Origin: an uncultured Candidatus Puniceispirillum sp.
GTDB lineage: Bacteria > Pseudomonadota > Alphaproteobacteria > Puniceispirillales > Puniceispirillaceae
DNA length: 64,000 bases
NCBI GenBank assembly: GCA_905182545.1
Contig: CAJJBY010000007.1
Span: 102,001-166,000, forward strand
Direction: 5' to 3'
Position numbers and translations under genes: made by a program. The notes beneath the pieces were generated by a model. It saw nothing but the letters and a program-made list of their open reading frames with translations, had not been told where the DNA came from and did not search any database. Position 1 is the stretch's first letter; each line of letters begins with the position of its first letter. Positions 1-64,000 of the stretch are shown here, one piece after another.

Positions 1-1
1 G

Positions 2-139
2 CGATCAGGCAAAATTATGCGGCGCATTTTAAGGAAAATTGCCGCCAATGAACATGATCAGCTAGGCGATACATCAACCTTGGCCGATCCGGCAGTGGTA
101 GATGATCTTGTCAAAAATCGTCAAAATCGCCATGATTGA
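2..139 (+). CDS. acs: Acetyl-CoA synthetase, C-terminal end (partial)
   Basis: Only the last 45 codons are inside the window; the gene begins to the left. The visible protein starts [14 protein letters not shown] and continues through GDTSTLADP, the conserved C-terminal end of AMP-forming acetyl-CoA synthetase. The lysine in SGK is the catalytic residue needed for acetyl-AMP formation and is the known acetylation target in this family. The enzyme makes acetyl-CoA from acetate, ATP and CoA in the cytoplasm. A related short-chain acyl-CoA synthetase cannot be excluded from this fragment. Confidence 0.85.
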
Positions 140-301
140 TTACGGCTAGGCCAATCAGGCTCAACCTAATAGTGGTTAAAGCCATCTGACATGATGGCCT
201 TGGCCTCATTTTATGGCTGCCTTATTTATGCCCGGTCATTGAACGACAAACCGCGTAGGTACGAGTTTTTGGTGCCTAATTTTAAGCGCAAGCTTTTAAA
301 A

Positions 302-337
302 TGATATTTGATTGGTTAATTCAACCGGTCAATATCA
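302..337 (-). terminator. Hairpin, likely terminator of the SCO1 gene
   Basis: Outer arms TGATAT and ATATCA enclose inner arms that also pair, with two G-T wobbles, around an AATTC loop. Read on the minus strand the hairpin is followed by ATTTTAAAA and lies 17 bases past the SCO1 stop codon. No T-run follows on the plus strand, so it suits the SCO1 gene better than acs. Confidence 0.5.
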
Positions 338-353
338 TCACGCCTGTTTCTAT

Positions 354-1019
354 CTAGAGAATCGATTTCATCTTTTCAGTAATGAAGGCGATAGGCTCAT
401 TATGGACGATCGTGCCTTTAAAGCTGCCATCATCACGATATAGAAATACCGCGGAACTATGATCATACAGATAATCCCCATCTCCTTGACCATTCTTTTG
501 CGCATAGATACCAAATTGTTTCAGTACCGAACGCACCTTGTCAGGCGATCCAGTTAGACCTGTAACATTGACATCAAACAGACTAAAGTATTGCTTCAGT
601 TGTTCTGGCGTATCACGCTCAGGGTCGACCGTGATGAATATGATCTGCAGCGCCTTTGTATCCATACCTGTCGAATCCAAATTATCGCGTGCAGCGGCAA
701 GCGTTGTCAAAGTGGTTGGGCAAACATCCGGACAATAGGTAAAGCCAAAAAATAGCGCAATTGGCCGATCGGCAAAATCATCTTCATTTCGCGCAATGCC
801 GTTTTGATCAATTAGCTCGATGTGATTATCTTGAAACTGCGGAATGCCAATCGTGGTTTTTTTGGCAATTTGGTCGGAAATCAAAAACACACCAACCGCG
901 AGCACCAGAAATAACAGAGCCGTGGCGATGACCCAGCCCAGCTTGCGCGCCGACACGTGGCGTTGATGATTTGACGTGGTTTCAGCGGATTTAGGCGATG
1001 TTTTGTCGTATTGTTTCAT
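354..1019 (-). CDS. SCO1/SenC/PrrC family copper chaperone
   Basis: A 221-residue membrane-anchored thioredoxin-fold protein. A hydrophobic segment at about residues 29-48 anchors it, leaving the main domain in the periplasm. The copper site is visible: CPDVCP in the middle and a histidine in YDHSSAVFLY near the end, followed by the usual IVHNEP stretch. Family members deliver copper to the CuA centre of cytochrome c oxidase or act as thiol-redox sensors. No oxidase subunit gene is in view, so the partner is unknown. SCO1 genes also occur in methanethiol oxidase clusters, but no such oxidase is present here. Confidence 0.9.
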   Translation of the reverse strand: MKQYDKTSPKSAETTSNHQRHVSARKLGWVIATALLFLVLAVGVFLISDQIAKKTTIGIPQFQDNHIELIDQNGIARNEDDFADRPIALFFGFTYCPDVCPTTLTTLAAARDNLDSTGMDTKALQIIFITVDPERDTPEQLKQYFSLFDVNVTGLTGSPDKVRSVLKQFGIYAQKNGQGDGDYLYDHSSAVFLYRDDGSFKGTIVHNEPIAFITEKMKSIL

Positions 1020-1302
1020 GAGCTAGATGTAAGCGAATGGGCAGGGGCTTTCAAGGCTTTGCTTTTTATCATAATCCGCGTATTCGGGATTAGAGCCCCT
1101 CCGCCGCTAACATTTTCCAGAGTAAAATCAGCAATTACATCAATACCTTATTATCGGTCGTCACCTCAGAATGATTTCTGCTCACCCTGCTGATTTATGC
1201 GATTTTGTCTAAGCGCGTATGACTGAGGTGTGACCCTTTAATAACGTTAAGTTTAAGATGCATTGACGCGTGATAATCTCACCTTTGGGAGAAGTTCGCA
1301 TT

Positions 1303-2130
1303 TTACAGATGCGAGAAATGCCAACGCAAATGATCTTCCATGAAAGTTGAAATAAAGAAATATGAGTGATCATAATTTTTGTGCATTCGTAATTCGATTT
1401 CTATACCTGCTTTTTCGCAAGCTTCAACCAATAACCAAGGTCTTAAACCCTCCTCAAGAAAGCTGTCGGCTTCACCCTGATCAACAAAAAGTTTTGGAAA
1501 GAAGTTACCGTCCTCAATCAACGAAACTGCATCATATTTTCGCCATTCATCACTTTTTTGTCCCAGATACTTTTGAAATGCTGGCATTGACCAATCTGCA
1601 GTGGTCGGTTGAGAAATTGGAGCAAAAGCCGAACAACTTCTGAATCGTTTTGGGTTTTTCAGCGCCATAGTAAGTGCACCATGACCTCCCATTGAGTGTC
1701 CAAAAATTCCTTGCCTGTTCATATCAACGTCAAATTTGTCATCAATTAATTCTGTTAACTCATCTAATATGTATGAAGACATGTTGTAGTTCACTGAAAA
1801 TGGAAGCTCAGTAGCATCCAGGTAAAATCCAGCACCTGAACCAAATTGCCAATTGTCTTTTTCGTCAGGGACACTCTCTCCGCGTGGGCTGGTGTCCGGA
1901 CATACGATGGCAATTCCAAGCTCTGCTGCGAGGCGCCTATATCCACCTTTCTCCATAACATTAGAGTGGTTACATGTAAGTCCTGATAGATACCATAAAA
2001 GTGGGGCCGGAGTTTTTTTGCTTGGTGGCATAAAAACTGCAAATGTCATTTCACATTGGGTGGTTTTGGCAACGTGTTTATATACACCCTGCACACCACC
2101 ATGAGACATATTTTCTGAAATTATATCCAT
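1303..2130 (-). CDS. fghA: S-formylglutathione hydrolase
   Basis: 275 residues, the usual length for this esterase D-like family. It hydrolyses S-formylglutathione to formate and glutathione, the second step of glutathione-dependent formaldehyde removal. The catalytic serine is in GHSMGGHGA (Ser146), the aspartate lies in DQGEAD (about 217-222) and the histidine in YDHSYF (His255). LSGLTC near residue 50 is also typical. The ATG at 2130 is chosen over a TTG fifteen bases upstream; neither has a clear ribosome binding site. It follows a small membrane protein gene by 46 bases, probably in the same transcript. No formaldehyde dehydrogenase gene is nearby, so the source of formaldehyde is unknown. 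Confidence 0.9.
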   Translation of the reverse strand: MDIISENMSHGGVQGVYKHVAKTTQCEMTFAVFMPPSKKTPAPLLWYLSGLTCNHSNVMEKGGYRRLAAELGIAIVCPDTSPRGESVPDEKDNWQFGSGAGFYLDATELPFSVNYNMSSYILDELTELIDDKFDVDMNRQGIFGHSMGGHGALTMALKNPKRFRSCSAFAPISQPTTADWSMPAFQKYLGQKSDEWRKYDAVSLIEDGNFFPKLFVDQGEADSFLEEGLRPWLLVEACEKAGIEIELRMHKNYDHSYFFISTFMEDHLRWHFSHL

Positions 2131-2176
2131 GATATACCAGTTCAAAGTTTACTAGAAAAAGTGTTGCCAGGTTCTT

Positions 2177-2422
2177 CTATTCCCTGCCTGCACAATGCTT
2201 GCACCCTTGATCACTTAAAAAGAAATGTACTAATGCCATTGTAAACCACATCCAAGTCATTTCTCCAATGCCCAGTAGTTTAACACTGTGAGCCGTTGGT
2301 TCATGACTCATATGTTTGCCATGATCCACGTGATCCATGGTTGGTGCCATATCTAGATATAAAAATATGATACCCAGCGCGGCAAAAATCAATCCCGCGA
2401 TGTTGCGTCTTATTTTTCCCAT
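2177..2422 (-). CDS. Small histidine-rich membrane protein, unknown function
   Basis: About 81 residues if started at the ATG at 2422; a second ATG at 2437 would add five. Two hydrophobic segments (about 8-25 and 52-70) flank a loop rich in His, Met and Asp (MDHVDHGKHMSHEPTAH). The C-terminus carries CKHC. The loop and CxxC suggest metal binding, but no family was recognised. It stands first in a probable two-gene transcript with fghA, divergent from the TPR gene, so the promoter region at 2440-2650 may serve both directions. Confidence 0.5.
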   Translation of the reverse strand: MGKIRRNIAGLIFAALGIIFLYLDMAPTMDHVDHGKHMSHEPTAHSVKLLGIGEMTWMWFTMALVHFFLSDQGCKHCAGRE

Positions 2423-2577
2423 TTTTAAAACTACCATTCCGTTTTCTATAATTGCTTAATTTTGATTTTATCCTAAAAATTTTTATTTCCTAAGACCTTA
2501 TTGGAGGCCAACACACTATTAACAAATTCATGCGATATACAGTGCACGTTGACAATCTCTTCTGGTCTATTTACTGC

Positions 2578-2605
2578 TTGAGGTGTACCGTTTGGTCTGT
2601 ACAGT
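2578..2605 (+). promoter_or_regulatory. Promoter with embedded operator upstream of the TPR gene
   Basis: A -35-like TTGAGG (2578-2583), a 16-base spacer and a -10-like TACAGT (2600-2605). The spacer and -10 carry GTACCGTTTGGTCT followed by GTACAGT (2585-2605). Of these 21 bases, 18 match the element before the maoC-like gene (9865-9885, minus), in the same position relative to -35 and -10. It also contains two nested inverted repeats: TGTAC with GTACA, and ACC with GGT. The ATG of the TPR gene is 48 bases downstream. Confidence 0.55.
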
Positions 2606-2653
2606 GTATATTATGATGTAGAAATCCACAAAAAATTGATAGGGGAAGTTCAG

Positions 2654-4408
2654 ATGTCTCTCGCACCCATGAATTATGATTTTGGAAACGCTTCAAACTA
2701 TTCGTTCGCCACAACGATTACGTGCGAAAATGAAGATGCACGCAAAATGTTTGTTGAAGGCTTCGGGCATATGCTGAATTTTAACCACGAACAAGCAATT
2801 GGTTGTTACATGAAGGTGGCCGAACTCGACTCGAACTGCGCAATGGCATATTGGGGTATCGCATATTGTGTCTCTTCAAACTACAACTGGACGCCTGGCT
2901 TGGGTTCGGGATTCGATGCAATTCAGCAAGCGGTCGCCCTCAAAGCGGGTTGTACAGAATTAGAACAAGACCTTATCGATGCATTAGCCGAGCGTCATTC
3001 TGAGGAAGCACGTGACGCAGCTGACCCATCAGTGCTTAACATGGGCAATACCCCAGAACTTAATGCTGCGTTTGCAGCAGCAATGGCTCCTCTTTACAAG
3101 AAATATAAAGGCAACTTGGACGTTGCTGCAATTTATGTAGAAGCCCTTATGAACCTCAAAGCATGGCAACTGTGGGACAAGAACACTGAGACTGGTGAAA
3201 TCACTCCGGCCGATGACAACACACTTACTTGTGTTCAAGTTATGGAAGATGCCTTTGAGAACATTGACGGCGCAAAGGAACACATTGCACTGAACCACTT
3301 ATATTGTCACTGTTTGGAGCTGTCTCCATTTCCAGAACGGGCTCTACCTGCAGCTGATTTACTACGCACAGCCATGCCTGGTATGGGTCACCTTGTACAC
3401 ATGCCTTCTCATATAGATGCTTGGGTTGGCCAATGGAAAGAGGCTGTGGAATGTAACGTAGCTGCTGTAGCAGCTGATGATAAATACGTCAAACACACTG
3501 GCAACGAGTCACAGTTTTACAAATTTTACAGAATGCACAACCACCACTTTGTGGTCTGGTGTGCCATGTTTGAAGGCCAGTATGAAACCGCTATGAAATA
3601 CGCTCGAAAAGCTGCTGCTGCAAATCCTGCAGGTGACAAGGATTCAGGCGTACAATTCATGCTTGCTGGAATCATACCAATGGGCGCAATCTTCCTTGAG
3701 TCCTATGTCGCCATGCCATTCCACGTCATGATTCGATTCGGTATGTGGGATGATATAATTGCTGAACCGACCTTCTCTGATAAGGAGGTTTTCGCTTCCA
3801 CTATCGTAACACAACACTATGCTCGTGGTGTAGCCTATGCCTCCAAGGGCATGGTCGTAGAGGCAGAAGCAGAACAAGCTCTCTTTTATGAAGCACTTAA
3901 AAACCCAGCGCTTGCTGGCCGTGTACTGCACAATAACTTGATGTATCAGGACCCAAGCGATGGCCCGTGTATTCATTTGGTTAATGCTGCTGTTTTGGAT
4001 GGTGAAATCGAATACCGTAAACAGTTCCTCGCCAAGGCTCGAGGTGAAGCGTCTGACTTTACTGCTGCTTTTGACCATCTACGTCGTGGTGTCAATCTCT
4101 CACTCAACCTCGCGTACAACGAGCCTTGGGGACAGATGCAACCCGTGCGCCACATCCTTGGTGCATTACTTTTCGAACAAGGCGCGATCGAAGAAGCAGA
4201 AGCCGTCTACCGTGCTGACATCAAACTTTGGAAAGACAACATGTGGGGCTTATTGGGTCTCAAACTCTGTCTTGAAGCACGAGGCGATGCACCTGAGGAA
4301 CTTGCCGAGGTTACTGCTTTATTCAATGAACGTAGCTCGCGTGCTGACATTGTGCCGGCAAAAACCTGTTTCTGTGCTCAAGACAGCGTCGCTAAGGGTT
4401 GCTGTTAA
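2654..4408 (+). CDS. TPR-repeat protein resembling TTC38
   Basis: A 584-residue soluble protein with no signal peptide or membrane segment. Helical TPR-like units run throughout (for example NFNHEQAIGCYMKVAELD near residue 40 and EGQYETAMKYARKAAA near 310). The conserved HMPSHIDAW at about residues 248-256 and YRMHNHHF near 293 resemble the eukaryotic TTC38 family and its bacterial relatives, whose activity is not established. The C-terminus is cysteine-rich (TCFCAQ, then a final CC), which could bind metal or be redox active. The ATG at 2654 is preferred because AGGGGAA sits six bases upstream. A strong terminator follows. Its promoter matches that of the maoC-molybdoenzyme-etfBA operon, so a role in that pathway is inferred. 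Confidence 0.7.
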   Translation: MSLAPMNYDFGNASNYSFATTITCENEDARKMFVEGFGHMLNFNHEQAIGCYMKVAELDSNCAMAYWGIAYCVSSNYNWTPGLGSGFDAIQQAVALKAGCTELEQDLIDALAERHSEEARDAADPSVLNMGNTPELNAAFAAAMAPLYKKYKGNLDVAAIYVEALMNLKAWQLWDKNTETGEITPADDNTLTCVQVMEDAFENIDGAKEHIALNHLYCHCLELSPFPERALPAADLLRTAMPGMGHLVHMPSHIDAWVGQWKEAVECNVAAVAADDKYVKHTGNESQFYKFYRMHNHHFVVWCAMFEGQYETAMKYARKAAAANPAGDKDSGVQFMLAGIIPMGAIFLESYVAMPFHVMIRFGMWDDIIAEPTFSDKEVFASTIVTQHYARGVAYASKGMVVEAEAEQALFYEALKNPALAGRVLHNNLMYQDPSDGPCIHLVNAAVLDGEIEYRKQFLAKARGEASDFTAAFDHLRRGVNLSLNLAYNEPWGQMQPVRHILGALLFEQGAIEEAEAVYRADIKLWKDNMWGLLGLKLCLEARGDAPEELAEVTALFNERSSRADIVPAKTCFCAQDSVAKGCC

Positions 4409-4435
4409 TAAGCCGGCAGTTTTGTTCTGATAGTT

Positions 4436-4463
4436 AAAGGGGGCGGGTCATTCCGCCCCTTTT
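4436..4463 (+). terminator. Rho-independent terminator after the TPR gene
   Basis: GGGGCGG (4440-4446), a six-base loop and CCGCCCC (4453-4459), followed by TTTT. Flanking AAA and TTT extend the pairing. It lies between the convergent TPR and MFS genes and may act in both directions. Confidence 0.85.
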
Positions 4464-4531
4464 GTGCTATAAAAAATTGAAGATTTTCATCCAATGGGTT
4501 GAAAATGTTTGTCAAGCAAATTGGAACGTTC

Positions 4532-5743
4532 CTATCGCCGGCCATCAGCAAGTAACAGCGATCGATCTTCGCGGCGCAATAACAGCATTGATAGGGCACC
4601 AAGAAAGGGGCCAGGTACTAGTATCACGAAAACCCAGCGCCAATTACCAAAGTACTCTGCTAAGACTGGTAACAACCAGATGACAAATATTGTTATTGCA
4701 AACCCAACACCCATTTGGAATGCCAATGCAGAACCAACCATTGATTGGTCAGAAAGCTCAGTGACCGCGGCTGAAAATTGGGCGCTATCCGCAACTGCAG
4801 TTAACCCCCAGATCAACGCGATTGTGATGAATAGCCACGGAGGGCCGTTAAAACAAAGCCCAATGAGGAGTGCACTTGTACCTGAAATAACCATGAGAAA
4901 GGTAGTTGCGTAACAACGACCTATGCGATCTGCTAACCATCCACCCAAAACACAACCTGGTGCGCCTGCAGCAATTACAAAAAATGTCAGTAACGCGGCG
5001 TTTTCCAGACCAAGTCCCGTGCTCTTTGCTGCAATAGCGTAGGCAAAAAACCAGCCCCACATCGCATAGAGCTCCCACATGTGACCAAAATAGCCGATAT
5101 TGGCTAGCATTACTGGACGGTTTCTAATAATGCGCGTCAATTGATTTAAATCTGCCTTAGTCTTGGAAAATTGATGGGGTCCGTTGTGTAACACAAATGC
5201 AAAAAGCACCGAGGCTATCAGGCAGGCCAGTGAGCTCATGACAATTACCAATTTCCAGTCAAATTGGACTCCAACAGCACGTATGAGGTGGGGCAAAGCT
5301 GATCCGAGCGTTAGGGCGCTCAACATTATTCCCATTGCAAAACCCCGTCCTTTTTTAAACCAGGTAGCGATGAATTTGATTACAGTGGGGTATATACCCG
5401 CTAAAGCCATACCCGTTATAAATCTGGAAAGAAGTGACAAGGTTACACCGGGTTCCAAAATTAAAAATGCATTTGCAATACCAGCAACACACGCAGATAT
5501 CGCCATAATGGTCGAGCTTTTATAAATATCTAACAGAGACAATAGGCTCACAATAATGGCACTAATGACAAAACCTAGCTGTACACTATTGGTAAACCAA
5601 GCTGCTTGGGACAGGCTCAGCGACATAAGCTCAGTCAACTCCGGTATGACGGCTGTTGCTGAGTACCAAGTAGTCAATGAAAGAACGAGTGCCACACCCG
5701 TAACTACAAGAACAAACCAACGGTTTGAAAATACGTTTGACAA
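4532..5743 (-). CDS. MFS transporter
   Basis: 403 residues with about twelve hydrophobic segments, the standard size for a major facilitator permease in the cytoplasmic membrane. The cytoplasmic loop after helix 2 lacks the classical full motif, but the equivalent loop in the second half (GGWLADRIGR) is clear. The substrate cannot be read from sequence. It sits between the TPR gene (convergent) and the maoC-molybdoenzyme-etfBA operon (same strand, 438 bases upstream), so it may import the substrate of that pathway or export a product. No good copy of the shared operator was found before it. Confidence 0.8.
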   Translation of the reverse strand: MSNVFSNRWFVLVVTGVALVLSLTTWYSATAVIPELTELMSLSLSQAAWFTNSVQLGFVISAIIVSLLSLLDIYKSSTIMAISACVAGIANAFLILEPGVTLSLLSRFITGMALAGIYPTVIKFIATWFKKGRGFAMGIMLSALTLGSALPHLIRAVGVQFDWKLVIVMSSLACLIASVLFAFVLHNGPHQFSKTKADLNQLTRIIRNRPVMLANIGYFGHMWELYAMWGWFFAYAIAAKSTGLGLENAALLTFFVIAAGAPGCVLGGWLADRIGRCYATTFLMVISGTSALLIGLCFNGPPWLFITIALIWGLTAVADSAQFSAAVTELSDQSMVGSALAFQMGVGFAITIFVIWLLPVLAEYFGNWRWVFVILVPGPFLGALSMLLLRREDRSLLLADGRR

Positions 5744-6181
5744 CTAATTTATCCCCAACAGGTTGATAAAGTTGATGGATTAGCTGCCAACTAAAACCAA
5801 CAGTATCCTTGATATTGTTTGCATTTTGGAAGTAACTATATGAATTATATAAATTTATTAATGAGGTCACGCAGTTGACCCGCTTTTGTTCAATACGTAA
5901 TGAATATTTTTAGCGAGTTAAATCACGACAGGATTTTCATCGAAGGCCACTCTTAAATTAAAAAATTGTAAGCGTCATGTTAACGATTTGGATTTATTCC
6001 CGACAAGAAAAAGAGGCATTGTAACAAAGTGAATTCTTAATCATGTGCCCTCCAGAAACGCCAATAGTGAACACATTCAGAGAGTCCACAGGGGCTTCTA
6101 AGGATACGGATCCCTTGTGAAATCATAAACGAGCTATACTGATAAGAATACTTTGGTCCGCCGACCCTCAGCTCTTTTATA
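5744..6181 (-). other. Intergenic region between the accessory etfA and the MFS gene
   Basis: 438 AT-rich bases with no convincing gene. No clear terminator follows etfA. A TATAGT that could serve as a -10 lies near 5838-5843 on the minus strand, without a good -35. Nothing else was recognised. Confidence 0.4.
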
Positions 6182-7174
6182 CTAGGCCTTCAGCTTCCTG
6201 ATCTCTTCGGCCAGTGCAGGCATAATTTCCTGAGAGTTGCCGACTATACCAAAACGAGATGATTTGAAAATTTCTGCATTTGGATCAGAATTGACCGAAA
6301 CAATGGTCTTTGAATTTCCACAGCCCGCCATATGATGACTAGCGCCAGAGATTCCGACCGCAATGTATAGTTCAGGTGCCACTGTGCGCCCGCTCAACCC
6401 AATCTGGTAAGAGCGTGGGCACCAGTCCAAATCACAAGCGGCGCGACTGGCACCAACAGCTCCATCGACCAGTTCTGCAATTTCATTGAGTGTTTTAAAT
6501 CCCTCTGGACCGCCTAAACCAAGCCCACCACCTATCACAATTTTTGCACTCTCCATCTTTACTCCGTCGGCTTTCTCCGTTTCACGGTTGACAACACGAG
6601 TGCGCATCGAATTCTCATCAAGAATTGAATCCACATGTTTAATCTCGCCAGCGCGCTCCATCATAGGTGGGAGGGCCTGTTGGCTTTTTGAACGAACAGT
6701 AGCTAACGCAGGTGTCTTTGTAAAAGTGACCACTTCGCGCGCAAGGCCACCAAAGCAGCTTCGGGTCATGTGTGGTCGTCCATTCATAATCTCAATCGAC
6801 TCACAACCGGTAGCTACATCAACATCAAGTCGGAAGGCTAGGCGGGGGGCTAGGTCAGTGCCCGATTCCGAATGTCCAATAAGGACAATAGCGGGCGCCA
6901 CCTCAGCAATCATTTTGGATAGATCTGGCAACCAGGCTTCAGCATGAAAGTTGGCAAATATTGAGTTGTCATTGATTAAAACTTGATCCGCACCGTGTGC
7001 AATCAGTGTTTCACCAGTGCTTTCCAAGCCAGTACCGAAAGCGACCGCAGTGACTGTCCCACCCATACTGTCAGTGAGACGCCTTGCCAACGCTAACATC
7101 TCTAAACCTAGATCGATTGGTTGGCTTTCCAAGACCTCTACAACTACGAGAACACCATTATTATTGTCAGTCAT
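6182..7174 (-). CDS. etfA: Electron transfer flavoprotein alpha subunit, accessory copy
   Basis: 330 residues. The C-terminal half has the FAD-binding signatures of ETF alpha: GGGLGLGGPEGF near 214, VGASRAACD, YQIGLSGRTVAPELYIAVGISGA and a final SRFGIVGN. With EtfB it carries electrons from flavin dehydrogenases to ETF-quinone oxidoreductase. It is the last gene of the maoC / molybdoenzyme / etfB / etfA operon, starting nine bases after etfB. A second, housekeeping etfBA pair lies at 13724-15409, so this pair is a diverged paralogue and probably serves a dedicated donor. Confidence 0.92.
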   Translation of the reverse strand: MTDNNNGVLVVVEVLESQPIDLGLEMLALARRLTDSMGGTVTAVAFGTGLESTGETLIAHGADQVLINDNSIFANFHAEAWLPDLSKMIAEVAPAIVLIGHSESGTDLAPRLAFRLDVDVATGCESIEIMNGRPHMTRSCFGGLAREVVTFTKTPALATVRSKSQQALPPMMERAGEIKHVDSILDENSMRTRVVNRETEKADGVKMESAKIVIGGGLGLGGPEGFKTLNEIAELVDGAVGASRAACDLDWCPRSYQIGLSGRTVAPELYIAVGISGASHHMAGCGNSKTIVSVNSDPNAEIFKSSRFGIVGNSQEIMPALAEEIRKLKA

Positions 7175-7183
7175 CTTTTGATC

Positions 7184-7996
7184 CTATATTAATTTTGCTT
7201 CACGCATGTGCTGAGCCAAAGTGGCAGCTATATCGGCTGGTGTATCCCCGCCAATGAATTCACACTCTATGTCGTTCACTGGTACATAGAGGTGCTCTAG
7301 CTTATAACGCATGGCACTAGAACCAACCTGCGTCTCATCAAGGCCAATATCATCAGGCATCCATTCCTTAACCGGTTTCTTCGCAGCACGCATGGTCTCC
7401 CGCATTGATGCATGGCGGACTTTACCCAACTCGTTGGAGATAGTTACCAACGCTGGTAAATCTGCTTCAACCGTTTCAATACCATCCTGAAGCACTCGTT
7501 GAACTGTGACGACACCATCATTAATCTGCACGTCACGCGCGAAAGTGATGGCTGGAATATCCAGAATTTCGGCTACTCCTAGTCCTACAACACCAGCGTC
7601 CCCGTCGGCAGCTTGACGCCCGGCCAAAATCAAGTCCACATCACCAATGGTGCGGATTGTCTCAGCCAGGTTACGGGCAGTGACGTACCCACCACCACCA
7701 TCAAACACCGAGTCACTGAGCAAAACGGCATTGTCAGCACCTAGGGCGAGCGCCGCTTTGATGGGCGCACGGGAGGCTTTTGGCGCGATAGTCACAATTG
7801 TTATCTCTACGTCTGCGGCCTCTCCTGCACTGTCACGTATCCTCAAAGCAGCTTCAACTGCTTGTTCATCAAATGGGCTCAGAACAGGTTGCAAACCAGA
7901 TACTGGAATCAAGGTTTTTGCTTGTTCGTCAATGCGAAACTGAGCAGACGGGATCTCAGGATTCTGGATCTGTTTAACACACACCACAATCTTCAT
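7184..7996 (-). CDS. etfB: Electron transfer flavoprotein beta subunit, accessory copy
   Basis: 270 residues, starting MKIVVCVKQI as in ETF beta. The nucleotide-binding stretch GRQAADGDAGVVG (about 130-142) and the beta-subunit signature around ALVTISNELGKVRHAS are present. The ATG at 7996 is only seven bases past the stop codon of the molybdoenzyme gene. Its ribosome binding site AAAGGG lies inside the end of that gene, so the two are probably translationally coupled. This tight spacing is the main reason for suspecting that the molybdoenzyme and this ETF work together. Confidence 0.92.
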   Translation of the reverse strand: MKIVVCVKQIQNPEIPSAQFRIDEQAKTLIPVSGLQPVLSPFDEQAVEAALRIRDSAGEAADVEITIVTIAPKASRAPIKAALALGADNAVLLSDSVFDGGGGYVTARNLAETIRTIGDVDLILAGRQAADGDAGVVGLGVAEILDIPAITFARDVQINDGVVTVQRVLQDGIETVEADLPALVTISNELGKVRHASMRETMRAAKKPVKEWMPDDIGLDETQVGSSAMRYKLEHLYVPVNDIECEFIGGDTPADIAATLAQHMREAKLI

Positions 7997-8003
7997 AGGA
8001 AAA

Positions 8004-9266
8004 TCACCCTTTCTCAACAGTAATTATTTCAGGCACGATACCGTCAAAGTGCTTGCGCTGAAAATTCCAGTCCCTAGTCGGCTGGACTCGACCTCTTTCG
8101 TCAGTTCCACGTGCCATTATTTTATACTGTCCTGGTTCAGCAACATCCCAAACATAGTGGAACCGCCGCCATAGCCAACGGTCGTTCGACTCCTCGATGG
8201 TTGCGTCGTTCCAGCTTTCACCCCCGTCAGTGCTGATCTCGACGCGAACCACGGCACCTTCACCACTCCATGTTCGACCAGTTACAGCGTGCGTGCCGCA
8301 TTTGATTGGACCGTCGTCGTCTCGCGGTGAAGTAATTAATGCTTTGACACCAAGCTTTTTCATAGCCTTCTTGTCGGGATCTTCTGGAGATTTGCCGCTC
8401 ACAAAATAATGGGTCTGATAATAGAAATCTGGCGTATGATCTAGCACCTCTATTTTATCAATCCATTTTACCCACCAATTTCCAGCCCAGCCCGGCACAA
8501 CTAATCGCAATGGGGCACCATGTACATGTGTCAAGTACTCACCGTTGTGAGCCCATGCTAGGATTGTATCTTCATGGAGAGCTTTTTCGATCGGCATTGC
8601 CTTTGCGTAATTGATGATACCGGGGTCAACCACATCAAAGTCGGTACGTCCGACTGAGAGGTATTGGGTCACTGGATCAGGTTTGCCCTCATCCCAGCCA
8701 TAAAGTGCGACAGACTCTGCGCCTTCTTGTATGCCAGCAATCTCAAGCACAGTCTTAAAGGGCACTCCAGTCCATTCACCACCACTGACCAGTCCCGTAG
8801 TTGGAATAGACTGAAGGATATTATTAATGTCTAGAGCCTCTTCGCCGTCGCCAGACTGGCGCCAACCGCCTTCTTCAGCTTGGACAGTACGCAAAGAGGG
8901 CTTCGGTACGTTTTTACCTTCCTCGATATAGTCCCAAAATTCACCATCATTTCCTGCACATTCGGTCACTGCACGTACTGTGCGCCCTGGAAACTTCCGA
9001 ATTTCCTCAAGAGTGTACTCAATTGGATTATCAACCATTCCACCGATTGAAAATGAGAAATCATCTGGATGAACCGGATCAGGCATATTGAGTTGAGCGA
9101 TCACATAATAGGCGTCAGTTGGTGTCAGCACTCCCTCTAAATCAAGTACTGGAGAACGTGCAAATATAGTTCGCCCTTCAGAGTCTTTACTTGGCATTAC
9201 GCGGGCCCGTTTACGATCGGGCCATCCCATTACCCACTCACCTTCAAGTTCCATCTCTTCTGACAT
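8004..9266 (-). CDS. Sulfite-oxidase-family molybdoenzyme without a signal peptide
   Basis: 420 residues. An oxidoreductase molybdopterin-binding domain spans about residues 55-290. It includes the molybdenum-ligating cysteine in TECAGN (Cys103) and the family motif HGAPLRLVVPGWAGNWWVKWI (249-269, given here as the match to HGxPLRLVVPGW). A Mo-co dimerisation domain follows at about 305-405. There are roughly 50 residues between CAGN and SGGEWTGVPF, longer than in many relatives. SoxC, SorA and most bacterial relatives carry an N-terminal export signal; this protein begins MSEEMELEGEW and shows none, so it should be cytoplasmic. The substrate is unknown. It is followed at once by etfB and etfA, which suggests ETF as electron acceptor. 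Confidence 0.85.
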   Translation of the reverse strand: MSEEMELEGEWVMGWPDRKRARVMPSKDSEGRTIFARSPVLDLEGVLTPTDAYYVIAQLNMPDPVHPDDFSFSIGGMVDNPIEYTLEEIRKFPGRTVRAVTECAGNDGEFWDYIEEGKNVPKPSLRTVQAEEGGWRQSGDGEEALDINNILQSIPTTGLVSGGEWTGVPFKTVLEIAGIQEGAESVALYGWDEGKPDPVTQYLSVGRTDFDVVDPGIINYAKAMPIEKALHEDTILAWAHNGEYLTHVHGAPLRLVVPGWAGNWWVKWIDKIEVLDHTPDFYYQTHYFVSGKSPEDPDKKAMKKLGVKALITSPRDDDGPIKCGTHAVTGRTWSGEGAVVRVEISTDGGESWNDATIEESNDRWLWRRFHYVWDVAEPGQYKIMARGTDERGRVQPTRDWNFQRKHFDGIVPEIITVEKG

Positions 9267-9325
9267 ATTATCACTCCTGCTTAGTGGTATTTCTGTTTAA
9301 ATAATTTTGAAAAGCTTTCTTCGTT

Positions 9326-9781
9326 TTAGAGGCCTTCGAGCGCCATAGTGTACGTGGTAGCGGTGCCATCAACACAAAGGTCACCAGCACTGTCGGTAAT
9401 GGTGGTTTTCAGCTTGCAAATGGGTTTGTCGTCTCTTACCGATTCAATCTCGACTCGAGCAGTCAACTCTTCTCCTACTCCCACTGCTTTTAAAAATTTA
9501 AGTTCAGTTGATAAAAACACCGTGCCAGGCCCGGGCAAGTCTTCCGCAACACAGGCATTCAGGAGTCCTGTCGTCACACCACCTTGCACTATGAGCTTTC
9601 CAAACGGGGTTTTCTTCGCAAGCTCCTCATCATAATGAACCGGATTTTTATCACCAGTTATCTCAGTAAATGAATGTATGTCGCTCATCTTAGTAGCACG
9701 AGAGCGTTCACTGAATTGACCAACTTTTGGTTGGCCATTTAAAACTCCTACCCAACCATCTTTTTTTTCTGTATTGGACAT
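9326..9781 (-). CDS. MaoC-like hot-dog-fold (R)-enoyl-CoA hydratase family protein
   Basis: 151 residues, a single hot-dog domain. The hydratase signature is visible: TEITGDKNPVHYDEE with Asp44 and His49 as the probable catalytic pair, then FGKLIVQGGVTTGL. Relatives hydrate enoyl-CoA thioesters. It is the first gene of the operon, 59 bases before the molybdoenzyme gene, and is preceded by a promoter with the shared operator. Its presence implies that a CoA thioester takes part in the pathway, although some MaoC-like proteins act on other substrates. Confidence 0.85.
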   Translation of the reverse strand: MSNTEKKDGWVGVLNGQPKVGQFSERSRATKMSDIHSFTEITGDKNPVHYDEELAKKTPFGKLIVQGGVTTGLLNACVAEDLPGPGTVFLSTELKFLKAVGVGEELTARVEIESVRDDKPICKLKTTITDSAGDLCVDGTATTYTMALEGL

Positions 9782-9864
9782 GTGACCGGATTCTTTTATT
9801 TTAAATCTGTTTTTAAAAGTGGAAGGACGCAGGATCGCATTTACCCTAAGTAAGACCCATCATT

Positions 9865-9892
9865 ACTATATAGACCAATCGGTACAATACAA
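9865..9892 (-). promoter_or_regulatory. Promoter with embedded operator upstream of the maoC operon
   Basis: On the minus strand: -35-like TTGTAT (9892-9887), a 16-base spacer, then -10 TATAGT (9870-9865). Bases 9885-9865 read GTACCGATTGGTCT followed by ATATAGT, matching the TPR-gene element at 2585-2605 in 18 of 21 positions. The first codon of the maoC-like gene is 83 bases downstream. Confidence 0.6.
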
Positions 9893-10051
9893 GCATTTAA
9901 TACGATATAGGTTCTAAAAAATCATTTTTTACCTGTTTATTTTTTTACATCCTTTTGGGATGTTGAACCTAATCTATATACTTGCTATTCCGGAAAACTA
10001 GTTCGAAACAAACCAAGACTTTAGCGCATGAGAATTCTTAGTTTGGTACGC

Positions 10052-10065
10052 GCACTATTTAGTGC
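10052..10065. promoter_or_regulatory. Palindrome GCACTA-TT-TAGTGC, possible operator
   Basis: Perfect six-base arms with a two-base centre, in the 559-base region between the divergent maoC operon and tetR. It lies between a possible -35 (TTGGTA, 10044-10049) and -10 (TGATAA, 10068-10073) on the plus strand. Its binding protein is unknown. Confidence 0.3.
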
Positions 10066-10097
10066 ATGATAACTTGGAAAACAGCAGGCGGTCGTCG

Positions 10098-10226
10098 ATG
10101 ACTTACGTTTGTATTGCCAGTGGAAAACCAAACTCTATTGGTCAGTTGAAAGAAACTCTTGGCCACCTTGTTGCAGTCGAACGCTGCAACATTATGATCT
10201 CTGGTCTGATGAATGACATAAACTAA
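10098..10226 (+). CDS. Small ORF of unknown function, possibly a gene remnant
   Basis: A 42-residue reading frame with an ATG at 10098 and no strong ribosome binding site. The composition (NSIGQLKETLGHLVAVERC) looks protein-like, but no family was recognised. It lies between the palindrome at 10052 and the tetR operator region. It could be a leader peptide, a decayed gene end or chance. Confidence 0.2.
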   Translation: MTYVCIASGKPNSIGQLKETLGHLVAVERCNIMISGLMNDIN

Positions 10227-10261
10227 TTAGTTCTTGACGAGATCAAAATTGGGCATACACA

Positions 10262-10279
10262 AAGTGATCAGTATCACTT
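10262..10279. promoter_or_regulatory. Palindrome AAGTGAT-CAGT-ATCACTT, candidate TetR operator
   Basis: Perfect seven-base arms around a four-base centre, 61 bases before the tetR start. The 18-base length and position fit self-repression by a TetR-family dimer. A weaker element, TACC-GAATT-GGTA (10306-10318), lies closer to the gene and resembles the shared maoC/TPR operator with one extra base. Confidence 0.45.
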
Positions 10280-10340
10280 GATAGAGAGAGTAAAATAAAA
10301 CGACTTACCGAATTGGTATTAAACAACGGATGAGAGCAAA

Positions 10341-10922
10341 TTGAGACAAACAGCACAAGCAAAGAAGATAACTAAGGTGGCAGCTTCGTTGTTCGCAGAA
10401 AAGGGTTACAATGGAGTTGGCGTCGCTGAAATTGGGGCAGCTTCAGGGTTTGGCCGTGGAACGCTCTACCATCACATAGAAAGCAAAGAAGACCTTCTTC
10501 ACGAAATTGCTTCAACGTACATTTCAGATTTGGTTCATTCTGGCCATAATATAGTGAAAGAGTATCCAGACCCTATTCAGCGCTTAAAAGCGCTAAGCCG
10601 ACACTTAATGACTGTGATCAGCAGCAGTTTAGCAGAAATAGTTGTCTGTTTTCGCGAAGTACAGTCTTTGACAGGTTCACGACATGATGACGTTATGTGT
10701 ATGCATGCAGAATACCAAAAAATCTGGTCTAAAACTATAGATGAAGGTGTTAAGCAAAATGTGTTCAGAGCTGTCGATAAAATCGCTGTAAAAGGCCTTT
10801 TGGGGATGTATTTCTACTCATGCCTTTGGCTAAAACCTGATGGTCTTCAATCTCCTGCAGATATCAGCGATGTTTTTAGTGATCTTGTCATCCGTTCTCT
10901 TTCTAAAAGACCGAACGACTAA
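10341..10922 (+). CDS. TetR-family transcriptional regulator
   Basis: 193 residues. The N-terminal helix-turn-helix is clear: AASLFAEKGYNGVGVAEIGAA (about 14-34), then GRGTLYHHIESKEDLL. The C-terminal ligand domain matches no specific subfamily. The frame begins at TTG 10341; the only nearby ATG (10331) is in another frame and stops after four codons. A GGATGAGAG sequence just upstream may bind the ribosome. An alpha/beta hydrolase follows 27 bases later, probably in the same operon. It is the only regulator in the accessory block, so it is the leading candidate to control the maoC and TPR promoters. Confidence 0.9.
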   Translation: MRQTAQAKKITKVAASLFAEKGYNGVGVAEIGAASGFGRGTLYHHIESKEDLLHEIASTYISDLVHSGHNIVKEYPDPIQRLKALSRHLMTVISSSLAEIVVCFREVQSLTGSRHDDVMCMHAEYQKIWSKTIDEGVKQNVFRAVDKIAVKGLLGMYFYSCLWLKPDGLQSPADISDVFSDLVIRSLSKRPND

Positions 10923-10949
10923 TGAAGCGTTTTTATTGGGATTGAGTCA

Positions 10950-11825
10950 GTGCCAAAAGTTACTATTAAAAATCACGAGATATCATATAGTTTCAATGGC
11001 GTTTCTGGAGATACCGGTAGCCCAAAAGTAGTTCTAATTCATGGCGCAGGTGGTCAAGAGATTGATTGGCCGATGGCATGGCGTAGCCCCAAAGATCAAA
11101 CCAAATCAATGGGGTTGACGCCAAGCAACCACGGTGTGGCAAGGCTTTTCAATGCCGGTTTAGATGATTATTCGATTTATGCTGTTGATTTACCTGGGCA
11201 CGGAAAATCGGAAGGCAAGAGCAAATCAAGCATCGATGAGTATTCGAGCGACATCATAGATTTTATTGATGCGATGGACCTCGAAAACGTATGCTTAGTT
11301 GGTCATTCTATGGGTGCCGCAATCGCATTGAACGCTTCACTAAGTCACCATTGGCGTATTTGTGCGGTTGTAGCGATTGGTGGTGCGAGCAAGATGATTG
11401 TCAACGAAGCTATTCTTGAAGGTTTACAAAACACCTTTGAAACAACTGTCGACAGTATCGTGAAATATTCATGGCATAAAAAAACTGGGGCCATCGCAGA
11501 CAGTCAGCTAATGGCGGGATACTTTAGGGAAAAAGCCAAACAAAGAATACTGGATGCGGGCTCAAAAACTGTGCACGGGGATTTTCTTGCCTGTAGCAAG
11601 TTTGATTTAAGTGAACGTTTGGAAGAAATTGCAGATCCTGTGCTTATAATTGCCTCTGATTGTGATCGTATGGTGCCTCTAAATGCAAGCTGGGAAATGG
11701 CTCAAAAGTTACCAAATGCTAAATTTATCTTATTAGAGGGCTGCGGGCACTTTCAACACATCGAACAGACTAGCAAAGTTGCCAAAGAGTTCTTGAGTTT
11801 TCTTGGTGACGTTGGTCCGCGGTAG
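10950..11825 (+). CDS. Alpha/beta hydrolase
   Basis: 291 residues from a GTG start. The fold's features are complete: oxyanion HGAGG near 31, nucleophile in GHSMGA (Ser120), acid in IASDCDRMVP and the histidine in GCGHFQHIE near the end. No signal peptide. The large family includes esterases, C-C bond hydrolases and thioesterases, and the substrate cannot be read. Co-transcription with tetR places it in the inducible accessory pathway. Confidence 0.85.
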   Translation: MPKVTIKNHEISYSFNGVSGDTGSPKVVLIHGAGGQEIDWPMAWRSPKDQTKSMGLTPSNHGVARLFNAGLDDYSIYAVDLPGHGKSEGKSKSSIDEYSSDIIDFIDAMDLENVCLVGHSMGAAIALNASLSHHWRICAVVAIGGASKMIVNEAILEGLQNTFETTVDSIVKYSWHKKTGAIADSQLMAGYFREKAKQRILDAGSKTVHGDFLACSKFDLSERLEEIADPVLIIASDCDRMVPLNASWEMAQKLPNAKFILLEGCGHFQHIEQTSKVAKEFLSFLGDVGPR

Positions 11826-12219
11826 TGTGGCATCAACACTAGTTTGAACCTCGTGCGGAATACCAACCTTGTAAAATACGCGCAGCCTCAAAATTAGTCC
11901 TTGGCTATTTTACTCGAGGGCGCTTTTTATTGCAGTTTTTCTTGAATAACTGATGTTACTGAAACAGCAAAAAACTTCGCCGTTCGGTTTTGTTATACAA
12001 CAAGGCTTATGGTGCTGTTGCCCCTAAAGTCGGATAGCCGACGAGGCATCTATCATAACAGGCTTATTATAATCCGCTCTTAAGTCGATGGCAGGAATAA
12101 GGCCAAACCAAAGCCTTTGCCTGGTCGTGAATGAAAGATTGTCATTGCTAATCGGTTTTGATTATAGTGCGTGCTTAGCCGCCAAGCCAAACCACAAAAA
12201 CCATGACGAGCCGATATTT
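11826..12219. other. Intergenic region at the right edge of the accessory block
   Basis: 394 bases with no supported gene. A short inverted repeat TAGTGT / ACACTA (about 11824-11842) follows the hydrolase stop codon but lacks a T-run. The base composition changes near here from the AT-rich block to the higher-GC core. Confidence 0.4.
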
Positions 12220-12501
12220 ATGTATGCTTTTGCCATCCTCATTGATCAGATCATCAATCTTTACATCTGGACTCTGCTTGCCTATCTTGCTGCAGGTTGG
12301 TTGATCGCATTTAAAATTATCAACCCGTGGCAGCCAATTGTGCGGATGATCATTGATGTTCTGGCACGGATCCATGAACCGTTATTGCGGCCAGTACGCC
12401 GGATTTTGCCAGATTTTGGGGCGCTTGATGTAAGCCCGATCGTCTTGTTTCTTTTGGCGCAATTCCTGCGCAATCTTCTGCAAAGCAGCATAACGGGCTA
12501 G
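12220..12501 (+). CDS. yggT: YggT family membrane protein
   Basis: 93 residues with two hydrophobic halves. It contains the family pattern PLLRPVRRILPDFGALDVSPIV-type stretch (about residues 50-72), where an arginine-proline loop is followed by DxSP and the second membrane segment. YggT proteins sit in the cytoplasmic membrane, and their exact role is not settled. The ATG at 12220 matches the family N-terminus; the frame is open further upstream, but that extension is not protein-like. In alphaproteobacteria yggT usually precedes a DUF167 gene and folD; here only a folD relic follows. Confidence 0.88.
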   Translation: MYAFAILIDQIINLYIWTLLAYLAAGWLIAFKIINPWQPIVRMIIDVLARIHEPLLRPVRRILPDFGALDVSPIVLFLLAQFLRNLLQSSITG

Positions 12502-12563
12502 GCTCTTCCAGCTAAGTCACAATGACCGTATAATAAGCGCAATCCAAAAAAGGGCAGACAGTC

Positions 12564-12719
12564 ATGACAGATACAAAAATAATTGAAACGGCGGCAAAAC
12601 AGGCTGGCGCCATCACGACTGTGCCGGGCAGCGTTGGCCCAGTTACAATTGTCTGTCTTTTGCGCAACACGCTTGTTGCTGCGGCACGGCGTCGCGGCGT
12701 CACCGACGGAAAAATCTGA
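12564..12719 (+). pseudogene. folD: folD relic with a large internal deletion
   Basis: A 51-codon ORF. Its last 40 or so residues ([23 protein letters not shown] and on) are the unmistakable C-terminus of the bifunctional methylenetetrahydrofolate dehydrogenase/cyclohydrolase FolD. The first residues, MTDTKII, resemble FolD's own N-terminus. About 240 middle codons are missing, including the catalytic lysine and NADP site, so no FolD activity is possible. AAGGG upstream could still bind ribosomes. The position after yggT is the ancestral place of folD. The organism must make 10-formyl-THF another way or carry folD elsewhere. Confidence 0.8.
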
Positions 12720-12832
12720 TACAACTCATAAAATTTTTGTGGATAGACCGCTAGAACTGGCTGGCTTCAGGCAAAAAATCCATCCGATCCAGAGCGCTGG
12801 GTTGGCCCTTTTAACAAGGACTGCTGATTATT

Positions 12833-13034
12833 ATGCAATTTGACCAAATTATTCTTGTTGTGGCATTACTCGGTGTTGCTGGCATTCTTGTTCTGGGGCG
12901 TGATCACAATGGCGCGCGGTGGTGCCTATAATGTGAAAAATTCAAACCGGATTATGCGATACCGGATTATATTTCAGGCCATCGCATTGATCTTGATCTT
13001 GGGCTTGATGTGGTATCGCAGCCGCAATGGTTAA
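12833..13034 (+). pseudogene. Small twin-transmembrane protein split by a +1 frameshift
   Basis: Read from the ATG at 12833, the protein begins MQFDQIILVVALLGVAGILVLG. After the G-run at 12895-12898 the frame must shift to continue VITMARGGAYNVKNSNRIMRYR and a second hydrophobic helix. Removing one G restores 66 residues with two membrane segments and the MARGG...N..MR.R pattern of small twin-transmembrane (HIG1-like) proteins. As written, the frame would end early. An alternative start at 12840 gives an uninterrupted 64-residue frame with a different first helix, so some function might survive. Function unknown. Confidence 0.65.
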
Positions 13035-13092
13035 GCCCACCCGCATGGCCGCTTTTGCGGTGATGCCACATAAATAGAATCGATAGGCAATT

Positions 13093-13662
13093 ATGGTAAA
13101 GCTGAATAAAATCTACACGCGAACTGGCGATGCTGGCGAAACCAGTTTGGTCAATGGCATGCGCGTTTCAAAACATGCGCGCCGACCATCAGCCTTTGGC
13201 GAGGTTGACGAAGCCAATTCAGTGATTGGTCTGGCACGGCTTCACACTGGCGATATTGCTGATGCTGATGCCATGCTGGCCCGGATTCAAAATGATCTAT
13301 TTGATCTTGGCGCCGATATCGCCACGCCTGAAACCGACAAGCCCGCCTTGCGCATTACCAGCGAACAGGTGACCCGACTGGAAACCGAAATTGACATGAT
13401 GAATGCCGAGCTTGATCCGCTTGGGTCATTTATTCTTCCTGGCGGCAGCCAAGCGTCAGCCTGGCTGCATCTGGCACGCACGGTAACACGGCGCGCCGAA
13501 CGCCATATGACCGAACTTGCCGCCGAAGAAGTCGTCAATAATGACGCGATGCGCTATGTAAACCGATTGTCAGATCATCTTTTCGTGCTTGCCCGCCGAT
13601 TAAATGAAAATGGCAAGACCGACGTATTATGGCGTCCCGGGCAAAATTCAGGGCAGAAATAG
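13093..13662 (+). CDS. Cob(I)alamin adenosyltransferase, PduO type
   Basis: 189 residues. It transfers adenosyl from ATP to cob(I)alamin, making coenzyme B12. The N-terminal ATP-binding motif YTRTGDAGETSL and the later GGSQASAWLHLARTVTRRAER and NRLSDHLFVLAR are the PduO/MMAB hallmarks. It lies 61 bases before etfB, an arrangement common in alphaproteobacteria. It implies at least one adenosylcobalamin enzyme in the cell, such as methylmalonyl-CoA mutase, though none is in the window. Confidence 0.93.
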   Translation: MVKLNKIYTRTGDAGETSLVNGMRVSKHARRPSAFGEVDEANSVIGLARLHTGDIADADAMLARIQNDLFDLGADIATPETDKPALRITSEQVTRLETEIDMMNAELDPLGSFILPGGSQASAWLHLARTVTRRAERHMTELAAEEVVNNDAMRYVNRLSDHLFVLARRLNENGKTDVLWRPGQNSGQK

Positions 13663-13723
13663 ACAGGTTTTTGATAAGGGTCACCCCTAGGTTGGCTTTG
13701 ACAATATTGCGGAGGATATGGAA

Positions 13724-14473
13724 ATGAAGGTTCTGGTTCCGGTAAAACGGGTTATTGACTATAACGTCAAAGTGCGCGTGAAGGCCGATCAATCAGGTGT
13801 TGAACTTGCTAATGTGAAAATGGCAATGAACCCATTTGATGAAATCGCTGTTGAGCAAGCCTTGCGGCTTCGCGAAGCTAGTACGGCTGAAGAAGTGATC
13901 GCCGTCTCAATTGGACCTGCGCAAAATCAGGAAACCATCCGCACCGCGCTTGCCATGGGCGCTGATCGCGGCATCCATATCGAAGCCCCACATGACATTG
14001 AGCCGCTGGCCGTTGCCAAGCTTTTGAAAGCTGTTGTGGCGCAGGAAAATCCAGGCATTGTCCTTGTTGGCAAACAGGCCATTGATGATGATTGCAACCA
14101 AACTGGCCAGATGCTTGCTGCCTTGCTTGGCTGGGCACAAGGCACATTTGCATCAGCGCTGGAAATCGCTGGCGATAAAGCCAAAGTCATCCGCGAAGTT
14201 GATGGCGGATTGGAACATATCGAAATCAATATGCCAGCCATTGTCACGGTTGATTTGCGGCTCAATGAGCCTCGCTATGCGTCACTGCCAAATATAATGA
14301 AGGCCAAGAAAAAGCCGCTTGATAGCCTGACCGCTGGTGATCTTGGTGTTGATATTGCGCCGCGCCTAACGATCGTCAAGGTTGAAGAGCCAACCGCCCG
14401 CGCCGCCGGTATCAAAGTCGGCGATGTGCAGGAATTGGTAAGCAAATTAAAAAACGAAGCAAAGGTGATCTAA
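13724..14473 (+). CDS. etfB: Electron transfer flavoprotein beta subunit, housekeeping copy
   Basis: 249 residues from [19 protein letters not shown], the typical proteobacterial ETF beta start. A GGAGG at 13711-13715 lies eight bases before the ATG at 13724 and only two before the ATG at 13718, so the second ATG is chosen. It has [17 protein letters not shown] (nucleotide loop) and [29 protein letters not shown] (signature, abbreviated as the [18 protein letters not shown] stretch). It forms the FAD- and AMP-binding heterodimer with EtfA three bases downstream. Confidence 0.95.
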
Positions 14474-14476
14474 GCC

Positions 14477-15409
14477 ATGAGCATTTTAATCCTATGTGAC
14501 CATGAAAATGGCCAGCTAAGTCCGGTAACATTAAACGCTATCAGCGCCGCCAGTCAGATTGGTGGCGAGATGCATCTTCTTGTTGCAGGTGATCAAACTG
14601 GCAATGTTGCCAAGGCCGCTGCCTCGATTGCCAGTATCGCCAAAGTTCTGGTGGCAGATGATAAATCCCTTGAAAACGGACTTGCCGAAAATCTTGCGCC
14701 TTTGATGCAAAGCCTATCAGGCGGCTATTCGCATATGATGGCCGCGGCAACAACAACCGGCAAAAATGTTATGCCGCGTCTTGCTGCTCTGCTTGATGTG
14801 ATGCAGATTTCCGACATTATCAAAATCGATGACGCCAACACATTCCAGCGTCCAATCTATGCTGGCAATGCCCTGTCAACCGTATCATCAAACGAGGCCA
14901 TCAAGGTGATTACCGTTCGCGGTACGGCGTTTGAAGCGGCGGCTGCCGAAGGCGGCAATGCCGCCATCGAGACGGTTGCCGGTGCCAGTGATGCCGGCTT
15001 GTCAGCCTATGTCAAATCAGAGCTATCCAGTTCGGAACGCCCTGAATTGACCTCGGCTTCGATTGTGATTTCAGGTGGACGCGGCATGCAGGATGGCGCC
15101 AATTTTGCCATGCTTGAAAAAATCGCCGACAAGCTTGGTGCGGCCGTTGGCGCATCACGCGCCGCGGTAGATGCCGGTTTTGTTCCCAATGATTATCAGG
15201 TTGGTCAGACCGGCAAGGTTGTTGCGCCCGATCTGTATGTTGCGGTTGGCATTTCAGGTGCCATTCAGCATCTTGCCGGCATGAAAGACAGCAAGGTGAT
15301 TGTCGCCATCAACAAAGATGATGAAGCGCCGATTTTCCAAGTTGCCGATTACGGGTTGGTGGCCGATCTTTTTGATGCCGTTCCTGCGCTTGAAAAAGAG
15401 CTTGGCTAA
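14477..15409 (+). CDS. etfA: Electron transfer flavoprotein alpha subunit, housekeeping copy
   Basis: 310 residues. FAD-domain motifs are all present: [12 protein letters not shown] near 198, [32 protein letters not shown] and [11 protein letters not shown]. It is the main electron carrier from acyl-CoA and related dehydrogenases to the quinone pool. A terminator follows directly, so the adenosyltransferase-etfB-etfA unit ends here. Compared with the accessory EtfA at 6182-7174 the two align along their length but differ at many positions, including the N-terminal domain. Confidence 0.95.
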
Positions 15410-15454
15410 CAGCTTGACTAATCAGACCTAATAGACAAGACATTGATTCAATCA

Positions 15455-15479
15455 GGCGGCATTGCGGTGCCGCCTTTTT
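15455..15479 (+). terminator. Rho-independent terminator after etfA
   Basis: GGCGGCA (15455-15461), loop TTGCGG, TGCCGCC (15468-15474), then TTTTT. Forty-five bases past the etfA stop codon. Confidence 0.9.
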
Positions 15480-15487
15480 GCTGCCGA

Positions 15488-16121
15488 TCACACCAATAGC
15501 TGATCTTGTAAATGATCTTGGTTATTTTGCTGTGATGGCGCTGGCGACACATTGGCAAGGCGCAGCAGATTGCGAATTTCGGCAATCATCGGTGCCGAAT
15601 CCCATTCACGCGGCCCGACATAGGCCCAGCTTTGGCGTTGATCAGCGCTCAGCAAAAAGCTGGTTGGCAAACCCCGCACCCCCATTTCGCGCGATAGCGC
15701 CGCCTTGGGATCAAACCCCATTAAGGGCCGGGTAATGCCACGATCCTGCAAAAAAGCCAGGGCCTTTTGACGGCCGCCACGATCAACCGAAATCAGCAGC
15801 AAGCGTCACATCATCACCAAGCTGTTTGGCAGCATTGTCCAATGCGGGTAATTCGGCGACACAAGGCGGGCACCATGTTGCCCAGAAATTCACCAAAACC
15901 GGTCGACCTTGCAATGAGTCGAGGCGAAAATCCTTGCCATTTTCATCACGAATCACCGTCGACATTGATGGTGCGGCTTTGCCTTCTGGTGGGGTCATTG
16001 CGGCCGCCAGACCCGGCCAAAGCATGAATGCCGAAAGCCCCATTACGCCGGTGAAAAGCTGGCGTCGCGATAAAGATGCGGTTTTTGGCTGAAAATTTGA
16101 CGAAAGCCGCGTATAAGACAA
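15488..16121 (-). pseudogene. TlpA-like thiol-disulfide oxidoreductase, frameshifted
   Basis: The first part has [11 protein letters not shown] followed by a hydrophobic stretch ending in AAA, a Tat-like export signal, then NFWATWCPPCVAELPALD with the redox CPPC. It runs into a stop (DVTLAADFG) just after 15803. Dropping the C at 15803 restores DVTLLLISVDRGG and the rest of the thioredoxin fold, with GLPTSFLL (cis-proline loop) and a normal C-terminus, about 210 residues in all. The start is uncertain: a TTG at 16121 follows GGGAAAA; ATGs at 16172 and 16187 would overlap the divergent argH start. Periplasmic disulfide reduction, for instance in cytochrome c maturation, is the usual role. Confidence 0.75.
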
Positions 16122-16150
16122 TGGATTTTCCCACTCTATTGGTTGTGAAC

Positions 16151-17569
16151 ATGGCGAAGAACGATAAAACATCGCAAGACGAGTCAAAGTCTAGCATCTG
16201 GGGCGGCCGTTTCTCAAGCGGCCCATCGCAATTGATGCAAGATATCAATGCGTCAATTGGCTATGACAAGCGGCTATATCGTCAGGACATTGCTGGCTCG
16301 AAAGCGCATGCCAGCATGCTTGCCGCGGTGAAAATCATTTCCAATGATGATTGTCAGGCCATTCATGGCGGGCTTGATCAGATTGCCAGTGAAATTGAGG
16401 CTGGCGATTTTGTGTTTTCCGAAGCGCTTGAAGACATCCATATGAATATCGAATCGCGGCTTGCCGAATTGATTGGCGAGCCAGCACGGCGGCTTCACAC
16501 CGCACGGTCGCGCAATGATCAGGTGGCAACCGATTTCAAATTATGGGTTCGTGATCTGCTTGATTCTATTGATCATGCGCTTGCCGATATGCAGGCCGCG
16601 CTTCTTGATAAGGCCGAAGCACATGCCGATCTGTTGATGCCCGGATTTACCCATCTTCAAACCGCCCAGCCGGTTACATTCGGGTTTCACCTTATGGCCT
16701 ATGTTGAAATGCTGGGGCGTGATCGTGGACGGTTTGCCGATGCCAGACGCCGGTTGAATGAATCACCGCTTGGCGCGGCGGCCCTTGCTGGCACCTCCTT
16801 TCCAACCGACCGGCATATGACCGCAACCGCGCTTGGCTTTGACCGGCCAGCTGCCAATGCCATGGATGCGGTTTCGGATCGGGATTTCGCGCTAGAATTT
16901 CTGGCCAGTGCTGCCATTTGCTCGGTTCATCTATCACGCTTTGCCGAAGAATTGGTGATCTGGTCTTCCGACCGGTTTGGCTTTATCGCCCTGTCAGATG
17001 CCTTTACCACCGGATCATCAATCATGCCGCAAAAACGCAATCCTGACGCGGCCGAACTTGTGCGCGCCAAGCCCGGGCGGATCATCGGTGCCTTGACCGG
17101 TTTGCTTATCGTGTTAAAGGGGCTTCCGCTTGCCTATGGCAAAGATATGCAGGAAGACAAAGAAGGGGTGTTTGACGCAGCTGATGCGCTTGGCATCGCG
17201 CTTGCCGCAACCACCGGCATGATCCGCGATATGACACCACAGCCAGATGCCATGCTGGCAGCGCTGAAAACCGGGTTCCCGACAGCCACTGATCTAGCTG
17301 ATTATATGGTTCGCGAACTTGGCATGCCATTCCGCGAAGCCCATCATGCCAGCGGCGCCATTGTTGCCGAAGCCGCGGCCAAAGGGCTTGATCTTGAAGA
17401 AATGAGCCTTGAAGCGTTACAAGCCATCGAACCACGAATCAAACCCGATATTATCGGCTTGCTGTCGGTGGCAAGTGCAGCCGCAGCACGAACCAGCTTT
17501 GGCGGCACCGCACCTGATGAAGTGCGCGCACGAATTGCCGATGCCCGTCAACGTTTTGCCATTCAATAG
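16151..17569 (+). CDS. argH: Argininosuccinate lyase
   Basis: 472 residues. It cleaves argininosuccinate to arginine and fumarate, the last step of arginine synthesis. Family landmarks: [10 protein letters not shown] near the start, [21 protein letters not shown], the active-site loop [12 protein letters not shown] near 300, and KDMQEDKE. The ATG at 16151 is used because the 25 upstream codons are not protein-like and overlap the divergent TlpA-like gene. It leads the argH-lptM-lysA transcript with gaps of 30 and 28 bases. Confidence 0.96.
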
Positions 17570-17599
17570 GGTAAGAAAACCCCGGTTAAAGGAGCCGCT

Positions 17600-17737
17600 A
17601 TGCAACGCAAACTCATTCTTGGCAGCCTGATCGGCCTGATGCTAACGCTTGGCCTTGCCGCCTGTGGCAAGCGCGGTGATCCTTATCGGCCATCTGAAAT
17701 TCCGGCCGCAAGCCAGACCAAAACCCCCGCCAGCTAG
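17600..17737 (+). CDS. lptM: Small lipoprotein, LptM (YifL) family
   Basis: 45 residues. The signal peptide MQRKLILGSLIGLMLTLGLAA leads into the lipobox LAAC and then GKRGDPYRPSE, the YifL/LptM pattern of C-G-x-K/R-G-P/D. In E. coli the protein helps the LptD/E outer-membrane LPS translocon mature. AAAGGAG ends six bases before the ATG. It sits between argH and lysA, its conserved place in many proteobacteria. Confidence 0.88.
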   Translation: MQRKLILGSLIGLMLTLGLAACGKRGDPYRPSEIPAASQTKTPAS

Positions 17738-17765
17738 GTTTGGCGCTTTAGGAGCAATCGCCATT

Positions 17766-19043
17766 ATGTGCGCTTTTTACCGTGATGACAGCCAACATCT
17801 ATGCGTTGACGGGCTGTCCCTTGCCGAAATTACCGCAACCTATGGATCGCCGCTTTATGTCTATTCAGGCACCGGCATCACCGAGGCTTTTACCCAGTTT
17901 CAAGCCGCAGTGGCACCGGTATCTAGCAAGGTGCATTTCGCCATGAAGGCAAATTCGGCGCTTGGGGTTTTGGCGCTGATAGGGCGGCTTGGCGGCGGCA
18001 TGGATATTGTGTCTTCGGGTGAATTGGCCCGCGCGCAAGCCGCCGGTATTGATCCGGCAGATGTGGTATTTTCCGGCGTTGGCAAAACCGATGATGATAT
18101 CCGCCAAGCATTGGCGTGCGGCATTGGCCAGATCAATGCCGAATCGTCTCCCGAAGTCACCGCGATTAGTGCGATTGCCGCCGATATGGGCGTTGTGGCA
18201 CCCGTTGCCTTGCGGGTGAATGTTGATGTCAATCCGGGAACCCACGCGAAAATTTCAACCGGTCAGCGCGATACCAAATTCGGCATCTCAACCGACCAGC
18301 GCGAAGCAAGCGACCTTTATCGGGTTCTGTGCGATGACCCACATATTCGGCCTGCCGGTCTGGCCGTTCATATCGGATCACAAATTCGTAATCTAGCACC
18401 TTTTGAAGCGGCCTATTCGGCGCTTTTGACGCTTGCCAATGAATTACGCAATGCCGGAATGCCCGTGCCGAATCTTGATCTTGGCGGCGGCGTTGGGGTT
18501 GATTATGACATGGCTGGCCCCACCGATTTCACCGCCTATGGCAAGCTGGTCGAACGTCTTTTCAAGGATCAGGGCTTTATCCTTGGATTCGAGCCGGGTC
18601 GCGCCATCATTGCCAATAATGGCGTTCTGGTGACCAAGGTCATTTATGTCAAACAGGGTGATAATAAGCGGTTTGTCATTGTCGATGCGGCGATGAATGA
18701 CCTGTTGCGGCCAACCTTGTATGAGGCGCATCACGCCATCTGGCCAATTGCCGCACCTCAGCCATCAATCGGCAAGGCCGATATTGTTGGACCTGTTTGC
18801 GAAACCGGCGACTATCTTGGGCTTGACCGCGATATGCCCAATCTGACAAATGGCGATGCGTTGGCGGTGATGTCGGCTGGCGCCTATGGCGCGGTCATGG
18901 CGTCAAGCTATAACAGCCGATCACCCGCCGCCGAAGTGATGGTTCTTGACGGCAAAGCGCATCTATTGCGCGGCGCAAGACCCATTGCCGAAATAATCAA
19001 TGAAGAATCAATTCCCGATTTTACCGCAGCGGCAAAAAACTGA
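17766..19043 (+). CDS. lysA: Diaminopimelate decarboxylase
   Basis: 425 residues, a PLP enzyme making L-lysine from meso-diaminopimelate. The PLP lysine lies in HFAMKANS (about residue 60), with the glycine-rich phosphate loop in LDLGGGVGVDY, EPGRAI, and the decarboxylase signature GPVCETGDYL near 340. The ATG at 17766 is preceded by AGGAG about eleven bases upstream. The gene ends only three bases from the stop of the convergent zinc-ribbon gene. Confidence 0.96.
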   Translation: MCAFYRDDSQHLCVDGLSLAEITATYGSPLYVYSGTGITEAFTQFQAAVAPVSSKVHFAMKANSALGVLALIGRLGGGMDIVSSGELARAQAAGIDPADVVFSGVGKTDDDIRQALACGIGQINAESSPEVTAISAIAADMGVVAPVALRVNVDVNPGTHAKISTGQRDTKFGISTDQREASDLYRVLCDDPHIRPAGLAVHIGSQIRNLAPFEAAYSALLTLANELRNAGMPVPNLDLGGGVGVDYDMAGPTDFTAYGKLVERLFKDQGFILGFEPGRAIIANNGVLVTKVIYVKQGDNKRFVIVDAAMNDLLRPTLYEAHHAIWPIAAPQPSIGKADIVGPVCETGDYLGLDRDMPNLTNGDALAVMSAGAYGAVMASSYNSRSPAAEVMVLDGKAHLLRGARPIAEIINEESIPDFTAAAKN

Positions 19044-19046
19044 TCC

Positions 19047-19519
19047 CTAGTCAAAAATAGGCCGTGAAATCGGAATAACGCTGACTTCGGCCTTGGCACC
19101 TGAATCAATATCAAGCTGTACGAAAAACGGGCTTTGCTGATTGGCGGCAATGATCCGGTCATCAGGCCTGATTATGGTTTCATTCAAAATCACCCCATCT
19201 GGACGCGTGACCCGAACCCGCAATGGCGCAGCATCTCACCAGCGTAAGACCCGTCAAGATTAACCACAAGAAGCGTGTCAATCGGCGGCAATATGGGAAG
19301 GCCAATCCGGTGAAAGCCCGCGATCAATCCAGGAAAATAAGCGGTTAGAATGCCGCGGCCTTTGATAAGTGATGTCATTAACCCGGCGCAAATCAGAACC
19401 GCAATCACCGGCAAACGGAACTTGTGAAGATATGCGCAAAATTTGGCATATCCTGCCGGATGCAGGCGAAGACGACCAACGCGAAAAATCGTTTCGCATT
19501 GCGGGCAGGTCAGCAGCAT
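19047..19519 (-). pseudogene. Zinc-ribbon (MJ0042-like) membrane protein, frameshifted
   Basis: The N-terminus MLLTCPQCETIFRV is an MJ0042-type zinc ribbon, but the expected second CxxC is only FCAYL. A membrane segment follows (LPVIAVLICAGLM). The frame breaks near 19233-19237 (SYAGEMLRHCG then stop). Adding one base there continues DAAPLRVRVTRPDGVILNET and a beta-rich C-terminal domain to a stop at 19047, about 157 residues in total. The DUF3426-like layout (ribbon, helix, C-terminal domain) fits, with a shortened middle. Function is unknown, and the incomplete ribbon plus frameshift suggest decay. Confidence 0.6.
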
Positions 19520-19638
19520 AGCAGCCTCTTTGTTTAGCGTTTTCTAATTTGTTTCTACTGCAAGCAAGATTTTGCACAAATAGCCCAATCGCGAATTTGG
19601 CTAGCCATTCCAGCCGAATTCATATTATCAATAGCCCT

Positions 19639-20283
19639 ATGATGCGGTTTAAAACAGTTTCATTGGCACAGACCAAGATGGCGGCAAAATCACTTTTGAT
19701 CGTCCTGCTTCTTGGATGCGCCTTTTTTATGGCTGGCCTCCAGCATTTTGTTCTTACCCTTCCCAAACCAGCACCACCTACGACCACCGCCACCGCCACT
19801 GACGGCATTGTTGTAATCACCGGCGGCCAGCAACGGCTTGCCGATGGGTTTAATCTGTTACAAAGCGGTGCTGGCAAAGCGCTTTTGGTGTCCGGCGTCG
19901 GGCAAGGGGTCAGCAAAGCCATTCTTGCCGATGAATTGAAATTAAACCCGCGTGAAACAGGCCTTCTTGCATGCTGCGTCACGCTGGAATTTCAGGCAGG
20001 CGATACGAGGGGGAATGCGGTTGCCGCCGGCAAATGGGCGCAGGCAAATGGGTTCACATCATTGCAATTGGTAACGGCGAATTATCATATGCCCCGCGCC
20101 AAAGCCATTTTCACCCGAACATTGCCCGATATCGTGCTGTCTTACTGGCCGGTCAGCCCCGATGATCTTGATCTGGATATCTGGTGGAAAACCCCACCAA
20201 TCATCCGGCTTTTAGCCCGCGAATATGCAAAATATCTAACCGAGCCAATGGCCAATTTAATCCTGACCCGCATCAATGATTGA
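19639..20283 (+). CDS. YdcF/ElyC-like DUF218 protein
   Basis: 214 residues. One N-terminal membrane helix (about 15-35), then a DUF218 domain: DGIVVITGGQQRLADGFNLLQ, GKALLVSGVG, TRGNAVAAGKWA and LVTANYHMPRAKAIF. Family members such as ElyC affect envelope precursor metabolism. Two adjacent ATGs (19639, 19642) are possible. In related genomes ftsE-ftsX often lies between the zinc-ribbon gene and this gene; here they are absent. Its 3' end overlaps the convergent tyrA by 27 bases. Confidence 0.8.
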   Translation: MMRFKTVSLAQTKMAAKSLLIVLLLGCAFFMAGLQHFVLTLPKPAPPTTTATATDGIVVITGGQQRLADGFNLLQSGAGKALLVSGVGQGVSKAILADELKLNPRETGLLACCVTLEFQAGDTRGNAVAAGKWAQANGFTSLQLVTANYHMPRAKAIFTRTLPDIVLSYWPVSPDDLDLDIWWKTPPIIRLLAREYAKYLTEPMANLILTRIND

Positions 20284-21135
20284 TCGCCGGATTTCGCGGG
20301 TGCGCGAAAATAACGCCTCAAGCTTGTCACCTTCCTGCCAACGAATGGCGCGTTGAAGATAGCTAAGATCCTCGGAAAAACGCTGCAGCATCTCAAGAAC
20401 CGCCGTGTCATTATTCAAAAATACATCACGCCACATCACCGGATCAGACGCGGCAATGCGGGTAAAATCGCGAAATCCTGACGCCGAAAAGCGAATCACA
20501 TCATTTTTAAGCTGTGTTTCTAGATCAACAGCGGTGCCAACAATCGTATAGGCAATCAAATGCGGCAGATGCGAGGTGAGCGCCAACACCTTGTCATGGT
20601 AATCAGGGCTCATCCGCTCGGTTACCGAACCAAGACCGGTGATAAAGGATTCAAACCGCACAATATCGGCTTCATCAGCGTCAAGCGGCAGAATAATCCA
20701 ATAGCGTTCATCAAAAAGCGATTCAAATCCGGCACTCGGCCCTGAATGTTCGGTTCCGGCAAGCGGATGCGATGGCAACCAGATAATATCATCGCGCAAA
20801 TGCAGGGCAACATCACGAACAACCGATCGTTTGGTTGATCCGGTATCGGTTAGTACCGCGCCCGATTTCATATGAGGCACAATCTGTTCAGCGATTTTGC
20901 CAACCGCGCCAACCGGCACCGCCAGAATGACAAGATCGGCATCAGCGACCGCATGCACCGCATCGGCCTCGAATGAATCGACAAGCTGGAGACGCGCGAC
21001 CGCTGTCGCCACTTCGGGCGATTGGTCACTGCCAATAATCGTTGTCGCAAGCCCGCCGCGCCGCGCCGCAAGCGCAATCGACGCGCCAATCAGCCCCATG
21101 CCAATCACCGCTACCTTGTCGTAAATTACTTTCAT
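20257..21135 (-). CDS. tyrA: Prephenate/arogenate dehydrogenase
   Basis: 292 residues, the TyrA/TyrC type without a fused chorismate mutase. The Rossmann motif VIGMGLIGASIALAA is at the N-terminus; TDTGSTKRSV, PSHPLAGTEHSGP and HDKVLALTSHLPH are the substrate and catalytic elements, including the active-site histidine in SHPLAGTEHSG. It oxidatively decarboxylates prephenate or arogenate in tyrosine synthesis. The chorismate mutase gene is 54 bases upstream on the same strand; hisC, commonly between them in alphaproteobacteria, is missing. Confidence 0.93.
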   Translation of the reverse strand: MKVIYDKVAVIGMGLIGASIALAARRGGLATTIIGSDQSPEVATAVARLQLVDSFEADAVHAVADADLVILAVPVGAVGKIAEQIVPHMKSGAVLTDTGSTKRSVVRDVALHLRDDIIWLPSHPLAGTEHSGPSAGFESLFDERYWIILPLDADEADIVRFESFITGLGSVTERMSPDYHDKVLALTSHLPHLIAYTIVGTAVDLETQLKNDVIRFSASGFRDFTRIAASDPVMWRDVFLNNDTAVLEMLQRFSEDLSYLQRAIRWQEGDKLEALFSRTREIRRSIIDAGQD

Positions 21136-21189
21136 TCTTCTGCTTTCATTCCATATCTTTGCTGTTAAGCTATCAAGCTTTGCTAGTGT

Positions 21190-21882
21190 CTAGCGTGAAT
21201 AGATTCCAACAAGGCGGGCGTCGCGCGGCAGATTGGCTGGGGCATCGACCTCAGCGTCATTGCCATGATGACCATCAATCATTGTCAGGGCAAAACCATC
21301 TGCCGCTGGCACAGCATAAAGGCTTATGTCATCACCCGACGGGTCTGGCAAGTAATCGGCGATAATATAGGCAGGATGCAATGATGGCATATCATAAAGC
21401 GGGGTGCGGGCGATAATCGACAGATGCTGGTGCTGATCCAGCGCGGTTAAAAGCGCCGCAATGTCATGATTGGCAGGCACCAGCCCGTAACGGCATTGCC
21501 CTGAGGCGACCGCATCTAATAGCGGCGTCATTTGATCAAAGCTTGTTGCCGCAAGCGCGCTTCCCATATGCCAAGCAGCAGCCGGCATCACCATGTCATG
21601 GACGGCAAAGGCCAGATCGCCATTTTGCCGGCTTAGGCTGGCGGCCATTATCTGTCGCCACACACCTAGAATAACCGATGGTGGTAAATCATGGCCATTG
21701 GACTCGCTGTTGATCACAAGCTGGCGCACCAAGGCAGCCTCGCGCCCCGGGCGAAAGGCCACGGCACCGTTTTTGGCGGCAATCACCTGATCGGATAATT
21801 TCATGCGCTTGGCCAAGGCCTGTAAAATCTCATTATCAAGATTATCGATGGCACTTCGCAATTGGTTCAGATCTTCACTCAT
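21190..21882 (-). CDS. Chorismate mutase with C-terminal substrate-binding-like domain
   Basis: 230 residues. An AroQ-type chorismate mutase domain covers about 1-88: LNQLRSAIDNLDNEILQALAKRM, the catalytic KLSDQVIAAKN and a closing VWRQIMAASLSRQ. The remaining 140 residues resemble the periplasmic-binding-like fold of prephenate dehydratase, but no complete dehydratase catalytic motif was seen, so this half may be regulatory. The ATG at 21882 gives the family N-terminus. With tyrA it forms the prephenate branch point. Confidence 0.85.
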   Translation of the reverse strand: MSEDLNQLRSAIDNLDNEILQALAKRMKLSDQVIAAKNGAVAFRPGREAALVRQLVINSESNGHDLPPSVILGVWRQIMAASLSRQNGDLAFAVHDMVMPAAAWHMGSALAATSFDQMTPLLDAVASGQCRYGLVPANHDIAALLTALDQHQHLSIIARTPLYDMPSLHPAYIIADYLPDPSGDDISLYAVPAADGFALTMIDGHHGNDAEVDAPANLPRDARLVGIYSR

Positions 21883-21969
21883 ACCCAATGTTCCCAGCCT
21901 TCTAAACCAATATCCTTCGATCAAGGCCACGCTATGCGGTTTTCAGCCAGATATGGCCGCGGCCGCGAT

Positions 21970-22710
21970 TCAAATTTTTGGCGACAACGCCCCGCGAGAT
22001 TGCCCCACCAAGACAGGCGTAGCGGCGGTTTCACGGCGTTGCAGTCTACTTGTCTTTCCCAAAGGTGCATAGAGCATTTTATCAGCCTCGACAAGAAGAA
22101 CGCCGCCCATTGCTGGCCACCAGCGGCTGCCGATTCGTTCAATCGCTGGCGCAAAACGCTGGAAAACCGGGCCCGCCAAAGGCGGCATAAATGCAATTCG
22201 GCGGGTTCGACGCGGGGTAAATCCATGTCCCTGCAATAATCGGCGAAGTTGGCGGCCGGAATATGGACGGCCATGCCCGAAGGGCGTGCGTTCGGCCTTG
22301 GCCCAGAGCCCGCTTCGGTTTGGCACAATCACCAGCAATCGTCCGGCACCATCAAGAACCCGCCAGCATTCATCAAGACATTGCCCGGGATCATGCTCGA
22401 ATTCCAAAGCATGAACCAGCAAAAGACGGTCAAGATGAACATCGGGAAGCGGAAGATTTAGCGGATCGACAAGGCAATTGCGAACCGATGATGATTTTGG
22501 CCAAGACACCGCACCTCGGCGCGCTGGCATAAGCCCAAGCGGTATTGGCGGTTTTGGATCAAGAAAAGGCTGGGCATATCCTAAAAAGGCCGATGGCAAG
22601 GGTGATCCGACATGCCAGAACAGGTCAAGCTGACGCCGAATGAGATCAGCAACACTTTGCCCAAGCCTCGCTTGATAAAACCGTTCAAATTCGGCGATAT
22701 CATCATACAT
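21970..22710 (-). CDS. SAM-dependent methyltransferase-like protein
   Basis: 246 residues. A class I methyltransferase fold of the Methyltransf_11 type: LPLPDVHLDRLLLVHALEFEHDPGQCLDECWRVLDGAGRLLVIVPN is the C-terminal half of the Rossmann-like domain (quoted in part). The usual N-terminal SAM loop GxGxG is poorly preserved, reading SAFLGYAQPFLD, so activity is uncertain. The related gene commonly precedes gloB in alphaproteobacteria; that gene is absent. Divergent from phaR, with the phaR palindrome between them. Confidence 0.75.
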   Translation of the reverse strand: MYDDIAEFERFYQARLGQSVADLIRRQLDLFWHVGSPLPSAFLGYAQPFLDPKPPIPLGLMPARRGAVSWPKSSSVRNCLVDPLNLPLPDVHLDRLLLVHALEFEHDPGQCLDECWRVLDGAGRLLVIVPNRSGLWAKAERTPFGHGRPYSGRQLRRLLQGHGFTPRRTRRIAFMPPLAGPVFQRFAPAIERIGSRWWPAMGGVLLVEADKMLYAPLGKTSRLQRRETAATPVLVGQSRGALSPKI

Positions 22711-22769
22711 CCGGTCTTGACCACCCTTTTGCTGCACTGCATTTGTTTTGTCAGGAATTAAGACCTATA

Positions 22770-22790
22770 GTGCAAAAAATTATTTTGCAC
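22770..22790. promoter_or_regulatory. Palindrome GTGCAAAA-N5-TTTTGCAC, probable PhaR operator
   Basis: Perfect eight-base arms with an AATTA centre, followed at once by TGCAACATTGCG. PhaR repressors are known to bind TGC-rich sequences upstream of their own gene. The site lies 60 bases upstream of phaR and 60 from the divergent methyltransferase start. Confidence 0.6.
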
Positions 22791-22849
22791 TGCAACATTG
22801 CGTCTTTGGCAAACATTTGCTAGCCATGTTGCCTTACGCTATTTCCGAG

Positions 22850-23335
22850 ATGTTTATGACGCCAAAACAAGCCGCAAATCAAGTGGTCATCCGCAAATAT
22901 GCGAATCGCCGCCTCTATGACACCAACGCATCGCGATATGTCACCATCGATGATTTAAAGCTGATGGTGAAAAACAGCCTCGATTTTCGGGTTGTTGACG
23001 CAAAAAATGGCCAAGATTTGACGCGGTTCACCCTTGTTCAGATCATTCTCGAAATTGAATCTGAAGGTCATAAACTGCTTCCCATTGGCGTTTTGCAACA
23101 GCTTATCCGCTTTTATGGTGACAAGATGGAACCGATTTTATCGCGTTATCTCGAACGGTCGATGAACGCATTTCTTGATCATCAAGGCCAAGCCGAAGAC
23201 GCGCTTGGTGCCAGTTTTGACGCCATCCGCAGCAGCGGCAACGGAACGGCAAATAATGTGACCTCGACGGATAATCTACAGCTCATTCGCGATGAATTTG
23301 ACCAATTAAAAGCCAAGCTCGATCGGCTTGGCTAG
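22850..23335 (+). CDS. phaR: Polyhydroxyalkanoate synthesis repressor PhaR
   Basis: 161 residues. The N-terminal PHB/PHA accumulation regulator DNA-binding domain is clear (VIRKYANRRLYDTNASRYVTI), followed by TRFTLVQIILEIESEG of the second domain. PhaR represses phasin genes and its own gene, and leaves DNA when it binds nascent polyhydroxyalkanoate. ATGs at 22826, 22850 and 22856 are possible; 22850 is chosen because conservation begins just after it. No PHA synthase is in view. It ends seven bases from convergent folB. Confidence 0.9.
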   Translation: MFMTPKQAANQVVIRKYANRRLYDTNASRYVTIDDLKLMVKNSLDFRVVDAKNGQDLTRFTLVQIILEIESEGHKLLPIGVLQQLIRFYGDKMEPILSRYLERSMNAFLDHQGQAEDALGASFDAIRSSGNGTANNVTSTDNLQLIRDEFDQLKAKLDRLG

Positions 23336-23341
23336 ATCCGG

Positions 23342-23692
23342 TTAAAGATTGCTCAGCTGATAGGCGATGGTTTCACAATCATTATAGGCATCAGGTTTGG
23401 ATGTTCGAATTCGAACCGATTGCACATCATCCAATGCCCGTAACGCGTCAAACAAGGTTCGCGCCAAGGTTTCTTGAAGATCATAATGACGCGCCGAAAC
23501 AATGTTTAAAATCGTTTCGCGGATAAGGTCGTAATTCAATGTGCTATCAACCTTGTCATCAACAGGCTCGGTTGCTGGATAGAGCCGCACTTCAGCGTCG
23601 ATTTTGATCCGTTGCGTGTTGGCACGCTCGGCGTCATAGATGCCAATCGAGGCTTGGCATTCCAAACCTTGTAAAATAAACCGCCGGTCCAT
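23342..23692 (-). CDS. folB: Dihydroneopterin aldolase
   Basis: 116 residues starting MDRRFILQGLECQASIGIYDAE, with the FolB pattern of a short strand, GIY(D/E)xE, then NYDLIRETILN and DLQETLARTL and the closing IRTSKPDA. FolB splits dihydroneopterin to the folate precursor 6-hydroxymethyl-dihydropterin. It starts 28 bases after the HAD hydrolase gene on the same strand and is probably cotranscribed. It shows that folate synthesis is kept although the nearby folD is a relic. Confidence 0.9.
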   Translation of the reverse strand: MDRRFILQGLECQASIGIYDAERANTQRIKIDAEVRLYPATEPVDDKVDSTLNYDLIRETILNIVSARHYDLQETLARTLFDALRALDDVQSVRIRTSKPDAYNDCETIAYQLSNL

Positions 23693-23720
23693 ACCCCAAC
23701 TCCACAATATCCAAATCGCC

Positions 23721-24716
23721 TCAAAGGCTATTGACCATCCAATCAGGACGAATGTCGCAAGCCGTACAATAAGGCAATGCCGCGCGTGACCGAAACAATC
23801 CATGATCAGTGACCAGAACGCTTGTCATGCCAGCGGCATTTCCCCCGAGTATATCAGTATGTAAGCTATCACCAACCATGGCAATGCGTTTACGATTTAG
23901 CGGCTGGTCAAGCAATCTTGCCATCCGCGCCAGCGCCAAATCAAAGGCGGGCTGATAGGGTTTGCCATACCATCTGACATCAATTTCTATCGCGCGGATC
24001 GCCGCCTGTTGCATCATCCGGGCTGTCCAATAGCCCGGCTCGGCGGAAAATTGGTCATTGGCCTGCGGTGCGGTGACATCAGGATTGGCGATATGAACCG
24101 GACGTGGGCGCGCCATCATCGCCGCCTCAAAAGCCGCCTGATCCGAATCACCCCATTCGATCGCCCCCAAAAACACAAACGCATCAGCTCGGATCCAGAA
24201 ATCATCATCATGGCCATAAATCATTATATTTTTGCCAGCAAGCGGTTCAATCACCCGCCCAAAACAACCAATAATATCATCAGTTGCCAAAGGCGCTTCG
24301 GGCGATCCGGCAAGCTGGGCAACAAGCGCATCACGGCTGGATAAAACATCATCGCGCTTGATCGGAAGCTGCCAGTCCTGATATTTCGCAAATGCGCGTT
24401 CAGCTGAAAAACTGGCGCCATTGGTCAGAACCAGCACCGGCTTGGCTTTGCTGGCAGCCGCATCAAGTAATGTTTTGATTCCCTCAATAGGGCCATCACC
24501 AATATTGATGACCCCATAGCCGTCAAGCACCAGCCCGTCAAATTCATCCAAAATATCAATAAGCCGCGGCGCTGTTTGGCATGCGCCATCCCCGCCCACC
24601 ACTGGCATGATTGGCCGCAAAGCCTGATAGATTGCCATCACCGCATCAAGGCCAATCGCATCTGCGGCCGGAATCTTAACATGCTCAATCTCGACCTGCT
24701 TTATTTCAGCCAGCAC
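23721..24716 (-). CDS. HAD-superfamily class IIA hydrolase
   Basis: 331 residues. HAD motif I is LDGYGVINIGDGPI (nucleophile Asp in VLDGYG), motif II VLTNGAS, the class IIA cap follows, and motif III/IV is KRIAMVGDSLHTDILGG. This layout matches the NagD-like subfamily found next to folB or riboflavin genes in alphaproteobacteria. The physiological phosphate ester is unknown. The first 50 residues are unusually long before motif I, so the true start could be internal. Confidence 0.85.
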   Translation of the reverse strand: MLAEIKQVEIEHVKIPAADAIGLDAVMAIYQALRPIMPVVGGDGACQTAPRLIDILDEFDGLVLDGYGVINIGDGPIEGIKTLLDAAASKAKPVLVLTNGASFSAERAFAKYQDWQLPIKRDDVLSSRDALVAQLAGSPEAPLATDDIIGCFGRVIEPLAGKNIMIYGHDDDFWIRADAFVFLGAIEWGDSDQAAFEAAMMARPRPVHIANPDVTAPQANDQFSAEPGYWTARMMQQAAIRAIEIDVRWYGKPYQPAFDLALARMARLLDQPLNRKRIAMVGDSLHTDILGGNAAGMTSVLVTDHGLFRSRAALPYCTACDIRPDWMVNSL

Positions 24717-24794
24717 AGCGATATCCTCTTTGCACCTGATTTATGGCGATGGGCAAATCCCATCATCGGCGGAGCATAGAGACAAACAGCCTAA

Positions 24795-25421
24795 TTTTCC
24801 AGTCGCGCCGATCTGCTGTTTGGCACGCATGGCCAATTTACCCCGGCTGGGGCGATCCGGCTTGCCAAACGGCTCGAAGCCTTTGACCCGTTATGGTTTG
24901 AAGAGCCAACACCGCCTGATATGCCCGAAGCGATGGCCAAAGTGGCAAACGCCACCTCAATTCCAGTTGCCACTGGCGAGCGGCTTTGCAGCAAATATGA
25001 GTTTTCGCGCGTCCTGCAATGCGGGGCAGCCGCCATTTTACAGCCGAATCTTGGGCGTGCTGGTGGGATTTTAGAGGGCAAGAAAATTGCCGCCATTGCC
25101 GAGCCTTATTATGCGCAGATTGCCCCGCATCTTTATTGTGGGCCGGTTGTTGCCGCTGCCAATATCCATCTTGCCGCCTCGATACCCAATTTCCTGATTC
25201 TCGAATCAATCCAGAAAATGGACGGGTTTCACGCCGCGTTGCTTACCAAACCGCTTTGTTGGGAAGATGGTCACATCATTCCGCCAACGACGCCCGGGCT
25301 TGGCATTGAATTAGATATGGATGTTGTTTCCCAAAACCCGTGGGATGGATCAAGGCTGCATCTCGAAATGGGGCAGCATCCCTTTGATCCGGGGCGCGAT
25401 GACCCCTTTGCCGGCGGCTAA
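24795..25421 (+). pseudogene. Mandelate racemase/muconate lactonizing family gene, 5'-truncated
   Basis: An open stretch of 208 codons right after an in-frame stop at 24792-24794. It carries the C-terminal barrel of an enolase-superfamily dehydratase: LLFGTHGQF, LWFEEPTPPD (metal ligand Glu), IPVATGERL (metal ligand Glu), ILQPNLGRAGGI and IAPHLYCGP (catalytic His region), ending PFAGG. The N-terminal capping domain and the first barrel strands, about 180 residues, are missing, and the usual QPD is QPN. It cannot fold as a full enzyme. It lies between the HAD gene and rplU and looks like the remnant of a sugar-acid dehydratase gene. Confidence 0.8.
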
Positions 25422-25758
25422 CTGGCGGTGGCGATTTGCCGCAAAACCGGCCGCCAATCACCTTTGCATACATCACCAGCCGCAGCCCGCTCGAAACCAA
25501 GACAATGACGCGGCGTAAAACCATGATAGAAAAGGGGAACAAAAGCATCTGGGCACTTGACAGCGAGGCCTCAAAGCGTATATTCCAGCCCCCTAGCGCG
25601 TCTAACCTTGTTGTTTGGGCGCCGCTGCCCCATTGGTGGGGAAAAAGCGACTGGCCGGAAACCCCGTCCACAGCTGATGAGATGATTGTGGTGTCTAAAG
25701 GCTTTTGCGGCTATCGCGGGTCTTTCGCCACCAAACTGTTTAGGTAAGGAAGATCGCC
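25422..25758 (+). other. Intergenic region and rplU leader
   Basis: 337 bases without a supported gene; short frames on both strands match no family. It holds the rplU promoter at 25557-25584 and then a leader of about 165 bases. In the leader, CCCCA-TTGG-TGGGG (25628-25641) can form a small hairpin, possibly part of ribosomal protein leader control, though no known leader motif was recognised. Confidence 0.45.
25557..25584 (+). promoter_or_regulatory. Sigma-70-type promoter of rplU-rpmA
   Basis: TTGACA (25557-25562), 16-base spacer, TATATT (25579-25584). A full-consensus -35 and good -10, 174 bases upstream of rplU. The best promoter match in the window. Confidence 0.75.
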
Positions 25759-26253
25759 ATGTACGCTTTGGTGAAGACCGGTGGCAAACAATATCGCGTT
25801 TCAAAGGATGACACCATTCTGGTGGAACGTCTATCCGCTGAAGAAGGCGAGCAAATCATTTTGAATGACATCATCATGCTTGGCGATGGCGACAAAGTTA
25901 CGATTGGCACACCGCTTGTTGATGGCGCTGGCGTCAGCGCAACGGTTGTCCGCCAGACACGCGGGCCAAAAATCATTATCTTCCGCCGCAAGCGCCGGAA
26001 AAACCACCGGCGTACCCAAGGTCATCGTCAGGATTTAACCCTACTGAAGATCATTGATATTGCCGAAGATGCAAAAAGCCTGAAAACAGCAAAACCTGCT
26101 GCCAAGGCTGCGCCAAAAAAAGCCGCTGCTAGTGACGCGCCTGCACCGAAAAGGCCGCCGCACCAAAAGCCGCCACCACAAAAAAAGCTGCACCTAAGGC
26201 CGCCGCTGCAAAAAAGCCAGCTGCAAAAAAAACCGCAAAAAAAGATTAGATAA
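25759..26253 (+). CDS. rplU: 50S ribosomal protein L21 with long basic tail
   Basis: The L21 core covers residues 1-102: MYALVKTGGKQYRVSKDD, GPKIIIFRRKRRKNHRRTQGHRQ. A lysine/alanine-rich extension follows, as in many alphaproteobacterial L21 proteins. From the AAAA at 26149-26152 the tail turns proline/glutamine-rich (RPPHQKPPPQ). One added A there would instead give KKAAAPKAATTKKAAPKAA and a stop at 26249, far more like a normal tail. The core is intact, so the ribosomal role should survive. GGAAG lies eight bases upstream of the start. Confidence 0.93.
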   Translation: MYALVKTGGKQYRVSKDDTILVERLSAEEGEQIILNDIIMLGDGDKVTIGTPLVDGAGVSATVVRQTRGPKIIIFRRKRRKNHRRTQGHRQDLTLLKIIDIAEDAKSLKTAKPAAKAAPKKAAASDAPAPKRPPHQKPPPQKKLHLRPPLQKSQLQKKPQKKIR

Positions 26254-26301
26254 AGACGATGCCGCAATCGTAGTTATGAACAGATAGAAGGTTGGTAGAA
26301 A

Positions 26302-26571
26302 ATGGCACATAAAAAAGCAGGCGGTAGTTCCAGAAACGGTCGCGACTCGGCTGGCCGCAGACTTGGTGTAAAGAAATTTGGCGGCGAGAGCGTTCTTGCT
26401 GGCAATATCATTGTTCGCCAGCGCGGAACTAAAGTGAATCCCGGACTAAATGTCGGCATGGGCAAAGATCACACATTATTTGCACTGATTGAAGGCAAGG
26501 TTGCTTTCCGTCAAAAATCAGGTGGCAAAATGTTTGTGGCTGTTGAGCCGATGGCCGAGGCTGCTGAATAG
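26302..26571 (+). CDS. rpmA: 50S ribosomal protein L27
   Basis: 89 residues, [24 protein letters not shown] and so on, the standard L27 start with GGG-less short N-terminus that reaches the peptidyl transferase centre. [15 protein letters not shown] and [12 protein letters not shown] are family signatures. It is cotranscribed with rplU, 48 bases upstream, and followed by a terminator, so obgE probably has its own promoter or relies on readthrough. Confidence 0.97.
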
Positions 26572-26631
26572 CGCCTTGGGCATCAAAAATGATGTATGGA
26601 GGGCGGGTTATTCCGGCGCCGTGCAATGATT

Positions 26632-26662
26632 GAAGGGGGATGACAATTGTTATTCCCCTTTT
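26632..26662 (+). terminator. Terminator-like hairpin after rpmA
   Basis: AAGGGGGAT and ATTCCCCTTTT flank a core AACAATTGTT-like self-complementary loop; the pairing is imperfect by one base. TTTTATTTA follows. About 60 bases past the rpmA stop. Confidence 0.7.
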
Positions 26663-26770
26663 ATTTATCGGGTGAAGCATATTGCTACGGCAACGCCATG
26701 ATGGTCATGGCAGATAGCGTCGATCACCTTGCCGCATCAAACCCCCGAATGATAAATCGGAACCATTGTA

Positions 26771-27805
26771 ATGAAATTTCTCGATCAAGCTAAAATCTAC
26801 ACCCGTTCAGGGCATGGTGGGCCGGGGGCAATTAGCTTTCGGCGCGAAGCGCATGTGCCTTTGGGCGGGCCTGATGGCGGCGATGGTGGGCGCGGCGGCG
26901 ATATTGTGGCAATGGCGGTGAATGGTCTGAACACGCTTATTGATTATCGCTATCAACAGCATTTCAAGGCCGAATCGGGCCGGCCGGGTGCCGGACGTGA
27001 CCGCAGCGGTGCCTCTGGCAAAGATGTGATCATGCGGCTTCCGATTGGAACACAAGTCTTATCGGATGATCAGCAAACCGTGCTTGCCGACCTAACCTAT
27101 GAGGGGCAGACCATCATTCTTGCCAAGGGCGGTACTGGCGGTAAGGGCAATGCCTTTTTCAAATCATCGACCAATCGTGCGCCGCGGAAATCACAGCCTG
27201 GCGAAGAAGGTCAGGAAATGTGGGTCTGGCTTCGGCTGAAACTGATTGCCGATGCCGGTCTTCTTGGCATGCCAAACGCCGGAAAATCAACTTTCCTAAG
27301 CGCGGTTTCGGCAGCACGCCCCAAAATTGCTGATTATCCTTTTACCACGCTTCATCCCAATCTTGGTGTTGTTGGCATTGATGGCAAAGAATTTGTCATG
27401 GCTGATATTCCGGGCCTGATCGAGGGCGCACATGAAGGCGCGGGTCTTGGACACCGGTTTTTGGGGCATGTCGAACGCTGCCGGATTTTGCTGCATCTAA
27501 TTGATGCCACTGGCGAAGACCCTGTTGCCGCATGGAAAATGCTTCGCAATGAACTCAAAGCCTATGGCGGCGATCTTTATGACAAGCCGGAAATTGTCGG
27601 GCTAACCAAATTGGACGCAACGCCAGAAGATTACGCTGCCGATCTTGCCATTGCCTTGCAAGAAGCTGGTGCAGGGCAAGTGTTGGCATTATCGTCAGTC
27701 ACCGGAAGCGGCGTCACAACGATGCTTCGCCAGCTTATCAATGTGATTGAAACAAGTCGGGCCAAAGAAGCGGAGCCCAAAGAGGCTGTGCCATGGTCAC
27801 CGTAA
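26771..27805 (+). CDS. obgE: GTPase ObgE/CgtA
   Basis: 344 residues. The N-terminal glycine-rich Obg fold ([25 protein letters not shown]) spans 1-158. The G domain follows with G1 [12 protein letters not shown]3 [12 protein letters not shown] and G4 TKLD. ObgE is an essential GTPase in 50S subunit maturation. It keeps the common rplU-rpmA-obgE order. Its end overlaps the start of proB by 13 bases in another frame. Confidence 0.96.
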
Positions 27806-28938
27806 CATCAGCTTCCCAAAAACATATTTTCGATGATGCTAAAATCATCGTTATCAAGGTTGGGTCATCCCTTCTTGTTGACGAAGATCAAAACGCCATT
27901 AACACAGCATGGCTAAGCGGTATCGCCACTGATATTGCGCGGCTAAAGGCGGCTGGAAAAGATGTTGTGGTGGTATCAAGCGGCGCCATCGCGCTTGGGC
28001 GGCGTTTGCTGAAAATAAATCACAATAAGCTAAAATTGCAGGAAAAACAGGCCGCCGCAGCAACGGGTCAAGTGTTGCTGGCGCATGCATGGATGGACGC
28101 GCTTGGCGTGCATCAGGTGCAAACGGCGCAAATTCTGCTATCGCCTGATGATACCGAAACAAGGCGCAAACATCTCAATGCCCGTACCACGATGATGGCG
28201 CTTTTACAGCTCAATGCCGTTGCGGTGGTCAATGAGAATGACACGGTTGCCACAGCGGAAATTCGCTTTGGTGATAATGACCGGCTGGCGGCGCGTGTTG
28301 CCGCGATGATTGGGGCTGATTTGCTGGTTCTTCTGTCGGATGTTGATGGGCTTTATACGGCCAATCCGAATGGTGACAATAGCGCAACCCATATTGGCGA
28401 GATTGCGCAAATCACCCCTGACATCATGGCCATGGCAGGGCCGGCTAATGCCGCCTATGCCTCAGGCGGAATGGTAACCAAGCTTGAGGCGGCGCGCATT
28501 GCCACATCTGCCGGTTGTCAGATGATTATCTGCAATGGACAAAGCCCAGCGCCATTATCACGGCTGGAAGCCGGGGCAAGATGCACCATCTTTGCCGCAG
28601 CGTTAAGCCCGCATACCGCCCGCAAACAATGGATTGCCGGTGCGCTAACTCCCAAAGGGACGATCCGCATTGATGATGGGGCGGCACGCGCGCTTCGCGC
28701 CGGACGATCGCTTTTGCCAGCAGGCGTTGTCGCTGTTAATGGGCAATTCGAACGTGGCGATTTGATCGAGATCGAAGATAGCACCGGTCTGGTCATCGGG
28801 CATGGCTTGTCTAGCTATGGTCATAAAGACGCCATGGCGATTCGCGGTCATAAAAGCAATGAAATCGAATCCGTGCTAGGCTATCGTGAACGTGATGAAA
28901 TGATCCATGCCGATAATCTGGTTATGAGTGACAGCTAG
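27793..28938 (+). CDS. proB: Glutamate 5-kinase
   Basis: 381 residues. The amino-acid kinase domain ([50 protein letters not shown], the latter in part) is followed by a C-terminal PUA domain (about 290-375, [22 protein letters not shown]). It phosphorylates glutamate in the first step of proline synthesis. The ATG at 27793 lies inside the end of obgE, so translation is probably coupled. proA follows after 53 bases. Confidence 0.95.
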
Positions 28939-28991
28939 GGCAAAATAAGCCCTAAAACGAGCCAAAAAGTGGGCCAAAAAACGGGAAAGAT

Positions 28992-30273
28992 ATGGCACAG
29001 CAATTAAACAAAATCAGTGATGCCACCGCCCTGATCGGGGCGATGGTCACACGGTCACGCGCCGCCCAATCGGTTCTTGGCAAAAGTGATTTTGCGTCAC
29101 GATGCGCCACCCTGCAAGCCGCAGCCAATCAGATTCGCACCCAAACCGCCGCCATTCTTGAGGTTAATGCCAAAGATGTTGCCGCGGCCAAAGCAAGCGG
29201 CATCAGCGGTGCGTTTATTGATCGGTTAACGCTGAATGACGAACGCGTTGAAGCGATGGCAACTGGCCTTGAAGCGATGATTCGCCTGACCGACCCGATT
29301 GGCCATGAATTGGCGCGCTGGCAACAGCCAAGCGGGCTTGATATTGCGCGGGTGTCAACGCCGCTTGGGGTGATTGGCATCATTTACGAATCACGGCCGA
29401 ATGTCACAATTGATGCGGCTGGATTATGCATTATCGCTGGCAATGCTGCAATTTTGCGCGGCGGCAGTGATAGCCAGCTTACCGCCAGCCTGCTTGCCGC
29501 CATCATGGGTGATGGGCTTGCTGCGGCTGGCCTGCCGCGTGATGCGGTGCAGATGGTGCCAACAACCGACCGGCAGGCCGTTGGTGCCATGCTTGGCGCG
29601 GTTGGCGGCATTGATGTGCTGATTCCCCGCGGTGGGCGCTCGCTTGTCGAACGCGTTCAAACCGAAGCGCGTGTTCCGGTTTTTGCCCATCTTGAAGGCA
29701 TTTGCCATCTCTATATCCATGCTGATGCCGACCCGGATAAGGCACGGCAGATTGCGTTAAATGCCAAAATGCGACGAACCGGCATTTGTGGCGCGGCAGA
29801 AACATTGCTTATTGATGCCGCCATTGCCGATGATCTTCTCGGCGCTATTGCCAATGATCTTTTGGCGGCTGGCTGTGCGCTTCGCGGTGATGCGGCGGCA
29901 TGTGACCTCGTGCCAGCGATGACCCCTGCCACCGAAACCGATTTTTACACCGAATATCTGGATGCGATTCTATCGGTTGCCATTGTCGATAATATTGAGA
30001 TTGGCCATTGCCCATATCGCCAAATATGGTTCGGCGCATACAGATGCGATTGTCACCGAATCAGCCACTGCCGCAGCGCAGTTTTTTGCCGAGGTCGATA
30101 GCGCGATTGTCATGCATAACGCCTCGACACAATTTGCCGATGGCGGCGAATTTGGCATGGGCGCCGAAATTGGCATTGCCACCGGGCGATTACATGCGCG
30201 TGGGCCTGTTGGCGCGGCACAATTAACCAGCTTTAAATATGTTGTTCGTGGCAATGGCCAGACACGCAGCTAG
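28992..30273 (+). pseudogene. proA: Gamma-glutamyl phosphate reductase, split by a +1 frameshift
   Basis: The first 336 or so residues are normal Pro[23 protein letters not shown] (quoted in part), [19 protein letters not shown] and the catalytic cysteine in [13 protein letters not shown]. At GATTGGCC (30000-30006) an extra G breaks the frame ([13 protein letters not shown]). Without it the protein reads [24 protein letters not shown] and continues to [19 protein letters not shown] and a stop at 30273, 426 residues in all, the usual length. ProA makes glutamate semialdehyde for proline. As written it would be inactive, leaving a functional proB without its partner, so a sequencing error is likely. 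Confidence 0.85.
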
Positions 30274-30898
30274 CCATCGTCATCAAACGCCGTTGCTGTT
30301 TCACAGCCGGACAGGCCTGAAAATCGGCCTTGTTGGTGGCTCGTTCAATCCGGCACATGATGGCCATATTCATGTTGCGCTCAAGGCACGCCGTGCCTTG
30401 AATCTTGATCAAATCTGGTGGCTTGTCAGCCCGCAGAATCCACTCAAAAGCACCGCTGGCATGGAATCACTTGCCACAAGGCTGGCACATGCTCGTAAAA
30501 TTGCCGCGCCCTATCCGTTTTTGCGGGTTTTGACTCCCGAAGCCGGCCTGCCCCAAAACTACACCTACAACACATTGACTTATTTGAAAAAAACAATGCC
30601 GCTGGCGCGTCTTATCTGGGTTATGGGCGCGGATAATCTGGATCAGTTTTCGCGCTGGCACCGGCACCAAGATATGATTCACCTACTACCCATTGCCGTT
30701 ATCGACCGTCCAAGCTATTCTATGAATGCTATAGTGGCTGGTCGGTGGTTACTAGGACGGCGTTATCAGGTTGTAAAAATGCGCCACGCCATTGCAATGC
30801 GATCTTTGAAACTACCGAGCTGGTGCTTTATAGCTGGACAACGTCACGCGGCTTCGGCCACGGAGATTAGGCAGCAAGCGCCAAGCGCAAACGCCTAA
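30254..30898 (+). CDS. nadD: Nicotinate-nucleotide adenylyltransferase
   Basis: 214 residues. The nucleotidyltransferase motif [19 protein letters not shown] is clear, with [25 protein letters not shown] and the C-terminal ATEIRQQ (usually STxIR). It makes deamido-NAD in NAD synthesis. The start is uncertain: ATGs at 30239 and 30254 both overlap the end of proA, and neither has a good ribosome binding site. The N-terminus is about 25 residues longer than usual before the first strand. Confidence 0.9.
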
Positions 30899-30951
30899 AT
30901 CCGACCGCGGTCCGCAATAAAGGGGCTTGAACATTTTGACAGGAGATACCC

Positions 30952-31332
30952 ATTTCTAAAGCGCAAACTGCATTAAACGCAGACCAGATCCTTCGTTTGA
31001 TCACAACCTCTCTTGACGACGACAAAGCCGAAAATATCCTGACAATTCCGTTACGAGGTAAATCCGCAATGGCCGATTATATGGTTGTTGCGTCAGGGGC
31101 ATCATCTCGGCAGGTTACCGCCATGGCAGAACATCTTGAATTCAAGCTAAAGCAGGAAAAGGTCGATATTCTTGGCCTTGAAGGTCTGCGACAAGCCGAT
31201 TGGGTACTGCTTGATGCCAATGATGTGATCGTTCATATCTTCCGTCCTGAAGTTCGTGAATTTTACGGGCTTGAGCGGATGTGGGTCGATGATATGTCGG
31301 CCGAAATTGTCAAGGTTGGCAGCGACGCCTAA
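30952..31332 (+). CDS. rsfS: Ribosomal silencing factor RsfS, apparently with an ATT start
   Basis: From ATT at 30952 the protein is 126 residues: ISKAQTALNADQILRLITTSLDDDKAENI, then LRGKSAMADYMVVASGASSRQ and FRPEVREFYGLERMW, all typical of RsfS (Iojap), which blocks joining of ribosomal subunits in starvation. A good ribosome binding site, AGGAG, lies six bases before the ATT, and no ATG, GTG or TTG occurs between it and TTG 30997. Starting at that TTG would drop the conserved first helix and has no ribosome binding site. ATT is rare as a start (infC is the known case), or it may be a changed ATG. Confidence 0.8.
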   Translation: MSKAQTALNADQILRLITTSLDDDKAENILTIPLRGKSAMADYMVVASGASSRQVTAMAEHLEFKLKQEKVDILGLEGLRQADWVLLDANDVIVHIFRPEVREFYGLERMWVDDMSAEIVKVGSDA

Positions 31333-31373
31333 ACGCATCACCCAAATGGCAAAAGGCGAATCGGAGCCGATTA

Positions 31374-31833
31374 ATGCAGCTGTTTATTCTCGCCGTTGGT
31401 AAGGGTCGCGCTTCGCCTGAAAATACGCTGACGCAAGGCTGGCTATCGCGCTTGCCGCAGGGCGGCAGCCTTATTGAAGTTGAATCCAAATTTCCCCCCG
31501 GTCAAAAACGAACCGACGATGAATCCAGCCGCCTATTGCGCGCCATGCCTGATGGTGCTGCCTTGGCGGTTCTTGACCCACGCGCTAAGGATCATTCATC
31601 TGAAGATCTTGCCTGCCTTGATCGGCACATGGCGTGATGGCGGTTTTGCAGCAGCCTGTTTTGCCATTGGCGGGGCTGATGGCCATGCTGATGCCATGCG
31701 CCAAAAGGCCGAACGCAGCATTTCCTTTGGCCGCGCCACATGGCCACATATGCTGTTTCGAGCCATGCTTGCCGAACAGCTTTATCGGGCAAGCTCGATT
31801 CTGGCGGGGCATCCCTATCATCGTGCCGATTAA
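31374..31833 (+). pseudogene. rlmH: 23S rRNA pseudouridine1915 N3-methyltransferase RlmH, split by a +1 frameshift
   Basis: The first part, MQLFILAVGKGRA to [17 protein letters not shown], is normal RlmH. An extra T at 31614 then gives CLDRHMA and a stop. Removing it gives [26 protein letters not shown], then [18 protein letters not shown] and the C-terminal GHPYHR, 152 residues, the usual size. RlmH methylates pseudouridine 1915 of 23S rRNA and is a SPOUT-fold enzyme whose C-terminal knot binds SAM. The conserved C-terminal tail in the shifted frame argues for a recent or artefactual indel. Confidence 0.85.
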
Positions 31834-31949
31834 CCGGCTCGCCATAGCGCCGTGGCATCGCTGTTTATTTTGTTTACTGGGGCAACGCGGTTTATTGCGG
31901 CACCACAGTTTAACTGTACATCAATCAATGCTGAGATTATAAGATCGTT

Positions 31950-33494
31950 ATGGTCACTTATCACCCCTCGCACGGCCCGGTTATCCTATGCATCATGGAT
32001 GGCTGGGGTCATCGTACCGAGTCAGAACATAACGCTGTTGCGCTTGCGAAAACGCCAGTGTTTGACGCGCTGATTGCAAGCCAGCCACATAGCCTTCTTG
32101 CCGCATCTGGTGCTGATGTTGGGTTGCCTGATGGACAGGTTGGCAATTCCGAAGTTGGGCATATGAATATTGGTGCAGGCCGCGTGGTGATGCAGGATTT
32201 GCCGCGCCTGAATGCCGCCGTCAAAGATGGGTCGCTGGCAGCGCATCCCGATCTTGCCGCGCTTGCGGCAAAGCTTCGGGCATCGGGCGGCACGGCGCAT
32301 GTCATGGGGCTTTTATCACCGGGCGGCGTGCATGCGCATCAAGACCATTTTCTGGCTGTCGCAACAGGGCTGGTTGGGGCTGGCGTTCCGGTGGCAGTGC
32401 ATGGCTTTACCGATGGCCGTGATACATTACCGCAAGCCGCAAAACAGGATTTACCCAATTTTGTGGCTGCCTTGCCAAAGGGCGCCTTTATCGCCAGCCT
32501 GATCGGCCGCTATTTCGCCATGGATCGCGATAACCGCTGGGAACGCACACAGGCCGCCTATGACGCCATTGCAGGCGCACGCGCACCGATCTTTGCCATT
32601 GAAGCGCTAACGGCGCTTGAGGCGGGCTATGGGCGCGATGAGGGTGATGAATTCATCACCCCAACCGTGATTGACGGCTATCAGGGCATGCGCGATGGCG
32701 ATGGCATCGTGATGATGAATTTTCGCGCCGATCGCGCCCGCCAGCTGTTAAATTGTTTTTGTGGTCCGGCCAGCACTGGCTGCACCACCCAGCCGGTCAC
32801 ATTTGTTGGCATGGCAGGCATGACCAGCTATTCAAAATCGCTTGATGATCATATGGTGACGCTGTATCCGCCATTAGAATTGCATGACACGCTTGGCGAG
32901 ATCGTGGCGCGGGCTGGCAAACGCCAGCTACGGCTTGCCGAAACCGAAAAATACCCGCATGTAACTTTTTTCTTTAATGGTGGCGAAGAGGCGCTGCAAC
33001 CGGGCGAAGACCGCAAAATGGTCGCCTCACCATCAGTTGCCACCTATGATCTGCAACCCGAAATGAGCGCGCGTGATATAATGCAAACCGCGCTTACCAG
33101 CCTTAATGCCAAGGCTCATGATCTGTTGATTATCAATTTTGCCAATCCTGACATGGTTGGTCATACAGGCAATCTTGACGCTGCCATTCGCGCGGTTGAA
33201 ACCGTTGATCACTGTGTCGGTCAATTGGTTGAAGCGCTTGGTGATGCTGGCGGGCAAATGCTGCTAACCGCCGATCATGGCAATTGCGAATTAATGTGGG
33301 ATCGCTCGGCCGAATCACCCCATACCACCCATACCACCAATCTTGTGCCTTTGATTTTGGTTAATGGTCATGCCAACACACATATCGCCAATGGTCGCCT
33401 TGCCGATCTTGCGCCAAGCTTGCTTGCCATGATGGGCATCGCCAAGCCTGCATTAATGACTGGAAACTGTCTTTTATCCCCCGAAAAGCCATAG
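31950..33494 (+). CDS. gpmI: Phosphoglycerate mutase, cofactor-independent
   Basis: 514 residues, the usual size of the Mn-dependent enzyme interconverting 3- and 2-phosphoglycerate. Metal and phosphoserine sites are visible: ILCIMDGWG, GNSEVGHMNIGAGR with the serine nucleophile, HGFTDGRDTLP, GRYFAMDRDNRWER, NFRADRARQL, NFANPDMVGHTG and TADHGNCE. It lies 116 bases after rlmH. The usual neighbour envC, between gpmI and ctpA in many alphaproteobacteria, is not present. Confidence 0.96.
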   Translation: MVTYHPSHGPVILCIMDGWGHRTESEHNAVALAKTPVFDALIASQPHSLLAASGADVGLPDGQVGNSEVGHMNIGAGRVVMQDLPRLNAAVKDGSLAAHPDLAALAAKLRASGGTAHVMGLLSPGGVHAHQDHFLAVATGLVGAGVPVAVHGFTDGRDTLPQAAKQDLPNFVAALPKGAFIASLIGRYFAMDRDNRWERTQAAYDAIAGARAPIFAIEALTALEAGYGRDEGDEFITPTVIDGYQGMRDGDGIVMMNFRADRARQLLNCFCGPASTGCTTQPVTFVGMAGMTSYSKSLDDHMVTLYPPLELHDTLGEIVARAGKRQLRLAETEKYPHVTFFFNGGEEALQPGEDRKMVASPSVATYDLQPEMSARDIMQTALTSLNAKAHDLLIINFANPDMVGHTGNLDAAIRAVETVDHCVGQLVEALGDAGGQMLLTADHGNCELMWDRSAESPHTTHTTNLVPLILVNGHANTHIANGRLADLAPSLLAMMGIAKPALMTGNCLLSPEKP

Positions 33495-33697
33495 GGTCAT
33501 TTGGTCATAACGCAATCTTGCCATGATCTTGCGCAATCTTTGGGAATGACCGAGCTGGTTGGGGTTGTATGCAACGACATTGACTGGCACGATAAGTAAG
33601 CCGTGATATAAGAAAATAGCGTCGGGGTATTCACGCCGAGCATGGTGGATATGGTTTCGGGTAAAATATGTTTACGGGAAATTAGGAGCAGTCATAA

Positions 33698-35035
33698 ATG
33701 CAAATCGCCAGCTTTCTCTCAACGCAGGGGCGCCGTATGCGTTATGCTGCCTTGCCATTTATTTGCGGCGCGGTCATTGCCGGTTTGGCCATACCCACCC
33801 TAACAATTGCCCAATCAGGCAAGAATGATGCGGTATATCGCCAGCTTGGGCTTTTTGGCGATATCTTTCAGCGCGTTCGTGAAAGCTATGTTGATAAAGT
33901 TGATGAAAAGGATCTTGTCGAAGCGGCCATCAATGGCATGCTGACCTCGCTTGATCCCCATTCGTCATTTCTAAACAATGATCATTTCAGCGATATGCAA
34001 GTTCAGACCAAAGGCAAATTTGGCGGGCTTGGCATTGAAATCACCATGGAAGACGGTGTGATCAAGATCGTGTCGCCAATTGATGACACACCAGCCGCCA
34101 AAGCCGGATTACAACCTGAAGATTTGATCATCGCCGTTAATGATGAACCAATCCGCGGCATGACCCTAAGCGATGCGGTTGACCGGTTGCGCGGCGAAGT
34201 TGGCTCAAGCGTTACCGTTACGATTAAACGCGGTACCAAAGACCCATTTGACGTTAGCCTCAAACGCGACACGATCAAAATCCGTTCGGTGCGCGCCAAA
34301 ATGTTTGACGGTATTGGCTATTTGCGGATCACCACTTTTTCTGAACAGACCACACCCGGCCTGACCAAAGAAATTGATAAAATGTTCCGTGACCATGGCC
34401 AAGACCTGAAAGGCTTTGTTCTTGATTTGCGCAACAATCCGGGCGGTTTGCTGAATGAGGCCATTTCGGTAAGTGATGCGTTTCTTGAAAAGGGCGAAAT
34501 CGTCTCAACACGCGGCCGCCGCGCCGAAAATGCCAGCCGTGCCTATGCCCGGCCGGGGGATATTGCCAACGGCCTTCCGATTGTGGTGCTGATCAATTCA
34601 GGATCAGCATCAGCATCTGAAATTGTTGCTGGGGCGTTAAAAGATCATCGCCGTGCGGTTCTTCTTGGCACGCGTTCATTTGGCAAGGGATCGGTGCAAA
34701 CCGTGATTCCGGTTTCGGGCAATAGCGCCATGCGGCTGACCACAGCGCGTTATTACACCCCATCAGGAACCTCTATTCAGGCCACAGGAATCAGCCCTGA
34801 TATCGAGGTGGCGTTAGCACGGATTGAAACTTTGGATGGCGGCGATACGCGCGAAGAAGATTTGAAAGGCGCACTTGATAATGGCAAGGGTGGCCAAGAT
34901 GGCGAACCGGCCGATGCCAAAAAAGCCGATGTTACGCCAGCCACTGACCAGTCAAAAATTGATTATCAGCTAGCGCGTGCGCTTGATTTGATTCGCGGCG
35001 TCTCTATTTTTACTGATGTGAAATCTGGATCTTAA
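33698..35035 (+). CDS. ctpA: Carboxy-terminal processing protease, S41 family
   Basis: 445 residues. A signal peptide or signal anchor (about 14-39, ending TIAQS) directs it to the periplasm. A PDZ domain follows (GLGIEITMEDGVIKIVSP, LQPEDLIIAVND), then the S41 domain with the catalytic serine in NSGSASASEIVAGAL and the lysine in SFGKGSVQT. The last 60 residues are charged and low complexity. Such proteases trim or degrade periplasmic proteins and peptidoglycan enzymes. rppH follows two bases later. AGGAG lies nine bases before the ATG. Confidence 0.93.
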   Translation: MQIASFLSTQGRRMRYAALPFICGAVIAGLAIPTLTIAQSGKNDAVYRQLGLFGDIFQRVRESYVDKVDEKDLVEAAINGMLTSLDPHSSFLNNDHFSDMQVQTKGKFGGLGIEITMEDGVIKIVSPIDDTPAAKAGLQPEDLIIAVNDEPIRGMTLSDAVDRLRGEVGSSVTVTIKRGTKDPFDVSLKRDTIKIRSVRAKMFDGIGYLRITTFSEQTTPGLTKEIDKMFRDHGQDLKGFVLDLRNNPGGLLNEAISVSDAFLEKGEIVSTRGRRAENASRAYARPGDIANGLPIVVLINSGSASASEIVAGALKDHRRAVLLGTRSFGKGSVQTVIPVSGNSAMRLTTARYYTPSGTSIQATGISPDIEVALARIETLDGGDTREEDLKGALDNGKGGQDGEPADAKKADVTPATDQSKIDYQLARALDLIRGVSIFTDVKSGS

Positions 35036-35037
35036 TC

Positions 35038-35514
35038 ATGCGTGACATTCCCTATGATGAACGGCCCTACCGGCCATGCGTTGGCATCTTTTTAATCAAT
35101 GACGCCAAGCAGGTTTTTGGGGGGCGCCGCATCGACGGCCGTGCCGAAGCATGGCAAATGCCCCAAGGCGGAATAGATCCGGACGAAACGGTGATTGATG
35201 CTTGTATGCGCGAAATGGGCGAGGAAATTGGCACATCTTCGGCTGAATTGCTGGGCGAGCATGATGAGTGGCTTTATTACGATATTCCGCTACCGCTTGC
35301 CGACCGGCTATGGCATGGCCAATATAAGGGTCAGAAACAAAAATGGATGGCGCTTCGCTTTACCGGCATTGATGACGACATAAACATCAACACCGCCGAA
35401 CCCGAATTTTGCGAATGGCGCTGGCTAGAACCACGTGAATTGGTCAATCTGGCGGTGCCGTTCAAACGCGATGTCTATGATGATGTGCTTAAGGCCTTTT
35501 CCAGTTTTGTCTAG
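35038..35514 (+). CDS. rppH: RNA pyrophosphohydrolase, Nudix family
   Basis: 158 residues. The N-terminal YRPCVGIFLIND and the Nudix box GGIDPDETVIDACMREMGEE (residues about 43-62) with the final IGT are complete; WYYD-like LYYDIPLP and KGQKQKWMALRF match RppH. It removes pyrophosphate from the 5' ends of mRNA to start decay. It is translationally close to ctpA (two-base gap) and ends the operon; a convergent terminator lies beyond. Confidence 0.93.
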   Translation: MRDIPYDERPYRPCVGIFLINDAKQVFGGRRIDGRAEAWQMPQGGIDPDETVIDACMREMGEEIGTSSAELLGEHDEWLYYDIPLPLADRLWHGQYKGQKQKWMALRFTGIDDDININTAEPEFCEWRWLEPRELVNLAVPFKRDVYDDVLKAFSSFV

Positions 35515-35540
35515 CCGCCCCGACGCCATAAAAAACCATA

Positions 35541-35569
35541 AAAAAAGGCCACCAAACATTTTGGCAGCC
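35541..35569 (-). terminator. Rho-independent terminator of the atp operon
   Basis: On the minus strand GGCTGCCAAA, a short loop and TTTGGTGGCC pair along ten positions with two wobbles, then TTTTTT. It lies 25 bases past the atpC stop and faces rppH. Confidence 0.85.
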
Positions 35570-35593
35570 CTCTCTTTATCAGATGAATAATGG

Positions 35594-35947
35594 CTAGAGC
35601 GATTCGATAACCGCATTCAAAAACGCGGCTTCAGCCTCATTTGCATTGGCCGCTTTTTCTTTCAACGCCGCCGCATCAGCACTGCCAAGATCAATGGCAC
35701 GTTCGGCCAGAATCGTCACCAATTCGCCCGATACATCAGCAAGACCACCATCAATCATAAAGCGATCAGTGACTTTGCCATCTTCATGCACTTCGACAAT
35801 GCCACGTGTCAGATCAGCAAGCAATGACGCGTGCCGTGGCAACACACCAAACAGACCTTCAACGCCCGGTGCAACAACCATCTGCACAGATTTCTGAGCC
35901 ATGATGCGAGCTGGTGTTACCAGTTCCAATTGTGTCGTTTCAGCCAT
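35594..35947 (-). CDS. atpC: ATP synthase epsilon subunit
   Basis: 117 residues, rather short: the N-terminal beta-sandwich (LELVTPARIMAQKSVQMVVAPGVEG, quoted in part, and GVLPRHASLLADL) is complete, with a short C-terminal helical part (ALKEKAANANEAEA). Epsilon is part of the central stalk of F1 and can restrain ATP hydrolysis. Last gene of atpHAGDC; the Fo genes are elsewhere, as usual in alphaproteobacteria. Confidence 0.93.
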   Translation of the reverse strand: MAETTQLELVTPARIMAQKSVQMVVAPGVEGLFGVLPRHASLLADLTRGIVEVHEDGKVTDRFMIDGGLADVSGELVTILAERAIDLGSADAAALKEKAANANEAEAAFLNAVIESL

Positions 35948-35988
35948 ACTAGCGCATCCTTATGCTGGATCGAACAGGGGCAATGCCG

Positions 35989-38366
<2,378 letters not shown>

Positions 38367-38416
38367 TTACCAAACTCCATTTTGCGGTGCGACAGCCCCG
38401 CAAATGCCTTCACCAT

Positions 38417-40506
<2,090 letters not shown>

Positions 40507-40525
40507 CGACTAAACCCTCATCCTG

Positions 40526-40544
40526 AAAAAAATTCGATTTTTTT
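40526..40544 (-). other. AT-rich hairpin before atpH
   Basis: Perfect arms AAAAAAAT and ATTTTTTT around TCG, 20 bases before the atpH GTG. Its stability is low because it has no GC pairs in the stem. It could influence atpH initiation or be chance in an AT-rich leader. Confidence 0.3.
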
Positions 40545-40690
40545 AAGTACACCATAAGTTGCACGCTTACGCGATTTGACCAACTGTGACGGGAGGTTGC
40601 TATCATAGCCATGGCCGAAAGGCAAGCAGTCAGGCTGTGAAAATTTGATGAAATTGCGATGTTTCGTTATGGTAAGCAAGACCACCAAGC

Positions 40691-42925
40691 CTAGAGAAAA
40701 CTATAGGGGTCAATGTCGATTTGCATCCGCACCGATGACGGCAGTTTGATTGTGCCAAGCCAGCCTTGCAAAATATGCTGAATATTCACACTCTTATCGG
40801 CACGAAGCAGCAATCTGGCGCGGTGTTTTCCCTTTAAAAACCCAATTGGGGCAATCGCTGGTCCATAAATTTGCACCGAATCAAAATGCGGGCGCGTTGA
40901 TGCAAGCTGGCGGATCGCCTCAAAAAGCCGTTCCTCATGTGGTGACGCGATGATAATGGCAGCTAATTGGCCAAAGGGCGGCATTCCGGCGGCCTGCCGC
41001 GCGGCCGCCTCTTGTGCCAAAAACGCATCCCGATCACCGGCAATCAGGCTTACAAGAACCGGATTATCAGGCTCTAATGTTTGCAGCATTGCAGCACCTG
41101 GCCGCGATTCGCGTCCGGCACGCCCAGCAACCTGACTCAGCATCTGAAAAGTTCGTTCAGCCGCGCGTAAATCACCGCCAGCAAGCCCAAGATCAGCATC
41201 AACAACACCAACAAGCGTCAAATGCGGGAAATGATGACCCTTTGCGGCCATTTGCGTGCCAATGATAATATCGACCTCGCCGTCACTTACCGATTGGATA
41301 AACGCCTCGGCAGCTTTTGGCGTGCCAACCGTATCACTCGACAGCAGCGCAAACCGCGCTTCGGGAAATCTTATCAAAACTTCTTCGGCAAGCCGTTCAA
41401 CCCCGGGGCCACAAGCCTGCATCTGGTCTTTTGCCCCGCAGGACTTGCAATCATTGCTTGGTCGCGATTCATGACCGCAATGGTGACAGCGCAGGCGGCC
41501 TGCCAACCGATGCGCCACCATCCATGAGTCGCAATTGGGGCATGTGACCTTGGTGCCGCAAGCGCCACATAAGGTAAGCGGCGCATAGCCGCGCCGGTTC
41601 AAAAATAACAGGCTTTGCTCACTAGCCTTTAGCCGCGACTCGATCGCCTCGACAAGCGGCGGGGCAAGCCATCGCCCCCGTTCGGGCGGTGTGGTACGAA
41701 GATCAATTGCCGAAATATCGGGAAGCTGGGCGCCATGAACGCGTTTTGGCAAAGCCAGATAATCATAACGAGGCGGCGATCCAGTTTTACCAGCATTTAC
41801 CCAGCTTTCCAGCGATGGGGTCGCGCTTGCCAGAACCACCGGCACATTATCCAATCGGCCGCGCAAAACCGCCATGTCGCGGGCTTGATAAATCACTTGA
41901 TCTTCCTGTTTGAAAGCATGTTCATGCTCTTCATCAACAATGATCAGCCCAAGCCGCGAAAAGGGTAAAAACAACGCCGATCGCGCCCCAACCACAACCG
42001 ATGCTCTTTCTTGCAACACAAATCGCCATGATTTGCGTTTTTGCGCGGCGGATATATCCGAATGCCATTCCATTGGCGGTACACCAAAACGAGCGGTAAA
42101 CCGCGCCCGCCATGCCGCCGATAGGGCAATTTCGGGAAGCAAAATCAAAACCTGCTGGCCTGCGGCAATCGCCGCTTCAACCGCCTCGAAGTAAACCTCG
42201 GTCTTGCCCGATCCGGTAACCCCATCAAGAAGGCAGGTCTGAAAACCATGGCCAACCGCGCCGCGCAAATGAACGGCGGCTTGCTGTTGATCCGATGTTA
42301 AGGTGACGTGATCAAGATCATGCCGCGGCAAAGGCGGCGGTTGATCGGCCGAGACGAATTTGACCTGCAACAGGCCTGCCGTTTCCATGCCATTAATGAC
42401 CGCCTGACTGGCACCGCAAGCAGCCGTAATCATCGCCGCCGTCACGCCGACCGTCTCGGCCTGATGATCGGGCGCAGCAGGTGCCTCATTTTTGGCGAAA
42501 TAATCAAGAACATGCTGCCGCGCCGTGGTAAGCCGAGTTTCGCCTGCTGGCGTGCCAATCGAATAGCGTTTTTGCTGGGGCGGGCGATCAAAGGCGGCTG
42601 GCTGGCTAAGCACCATTTTGACCACCGCACCCAAAGGCGCCATTGTCCAAGCGGCAACGCGTTCGATAAATTGGACAAGCGCATCTGACAGCGGCGGCAA
42701 AGTCACCAAGCTTTCAACCGCCCGAAGTTTGGCCACCTGCACATCACCAATCGCCACCCCCATCACAATGCCCGGTAAATGCCGCCGGCCAAACGGAACC
42801 ACGACAATAGTGCCACGAACCGCACCAACGGCCGGCCCTGCAAGATAATCATAAATCCCGCCAACTGGCGCAGCTACCGCAATGGCAAGCGCCGATTGCG
42901 GTGCCATGCCAACAGATTCACTCAT
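40691..42925 (-). CDS. priA: Primosomal protein N' (replication restart helicase)
   Basis: 744 residues. An N-terminal DNA-binding region, then the DEAH-type helicase: Walker A LLDGVTGSGKTEVYFE, Walker B IIVDEEHEHAFKQED, ASATPS, and a zinc-binding insertion with four CxxC pairs (CGACGTKVTCPNC, CHHCGHESRPSNDCKSC). C-terminal helicase motifs include GTQMAAKGHHFP and QVAGRAGR. PriA reloads the replisome at stalled forks. In alphaproteobacteria it typically lies between fsa and atpH, as here. Confidence 0.96.
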   Translation of the reverse strand: MSESVGMAPQSALAIAVAAPVGGIYDYLAGPAVGAVRGTIVVVPFGRRHLPGIVMGVAIGDVQVAKLRAVESLVTLPPLSDALVQFIERVAAWTMAPLGAVVKMVLSQPAAFDRPPQQKRYSIGTPAGETRLTTARQHVLDYFAKNEAPAAPDHQAETVGVTAAMITAACGASQAVINGMETAGLLQVKFVSADQPPPLPRHDLDHVTLTSDQQQAAVHLRGAVGHGFQTCLLDGVTGSGKTEVYFEAVEAAIAAGQQVLILLPEIALSAAWRARFTARFGVPPMEWHSDISAAQKRKSWRFVLQERASVVVGARSALFLPFSRLGLIIVDEEHEHAFKQEDQVIYQARDMAVLRGRLDNVPVVLASATPSLESWVNAGKTGSPPRYDYLALPKRVHGAQLPDISAIDLRTTPPERGRWLAPPLVEAIESRLKASEQSLLFLNRRGYAPLTLCGACGTKVTCPNCDSWMVAHRLAGRLRCHHCGHESRPSNDCKSCGAKDQMQACGPGVERLAEEVLIRFPEARFALLSSDTVGTPKAAEAFIQSVSDGEVDIIIGTQMAAKGHHFPHLTLVGVVDADLGLAGGDLRAAERTFQMLSQVAGRAGRESRPGAAMLQTLEPDNPVLVSLIAGDRDAFLAQEAAARQAAGMPPFGQLAAIIIASPHEERLFEAIRQLASTRPHFDSVQIYGPAIAPIGFLKGKHRARLLLRADKSVNIQHILQGWLGTIKLPSSVRMQIDIDPYSFL

Positions 42926-43105
42926 GATAAATCTTTATAAACATTGGATCCTGTGGAACTATCCGCCATCAAAACAAGCTGAACAACGGTTATTTTAAGA
43001 TTGTGGATTTGCGCTGTTGCTTCAAGTAAACTTGCGTGGCACGCAGAAAAAGCGCAAGCATCAATCCAGTTAAAACATTAATCCAGTGAAAACAGGGTCA
43101 ATAAC

Positions 43106-43759
43106 ATGAAAATTTTCCTCGATAGTGCCGATATTGGCGAGATCACTGCGCTTTGCGATACCGGGTTCGTTGATGGGATCACAACAAATCCGTCTTTGAT
43201 TGCCAAATCAGGACGCAACATTCTTGAAACGATTGCTGAAATCTGCAGCCTCGTTGACGGGTCGGTTAGCGCTGAAGTCACGGCAACCGATTTCAAAACA
43301 ATGCTTACCGAAGGCCAAAAGCTGGCCGCCATCGCCCCGAATGTAACGGTAAAAGTGCCCTTGACCCGTGACGGGTTGATGACGTGCCGCGCGCTTAGCG
43401 ATGCTGGCACCGATGTGAATGTTACGTTATGTTTTACCGCTGGGCAGGCCTTGCTGGCGGCCAAGGCAGGCGCGAAATTCATTTCACCCTTTGTCGGACG
43501 GCTTGACGATATCGGCCGCGACGGTATGGGGCTGATCGAAGAGATTTGCAGCATCTATGCAAATTATGATTATGATACCGAGGTTCTGGTCGCCTCAGTT
43601 CGAAGCACCCAGCATGTCGTTGACGCCGCCCTGATGGGAGCCGATGTGGTGACTTTGCCGCCAAAGATTTTAACCGCGCTTTATCATCACCCGCTAACCG
43701 ATAGTGGTCTGGACGCTTTTCTGAAAGACTGGCAGGCAACTGGCCAATCGATTTTATAG
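43106..43759 (+). CDS. fsa: Transaldolase family protein, FSA/TalC type
   Basis: 217 residues, the short single-barrel form. [13 protein letters not shown] at the start, [25 protein letters not shown] with the Schiff-base lysine, [15 protein letters not shown] and FVGRLDD, ending near [24 protein letters not shown] (quoted in part). Such proteins act as transaldolase or fructose-6-phosphate aldolase. Preceded by a 180-base region shared with divergent priA. Confidence 0.94.
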
Positions 43760-43812
43760 GAGCGATCCTAACCGGCTTAGCCGCATAGGAAACGCCAAGC
43801 AAAGGCAGCATT

Positions 43813-44547
43813 ATGGCAGACGATAAATCCAAAAAAACAATCACCGCCAAAGATGTTGCCAGCTTTTTGACAGACAACGCTGCCGAAATGTCGAAATTGC
43901 TGGCAACCCAGCCAGAACTGCTTGCGGCCTGTATCACCGCGGCTGGCACCTCGATCAAGACCAATGATAAAATTGACGATAAGGTGGTGAATCTGATTCC
44001 GGCACTGGCCGCCAAGGCGCGGCAGGATGCCCGCAAATTAAGCCAGACGCATCAATCGCTTTTGCATGTGGCCGCCGAAAATATGCTTAGCTGGACACGG
44101 CTTCATCACGCCACATTGGGGCTTCTTGCCAGCACCGATCTTGCTGGCATGTGTAAGGTGATTGCAACCGAATTTCCGGTGATTTTTGACCTGAATCAGT
44201 GTCAATTGATTAGCGAGTCCGAAGCGGCAATTCCGAATGCGCTTGATATGGGGCTGATTGTGCATCCAGCAGATCAGATTGACCAAGCCACCGAAAACCG
44301 TGGGCTATTTTTGGGTCTGGCAAATGAGGCCGCCCAGAAGCTGCTTATCAAACCAGCACAAAGCCTTGCGATTATCCGGCTTCCCGATCGGCTTCCCGAT
44401 CCGGTATCACAATGCCTGTTATTGCTTGGCGGCAAAACCGCCAATAGTTTTCATCCTGACCTTGGCAGTGACCTTCTTATTCTTCTTGCCGAAATGGTTG
44501 GCGTCACCTTGGCGGCAAGGCTGGAATTGCAGGTGAATTCACGATGA
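43813..44547 (+). CDS. DUF484 family protein
   Basis: 244 residues. A short N-terminal helical region (VASFLTDNAAEMSKLLATQPEL), a coiled segment (about 65-95), and a C-terminal GAF-like domain (DLAGMCKVIATEFPVIFDLNQC to the end). DUF484 genes commonly precede xerC; function is not established. Its stop overlaps the xerC start (ATGA), indicating coupled translation. Confidence 0.85.
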   Translation: MADDKSKKTITAKDVASFLTDNAAEMSKLLATQPELLAACITAAGTSIKTNDKIDDKVVNLIPALAAKARQDARKLSQTHQSLLHVAAENMLSWTRLHHATLGLLASTDLAGMCKVIATEFPVIFDLNQCQLISESEAAIPNALDMGLIVHPADQIDQATENRGLFLGLANEAAQKLLIKPAQSLAIIRLPDRLPDPVSQCLLLLGGKTANSFHPDLGSDLLILLAEMVGVTLAARLELQVNSR

Positions 44548-45440
44548 TTGCGGCGGCACATCGGGCAGCATGGCTTCGCTGGCTTGCCAGTGAAAAACGC
44601 TATGGCTCAAACACGCTTGACGCTTATGAACGCGATCTTGATGATTTTTCCAGCTATCTTAGTGCTGCAGCAAACGCGGCCAATGCGCCGCTGTCACGCC
44701 AAATATTTCGTGGCTGGCTAGCGCATATGGCATCACGCCAACTTGCGCGAACAACGATTGCAAGACGAGTATCCTCGGTGCGCAGCTTTTACCGGTTTTG
44801 TGGCCGCAACAAGCTTGTTGATGTTCCCGACCTTGGCTGGTTACGCGCACCGCAACCACCCCGCGCCGTTCCAAAATCAATGTCGGTTGATGATGCCCAT
44901 GCCCTGCTTCAGGCCATTTTCAACCGGCGCGATGCGGATTGGGTCAAAAAGCGCGATTTTGCCGTTTTGATGCTGCTTTATGGTGCTGGATTGCGCATTT
45001 CCGAGGCGCTTGGCCTTTGCCGTAAAGATGCGCCACTTGGTGACTGGCTAACCATTACCGGCAAGGGCGATAAAATGCGCGATGTGCCGGTTCTAAAAGC
45101 AGCCAGCGAAGCGGTTGATGATTATCTTGGTGATTGCCCATTTGATGATGGGGCGCAAGCGCCATTATTTGTCAGCAGCCGCGGCAAACCGCTTGGCGCA
45201 CGCGCGGTTCAACGTTTGCTTGAAGGATTGCGTGTCGAGCTTGATCTGCCATCGCATGTCACGCCGCATAGTTTGCGCCATGCCTTTGCAACACATCTTC
45301 TTGGCAATGGTGGTGATCTTCGCGCCATTCAAGAATTGCTTGGCCATGCCAGCCTATCAACAACCCAGCGCTATACGCATGTTGATGAAACCCATCTAAT
45401 CCAAATTCACCGCGACACACATCCGCGCGCGCAACGCTAA
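44544..45440 (+). CDS. xerC: Tyrosine recombinase XerC
   Basis: 298 residues. N-terminal SAM-like core-binding domain (1-95) and catalytic domain with Arg in LYGAGLRISEALGL, the lysine in ITGKGDKMRDVPVL, HSLRHAFATHLL (HxxR), LLGHASLSTTQRYTHV with the final catalytic His and Tyr. With XerD it resolves chromosome dimers at dif. Its place after DUF484 and lack of flanking repeats argue for the housekeeping XerC rather than a phage integrase. Confidence 0.93.
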   Translation: MIAAAHRAAWLRWLASEKRYGSNTLDAYERDLDDFSSYLSAAANAANAPLSRQIFRGWLAHMASRQLARTTIARRVSSVRSFYRFCGRNKLVDVPDLGWLRAPQPPRAVPKSMSVDDAHALLQAIFNRRDADWVKKRDFAVLMLLYGAGLRISEALGLCRKDAPLGDWLTITGKGDKMRDVPVLKAASEAVDDYLGDCPFDDGAQAPLFVSSRGKPLGARAVQRLLEGLRVELDLPSHVTPHSLRHAFATHLLGNGGDLRAIQELLGHASLSTTQRYTHVDETHLIQIHRDTHPRAQR

Positions 45441-45487
45441 GCTCATGCGCCCGCAAATTGCATCCTTGGCAAGAGGCATAAGATTAG

Positions 45488-46897
45488 CTAGATATGAATG
45501 GCGCGGCCATCAACCGCCAGCGCGGCTTCTTTGACGGCCTCATTCAAAGTTGGATGACCATGACAGGTGCGGGCAATATCTTCGGCTGAGGCACCAAAAG
45601 CCATGGCGGTGGCGCATTCATGGATCACCGTTCCAGCTTCATGGCCGATAATATGAACACCAAGAATCTTGTCAGTTTTCGCACAGGCCAGAATTTTTAC
45701 AAACCCATCGCTGTGTCCTTGCGCCCGCGCACGGCTGTTTGCCGAAAACGGAAAGATACCCTTGGCAAAATCAATACCAGCCTCGGTCAATGCTTCTTCA
45801 GATTTTCCCAAAGTGGCTATTTCCGGCGCGGTATAAACAATGCCTGGTACCAGATCATAATCAACATGACCCGGCTTGCCAGCCATCATTTCAACAGCGG
45901 CAACAGCATCTTCTTCGGCCTTATGCGCCAGCATTGGCCCGTCAATCACATCACCAATAGCATAGATACCTTCGATACTGGTCTCAAAGCGGGCATCCAC
46001 CGCAATGCGGCCACGCGGCGTCATGGTAACACCAATCTTTTCAAGCCCAAGCCCGTCTGTTGCCGGATGCCGCCCAACCGAAACAAGCGCGATATCTGCC
46101 TTTATGGTTTCTTCATCACCGCCATTGGCAGGAGTGACTGTCAAGCTAACGCCACTTTTTCCGGCTTTGGCCGATTTTACCGCTGTGCTTAGACGGAATT
46201 TCAAGCCCTGTTTTTTGGCAATGGTCATAAATTTCTTGGCGATTTCAGCATCCATGCCAGGCAAGATTCGCGGCAAAAACTCGATGATTTCAACCTTGGC
46301 ACCAAGGCGCGCCCAAACCGTGCCAAGCTCAAGCCCAATATAGCCTGCACCAATCACCACCATTTTCTTTGGCAAGGTTTCAAGGCTCAAAGCGCCGGTT
46401 GAGCTGACAATATGTTTTTCATCAATGGTAATGCCGGGAAGGCTGGAAGGGTGACTGCCGGTGGCAATCATGATTTTGCCAGCTTTGTAATCGCCTTTAT
46501 CCTTACCATCGACAATGGTCACGCTTCCCGCGCTAGTGATGGTTGCGCTTCCCTCAATGCGGGTGATTTTGTTTTTCTTGAACAGAAAATCAATGCCGCC
46601 TGTCAGCGTGTCAACAATATCGCTTTTCGATTGCATCATCTGTTTGAGGTCAAGCGCAACCGATCCAAGCGATATGCCCAATTTGCCAAGCGTGCCTAAT
46701 GCGGCACCTGCAAAATGCTCGGAAGCATTCAAAAGTGCCTTTGACGGAATACACCCAACATTCAAACAGGTGCCGCCAAGCGTTGGCCGTTTTTCGATAC
46801 AGGCAACATTCATCCCAAGCTGGGAAGCGCGAATCGCCCCAACATAACCGCCCGGGCCAGCACCAATAATGATGAGATCAAAGCTGCTATTCTGCAT
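45488..46897 (-). CDS. lpdA: Dihydrolipoyl dehydrogenase (E3)
   Basis: 469 residues. FAD motif LIIIGAGPGGYVGAIRA, redox-active disulfide GGTCLNVGCIPSKALL, NAD motif VVIGAGYIGLELG, the AIGDVIDGPMLAHKAEEDA stretch and the catalytic HGHPTLNEA near the end. AAGGA lies six bases before the ATG. It reoxidises lipoamide in 2-oxoacid dehydrogenase complexes and follows sucB by 57 bases. Confidence 0.97.
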   Translation of the reverse strand: MQNSSFDLIIIGAGPGGYVGAIRASQLGMNVACIEKRPTLGGTCLNVGCIPSKALLNASEHFAGAALGTLGKLGISLGSVALDLKQMMQSKSDIVDTLTGGIDFLFKKNKITRIEGSATITSAGSVTIVDGKDKGDYKAGKIMIATGSHPSSLPGITIDEKHIVSSTGALSLETLPKKMVVIGAGYIGLELGTVWARLGAKVEIIEFLPRILPGMDAEIAKKFMTIAKKQGLKFRLSTAVKSAKAGKSGVSLTVTPANGGDEETIKADIALVSVGRHPATDGLGLEKIGVTMTPRGRIAVDARFETSIEGIYAIGDVIDGPMLAHKAEEDAVAAVEMMAGKPGHVDYDLVPGIVYTAPEIATLGKSEEALTEAGIDFAKGIFPFSANSRARAQGHSDGFVKILACAKTDKILGVHIIGHEAGTVIHECATAMAFGASAEDIARTCHGHPTLNEAVKEAALAVDGRAIHI

Positions 46898-46954
46898 CTG
46901 TTTTTCCTTTTTGTTGGCAATTTTTGCAAAGCGGTTTTGCAACTGACGTTGCCG

Positions 46955-48217
46955 TTAGACGCCCACTAACAAACGGCGCGGATCTTGGACCATTTCCTTG
47001 ATTCGTGCCAGAAATGATACAGCCTCGCGGCCATCAATAATACGATGGTCATATGATAAGGCCAAATACATCATCGGGCGAATAACAATCTGATCATCAA
47101 TCACAACCGCGCGCTTTTCGATCTTATGCATGCCAAGAATGCCGCTTTGCGGCGGGTTCAAAATCGGCGTTGACATCATTGACCCGTAAACACCGCCATT
47201 CGAAATGGTGAAAGTGCCGCCAGCCATATCATCAGGCGCAATTTTGCCATCACGCGCACGAAGGCCAAAATCCGAGATTGCCCGTTCGGTATCGGCCAAA
47301 CTCATCTCGCCAGCATCTTTGATAACCGGTACAACAAGCCCTTGCGGCGTGCCAACAGCAACCCCGATATTATAGTAATTCTTATAGATAATATCAGTGC
47401 CTTCAATTTCGGCATTAACCGCCGGAAATTCACGAAGCGCCTGAATGGCCGCCTGCACAAACACACCCATAAAGCCAAGCCGGACTTCATGCGCGGCTTC
47501 GAATGCATCTTTATAATCAGCCCGCAATTTCATCAGCGACGACATATCCACCTCGTTAAAAGTGGTCAGCATCGCAGCGCTATTTTGCGCCGCTTTCAGC
47601 CGTGAGGCAATGACCTGCCGCAATTTCGACATGCGAACACGCTCTTCACGCGCCGCATCAACCGCCCGCGGTGTTGCCCTTGGCGGTGTTGGCGCATTTG
47701 CAGTTGCCATGACGGTTTGCGCCGGTGCGGCCTGCGGCTTGTTGATCGCCGCCAAAACATCGGCCTTGGTCAAACGCCCGCCAACACCCGTTGCCGCAAT
47801 ATTTGCAGGATTGAGTTTATGTTCATCAACCAGCCGCCGCACTGAGGGTGACAGGTCAGAACTGTCAATTGCCGCTGGCGCAGATGCCAGCGCCGCAACC
47901 GGGGCAGGGGCTTCATCTGCCGCTGTTGCCGGGGCTGATTTTGGCGCTTCTTGTTTTGGTGCCGGTTTGGTCCCAGCCGCGCCTTCTTCAACCCGCGCCA
48001 AAAGCGCGCCAACTTCAACGGTTTCACCTTCGGCAGCGATGATTTCACCAAGCTTGCCAGCAACCGGTGACGGCACTTCCAATGTCACCTTATCCGTCTC
48101 AAGCTCAACAATCGGTTCATCTGCGGCGACCGCGTCGCCAGCCTTTTTTATCCAGCGGGCAATCGTTGCATCGCTGACTGATTCGCCAAGTGTTGGAACA
48201 TGAATATCAATTGACAT
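46955..48217 (-). CDS. sucB: Dihydrolipoyl succinyltransferase (E2 of 2-oxoglutarate dehydrogenase)
   Basis: 420 residues. Lipoyl domain (1-78) with the modified lysine in [11 protein letters not shown], an alanine/proline-rich linker, the E3-binding domain ([18 protein letters not shown]), a second linker and the catalytic domain ending with the [14 protein letters not shown] active site. GGAGGG is nine bases before the ATG at 48217. Confidence 0.97.
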
Positions 48218-48272
48218 TGTAAGCACCCTCCTACGGTACCTTGTCTAAAAGCTTGCTGAAAACAGGCTCTGT

Positions 48273-51214
48273 TTATTTCTTTGCCGAAGCGGCCTTTTTC
48301 GATGCAGCCGCCATTGGGCCAAGTGCCTCTGCAACAAGTTGCTTCTGTTCTTTCACATGACGAGCAAAAGAGCCAGTAGCTGGCGACGCAGCTGCATGGC
48401 GGCCGGCATATTTCAACCGACTTTGCCGCATGCTAGCCGCTTGCATTGCATCCTCAATAAAGTCACGGACGAATGTCCACCCACCCATATTTTTGGGCTC
48501 TTCCTGACACCATATAACTTCAGCATTAGGCGTCTTAGCTAACAGCTCAAAAGTAGTTTTTGATGGAAATGGATATAATTGCTCAACACGCAAAATTTCA
48601 ATGTCCCACGCTTCTGCAGCGTCACGAGCGTCTGCCAAATCATAGTAGATCTTGCCTGAACACATGACAATGCGTTTAGCTGCACCATGTTTTACGTTAC
48701 AGTCGCGCTCATCAAGCAACCGGTGAAATGTTGTGCCTGGACCTAGATCTCGTAAACTTGAAACAGCAGAGCGATGACGCAATAAGGATTTTGGTGTCAT
48801 TGCAACAAGAGGTTTTCTGAAGTCTCTCCGAAGCTGACGGCGCAAGACATGAAAATGGTTGGCTGGGGTAGTGCAGTTGACTACCTGCATATTATCCTCA
48901 GCACAGAGCTGCAAATAACGCTCAAGCCTGGCAGATGAATGCTCTGGTCCCTGCCCCTCATACCCGTGAGGCAGCAACAAGACCAAACCGCTCATCCGAA
49001 GCCATTTGGCCTCACCTGATGAAATAAACTGATCGATTACAACCTGGGCTCCATTTGCAAAGTCGCCAAACTGAGCCTCCCACATAACCAAAGCGTTTGG
49101 CTCAGCTTGGGAAAAACCATATTCGAAGCCCATAACAGACGCCTCAGAGAGAGGAGAATCAATCACTTCAAACATTGCCTGTTCTGGACCAAGGTTGGCC
49201 AGAGGGATGTAGCGCTCTTCGGTAAATTGGTCCACAAAAACAGAATGGCGCTGGCTAAAAGTGCCGCGCCCAGAATCTTGACCAGAGAGACGTACAGGGT
49301 TTCCTTCGAGCAACAATGAACCAAAAGCCAAATGCTCTGCCGTTGCCCAATCAATATTCTGACCAGAACTAATGCTTTCAGCGCGACCTTTTAATATTCG
49401 CAAAAGCTTTGAATTGAGTTTTAAGCTTTCAGGCGGGGTTGTCATAGTTTTGCCTATACGGCGAAGCAGCTCTGGGCTAACCGCTGTATCTCCACGTCGA
49501 TCTTCGCCATGCGCTGAAACCATGCCAGCCCATTTTCCCTCAAGCCAGTCAGCTTTGTTAGGCAGATAATTTGTACCGGCTTCAAACTCTGCATCAAGAT
49601 GAGCTATGCGGTCATCGATTACTTTTTGTGCGCTATTGACATCATAAACACCCTCTTGAATCAGACGATTGGCATAAATTTCCCGAACTGATTTGTGTAC
49701 CTCAATTTCTTTGTACATTAAAGGCTGTGTGAACATTGGTTCGTCACCTTCGTTATGCCCAAATCTGCGATAACAGAACATATCAATAACAACATCAGAG
49801 CCAAATGTTTGACGAAATTCTGTAGCTATTCGTGCCACATGGATAACTGCTTCCGGATCATCTCCGTTCACATGGAAGATTGGCGTCATTACCATTTTTG
49901 CTACGTCTGTTGGGTAGGGCGATGAGCGCGAGTATTGAGGACTGGTTGTAAAACCAATCTGATTATTGACAATAATATGAATCGTGCCGCCGGTTCGATA
50001 CCCACGCAACGCGGAAAAAGCGAAGGTCTCACCAACTACGCCTTGGCCCGCAAAGGCAGCATCCCCATGCAACAGGATACCCAAAACCTTTGTTCGGTCA
50101 ACGTCACCTAATTGCTGCTGTTTAGCACGAACGCGTCCTACAACGACAGGGTCAACAATTTCAAGGTGCGATGGGTTAGGCGCCAACGACAAATGTACCT
50201 TCATATCATCAAAAACGCGATCAGAAGAGGCACCCATGTGATATTTAACATCTCCTGAAATGCCAACATCCTCAGGAGTTGCCGATTTCCCATGAAACTC
50301 AGAAATGATTGCGCGAAAAGGCTTTTGCAGTACATTGTGCAAAATGTTTAACCGTCCACGATGCGCCATTCCAACAACGACTTCTCTCAGTCCAAGTTGG
50401 CTGCCTCGCTTTAATATTTGTTCTAAAGCAGGAATGACAGCCTCACTGCCATCCAACCCAAATCTTTTCGTACCCGGAAATTTTTTATGGAGGTATTTAC
50501 CAAACTCATCTGCATCAACAAGCCGCTCATAAATTGCTGACTTACCCCTTAGCGTAAAGTCAGTCTGATTGTTGATGGACTCAATCCGCTCTTGTATCCA
50601 AGCTTTTTGTTTTGGGTCCTGAACGTGCATAAACTCAACGCCGATTGTTCCACAATAAGTCTGACGGAGCCGTGCAATTATTTCAGTCAATGTAGCTGTT
50701 TCAAGTCCTAAAACATTATCAATGAATATTGGTCGTTCCCAATCATCATCGCCAAAGCCATAGCTTGCCGGGTCAAGCTCAGGATGAAGGTCTGGCTCTT
50801 CAAGAGCCAAAGGGTCTAACGCTGCCAAAAGATGTCCATTACTTCGTATGCCCGAATCAGCATCACAGCGCGCAGCGAGTCCAGCGTTGCTGCCCGCATA
50901 TCGGCAGCATTGATATTACGTCCTGATTTATGTGCCTGTGCCACTGCCTTGATTGATGCATCGGCATCAACCGCGCCAACGACGCGGCTTTGTGGGCGCC
51001 CCCAACTAGGGCCAGCTTCGATGTCCGCACCAAAATCAGCTGCCTTGCCAAGCTGTTCGAAATAGGCTGCCCAATGCCGGTCAACCGATGACGGATTATC
51101 ACGCCACGCCTTATTCATTTCAGCTATGAACGTAGCATTTGCGCCAGAAAGGAGGCTGAAATCAATCTTGGTGGCGGCTGCCAAATCATCAACATTAGAA
51201 GCAATATCATCCAT
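48273..51214 (-). pseudogene. sucA: 2-oxoglutarate dehydrogenase E1, split by a -1 frameshift
   Basis: Together the two parts give about 980 residues, full length for E1, which decarboxylates 2-oxoglutarate with thiamine diphosphate. Part one (51214-50838) has RAVMLIRAYEVM, then stops as DIFWQR. Adding one base near 50835 gives VMGHLLAALDPLALEEPDLHPE and on into the rest, which has GMAHRGRLNILHNVLQKPF, LHGDAAFAGQGVV and the HNEGDEP region. The bulk from about 48480 to 50835 is visibly AT-richer than the N-terminal part and than lpdA-sucB. The start is uncertain between ATG 51214 and a GTG 15 bases upstream. An essential TCA gene broken here is more likely an assembly or sequencing fault, or a recombination joint. 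Confidence 0.85.
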
Positions 51215-51388
51215 TAAACAATTCACATTTCCTAGCGTGTAAAGGCTCAAACACAAAGGTTGGTCTATTCGTTAATTCCAGTAATTCAAAACGTATAGAG
51301 AATTCCTACCTTATGGCAATCAATTCTGTGTGGTTGGGTCAAAAATCCGCCCCCGCCAGCCCATCAAGACCAGTTTCCAGATCATTAG

Positions 51389-51418
51389 CCAGAAGGCCAA
51401 ATATCACCGGCCCTCTGG
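51389..51418 (-). other. Stem-loop between mdh and sucA
   Basis: CCAGAAGGCC and GGCCCTCTGG form a ten-position stem with one mismatch around a ten-base loop, in the 238-base gap where sucC and sucD usually lie. On the minus strand no T-run follows, so it is more likely an attenuator, RNA-stability element or deletion scar than a full terminator. The rest of the gap holds no gene. Confidence 0.5.
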
Positions 51419-51452
51419 TTTGTTAAAAGCGTCTAGCGCAAAGGCCAGATGC

Positions 51453-52454
<1,002 letters not shown>

Positions 52455-52572
52455 CTATACCGCCCCGCGAAGCACGTGGTTTTGGTTTACATAACAATCA
52501 AATAACATACAAGAACAAACCCAAAAAAACAGGTGTTTGAGCAGATAAATGACGGGTCTTTATAACCGGTCT

Positions 52573-53736
52573 TTACGCTTCTTGTATCCTGCCACGCTTT
52601 GCCATTTCACCAAGCCGTGATGCGGTGCGGGCAAATTCAAATTGCCATTGATGGCCTTGATAAAGATTGCCAATATCGGCATCGGCCGAAGCAATTAAAA
52701 ACCGGCCACGATCATAAAGCGCATCAATCAGCCACATAAAACGGCGGGCGACATTTTCATTGGCATCGGTAAATTGCGGTACATCGCTTAACACAAGACC
52801 GGCAAACCGCCCAGCAATGGCAAGATAGTCACGCGCGCCAAGCGGCACATCACACAGGCTGGCAAAACTGGCAAAGCCAACATCACCCGCCGCGCGTTCG
52901 ATGGTAATATCACGCCCTGCAACGCGAATCGTTTCAGCCGTGATTGCCGCACCGCCAGCAAGCTTGTCAAAAGCCGATTCCAACTGCGGACGAGCCGTTT
53001 GTGCCGGCACATGCCATGCTGGCAAATCAGCCAGAACCGCGCCGCGCCAGTCAGTGCCATCATCAAGCTGGCACATCTCACATCGCTGTTTCAAAAGATC
53101 AATGAATGGCAAAAACCGGTCACGATGAAGCCCGTCTTTATACAGATCATCCGCATGCCGGTTCGAAGTGGCAACAACAATGACGCCGCGTTTCAACATG
53201 CCCGAAAATAGCCGCGCCAAAATCATCGCATCGGCAATATCGCGCACTTCCATTTCATCAAAACAAATCACCGCGCCGCGCCGCGCCAGATTGGCAGCAG
53301 CCATTTCAATCGGATCATCAGCGCCCTTGCTTCGCGCTTGGTGAATCACATCTTGCACCAGAACCATAAAATCATGGAAATGAAGTCGCCAAATGGCAGG
53401 CAGATTTGGCCGATCCAGCCCTTGTGCGGCAACCGACTCATGGAACATATCCATCAGCATGGTTTTGCCGCGGCCAACCCCGCCATAGATATACAGACCT
53501 TTGACCGATGCTTGATCAGGCGACAACATCCGGCCAAATAGGCTGCCGATTATCTGGCGGATCATCATTGGCCATTTGCGGCGTAACAATGCGGCTGTCT
53601 GCAATCTATCAATCAGCTGGTCAAGACGTATGGCAATTGCTGCCTGTGCCGGATCGGCGTGCAGGATTTTGGCGTCAATCTTTGCGGCCAGTTTCTGGCT
53701 TGGATAAAGGCAATGGTCGTTTTGGCCATTCGTCAT
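52573..53736 (-). CDS. zapE: Cell division protein ZapE (AFG1-like ATPase)
   Basis: 387 residues. Walker A is GGVGRGKTMLMD, Walker B AVICFDEMEVRDIADAMIL, and VVATSNRHADDLYKDGLHRDRFLPFI is the typical AFG1 stretch (quoted in part). In E. coli ZapE interacts with FtsZ under stress; mitochondrial relatives help turn over respiratory subunits. Located between sdhB and mdh, its common place in alphaproteobacteria. Confidence 0.93.
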   Translation of the reverse strand: MTNGQNDHCLYPSQKLAAKIDAKILHADPAQAAIAIRLDQLIDRLQTAALLRRKWPMMIRQIIGSLFGRMLSPDQASVKGLYIYGGVGRGKTMLMDMFHESVAAQGLDRPNLPAIWRLHFHDFMVLVQDVIHQARSKGADDPIEMAAANLARRGAVICFDEMEVRDIADAMILARLFSGMLKRGVIVVATSNRHADDLYKDGLHRDRFLPFIDLLKQRCEMCQLDDGTDWRGAVLADLPAWHVPAQTARPQLESAFDKLAGGAAITAETIRVAGRDITIERAAGDVGFASFASLCDVPLGARDYLAIAGRFAGLVLSDVPQFTDANENVARRFMWLIDALYDRGRFLIASADADIGNLYQGHQWQFEFARTASRLGEMAKRGRIQEA

Positions 53737-53782
53737 AACGATTTACCAGCTTGTGACTTTGACCAAAACCCTACGCCGGAAA

Positions 53783-54559
53783 TTACCGTTGTGCCATCTC
53801 GCTTTTAATGCCCGCAATCGCCTTGCCCGGATTCAATCCCTTTGGACAGGTTTTCGCGCAATTCATAATCGTATGGCAGCGGTACAGCGAAAAGCTGTCA
53901 TCAAGCGCGTCAAGCCGTTCGCGTTTTTGTTCATCACGGCTATCCGAAATCCAGCGATAGGCCTGCAACAAAACGGCCGGACCGAGATATTCATCACTAT
54001 TCCACCAATAGCTTGGGCAGGCGGTCGAACAGCTAAAGCACAACACACATTCCCACAAACCGTCCAGCTGTTCACGCTCGGCAGGTGATTGCCGCCGCTC
54101 GCCGCCATCAGCCACTTCACTATCGTTTTTCAGCCAAGGTTCAATCGAGGTCAATTGCCGATAGGCATTGCTGAGATCGGGCACCAAATCCTTGACGACT
54201 GGCATATGTGGCAATGGATAGATTTTAACATCGCCTTTGACATCGCTGATGCTTTTCAAACAGGCAAGCGTATTGGTGCCATCAATATTCATCGAGCAAG
54301 AGCCACAAATTCCCTCGCGGCACGACCGGCGGAACGTAAGGCTACTATCTTTTTCATTTTTGATTTTGATCAGCGCATCAAGCACCATTGGCCCGCAATC
54401 ATCGAGATCAATTTCAAAAGAATCGATACGCGGCTGCGCATCATCATCAGGCGACCAACGATAGATTTTAAAGGTTTTCACCTTTGCGGCATGATCCGAT
54501 GCCTTATGGGTGATGCCATCGGTGATCTGTGAATTTTTAGGCAATCGAAACTCGGCCAT
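53783..54559 (-). CDS. sdhB: Succinate dehydrogenase iron-sulfur subunit
   Basis: 258 residues. The [2Fe-2S] ligands are in [15 protein letters not shown] plus the later cysteine in TLAC; the [4Fe-4S] and [3Fe-4S] ligands are in [16 protein letters not shown] and [17 protein letters not shown]. It passes electrons from SdhA to ubiquinone. Twenty bases after sdhA. Confidence 0.97.
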
Positions 54560-54579
54560 GATTCTTTCCTCGTCCTTAC

Positions 54580-56370
54580 CTAGTAAACGCGTGGGGCTGG
54601 CGGAATTGGGGCAACGTCATTGCTCAAGGTGGTCATGACAACATTGCGGTAATCCAGCTTTGACTTGTTTTGTTCGTCAAGCCACATGACTGTATGTTTC
54701 ATCCATTTTTCATCATCGCGCTCAGGCCAATCTTCATGCGCATGCGCGCCGCGTGATTCCTGTCTTTGCTCGGCTGAACGGATGCTCACCAAGGCCTGAC
54801 CCATCAGATTTTCCAGCTCAAGCGCCTCGATCAGATCAGTGTTCCAGATCAGTGATTTATCAGCGACACCTATTTTCCCCATCTTGGCAGCGATCTGATC
54901 CATCGTCGCGACACCTGATTCGAGTGATTCGCTAGACCGGAAAACAGCCGCATGACGTTGCATCGCATGCTGCATTTCCAACCGGATTGACGCCGCGCTT
55001 AAGTCACCATCAGCATGCCGCATCCGGTCAAATCGGGCAAGCGCCTTATCGGTTGCTGATTGTGGTGCGCGTTTTGATTTGGCGCCAGACTTGACGATTT
55101 CATTTGCCCGATGCGCCGCAGCACGGCCAAACACAACAATATCAAGAAGCGAATTTGTGCCAAGACGATTAGCTCCATGAACCGAAACACATGCCGCCTC
55201 GCCAATGGCCATCAGACCCAGCACAACCGCGTTCTGATCATCTTTGGTCGGCGCCAGAACTTCACCATGATAATTGGTCGGGATACCGCCCATATTATAA
55301 TGCACGGTTGGCAAAACCGGAATTGGCTCACGCGTGACGTCAACACCGCAAAAAATCTTGGCGGTTTCGGTAATGCCTGGGAGCCGCATATGAAGCGTAT
55401 CTGAATCAATATGCTCGAGATGAAGCATGATATGATCTTTGTTTGGGCCAACGCCGCGACCTTCGTTAATTTCAATGGTCATGGCACGGCTTACCACATC
55501 GCGGCTTGCCAAATCTTTGGCCGTTGGCGCAAACCGTTCCATGAAACGTTCGCCTTCGGAATTGGTTAGATAACCACCTTCGCCTCGCGCGCCTTCGGTG
55601 ATCAGCACGCCAGCGCCATAAACGCCGGTTGGGTGAAACTGGACAAATTCCATATCTTGCAGCGGCAAGCCAGCACGAAGCGCCATCGCATTGCCATCAC
55701 CAGTACAGGTGTGCGCCGATGTGCAAGAGAAATAGACCCGTCCATAGCCGCCGGTTGCCAGCACTGTTTGCTGTCCCCAGAACCGGTGAAGGCTGCCATC
55801 TTCCATGCAAAGCGCAATCACCCCAGCGCATTCGCCATCATCCATCATCAAAAGATCAAGAACGAAATATTCAATATGGAAATGCGCCTTATATTTAAGA
55901 CATTGCTGATACAATGTGTGAAGGATCGCATGACCTGTCCGGTCAGCCGCCGCACAAGCACGCCGTGCCATTGATTTACCATGATCAAGCGTATGGCCAC
56001 CAAAGGGGCGCTGATAAATTTTGCCTTCTTCGGTGCGCGAAAACGGCACGCCATAATTTTCCAGCTCAATCACTGACGGCATGGCATTACGGCACATATA
56101 TTCGATCGCATCTTGATCGCCAAGCCAGTCTGACCCTTTGACCGTATCATACATATGAAATTGCCAATTATCGCCTTCGCCCATGTTATTGAGCGCCGCG
56201 CCAATGCCGCCTTGGGCGGCAACGGTATGTGAGCGCGTTGGGAAAACCTTGGTAATACAGGCCGTCTTCAACCCGCCAGCGGCCATGCCCAGCGTGGCGC
56301 GCAAACCCGCGCCGCCAGCGCCAACAACGACAACGTCATATTGATGGTCAGTGATTTCATACGCACTCAT
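54580..56370 (-). CDS. sdhA: Succinate dehydrogenase flavoprotein subunit
   Basis: 596 residues. FAD motif [18 protein letters not shown], the flavin-linked histidine in [38 protein letters not shown]-like region, [23 protein letters not shown] (quoted in part) and the C-terminal KHTVMWLDE. It oxidises succinate to fumarate in complex II. Confidence 0.97.
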
Positions 56371-56435
56371 AACCTACACCCTTTTCTTTGCAACAGTTTC
56401 GCAAACTTGTCCGATGCCGAACACTTCACTGCCCC

Positions 56436-56798
56436 CTATATCAATCCCGCAATCATACCAACCGAAAAAAGGCTGGCCATTGCTGCAATGGCAAACACAC
56501 CACGCGCAATTGTCACCAGCACCGAACGGCCACTGGCAAGCGGAATATAATCTTCAATAATCATCTGCACGCCGAGCGCCGCATGAAACAATCCGGCAAT
56601 CACCATAATTGCCAGCGCCACCGCATGCTGCGGTGAGGCCACAAAGGCCATCGCCACGCTATAATCAAGCGGGCCAATCGACGCCACAAGATAGGTGAAA
56701 TACAGCATAAGACCCAAAGTCGCGACAGCACTGATACGCTGCCAGCGCCAATGACCAAAGCCAGGTTCGCGAGGATGTTTTGCCGAAATTTGTGCCAT
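56436..56798 (-). CDS. sdhD: Succinate dehydrogenase membrane anchor subunit
   Basis: 120 residues with three hydrophobic helices. The heme/quinone region FHAALGVQMIIEDYI is the conserved SdhD motif with the histidine and DY. The ATG at 56798 is chosen; an open upstream extension overlaps sdhC and is not conserved. Fourteen bases separate it from sdhC. Confidence 0.93.
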   Translation of the reverse strand: MAQISAKHPREPGFGHWRWQRISAVATLGLMLYFTYLVASIGPLDYSVAMAFVASPQHAVALAIMVIAGLFHAALGVQMIIEDYIPLASGRSVLVTIARGVFAIAAMASLFSVGMIAGLI

Positions 56799-56812
56799 AA
56801 TACGCCCCCTAG

Positions 56813-57184
56813 CTACACCGCCAGCCATAGCGTGGCCGTAACCAGAACAGTCAGGCCAAGCACAAGATAGCCGCTTAGATAGACCTGTTTGATTTCCAGC
56901 CCGATGCGCAAATCCCACATTAAATGGCGGATGCCATTTAACCCGTGATAGACAAGCGCCAGCGAATAGCCAAACACAACCAACTGCCCAAGCGGATGCT
57001 GCATGGCATCGGCAACCGGATTAAAAACCGCCGCCCCGGCGGCCAAGGCCATAAGCCATAGCGCCACAAGCAAGCTTCCCGTCGCCAATACCGCGCCACT
57101 TGCCCGATGCATGATCGACATGACTGATGTCAATTGCGGGCGGTAAACCTGCAGATGCGGTGATAATGGGCGCGGCTTTGCCAT
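56813..57184 (-). CDS. sdhC: Succinate dehydrogenase cytochrome b556 subunit
   Basis: 123 residues. RPLSPHLQVYRPQLTSVMSIMHRASG is the conserved N-terminus (quoted as its first residues) and HGLNGIRHLMWD holds the heme-ligand histidine. Three membrane helices. It leads sdhCDAB. Confidence 0.95.
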   Translation of the reverse strand: MAKPRPLSPHLQVYRPQLTSVMSIMHRASGAVLATGSLLVALWLMALAAGAAVFNPVADAMQHPLGQLVVFGYSLALVYHGLNGIRHLMWDLRIGLEIKQVYLSGYLVLGLTVLVTATLWLAV

Positions 57185-57419
57185 TGGAGTCCTCGAAACG
57201 GGTCATCAAAACGAAAAGGCAGACGCAACATTGCGCTCAAGCTACGGTTTATATGTGGTATTGGTTGGCAATAGTCAATGTGAAAGCAAAAAAACAGATG
57301 GTCAAATTGATCGGCTTTACCGCCCATTCTGCTGGCAAACGCAAATTGGCATTTTCCGGTGCATTGATCTGATTTGATTGCAATTGCCTTTTGCCAAAAA
57401 GCAGGTCAAAACAGAATTC

Positions 57420-58271
57420 ATGGAACAGATCCTATCAATTCAATCGGCGGTAACGCTTGGCTTTGTCGGAAATAGCGTTGCCGGGCCGGTCATCACGCGT
57501 CTTGGGCATCACCCGCTTTTGGTTGATAGCGTCACGCTTGCCGCCCATCCGGGCTATGGTTTGATGGCTGGTGACAAAATACCAGATGATATTTTCAGCA
57601 GCATTTTAAACGCCTTGCCGCCTTTGGGCGCGCTGCCCCATATTGGCGCGGTGATCACTGGCTATCTTGGTGCGCCATCGCAAATTGACCCGATCACCAA
57701 GCTAATCACCACATGGCAGGCAGAACGGCCAAAAGGGCATTATGTGCTTGATCCGGTGCTTGGCGATAATGGCCGAGTCTATGTTGATAAAGGCCTTGTT
57801 AGCGCCATGCGTGACCAGCTATTGCCACTTGCCAGCTTTGCAACACCAAATCAGTTTGAGCTGCAATTACTATCAGGACTAGATGTGTATGATATCGCCA
57901 GTGCCGATGCCGCCGCGTTGCATCTGCTCAATCAAAACCCGCATTTGAATGGCGTTGTTGCAACCGGAATCAGCACGCCCCAAGGCCGCGTTCATGACCG
58001 TCTGATCAGCCGTTATGATCTTGTCGATCTTGCCTATGCCAAGCGCGCCGCAGGCATTGCCGGTGGCGGTGATTTGCTAACCGTCATTTTGACAAGCTGG
58101 CTTGCCGCAGGCATGTCGTTCAAAAACAGCTTTATCGCTGCCAGCGGGCAGGCGCATGACATTATCGATCAAAGCACCGGCCATCTAGAAATTGCACTTC
58201 TGGAAAATCTTCACCGGTTGATGCCAATCACCAAAAACGCGTCAACCGTGAAATTAGATGGTTCGGCCTAG
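57420..58271 (+). CDS. pdxY: Pyridoxal kinase
   Basis: 283 residues of the ribokinase-like pyridoxal kinase family: ILSIQSAVTLGFVGNSVAGPV at the start, GYLGAPSQID, YVLDPVLGDNGRVYV, FATPNQFELQLLSG and the catalytic loop AGGGDLLTVILTSWLAAG, where the usual GTGD reads GGGD. It phosphorylates pyridoxal to PLP. The ATG at 57420 is chosen by homology. Its stop overlaps that of convergent asd by four bases (CTAG). Confidence 0.88.
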   Translation: MEQILSIQSAVTLGFVGNSVAGPVITRLGHHPLLVDSVTLAAHPGYGLMAGDKIPDDIFSSILNALPPLGALPHIGAVITGYLGAPSQIDPITKLITTWQAERPKGHYVLDPVLGDNGRVYVDKGLVSAMRDQLLPLASFATPNQFELQLLSGLDVYDIASADAAALHLLNQNPHLNGVVATGISTPQGRVHDRLISRYDLVDLAYAKRAAGIAGGGDLLTVILTSWLAAGMSFKNSFIAASGQAHDIIDQSTGHLEIALLENLHRLMPITKNASTVKLDGSA

Positions 58272-59302
58272 CGGCCGCTAAGCTTGCGCTCGGCAAACAA
58301 TTCGGCAATCTGAACAGAATTCAACGCCGCGCCTTTGCGCAAATTATCTGACACGCACCAAAACACCACGCCATTTGGAACCGTCGGGTCTTGACGAATG
58401 CGACTGATATAAACCGCATCTTCGCCAGCCACCTCATGCGGCGTCACATAGCCTTCATTGGCACGGTGATCGACAACAATCACTCCGGGGGCATTTTCCA
58501 GCAACGACCGGACAGCTTTTTCGGTCATTGGCTTATCCGTCTCGATGAAAACCGCTTCGCTGTGGCCAACAAAAACCGGGATCCGTACGCAATGCGCGAC
58601 AAGCTCGATTGCCGGATCAAGAATTTTCTTGGTCTCGGCGCTCATCTTCCATTCTTCCTTGGTAAAGCCATCATCAAGGAACACATCGATATGCGGGATC
58701 GCGTTAAATGCAATCTGCTTGGTAAAGATTTCCGGCTGCACCGAGTCATTTACAAAAATGCCTTTTGTCTGATTAAACAGCTCATCCATCGCTGGCCGGC
58801 CCGCTCCCGACACGGCCTGATAGGTTGAAACCACAACACGCTTGACCGAAAAAGCGTCATGAAGCGGCTTAAGTGCAACAACAAGCTGGGCTGTTGAACA
58901 ATTTGGATTGGCAATGATATTGCGGCCGTTATTTTTGATCAGACAGCCATCAATAGTCTCTGGATTGACCTCAGGCACAATCAACGGCACATCGTCATCC
59001 ATGCGGAATGCCGATGAATTATCAATGACGACACATCCAGCCGCAGCGGCTTTAAGGGCAAAAGCTTTGGCCGTGTCACCACCAGCTGAAAATAGCGCAA
59101 TATCGGCGGTCGAAAAATCGAATTTATCAAGTGCCTCGATTTTCAAAATCTGGTCGTCACCATAAGAGACTTCTTTGCCAACTGATTTTGTTGAGGCAAG
59201 CGCATAAATTGTGTCCGCCGGAAAATTCCGCTCGGCCAATGTTTGCAGCATCTCGCGGCCAACCGCACCGGTTGCGCCGACAACAGCGACTCTATACCCC
59301 AT
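58268..59302 (-). CDS. asd: Aspartate-semialdehyde dehydrogenase
   Basis: 344 residues. VAVVGATGAVGREMLQTL (NADP), the catalytic cysteine in NPNCSTAQLVV, the VSTYQAVSGAGR loop and the histidine in HCVRIPVFVGHSEAV. It makes aspartate semialdehyde for lysine, threonine and methionine. Last gene of the leu-asd group, 86 bases after leuB. Confidence 0.96.
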   Translation of the reverse strand: MGYRVAVVGATGAVGREMLQTLAERNFPADTIYALASTKSVGKEVSYGDDQILKIEALDKFDFSTADIALFSAGGDTAKAFALKAAAAGCVVIDNSSAFRMDDDVPLIVPEVNPETIDGCLIKNNGRNIIANPNCSTAQLVVALKPLHDAFSVKRVVVSTYQAVSGAGRPAMDELFNQTKGIFVNDSVQPEIFTKQIAFNAIPHIDVFLDDGFTKEEWKMSAETKKILDPAIELVAHCVRIPVFVGHSEAVFIETDKPMTEKAVRSLLENAPGVIVVDHRANEGYVTPHEVAGEDAVYISRIRQDPTVPNGVVFWCVSDNLRKGAALNSVQIAELFAERKLSGR

Positions 59303-59388
59303 GATTTAATCCTCCAGTAAAAGGCCCAAGATCCATATCTGTCTGGCTGGGCGGCTAAATTTCCGCCATGAACAGATGGCGGTTTGGT

Positions 59389-60501
59389 CTAACGTGCCAG
59401 ACGGTCCATTGCGTCAAGCACAGCTTTGGTCATGCCGTCAGTGCCGGTCTGCTCGCAGCCAGGCGCCATGATGTCACCAGTCCGTTTGCTTTCCAGTGCC
59501 ATATTCACTGCCTTTTCAACCAGATCAGCTTCGTCGGCCTGATCAAAGCTATAGCGAAGCATCATGGCAAAGCTAAGGAACTGCGCCAGCGGATTGGCAA
59601 GACCTTTACCAGCGATATCAGGTGCCGATCCGTGGACGGGTTCATACATCGCCTTTGGCAGGCCGGTTTCGGGATCAGGCGTACCAAGCGACGCCGATGG
59701 CAACATGCCAAGCGAGCCTGTCAACATAGCCGCGCAATCCGACAATAGATCACCAAACAGATTATCCGTGACAATCACGTCAAACTGCTTTGGATTGCGA
59801 ACAAGCTGCATAGCGCAGTTATCAGCATACATATGGCTCAAGGCAACCCCTTCGCCTTCGGCAGCGTGGAGCGCGGTCATCACCTGACGCCACAACACGC
59901 CTGAATGCATAACATTGGCCTTTTCAACCGAGGTCAAGCGGCCATCACGTTTGCGCGCCAATTCCATACCAACGCGGCCAATCCGTTCGATTTCTGGCGT
60001 CGTATAAGCATTGGTGTCATAGCCTTTTTTGATGCCATTGCCTAAATCATCAATGCCCCGTGGTTCGGCAAAATAAGACCCGCCACATAATTCGCGGAGG
60101 ATCATGATATCAAGTCCGGAGACGACTTCAGGCTTTAGCGTTGAGGCATCAACTAAAGTTGGGAAAACCATCGCTGGCCGCAGATTGGCAAAAAGATCCA
60201 TTTCCTTGCGAAGCCGTAAAAGCCCAGCTTCGGGACGAACCTCAAAAGGAACGCCATCATATTTTGGTGTACCAACCGCGCCAAAAAGAACCGCATCACT
60301 GGCAATCGAATCAGCAAGGGTTTCATCGGTAAGCGGCGTGCCATGAACATCATAGGCGGCACCACCAACAAGACCTTCAGACAGATCAAAACCAAGGCTG
60401 CGATGTTTGGCCAGCCAGTCAATAATCTTCATATTGGCCTGCATGACCTCATTGCCAATCCCGTCCCCGGGCAAAACCATTACTTTGCGATTATACGCCA
60501 T
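59389..60501 (-). CDS. leuB: 3-isopropylmalate dehydrogenase
   Basis: 370 residues. [12 protein letters not shown] at the start, [27 protein letters not shown], the metal site [30 protein letters not shown] (quoted in part) and [14 protein letters not shown]. Two adjacent ATGs; the one at 60501 has AAGGA seven bases upstream and is preferred over 60504. Confidence 0.96.
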
Positions 60502-60555
60502 CATCTTTTCCTTCAATTTTATGCTATGACCAAAGCCGGTCTTGAGAGCCGGTTT

Positions 60556-61161
60556 TTACAGCCAGGGTTGATCCTTCTCACGCTTGGCTTCATAGCTGTC
60601 GATATCATCTGCTTTGGCAAGCGTCAGACCAATATCATCAAGCCCCTCAAGCAAACATTTCTTGCGGAACGGATCAATCTTGAATAACACGGTTGGGCCA
60701 TTTGGGCGGCGGATTGTCTGACTGACCAGATCAACCGATAATTCCGGGTTTTCCGTATCAGACGCATCGGCCATCAAGGCATCGCGATCATCAGCACTGA
60801 CAACGATTGGCAGAATGCCATTCTTGAAACAATTATTGTAAAAGATATCGGCAAAGCTTGTTGAAATCACACAGCGAACGCCAAAATCAAGAAGCGCCCA
60901 TGGTGCATGCTCACGGCTTGACCCACAGCCAAAATTATCGCCAGCCACCAGAATTTCAGCATTGCGATATGGCGCGCGATTCAGCACGAAATCATCAATT
61001 TCACTGCCATCCTGACGAAAGCGCATTTCATCAAACAAATTCTTGCCAAGGCCAGAACGTTTGATGGTTTTCAAAAACTGCTTCGGAATAATCATATCCG
61101 TGTCGATATTCAGAATATTCAGCGGCGCGGCGACGCCGGTCAGCTTGTCAAATTTCTGCAT
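60556..61161 (-). CDS. leuD: 3-isopropylmalate dehydratase small subunit
   Basis: 201 residues. [16 protein letters not shown] and [17 protein letters not shown] are the aconitase swivel-domain signatures. It partners LeuC in isomerising isopropylmalate. Eighteen bases after leuC; GGAAA lies a few bases before its ATG. Confidence 0.96.
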
Positions 61162-61179
61162 GGGATGACTCCGTTTTCC

Positions 61180-62583
61180 TTAGAGATTCCGCACATCGGC
61201 AAGATGACCCGACAGCGCCGCCGCAACAGCCATTTGCGGGCTAACAAGATGCGTGCGTCCACCACGGCCCTGACGGCCTTCGAAATTGCGGTTTGATGTC
61301 GAGGCACAGCGCTCGCCATCGGCAAGCTTGTCAGCATTCATCGCAAGACACATTGAACAGCCCGGTTCGCGCCATTCAAATCCAGCATCGATAAAAACCT
61401 TGTGAAGCCCTTCAGCCTCGGCCTGTTCTTTGACAAGACCTGATCCGGGAACGACAAGCGCCCGCATGCCATCCGCGACTTTGCGGCCTTCGGCAAGCGC
61501 TGCCGCCGCACGAAGGTCTTCGATCCGGCTGTTGGTACATGAACCGATAAACACCGTATCAACCTTGATATCGGTCAGTTTTTGACCCGGTGTCAGCCCC
61601 ATATAGGCAATGGCCCGCTCCATTTTGGCGCGTTTGTTGACGTCTTTTTCCTTCTCCGGATTTGGCACTGCGTCCGTGATGGCAAGCGCGTCTTCAGGGC
61701 TGGTACCCCATGTTACGGTTGGCGCAATATCTTCGGCAGCAAGCGTGATTTCCACATCATAGACGGCACCAGCATCAGATGGCAGAGTTTGCCAATACGC
61801 AACGGCGCGATCCCAATGATCGCCTTTCGGTGTCATTGGCCGGTCTGCCAAATAATCATAGGTTGTGTGATCAGGAGCAATCATGCCAGCGCGGGCGCCA
61901 GCTTCAATCGCCATGTTACAGACCGTCATCCGGCCTTCCATGCTAAAGCCACGAATCACTGATCCGGCAAATTCGATCACATGGCCAGTACCTCCAGCGG
62001 TGCCGATCTTGCCAATGATGGCCAAGATCACATCTTTGGCCGTCACGCTGTCGGCAAGAGTACCATCAACGGTGATGCGCATGTTTTTGGCTGGCTTTTG
62101 AATAAGCGTCTGGGTTGCCAGAACATGTTCGACTTCAGATGTTCCGATGCCAAAGGCCAGCGCGCCAAATGCACCATGGGTTGCGGTATGCGAATCACCA
62201 CAAACAATGGTCATACCCGGAAGGGTAAAGCCCTGTTCCGGTCCAATCACATGGACAATCCCCTGCCGGATATCATCCATCGCAAAATAAGGAACGTCGA
62301 AATCAGCCGCATTTTTTTCCAAGGCTTCAACCTGGATGCGGCTTTCTTCATCTTCAATACCAACCGAACGATCGGTTGTTGGGATATTATGATCGGCAAC
62401 GGCAAGCGTGCGGTTCGGGGCGCGCACGGCTCGGCCAGTATTGCGAAGCCCTTCAAACGCTTGTGGGCTGGTCACTTCATGAACCAGATGCCGATCAATA
62501 TAGATCAGGCATGTTCCATCTTCCTGTTGATGCACAAGATGTGCATTCCAGATCTTATCAAACAGAGTTTTTGGAGCCGACAT
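61180..62583 (-). CDS. leuC: 3-isopropylmalate dehydratase large subunit
   Basis: 467 residues. The [4Fe-4S] cysteines lie in [14 protein letters not shown] and [25 protein letters not shown] and [17 protein letters not shown] are family motifs. The standard LeuC of the leuCDB group. Confidence 0.97.
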
Positions 62584-62638
62584 ATCATTCTCCTGATTGC
62601 TGCCGGCGAGGAGGTCATCTCAAAGCCGGTCTGGCAAT

Positions 62639-63019
62639 TTAAGAAGATGACGCCTCGCGATAGGTTACTTTTTCAGCGATGCGAGCCGCTTTACCGGTAC
62701 GGCCACGCAAATAATATAGCTTGGCACGACGAACACGACCACGACGCATTACCGTTACACCGGCAACCTGTGGCGCATGTGTTGGGAATACGCGCTCGAC
62801 GCCTTCACCATATGAAATCTTCCGAACGGTGAATGACGAATTAACGCCATCGCTTTTCCGCGCAATGCAGACCCCTTCAAAGGCCTGAATCCGCTCGCGC
62901 GTGCCTTCGATAACTTTCACATCAACACGAACGGTGTCACCGGGTGCAAATTCTGGCAACTGACGTTGGCCAAGCACTTTCTCGATCTGTTTATTGCCTA
63001 TGCGGTCAATGATGTTCAT
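62639..63019 (-). CDS. rplS: 50S ribosomal protein L19
   Basis: 126 residues. [50 protein letters not shown] and the basic [23 protein letters not shown] (quoted in part) define L19, which sits at the 30S-50S interface. Between trmD and leuC on the same strand. Confidence 0.97.
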
Positions 63020-63092
63020 CGCCCGATTCCCTTCATAAATTCCGTGTCACCCTTGCCGGTTATTCAACCGACGCCAGCCCCGTGCTGGTGGG

Positions 63093-63863
63093 TCACTTAC
63101 TTTTGCCCTTTTGCAGTGCCTGCCGATCCAGATATTGTTGCCACAAATCCGGACGCCGACGCTGCGTCTCTTTTTCTGCCTCCGCCTGTCGCCATTCGGC
63201 GATCTTGCGGTGGTGGCCCGATGCCAGAATTTCCGGCGCTTCGATGCCATTCCAGACACGGGGCTGGGTATAATGCGAATGTTCCAACAACCCGGTCTCA
63301 AAACTTTCTTCGCGATGGCTGGCTTCTTTGCCCATAACACCGGGCAACAGACGAATCACCGAATCCATCACTGTCAGCGCTGCAGTTTCGCCGCCTGACA
63401 AAATATAGTCACCGATACTGACCTCCATCATATCGGCCGAATCGATCACGCGTTGATCAACCCCTTCATACCGCCCGCACAGAAACACCGCCCCTTTGGC
63501 AGCGGCCAGATCGCGCACCAGCGCCTGATCCAGCACCCTGCCACGCGGTGACAGGTAAATTCGCGGGCCCGGACAATCCGCTACAGCGGCCAAGGCCGCA
63601 GCAACCACATCCGGTTTTAACACCATACCAACACCACCGCCAAGGGGGGTATCATCCACAGTCCGGTGCTTATCGCGCGCAAAGTCGCGAATGTCCAGCG
63701 TTTTCAGCGCCCAAATGCCTTCATTTAGCGATTTTCCTGCCAATGAATGGGCCAGATGTCCCGGAAACATATCCGGAAACAAAGTTAAAACCGTTGCCTG
63801 CCAGTGTGGCAAAGCCGGATTAGCATCGGTTTGCCGGTCGGGATGAGGTTCGGTTTTTGTCAT
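63093..63863 (-). CDS. trmD: tRNA (guanine37-N1)-methyltransferase
   Basis: 256 residues. [37 protein letters not shown], the SAM-binding knot [14 protein letters not shown] and [20 protein letters not shown] (20 residues) are TrmD signatures. The ATG at 63863 has AAGGA seven bases upstream; the N-terminus carries about 23 extra residues before the family start. It lies 46 bases after rimM and methylates G37 in tRNAs to prevent frameshifting. Confidence 0.95.
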
Positions 63864-63909
63864 TTCCCCATCCTTTCCTTGATCCCAGACGCCATTGGTT
63901 TCGGCCGGA

Positions 63910-63999
63910 TTAGGCTGGCGCATCACCATCTATGGCATCATCTAGCAATCCAGCCGGCACCGACAAATTGATCGTTTTTGCCGCCATATCAACCGCAAG
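63910..63999 (-). CDS. rimM: 16S rRNA processing protein RimM, C-terminal end (partial)
   Basis: The last 29 residues before the stop at 63910, beginning [21 protein letters not shown]. This is the end of the RimM PRC-barrel (usual ID...I.V..P.GLLD pattern), and rimM directly precedes trmD in most bacteria. The rest lies beyond the window. Confidence 0.8.
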
Positions 64000-64000
64000 C

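Follow-up and report, generated by a model that had tools for sequence, protein, structure and literature searches.

A cytoplasmic molybdenum enzyme of the sulfite oxidase (SUOX) fold, encoded in a 64-kb stretch of DNA from an uncultured Candidatus Puniceispirillum (the whole stretch is hereafter called the window), is very probably coupled to an electron transfer flavoprotein (ETF) of its own, as gene order and comparative genomics suggest. Its substrate is probably something other than plain sulfite held in the usual arginine pocket; the two propositions taken jointly stand evenly in the balance. The inheritance of a SUOX gene together with its own ETF genes, and not with a cytochrome, suggests that such enzymes can supply respiration with electrons by a means so far undescribed. 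Comparative genomics confirmed the observation made in a preliminary description of this DNA and supports its interpretation in part.

Gene organization of the operon

On the minus strand, the genes are arranged in the order MaoC gene, SUOX-fold gene, etfB and etfA (Table 1). The SUOX stop codon (8004-8006) is separated from the ATG of etfB by 7 bases (7997-8003), and etfB from etfA by 9 bases (7175-7183); both the order and the spacing agree with the preliminary description, whose coordinates (7184-9266) covered SUOX and etfB and left etfA just outside. The MaoC gene runs in the same direction and lies 59 bases ahead of SUOX. It precedes SUOX in 11 of 14 related loci (the exceptions being L011, L012 and L013), and its product contains GDxNPxH, which we take to be the hydratase motif. 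Neither this gene nor the second, canonical etfBA had been mentioned before. The earlier statement that the operon contains no flavin dehydrogenase holds, as no acyl-CoA dehydrogenase match was found within the 64-kb window.

Table 1. Features of the SUOX-ETF region, in positions of the window
Feature	Coordinates	Strand	Remarks
SUOX-fold mononuclear molybdenum oxidoreductase	8004..9266	-	420 aa; Pfam domains
etfB, ETF beta subunit paired with the molybdoenzyme	7184..7996	-	start is ATG
etfA, ETF alpha subunit with FAD-binding domain	6182..7174	-	
MaoC-type (R)-enoyl-CoA hydratase-like protein	9326..9781	-	151 aa; opens the operon
TetR-family regulator, divergent from the operon	10341..10922	+	probable regulator; adjacent in 9 of 14 related loci; of the rest, some are short or masked
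MFS transporter, downstream of etfA	4532..5743	-	may be the module's transporter; present in 6 of 14 related loci
TPR-repeat protein	2636..4408	+	590 aa; adjoins the module in 8 of 14 related loci
alpha/beta-hydrolase beside the operon	10950..11825	+	link uncertain; 6 of 14 related loci, all SAR116-titled
second, canonical etfBA	13718-15409	+	

The SUOX-fold protein

The SUOX protein matches the Pfam families Oxidored_molyb (E 3.7e-40) and Mo-co_dimer (E 1.7e-13). Its N-terminus (MSEEMELEGEWVMGWPDRKRAR) shows no export signal by eye, and the in-frame upstream stretches of its relatives (37 rows, including 8 second copies of already listed genes) likewise contain no twin-arginine motif with a hydrophobic stretch by eye, so that the absence of an export signal given in the preliminary description stands. 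The "complete molybdenum motifs" of that description hold for the Mo-ligating Cys103 and the catalytic Tyr287, both retained, and not for the residues of the sulfite pocket, which are missing. Cys103 is present in 38 of 38 aligned rows (30 distinct genes, since the 8 rows L018-L025 duplicate L001-L005 and L007-L009) and in 24 of 24 further genes, which together make up the 54 clade genes considered here.

Arg55, His57 and Arg109 of SorA are taken here to be the residues of the sulfite pocket, the third of which SoxC-type proteins lack. The corresponding positions of the SUOX protein are occupied by I56, Q58 and G108. Throughout the clade, position 56 is I, V or N (54/54) and never Arg, position 58 is Q in 53 of 54 genes and H in one (G1175), and G, A, E or T occupies position 108. 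The clade also has an insert of its own, about 35 residues long, which follows the Mo-cysteine in the Mo-cysteine loop (at residues 111-161). As the SorA-type pocket arginines are missing, the label "sulfite-oxidase-type" does not imply that the enzyme oxidises sulfite. The closest solved relatives are SorA and the sulfite dehydrogenase entry 2xts, which we take to be SoxC. Membership in the SorA, SorT and SoxC families was rejected on the basis of scores far under the NCBIfam cut-offs (SoxC, 200 bits versus 420; SorA, 177 versus 600; SorT, 142 versus 570), the replaced pocket residues, and the fact that neither a leader nor a cytochrome partner was seen by eye and with labelled queries. An AlphaFold model of the protein, built with ten window and locus sequences, had a mean pLDDT of 56, which is too low for comparison of the active site or fold.

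As controls, 12 plasmid loci were taken from a protein search of plasmids with SUOX, in which 310 records matched, all at less than 60% identity. Thirteen other SUOX-family members branch apart from the ETF-paired clade with a support of 1.000; none of the 13 has the clade insert, 12 have Arg at the SorA Arg55 position, and no ETF match was found near any of their loci (about 4 kb on each side, more in L147).

Conservation of the SUOX-ETF pairing

Successive searches added 14, 7, 5, 23 and 1 new genomes to that of Candidatus Puniceispirillum, giving 51 SUOX-positive genomes of alpha-, beta- and gammaproteobacteria; eight of the first 14 turned up again in another search and were counted once. 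The matching ETF type adjoins SUOX in 47 of them (G1180 being counted on a partial etfB at a contig end, by tblastn only); it is absent in one, and in three (G1126, G1128 and G1178) SUOX lies at a contig end and the pairing is not assessable. Because the pairing is retained in 47 of 48 assessable genomes, it is more than chance, and a chance neighbourhood was rejected. The search for this gene order in other genomes, proposed in the preliminary description, thus found the reverse of what was named there as contrary evidence, namely relatives in which the molybdoenzyme always occurs without etfBA. In G1178, such an EtfB is located at the start of another contig.

None of the 46 SUOX-negative relatives tested has the SUOX-type EtfB; seven of them carry a weaker paralogue. 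In Puniceispirillaceae, this EtfB occurs in 9 of 9 SUOX-positive versus 0 of 9 SUOX-negative genomes (Fisher p 4e-5, kinship ignored), and in the betaproteobacterial family tested in 21 of 25 versus 0 of 37 (Fisher p 7e-13, kinship ignored). SUOX and etfBA stay together while the other neighbours change widely; in L111, the two are divergent, yet together. G1175, the genome with His at position 58, has SUOX in a similar cluster (L109), and no such EtfB was found in its 2.6-Mb assembly despite the SUOX gene. Sequence identities of SUOX correlate with those of EtfB (r 0.96) and EtfA (r 0.94) over 153 pairs from 18 loci, a comparison that has no control gene and is not counted as evidence.

The clade is rare, as SUOX-positive genomes accounted for 1 of 398 in a sample of the phylum (the genome studied here), 9 of 136 in its own order, 1 of 244 in the order of L014 (the genome of L014) and 2 of 337 in a class sample. 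Since the set of TetR, MaoC, SUOX, etfBA and MFS genes is common to SAR116 and the gammaproteobacteria-titled L006, L010 and L014, it seems to be a transferable module.

Genomic neighbourhoods and the substrate

The neighbours of the SUOX-ETF pair include CoA-related genes (MaoC, crotonase, FadJ-like, acyl-CoA carboxylase and NDP-forming CoA-ligase genes) and organosulfur-related genes (NtaA/DmoA-, SsuD-, SfnB-, TauD- and sulfatase-like genes), many of these names resting on scores under curated cut-offs. They point to organosulfur and CoA-thioester metabolism, and as the context varies between clades, no single substrate is indicated. Together with the lost arginines and the insert of about 35 residues, these neighbours lead us to infer a larger intermediate, organosulfur or CoA-activated, as the more likely substrate class. 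If the substrate is organosulfur, the enzyme would contribute a further step to the turnover of sulfur and carbon in marine SAR116 and some betaproteobacteria.

The alternative that survives best, although unlikely, is a cytoplasmic sulfite dehydrogenase that would convert cytosolic sulfite from desulfonating or desulfinating enzymes to sulfate, with electrons passing through the ETF and ETF:ubiquinone oxidoreductase (ETF-QO) to quinone. The SUOX fold with its Mo-cysteine and catalytic tyrosine is consistent with this, and possible sulfite-releasing genes occur in two unrelated neighbourhoods: L111, with three NtaA/DmoA-family genes above the cut-off and SsuD-like and SfnB-like genes below it, and L079/L080, with TauD-like and sulfatase-like genes scoring below the cut-off. 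A doubtful third is L077/L078, where a set of Mo, FeS and membrane genes resembles Phs/Psr (the best model being PhsA, at 190 bits versus a cut-off of 694) and, presumably, Soe enzymes. In the betaproteobacterial clusters, however, there are CoA genes but no evident source of sulfite, and the replacement of the pocket residues argues against sulfite. SorA Arg55 is presumably the equivalent of Arg160 in human sulfite oxidase. This Arg160 is termed critical in a history of sulfite oxidase (PMC10574614).

A further reading, which we hold tentatively and regard as unlikely, is that the clade left sulfite chemistry and replaced a flavin acyl-CoA dehydrogenase as ETF donor, oxidising a CoA-activated and perhaps sulfur-bearing acyl intermediate. 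The Mo enzyme would then act between a CoA ligase and a hydratase or carboxylase. If true, the SUOX fold would gain a new class of reaction, and to our knowledge the clade would be the first molybdenum enzyme to feed ETF and ETF-QO.

The paired ETF and the proposed electron path

In the proposed path, which we infer together with its direction, the SUOX-fold enzyme would oxidise its substrate at the Mo centre held by Cys103 and pass the electrons on to the FAD in the EtfAB paired with it; EtfAB would deliver them to ETF-QO and then to the quinone pool. The SUOX protein carries no heme domain, and a cytochrome partner is not in sight either. The clade would thus name a concrete acceptor, the paired ETF, and with it a path by which molybdenum chemistry in the cytosol reaches the quinone pool without periplasm or cytochrome.

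The ETF domain PF01012 was found in both EtfB and EtfA, and the FAD-binding domain PF00766 in EtfA (E 5.9e-30). A single ETF-QO match is present in the Candidatus Puniceispirillum genome, and counting seven of eight other genome handles, a match was found in 8 of 9 handles, G486 and G539 among the handles being one genome; none was found in G535, a metagenome-assembled genome. In the genome of L012, the sole ETF-QO match adjoins the cluster on the other strand. Against the coupling, a distant flavin dehydrogenase could be the donor of the ETF in any genome, G1175 keeps SUOX without such an EtfB in its assembly, and the L117 and L111 clusters hold an acyl-CoA-dehydrogenase-like gene.

A second alternative appears improbable: SUOX and etfBA would share a catabolic operon with separate electrons, the ETF serving an acyl-CoA-type dehydrogenase of the same CoA pathway, mostly encoded elsewhere, and the molybdoenzyme using another acceptor. 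The CoA-pathway neighbours would fit, and acyl-CoA dehydrogenase matches occur somewhere in 14 of 14 genomes examined, including five Acyl-CoA_dh_M matches elsewhere in the Candidatus Puniceispirillum genome, which also has the second ETF. The SUOX-paired ETF is the only ETF found in G535 and G536, where it may also serve acyl-CoA dehydrogenases (20 and 3 matches, respectively), so that it may not be exclusive to SUOX. An acyl-CoA-dehydrogenase-like gene is located beside biotin-carrier and SUOX genes in L117 (G1156), and an SfnB/DszC-like one in L111, and in G1216 a further match lies on the SUOX contig, about 10 kb away from the gene; moreover, a distant ETF paralogue (34-35% identical) has an acyl-CoA dehydrogenase-like gene nearby in 2 of 3 loci inspected by eye. 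Nevertheless, 42 of 44 cluster loci have no such match, the union of SUOX and etfBA survives large changes of the other neighbours, a second etfA is present in 8 of 10 genome handles (7 of 9 genomes), and no cytochrome or other acceptor gene was recognised beside SUOX by eye and with labelled queries of the cluster loci. Transfer from the molybdoenzyme to its own EtfAB is the preferred reading.

Among solved structures, EtfB and EtfA are closest to the CarD/CarE, Acidaminococcus and Clostridium EtfAB types. CarD/CarE-type ETFs use NADH and bifurcate. Five aligned solved EtfB chains have the motif DGDTxQVG in common. Over the 35 EtfB family rows, which include second copies, the T and Q are kept in none and the middle Gly is variable (G17, W11, F3, K3, R1); membership in the bifurcating type was rejected on the loss of T and Q. 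Reduction of an S-oxide or N-oxide at a Mo centre supplied by EtfAB, itself charged by NADH or another donor, would suit these closest structures and the presence of MsrP and nitrate reductase [NADPH], reductases of the SUOX fold, among the weaker matches, but is highly improbable given the missing T and Q and the ETF-QO beside the operon in the L012 genome.

Comparison with known systems

No description of a SUOX and ETF pairing, and none of a molybdenum enzyme as ETF donor, was found in searches of an open-access library, in keeping with the preliminary description, in which no such system was known. The accessible parts of papers on Sulfobacillus (PMC4378227), Nitrospina (PMC3578206), Advenella (PMC5373536), SorT/SorU (PMC4760952), electron bifurcation (PMC6037941), the Bohai Sea (PMC12345210) and the history of sulfite oxidase (PMC10574614) contain no SUOX and ETF combination.

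The clade shares the SUOX fold, the Mo-ligating cysteine and the catalytic tyrosine with SorA/SorAB, SorT/SorU and SoxC/SoxCD. In contrast to SorA, SorT and SoxC, no export signal or cytochrome partner is seen, an ETF stands in the place of the cytochrome, the pocket arginines are gone, and the insert follows the Mo-cysteine. In acyl-CoA or dimethylglycine dehydrogenase systems, electrons pass from soluble ETF through ETF-QO to quinone. The presumed carrier and route are the same here, as are the CoA-pathway neighbours, whereas the presumed ETF donor is a molybdenum enzyme instead of a flavin dehydrogenase. CarDE and the Acidaminococcus and Clostridium EtfAB are the closest solved relatives of the paired ETF but differ in the T and Q of DGDTxQVG. 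SoeABC, a member of the DMSO-reductase family, sends the electrons of sulfite oxidation to quinone, as a cytoplasmic sulfite dehydrogenase would, but is unrelated in fold and has its own FeS and membrane subunits. The SoeABC sulfite dehydrogenase is membrane-bound according to the Bohai Sea paper (PMC12345210).

Other SUOX-family proteins with no evident leader, such as those on Deinococcus plasmids, have the same fold and are 33-35% identical to the SUOX protein (P0001), but keep the arginine pocket and have no ETF nearby and no recognised acceptor beside the gene. The SoxC-like protein of the Candidatus Puniceispirillum genome itself has, by eye, a Tat-type leader and a cytochrome-like gene alongside.

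Gene pairing of the molybdoenzyme with an electron transfer flavoprotein

The gene of the leaderless sulfite-oxidase-fold molybdoenzyme (SUOX) is the second of four successive genes on contig C7 of G000, a SAR116-type genome (2.0 Mb, 98% complete), with gaps of 59 (MaoC/SUOX), 7 (SUOX/etfB), and 9 bases (etfB/etfA). EtfB of the canonical pair nearby shares 29% identity with the SUOX-linked EtfB.

Features of the SUOX locus and of one related locus
Feature	Position	Strand	Remark
MaoC-type hydratase gene	9326-9781	-	first of four successive genes
SUOX-fold molybdoenzyme gene	8004-9266	-	second of four
etfB	7184-7996	-	third of four
etfA	6182-7174	-	fourth of four
TetR regulator and alpha/beta-hydrolase		+	flank the four-gene run on one side
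MFS transporter and TPR protein			opposite side from TetR and alpha/beta-hydrolase
TPR-repeat protein	2636-4408	+	Cys-rich C-terminus
Second, canonical etfBA pair	13718-15409	+	~6 kb from the SUOX-linked pair
Acyl-CoA-dehydrogenase-like gene	7673-8782		locus L117 (genome G1156), just upstream of biotin-carrier and SUOX genes

The pairing of SUOX with etfBA is real. In a species-level genome collection, etfB and etfA immediately follow SUOX on its 3' side in 14/14 relatives, counting L001, whose contig stops within etfA; eight of these (L001-L005 and L007-L009) bear SAR116 or Puniceispirillum in their titles. Wider searches found SUOX in 8 of 300 genomes of the Betaproteobacteria-titled order of L012's genome (L012's own included; seven new), 6 of 43 of the Alphaproteobacteria-titled order of L011's genome (five new), 25 of 74 of the family of genome G707 (23 new), and 2 of 337 in a class sample around genome G1113 (one new). 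Among the resulting 51 SUOX-positive genomes (the window's own included; some group labels inferred from members bearing names), 47 have this ETF type beside SUOX, the adjacency from which the preliminary description had argued, three are cut by a contig edge, and one, G1175, is without this ETF type. Three betaproteobacterial loci (L074, L075, and L076) carry two clade SUOX genes in tandem ahead of etfBA, possibly encoding a heterodimer.

Co-occurrence was assessed by running a profile of this EtfB type on 80 genomes, counting matches above 300 bits, or shorter ones adjacent to SUOX and truncated by a contig end. In Puniceispirillaceae, this EtfB was present in 9/9 SUOX-positive versus 0/9 SUOX-negative genomes, and in the betaproteobacterial family in 21/25 versus 0/37. 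Four SUOX-positive genomes were missed: G1126, G1128, and G1180, at contig ends, and G1175, whose 2.6-Mb assembly (loci L125 and L109) gave no profile match for this EtfB type and where a carboxylase gene directly follows the clade SUOX gene on its 3' side. Left out of these counts was a weaker ETF paralogue (228-235 bits; one further copy at 200) in 7/37 SUOX-negative genomes; at L141-L143 the paralogue is 34-35% identical, and nearby genes read by eye as acyl-CoA dehydrogenase or FAD reductase.

ETF queries at E 1e-5 gave no match in any of 13 control loci of other SUOX-family proteins, comprising 12 plasmid loci and the SoxC-like gene of the same genome (L147). The L147 protein starts with a leader of twin-arginine type, and its gene adjoins a cytochrome-like gene (by eye); this is the ordinary arrangement and contrasts well with SUOX-etfBA. 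At control L086, an annotated acyl-CoA dehydrogenase adjoins the sulfite oxidase gene, without ETF. By-eye labels place the SoxC-like and cytochrome-like genes of L147 (G000 C4:112000-131000) in a sox-type cluster; the locus also has a set of three genes reading as a Cox/xanthine-dehydrogenase-type Mo hydroxylase.

A distinct clade of the sulfite oxidase fold

The fold of the clade is that of sulfite oxidase. The window protein stays below the model cut-offs for SoxC (200 versus 420 bits), SorA (177 versus 600), and SorT (142 versus 570). In profile alignment, SorA Cys104 and Tyr236 correspond to Cys103 and Tyr287, whereas Arg55, His57, and Arg109, which we take to be sulfite-binding residues, are replaced by I56, Q58, and G108. 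Across 54 surveyed genes (30 distinct genes in 38 rows, plus 24 more), C103, Y287, D107, H247, and H249 never vary; position 56 holds I, V, or N, and 53 genes have Gln at position 58, the single His being that of G1175. The Arg55-equivalent position is Arg in 12/13 controls. The clade also has an insert of ~35 residues after the Mo-cysteine loop, missing from SorA and all 13 controls, which branch apart at support 1.000. These low scores, replaced residues, insert, and separate branching mark a distinct clade. The changes at the three SorA-equivalent positions make sulfite oxidation less likely. A less probable reading of the clade is that it represents a class of reaction new to this fold. 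Human Arg160 is termed critical in a passage of PMC10574614.

Electron carrier and proposed route

The nearest solved structures of EtfB and EtfA are CarD/CarE and other bifurcating-type ETFs. Unlike these, which carry T and Q in the DGDTxQVG motif (five aligned EtfB chains), the SUOX-linked EtfB retains both in 0/35 rows; at the middle position, 17 rows (the window among them) have G, 11 have W, 3 F, 3 K, and 1 R. Loss of T and Q points to a one-FAD carrier.

The genes and their co-inheritance are the demonstrated part of the most likely mechanism, in which the Mo centre would draw two electrons from the substrate and hand them to EtfAB, which would carry them to ETF-QO and then quinone; path, direction, and substrate are inferred. 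ETF-QO was matched under 8/9 handles tested (two being one genome), the own genome included; the search of G535 gave no match. In G536 (L012's genome, 1.2 Mb), the sole ETF-QO match is adjacent to the SUOX-etfBA cluster but on the opposite strand, and the cluster etfA is the only one found. Acyl-CoA dehydrogenase matches number 3 in G536 and 20 in G535; therefore, the ETF may serve two donors there, which counts against exclusivity. The statement that the operon lacks a flavin dehydrogenase agrees with ten acyl-CoA-dehydrogenase queries, which had no match in the window or in 42/44 cluster loci; the two with matches are L117 and L111, the latter through its SfnB-like gene. Searches of the open-access literature, with subscription papers mostly outside their scope, yielded no paper pairing a SUOX-fold or other molybdenum enzyme with an ETF, which agrees with the preliminary description but does not prove that there is none. 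A passage of PMC4760952 calls the electron acceptor of many such enzymes unknown.

Gene neighbourhoods

SAR116 and gamma-titled genomes carry MaoC, SUOX, and etfBA, with TetR, MFS, or TPR genes in some loci. SUOX of L006, L010, and L014, from genomes titled Oceanospirillaceae or Gammaproteobacteria, is 90-92% identical to that of the window, which suggests that the whole module common to them and SAR116 (TetR, MaoC, SUOX, etfBA, and MFS) was transferred between groups. Betaproteobacterial clusters encode a biotin carrier, biotin carboxylase, and acyl-CoA carboxylase beta subunits (one or two), together with an NDP-forming CoA ligase split in two parts; many also have a FadJ-like protein. L077, L078, and L081 have a crotonase and an amino-acid-type ABC transporter; a set of Mo, FeS, and membrane genes, doubtful in kind, is also present in L077 and L078. 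At L079 and L080, TauD-like and sulfatase-like genes lie on the opposite strand or some kilobases off. At L111, three NtaA/DmoA monooxygenases score above cut-off, whereas the SsuD-like and SfnB-like genes fall below theirs; a CoA-transferase-like gene is present too. Three clades have a hydratase or crotonase gene close to SUOX, and two, doubtfully a third, have sulfur-type genes there; no single substrate fits every neighbourhood.

At L111 (genome G1216), SUOX is divergent from etfBA with a TetR-like gene in between, and six monooxygenase-type genes surround them. The L014 contig also has genes reading as nusA and infB. The TPR-repeat protein is retained next to the module in 8/14 related loci. 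At L085 and L148, a leaderless-looking SUOX-family gene lies within 4-hydroxyphenylacetate (hpa) clusters of Deinococcus plasmids.
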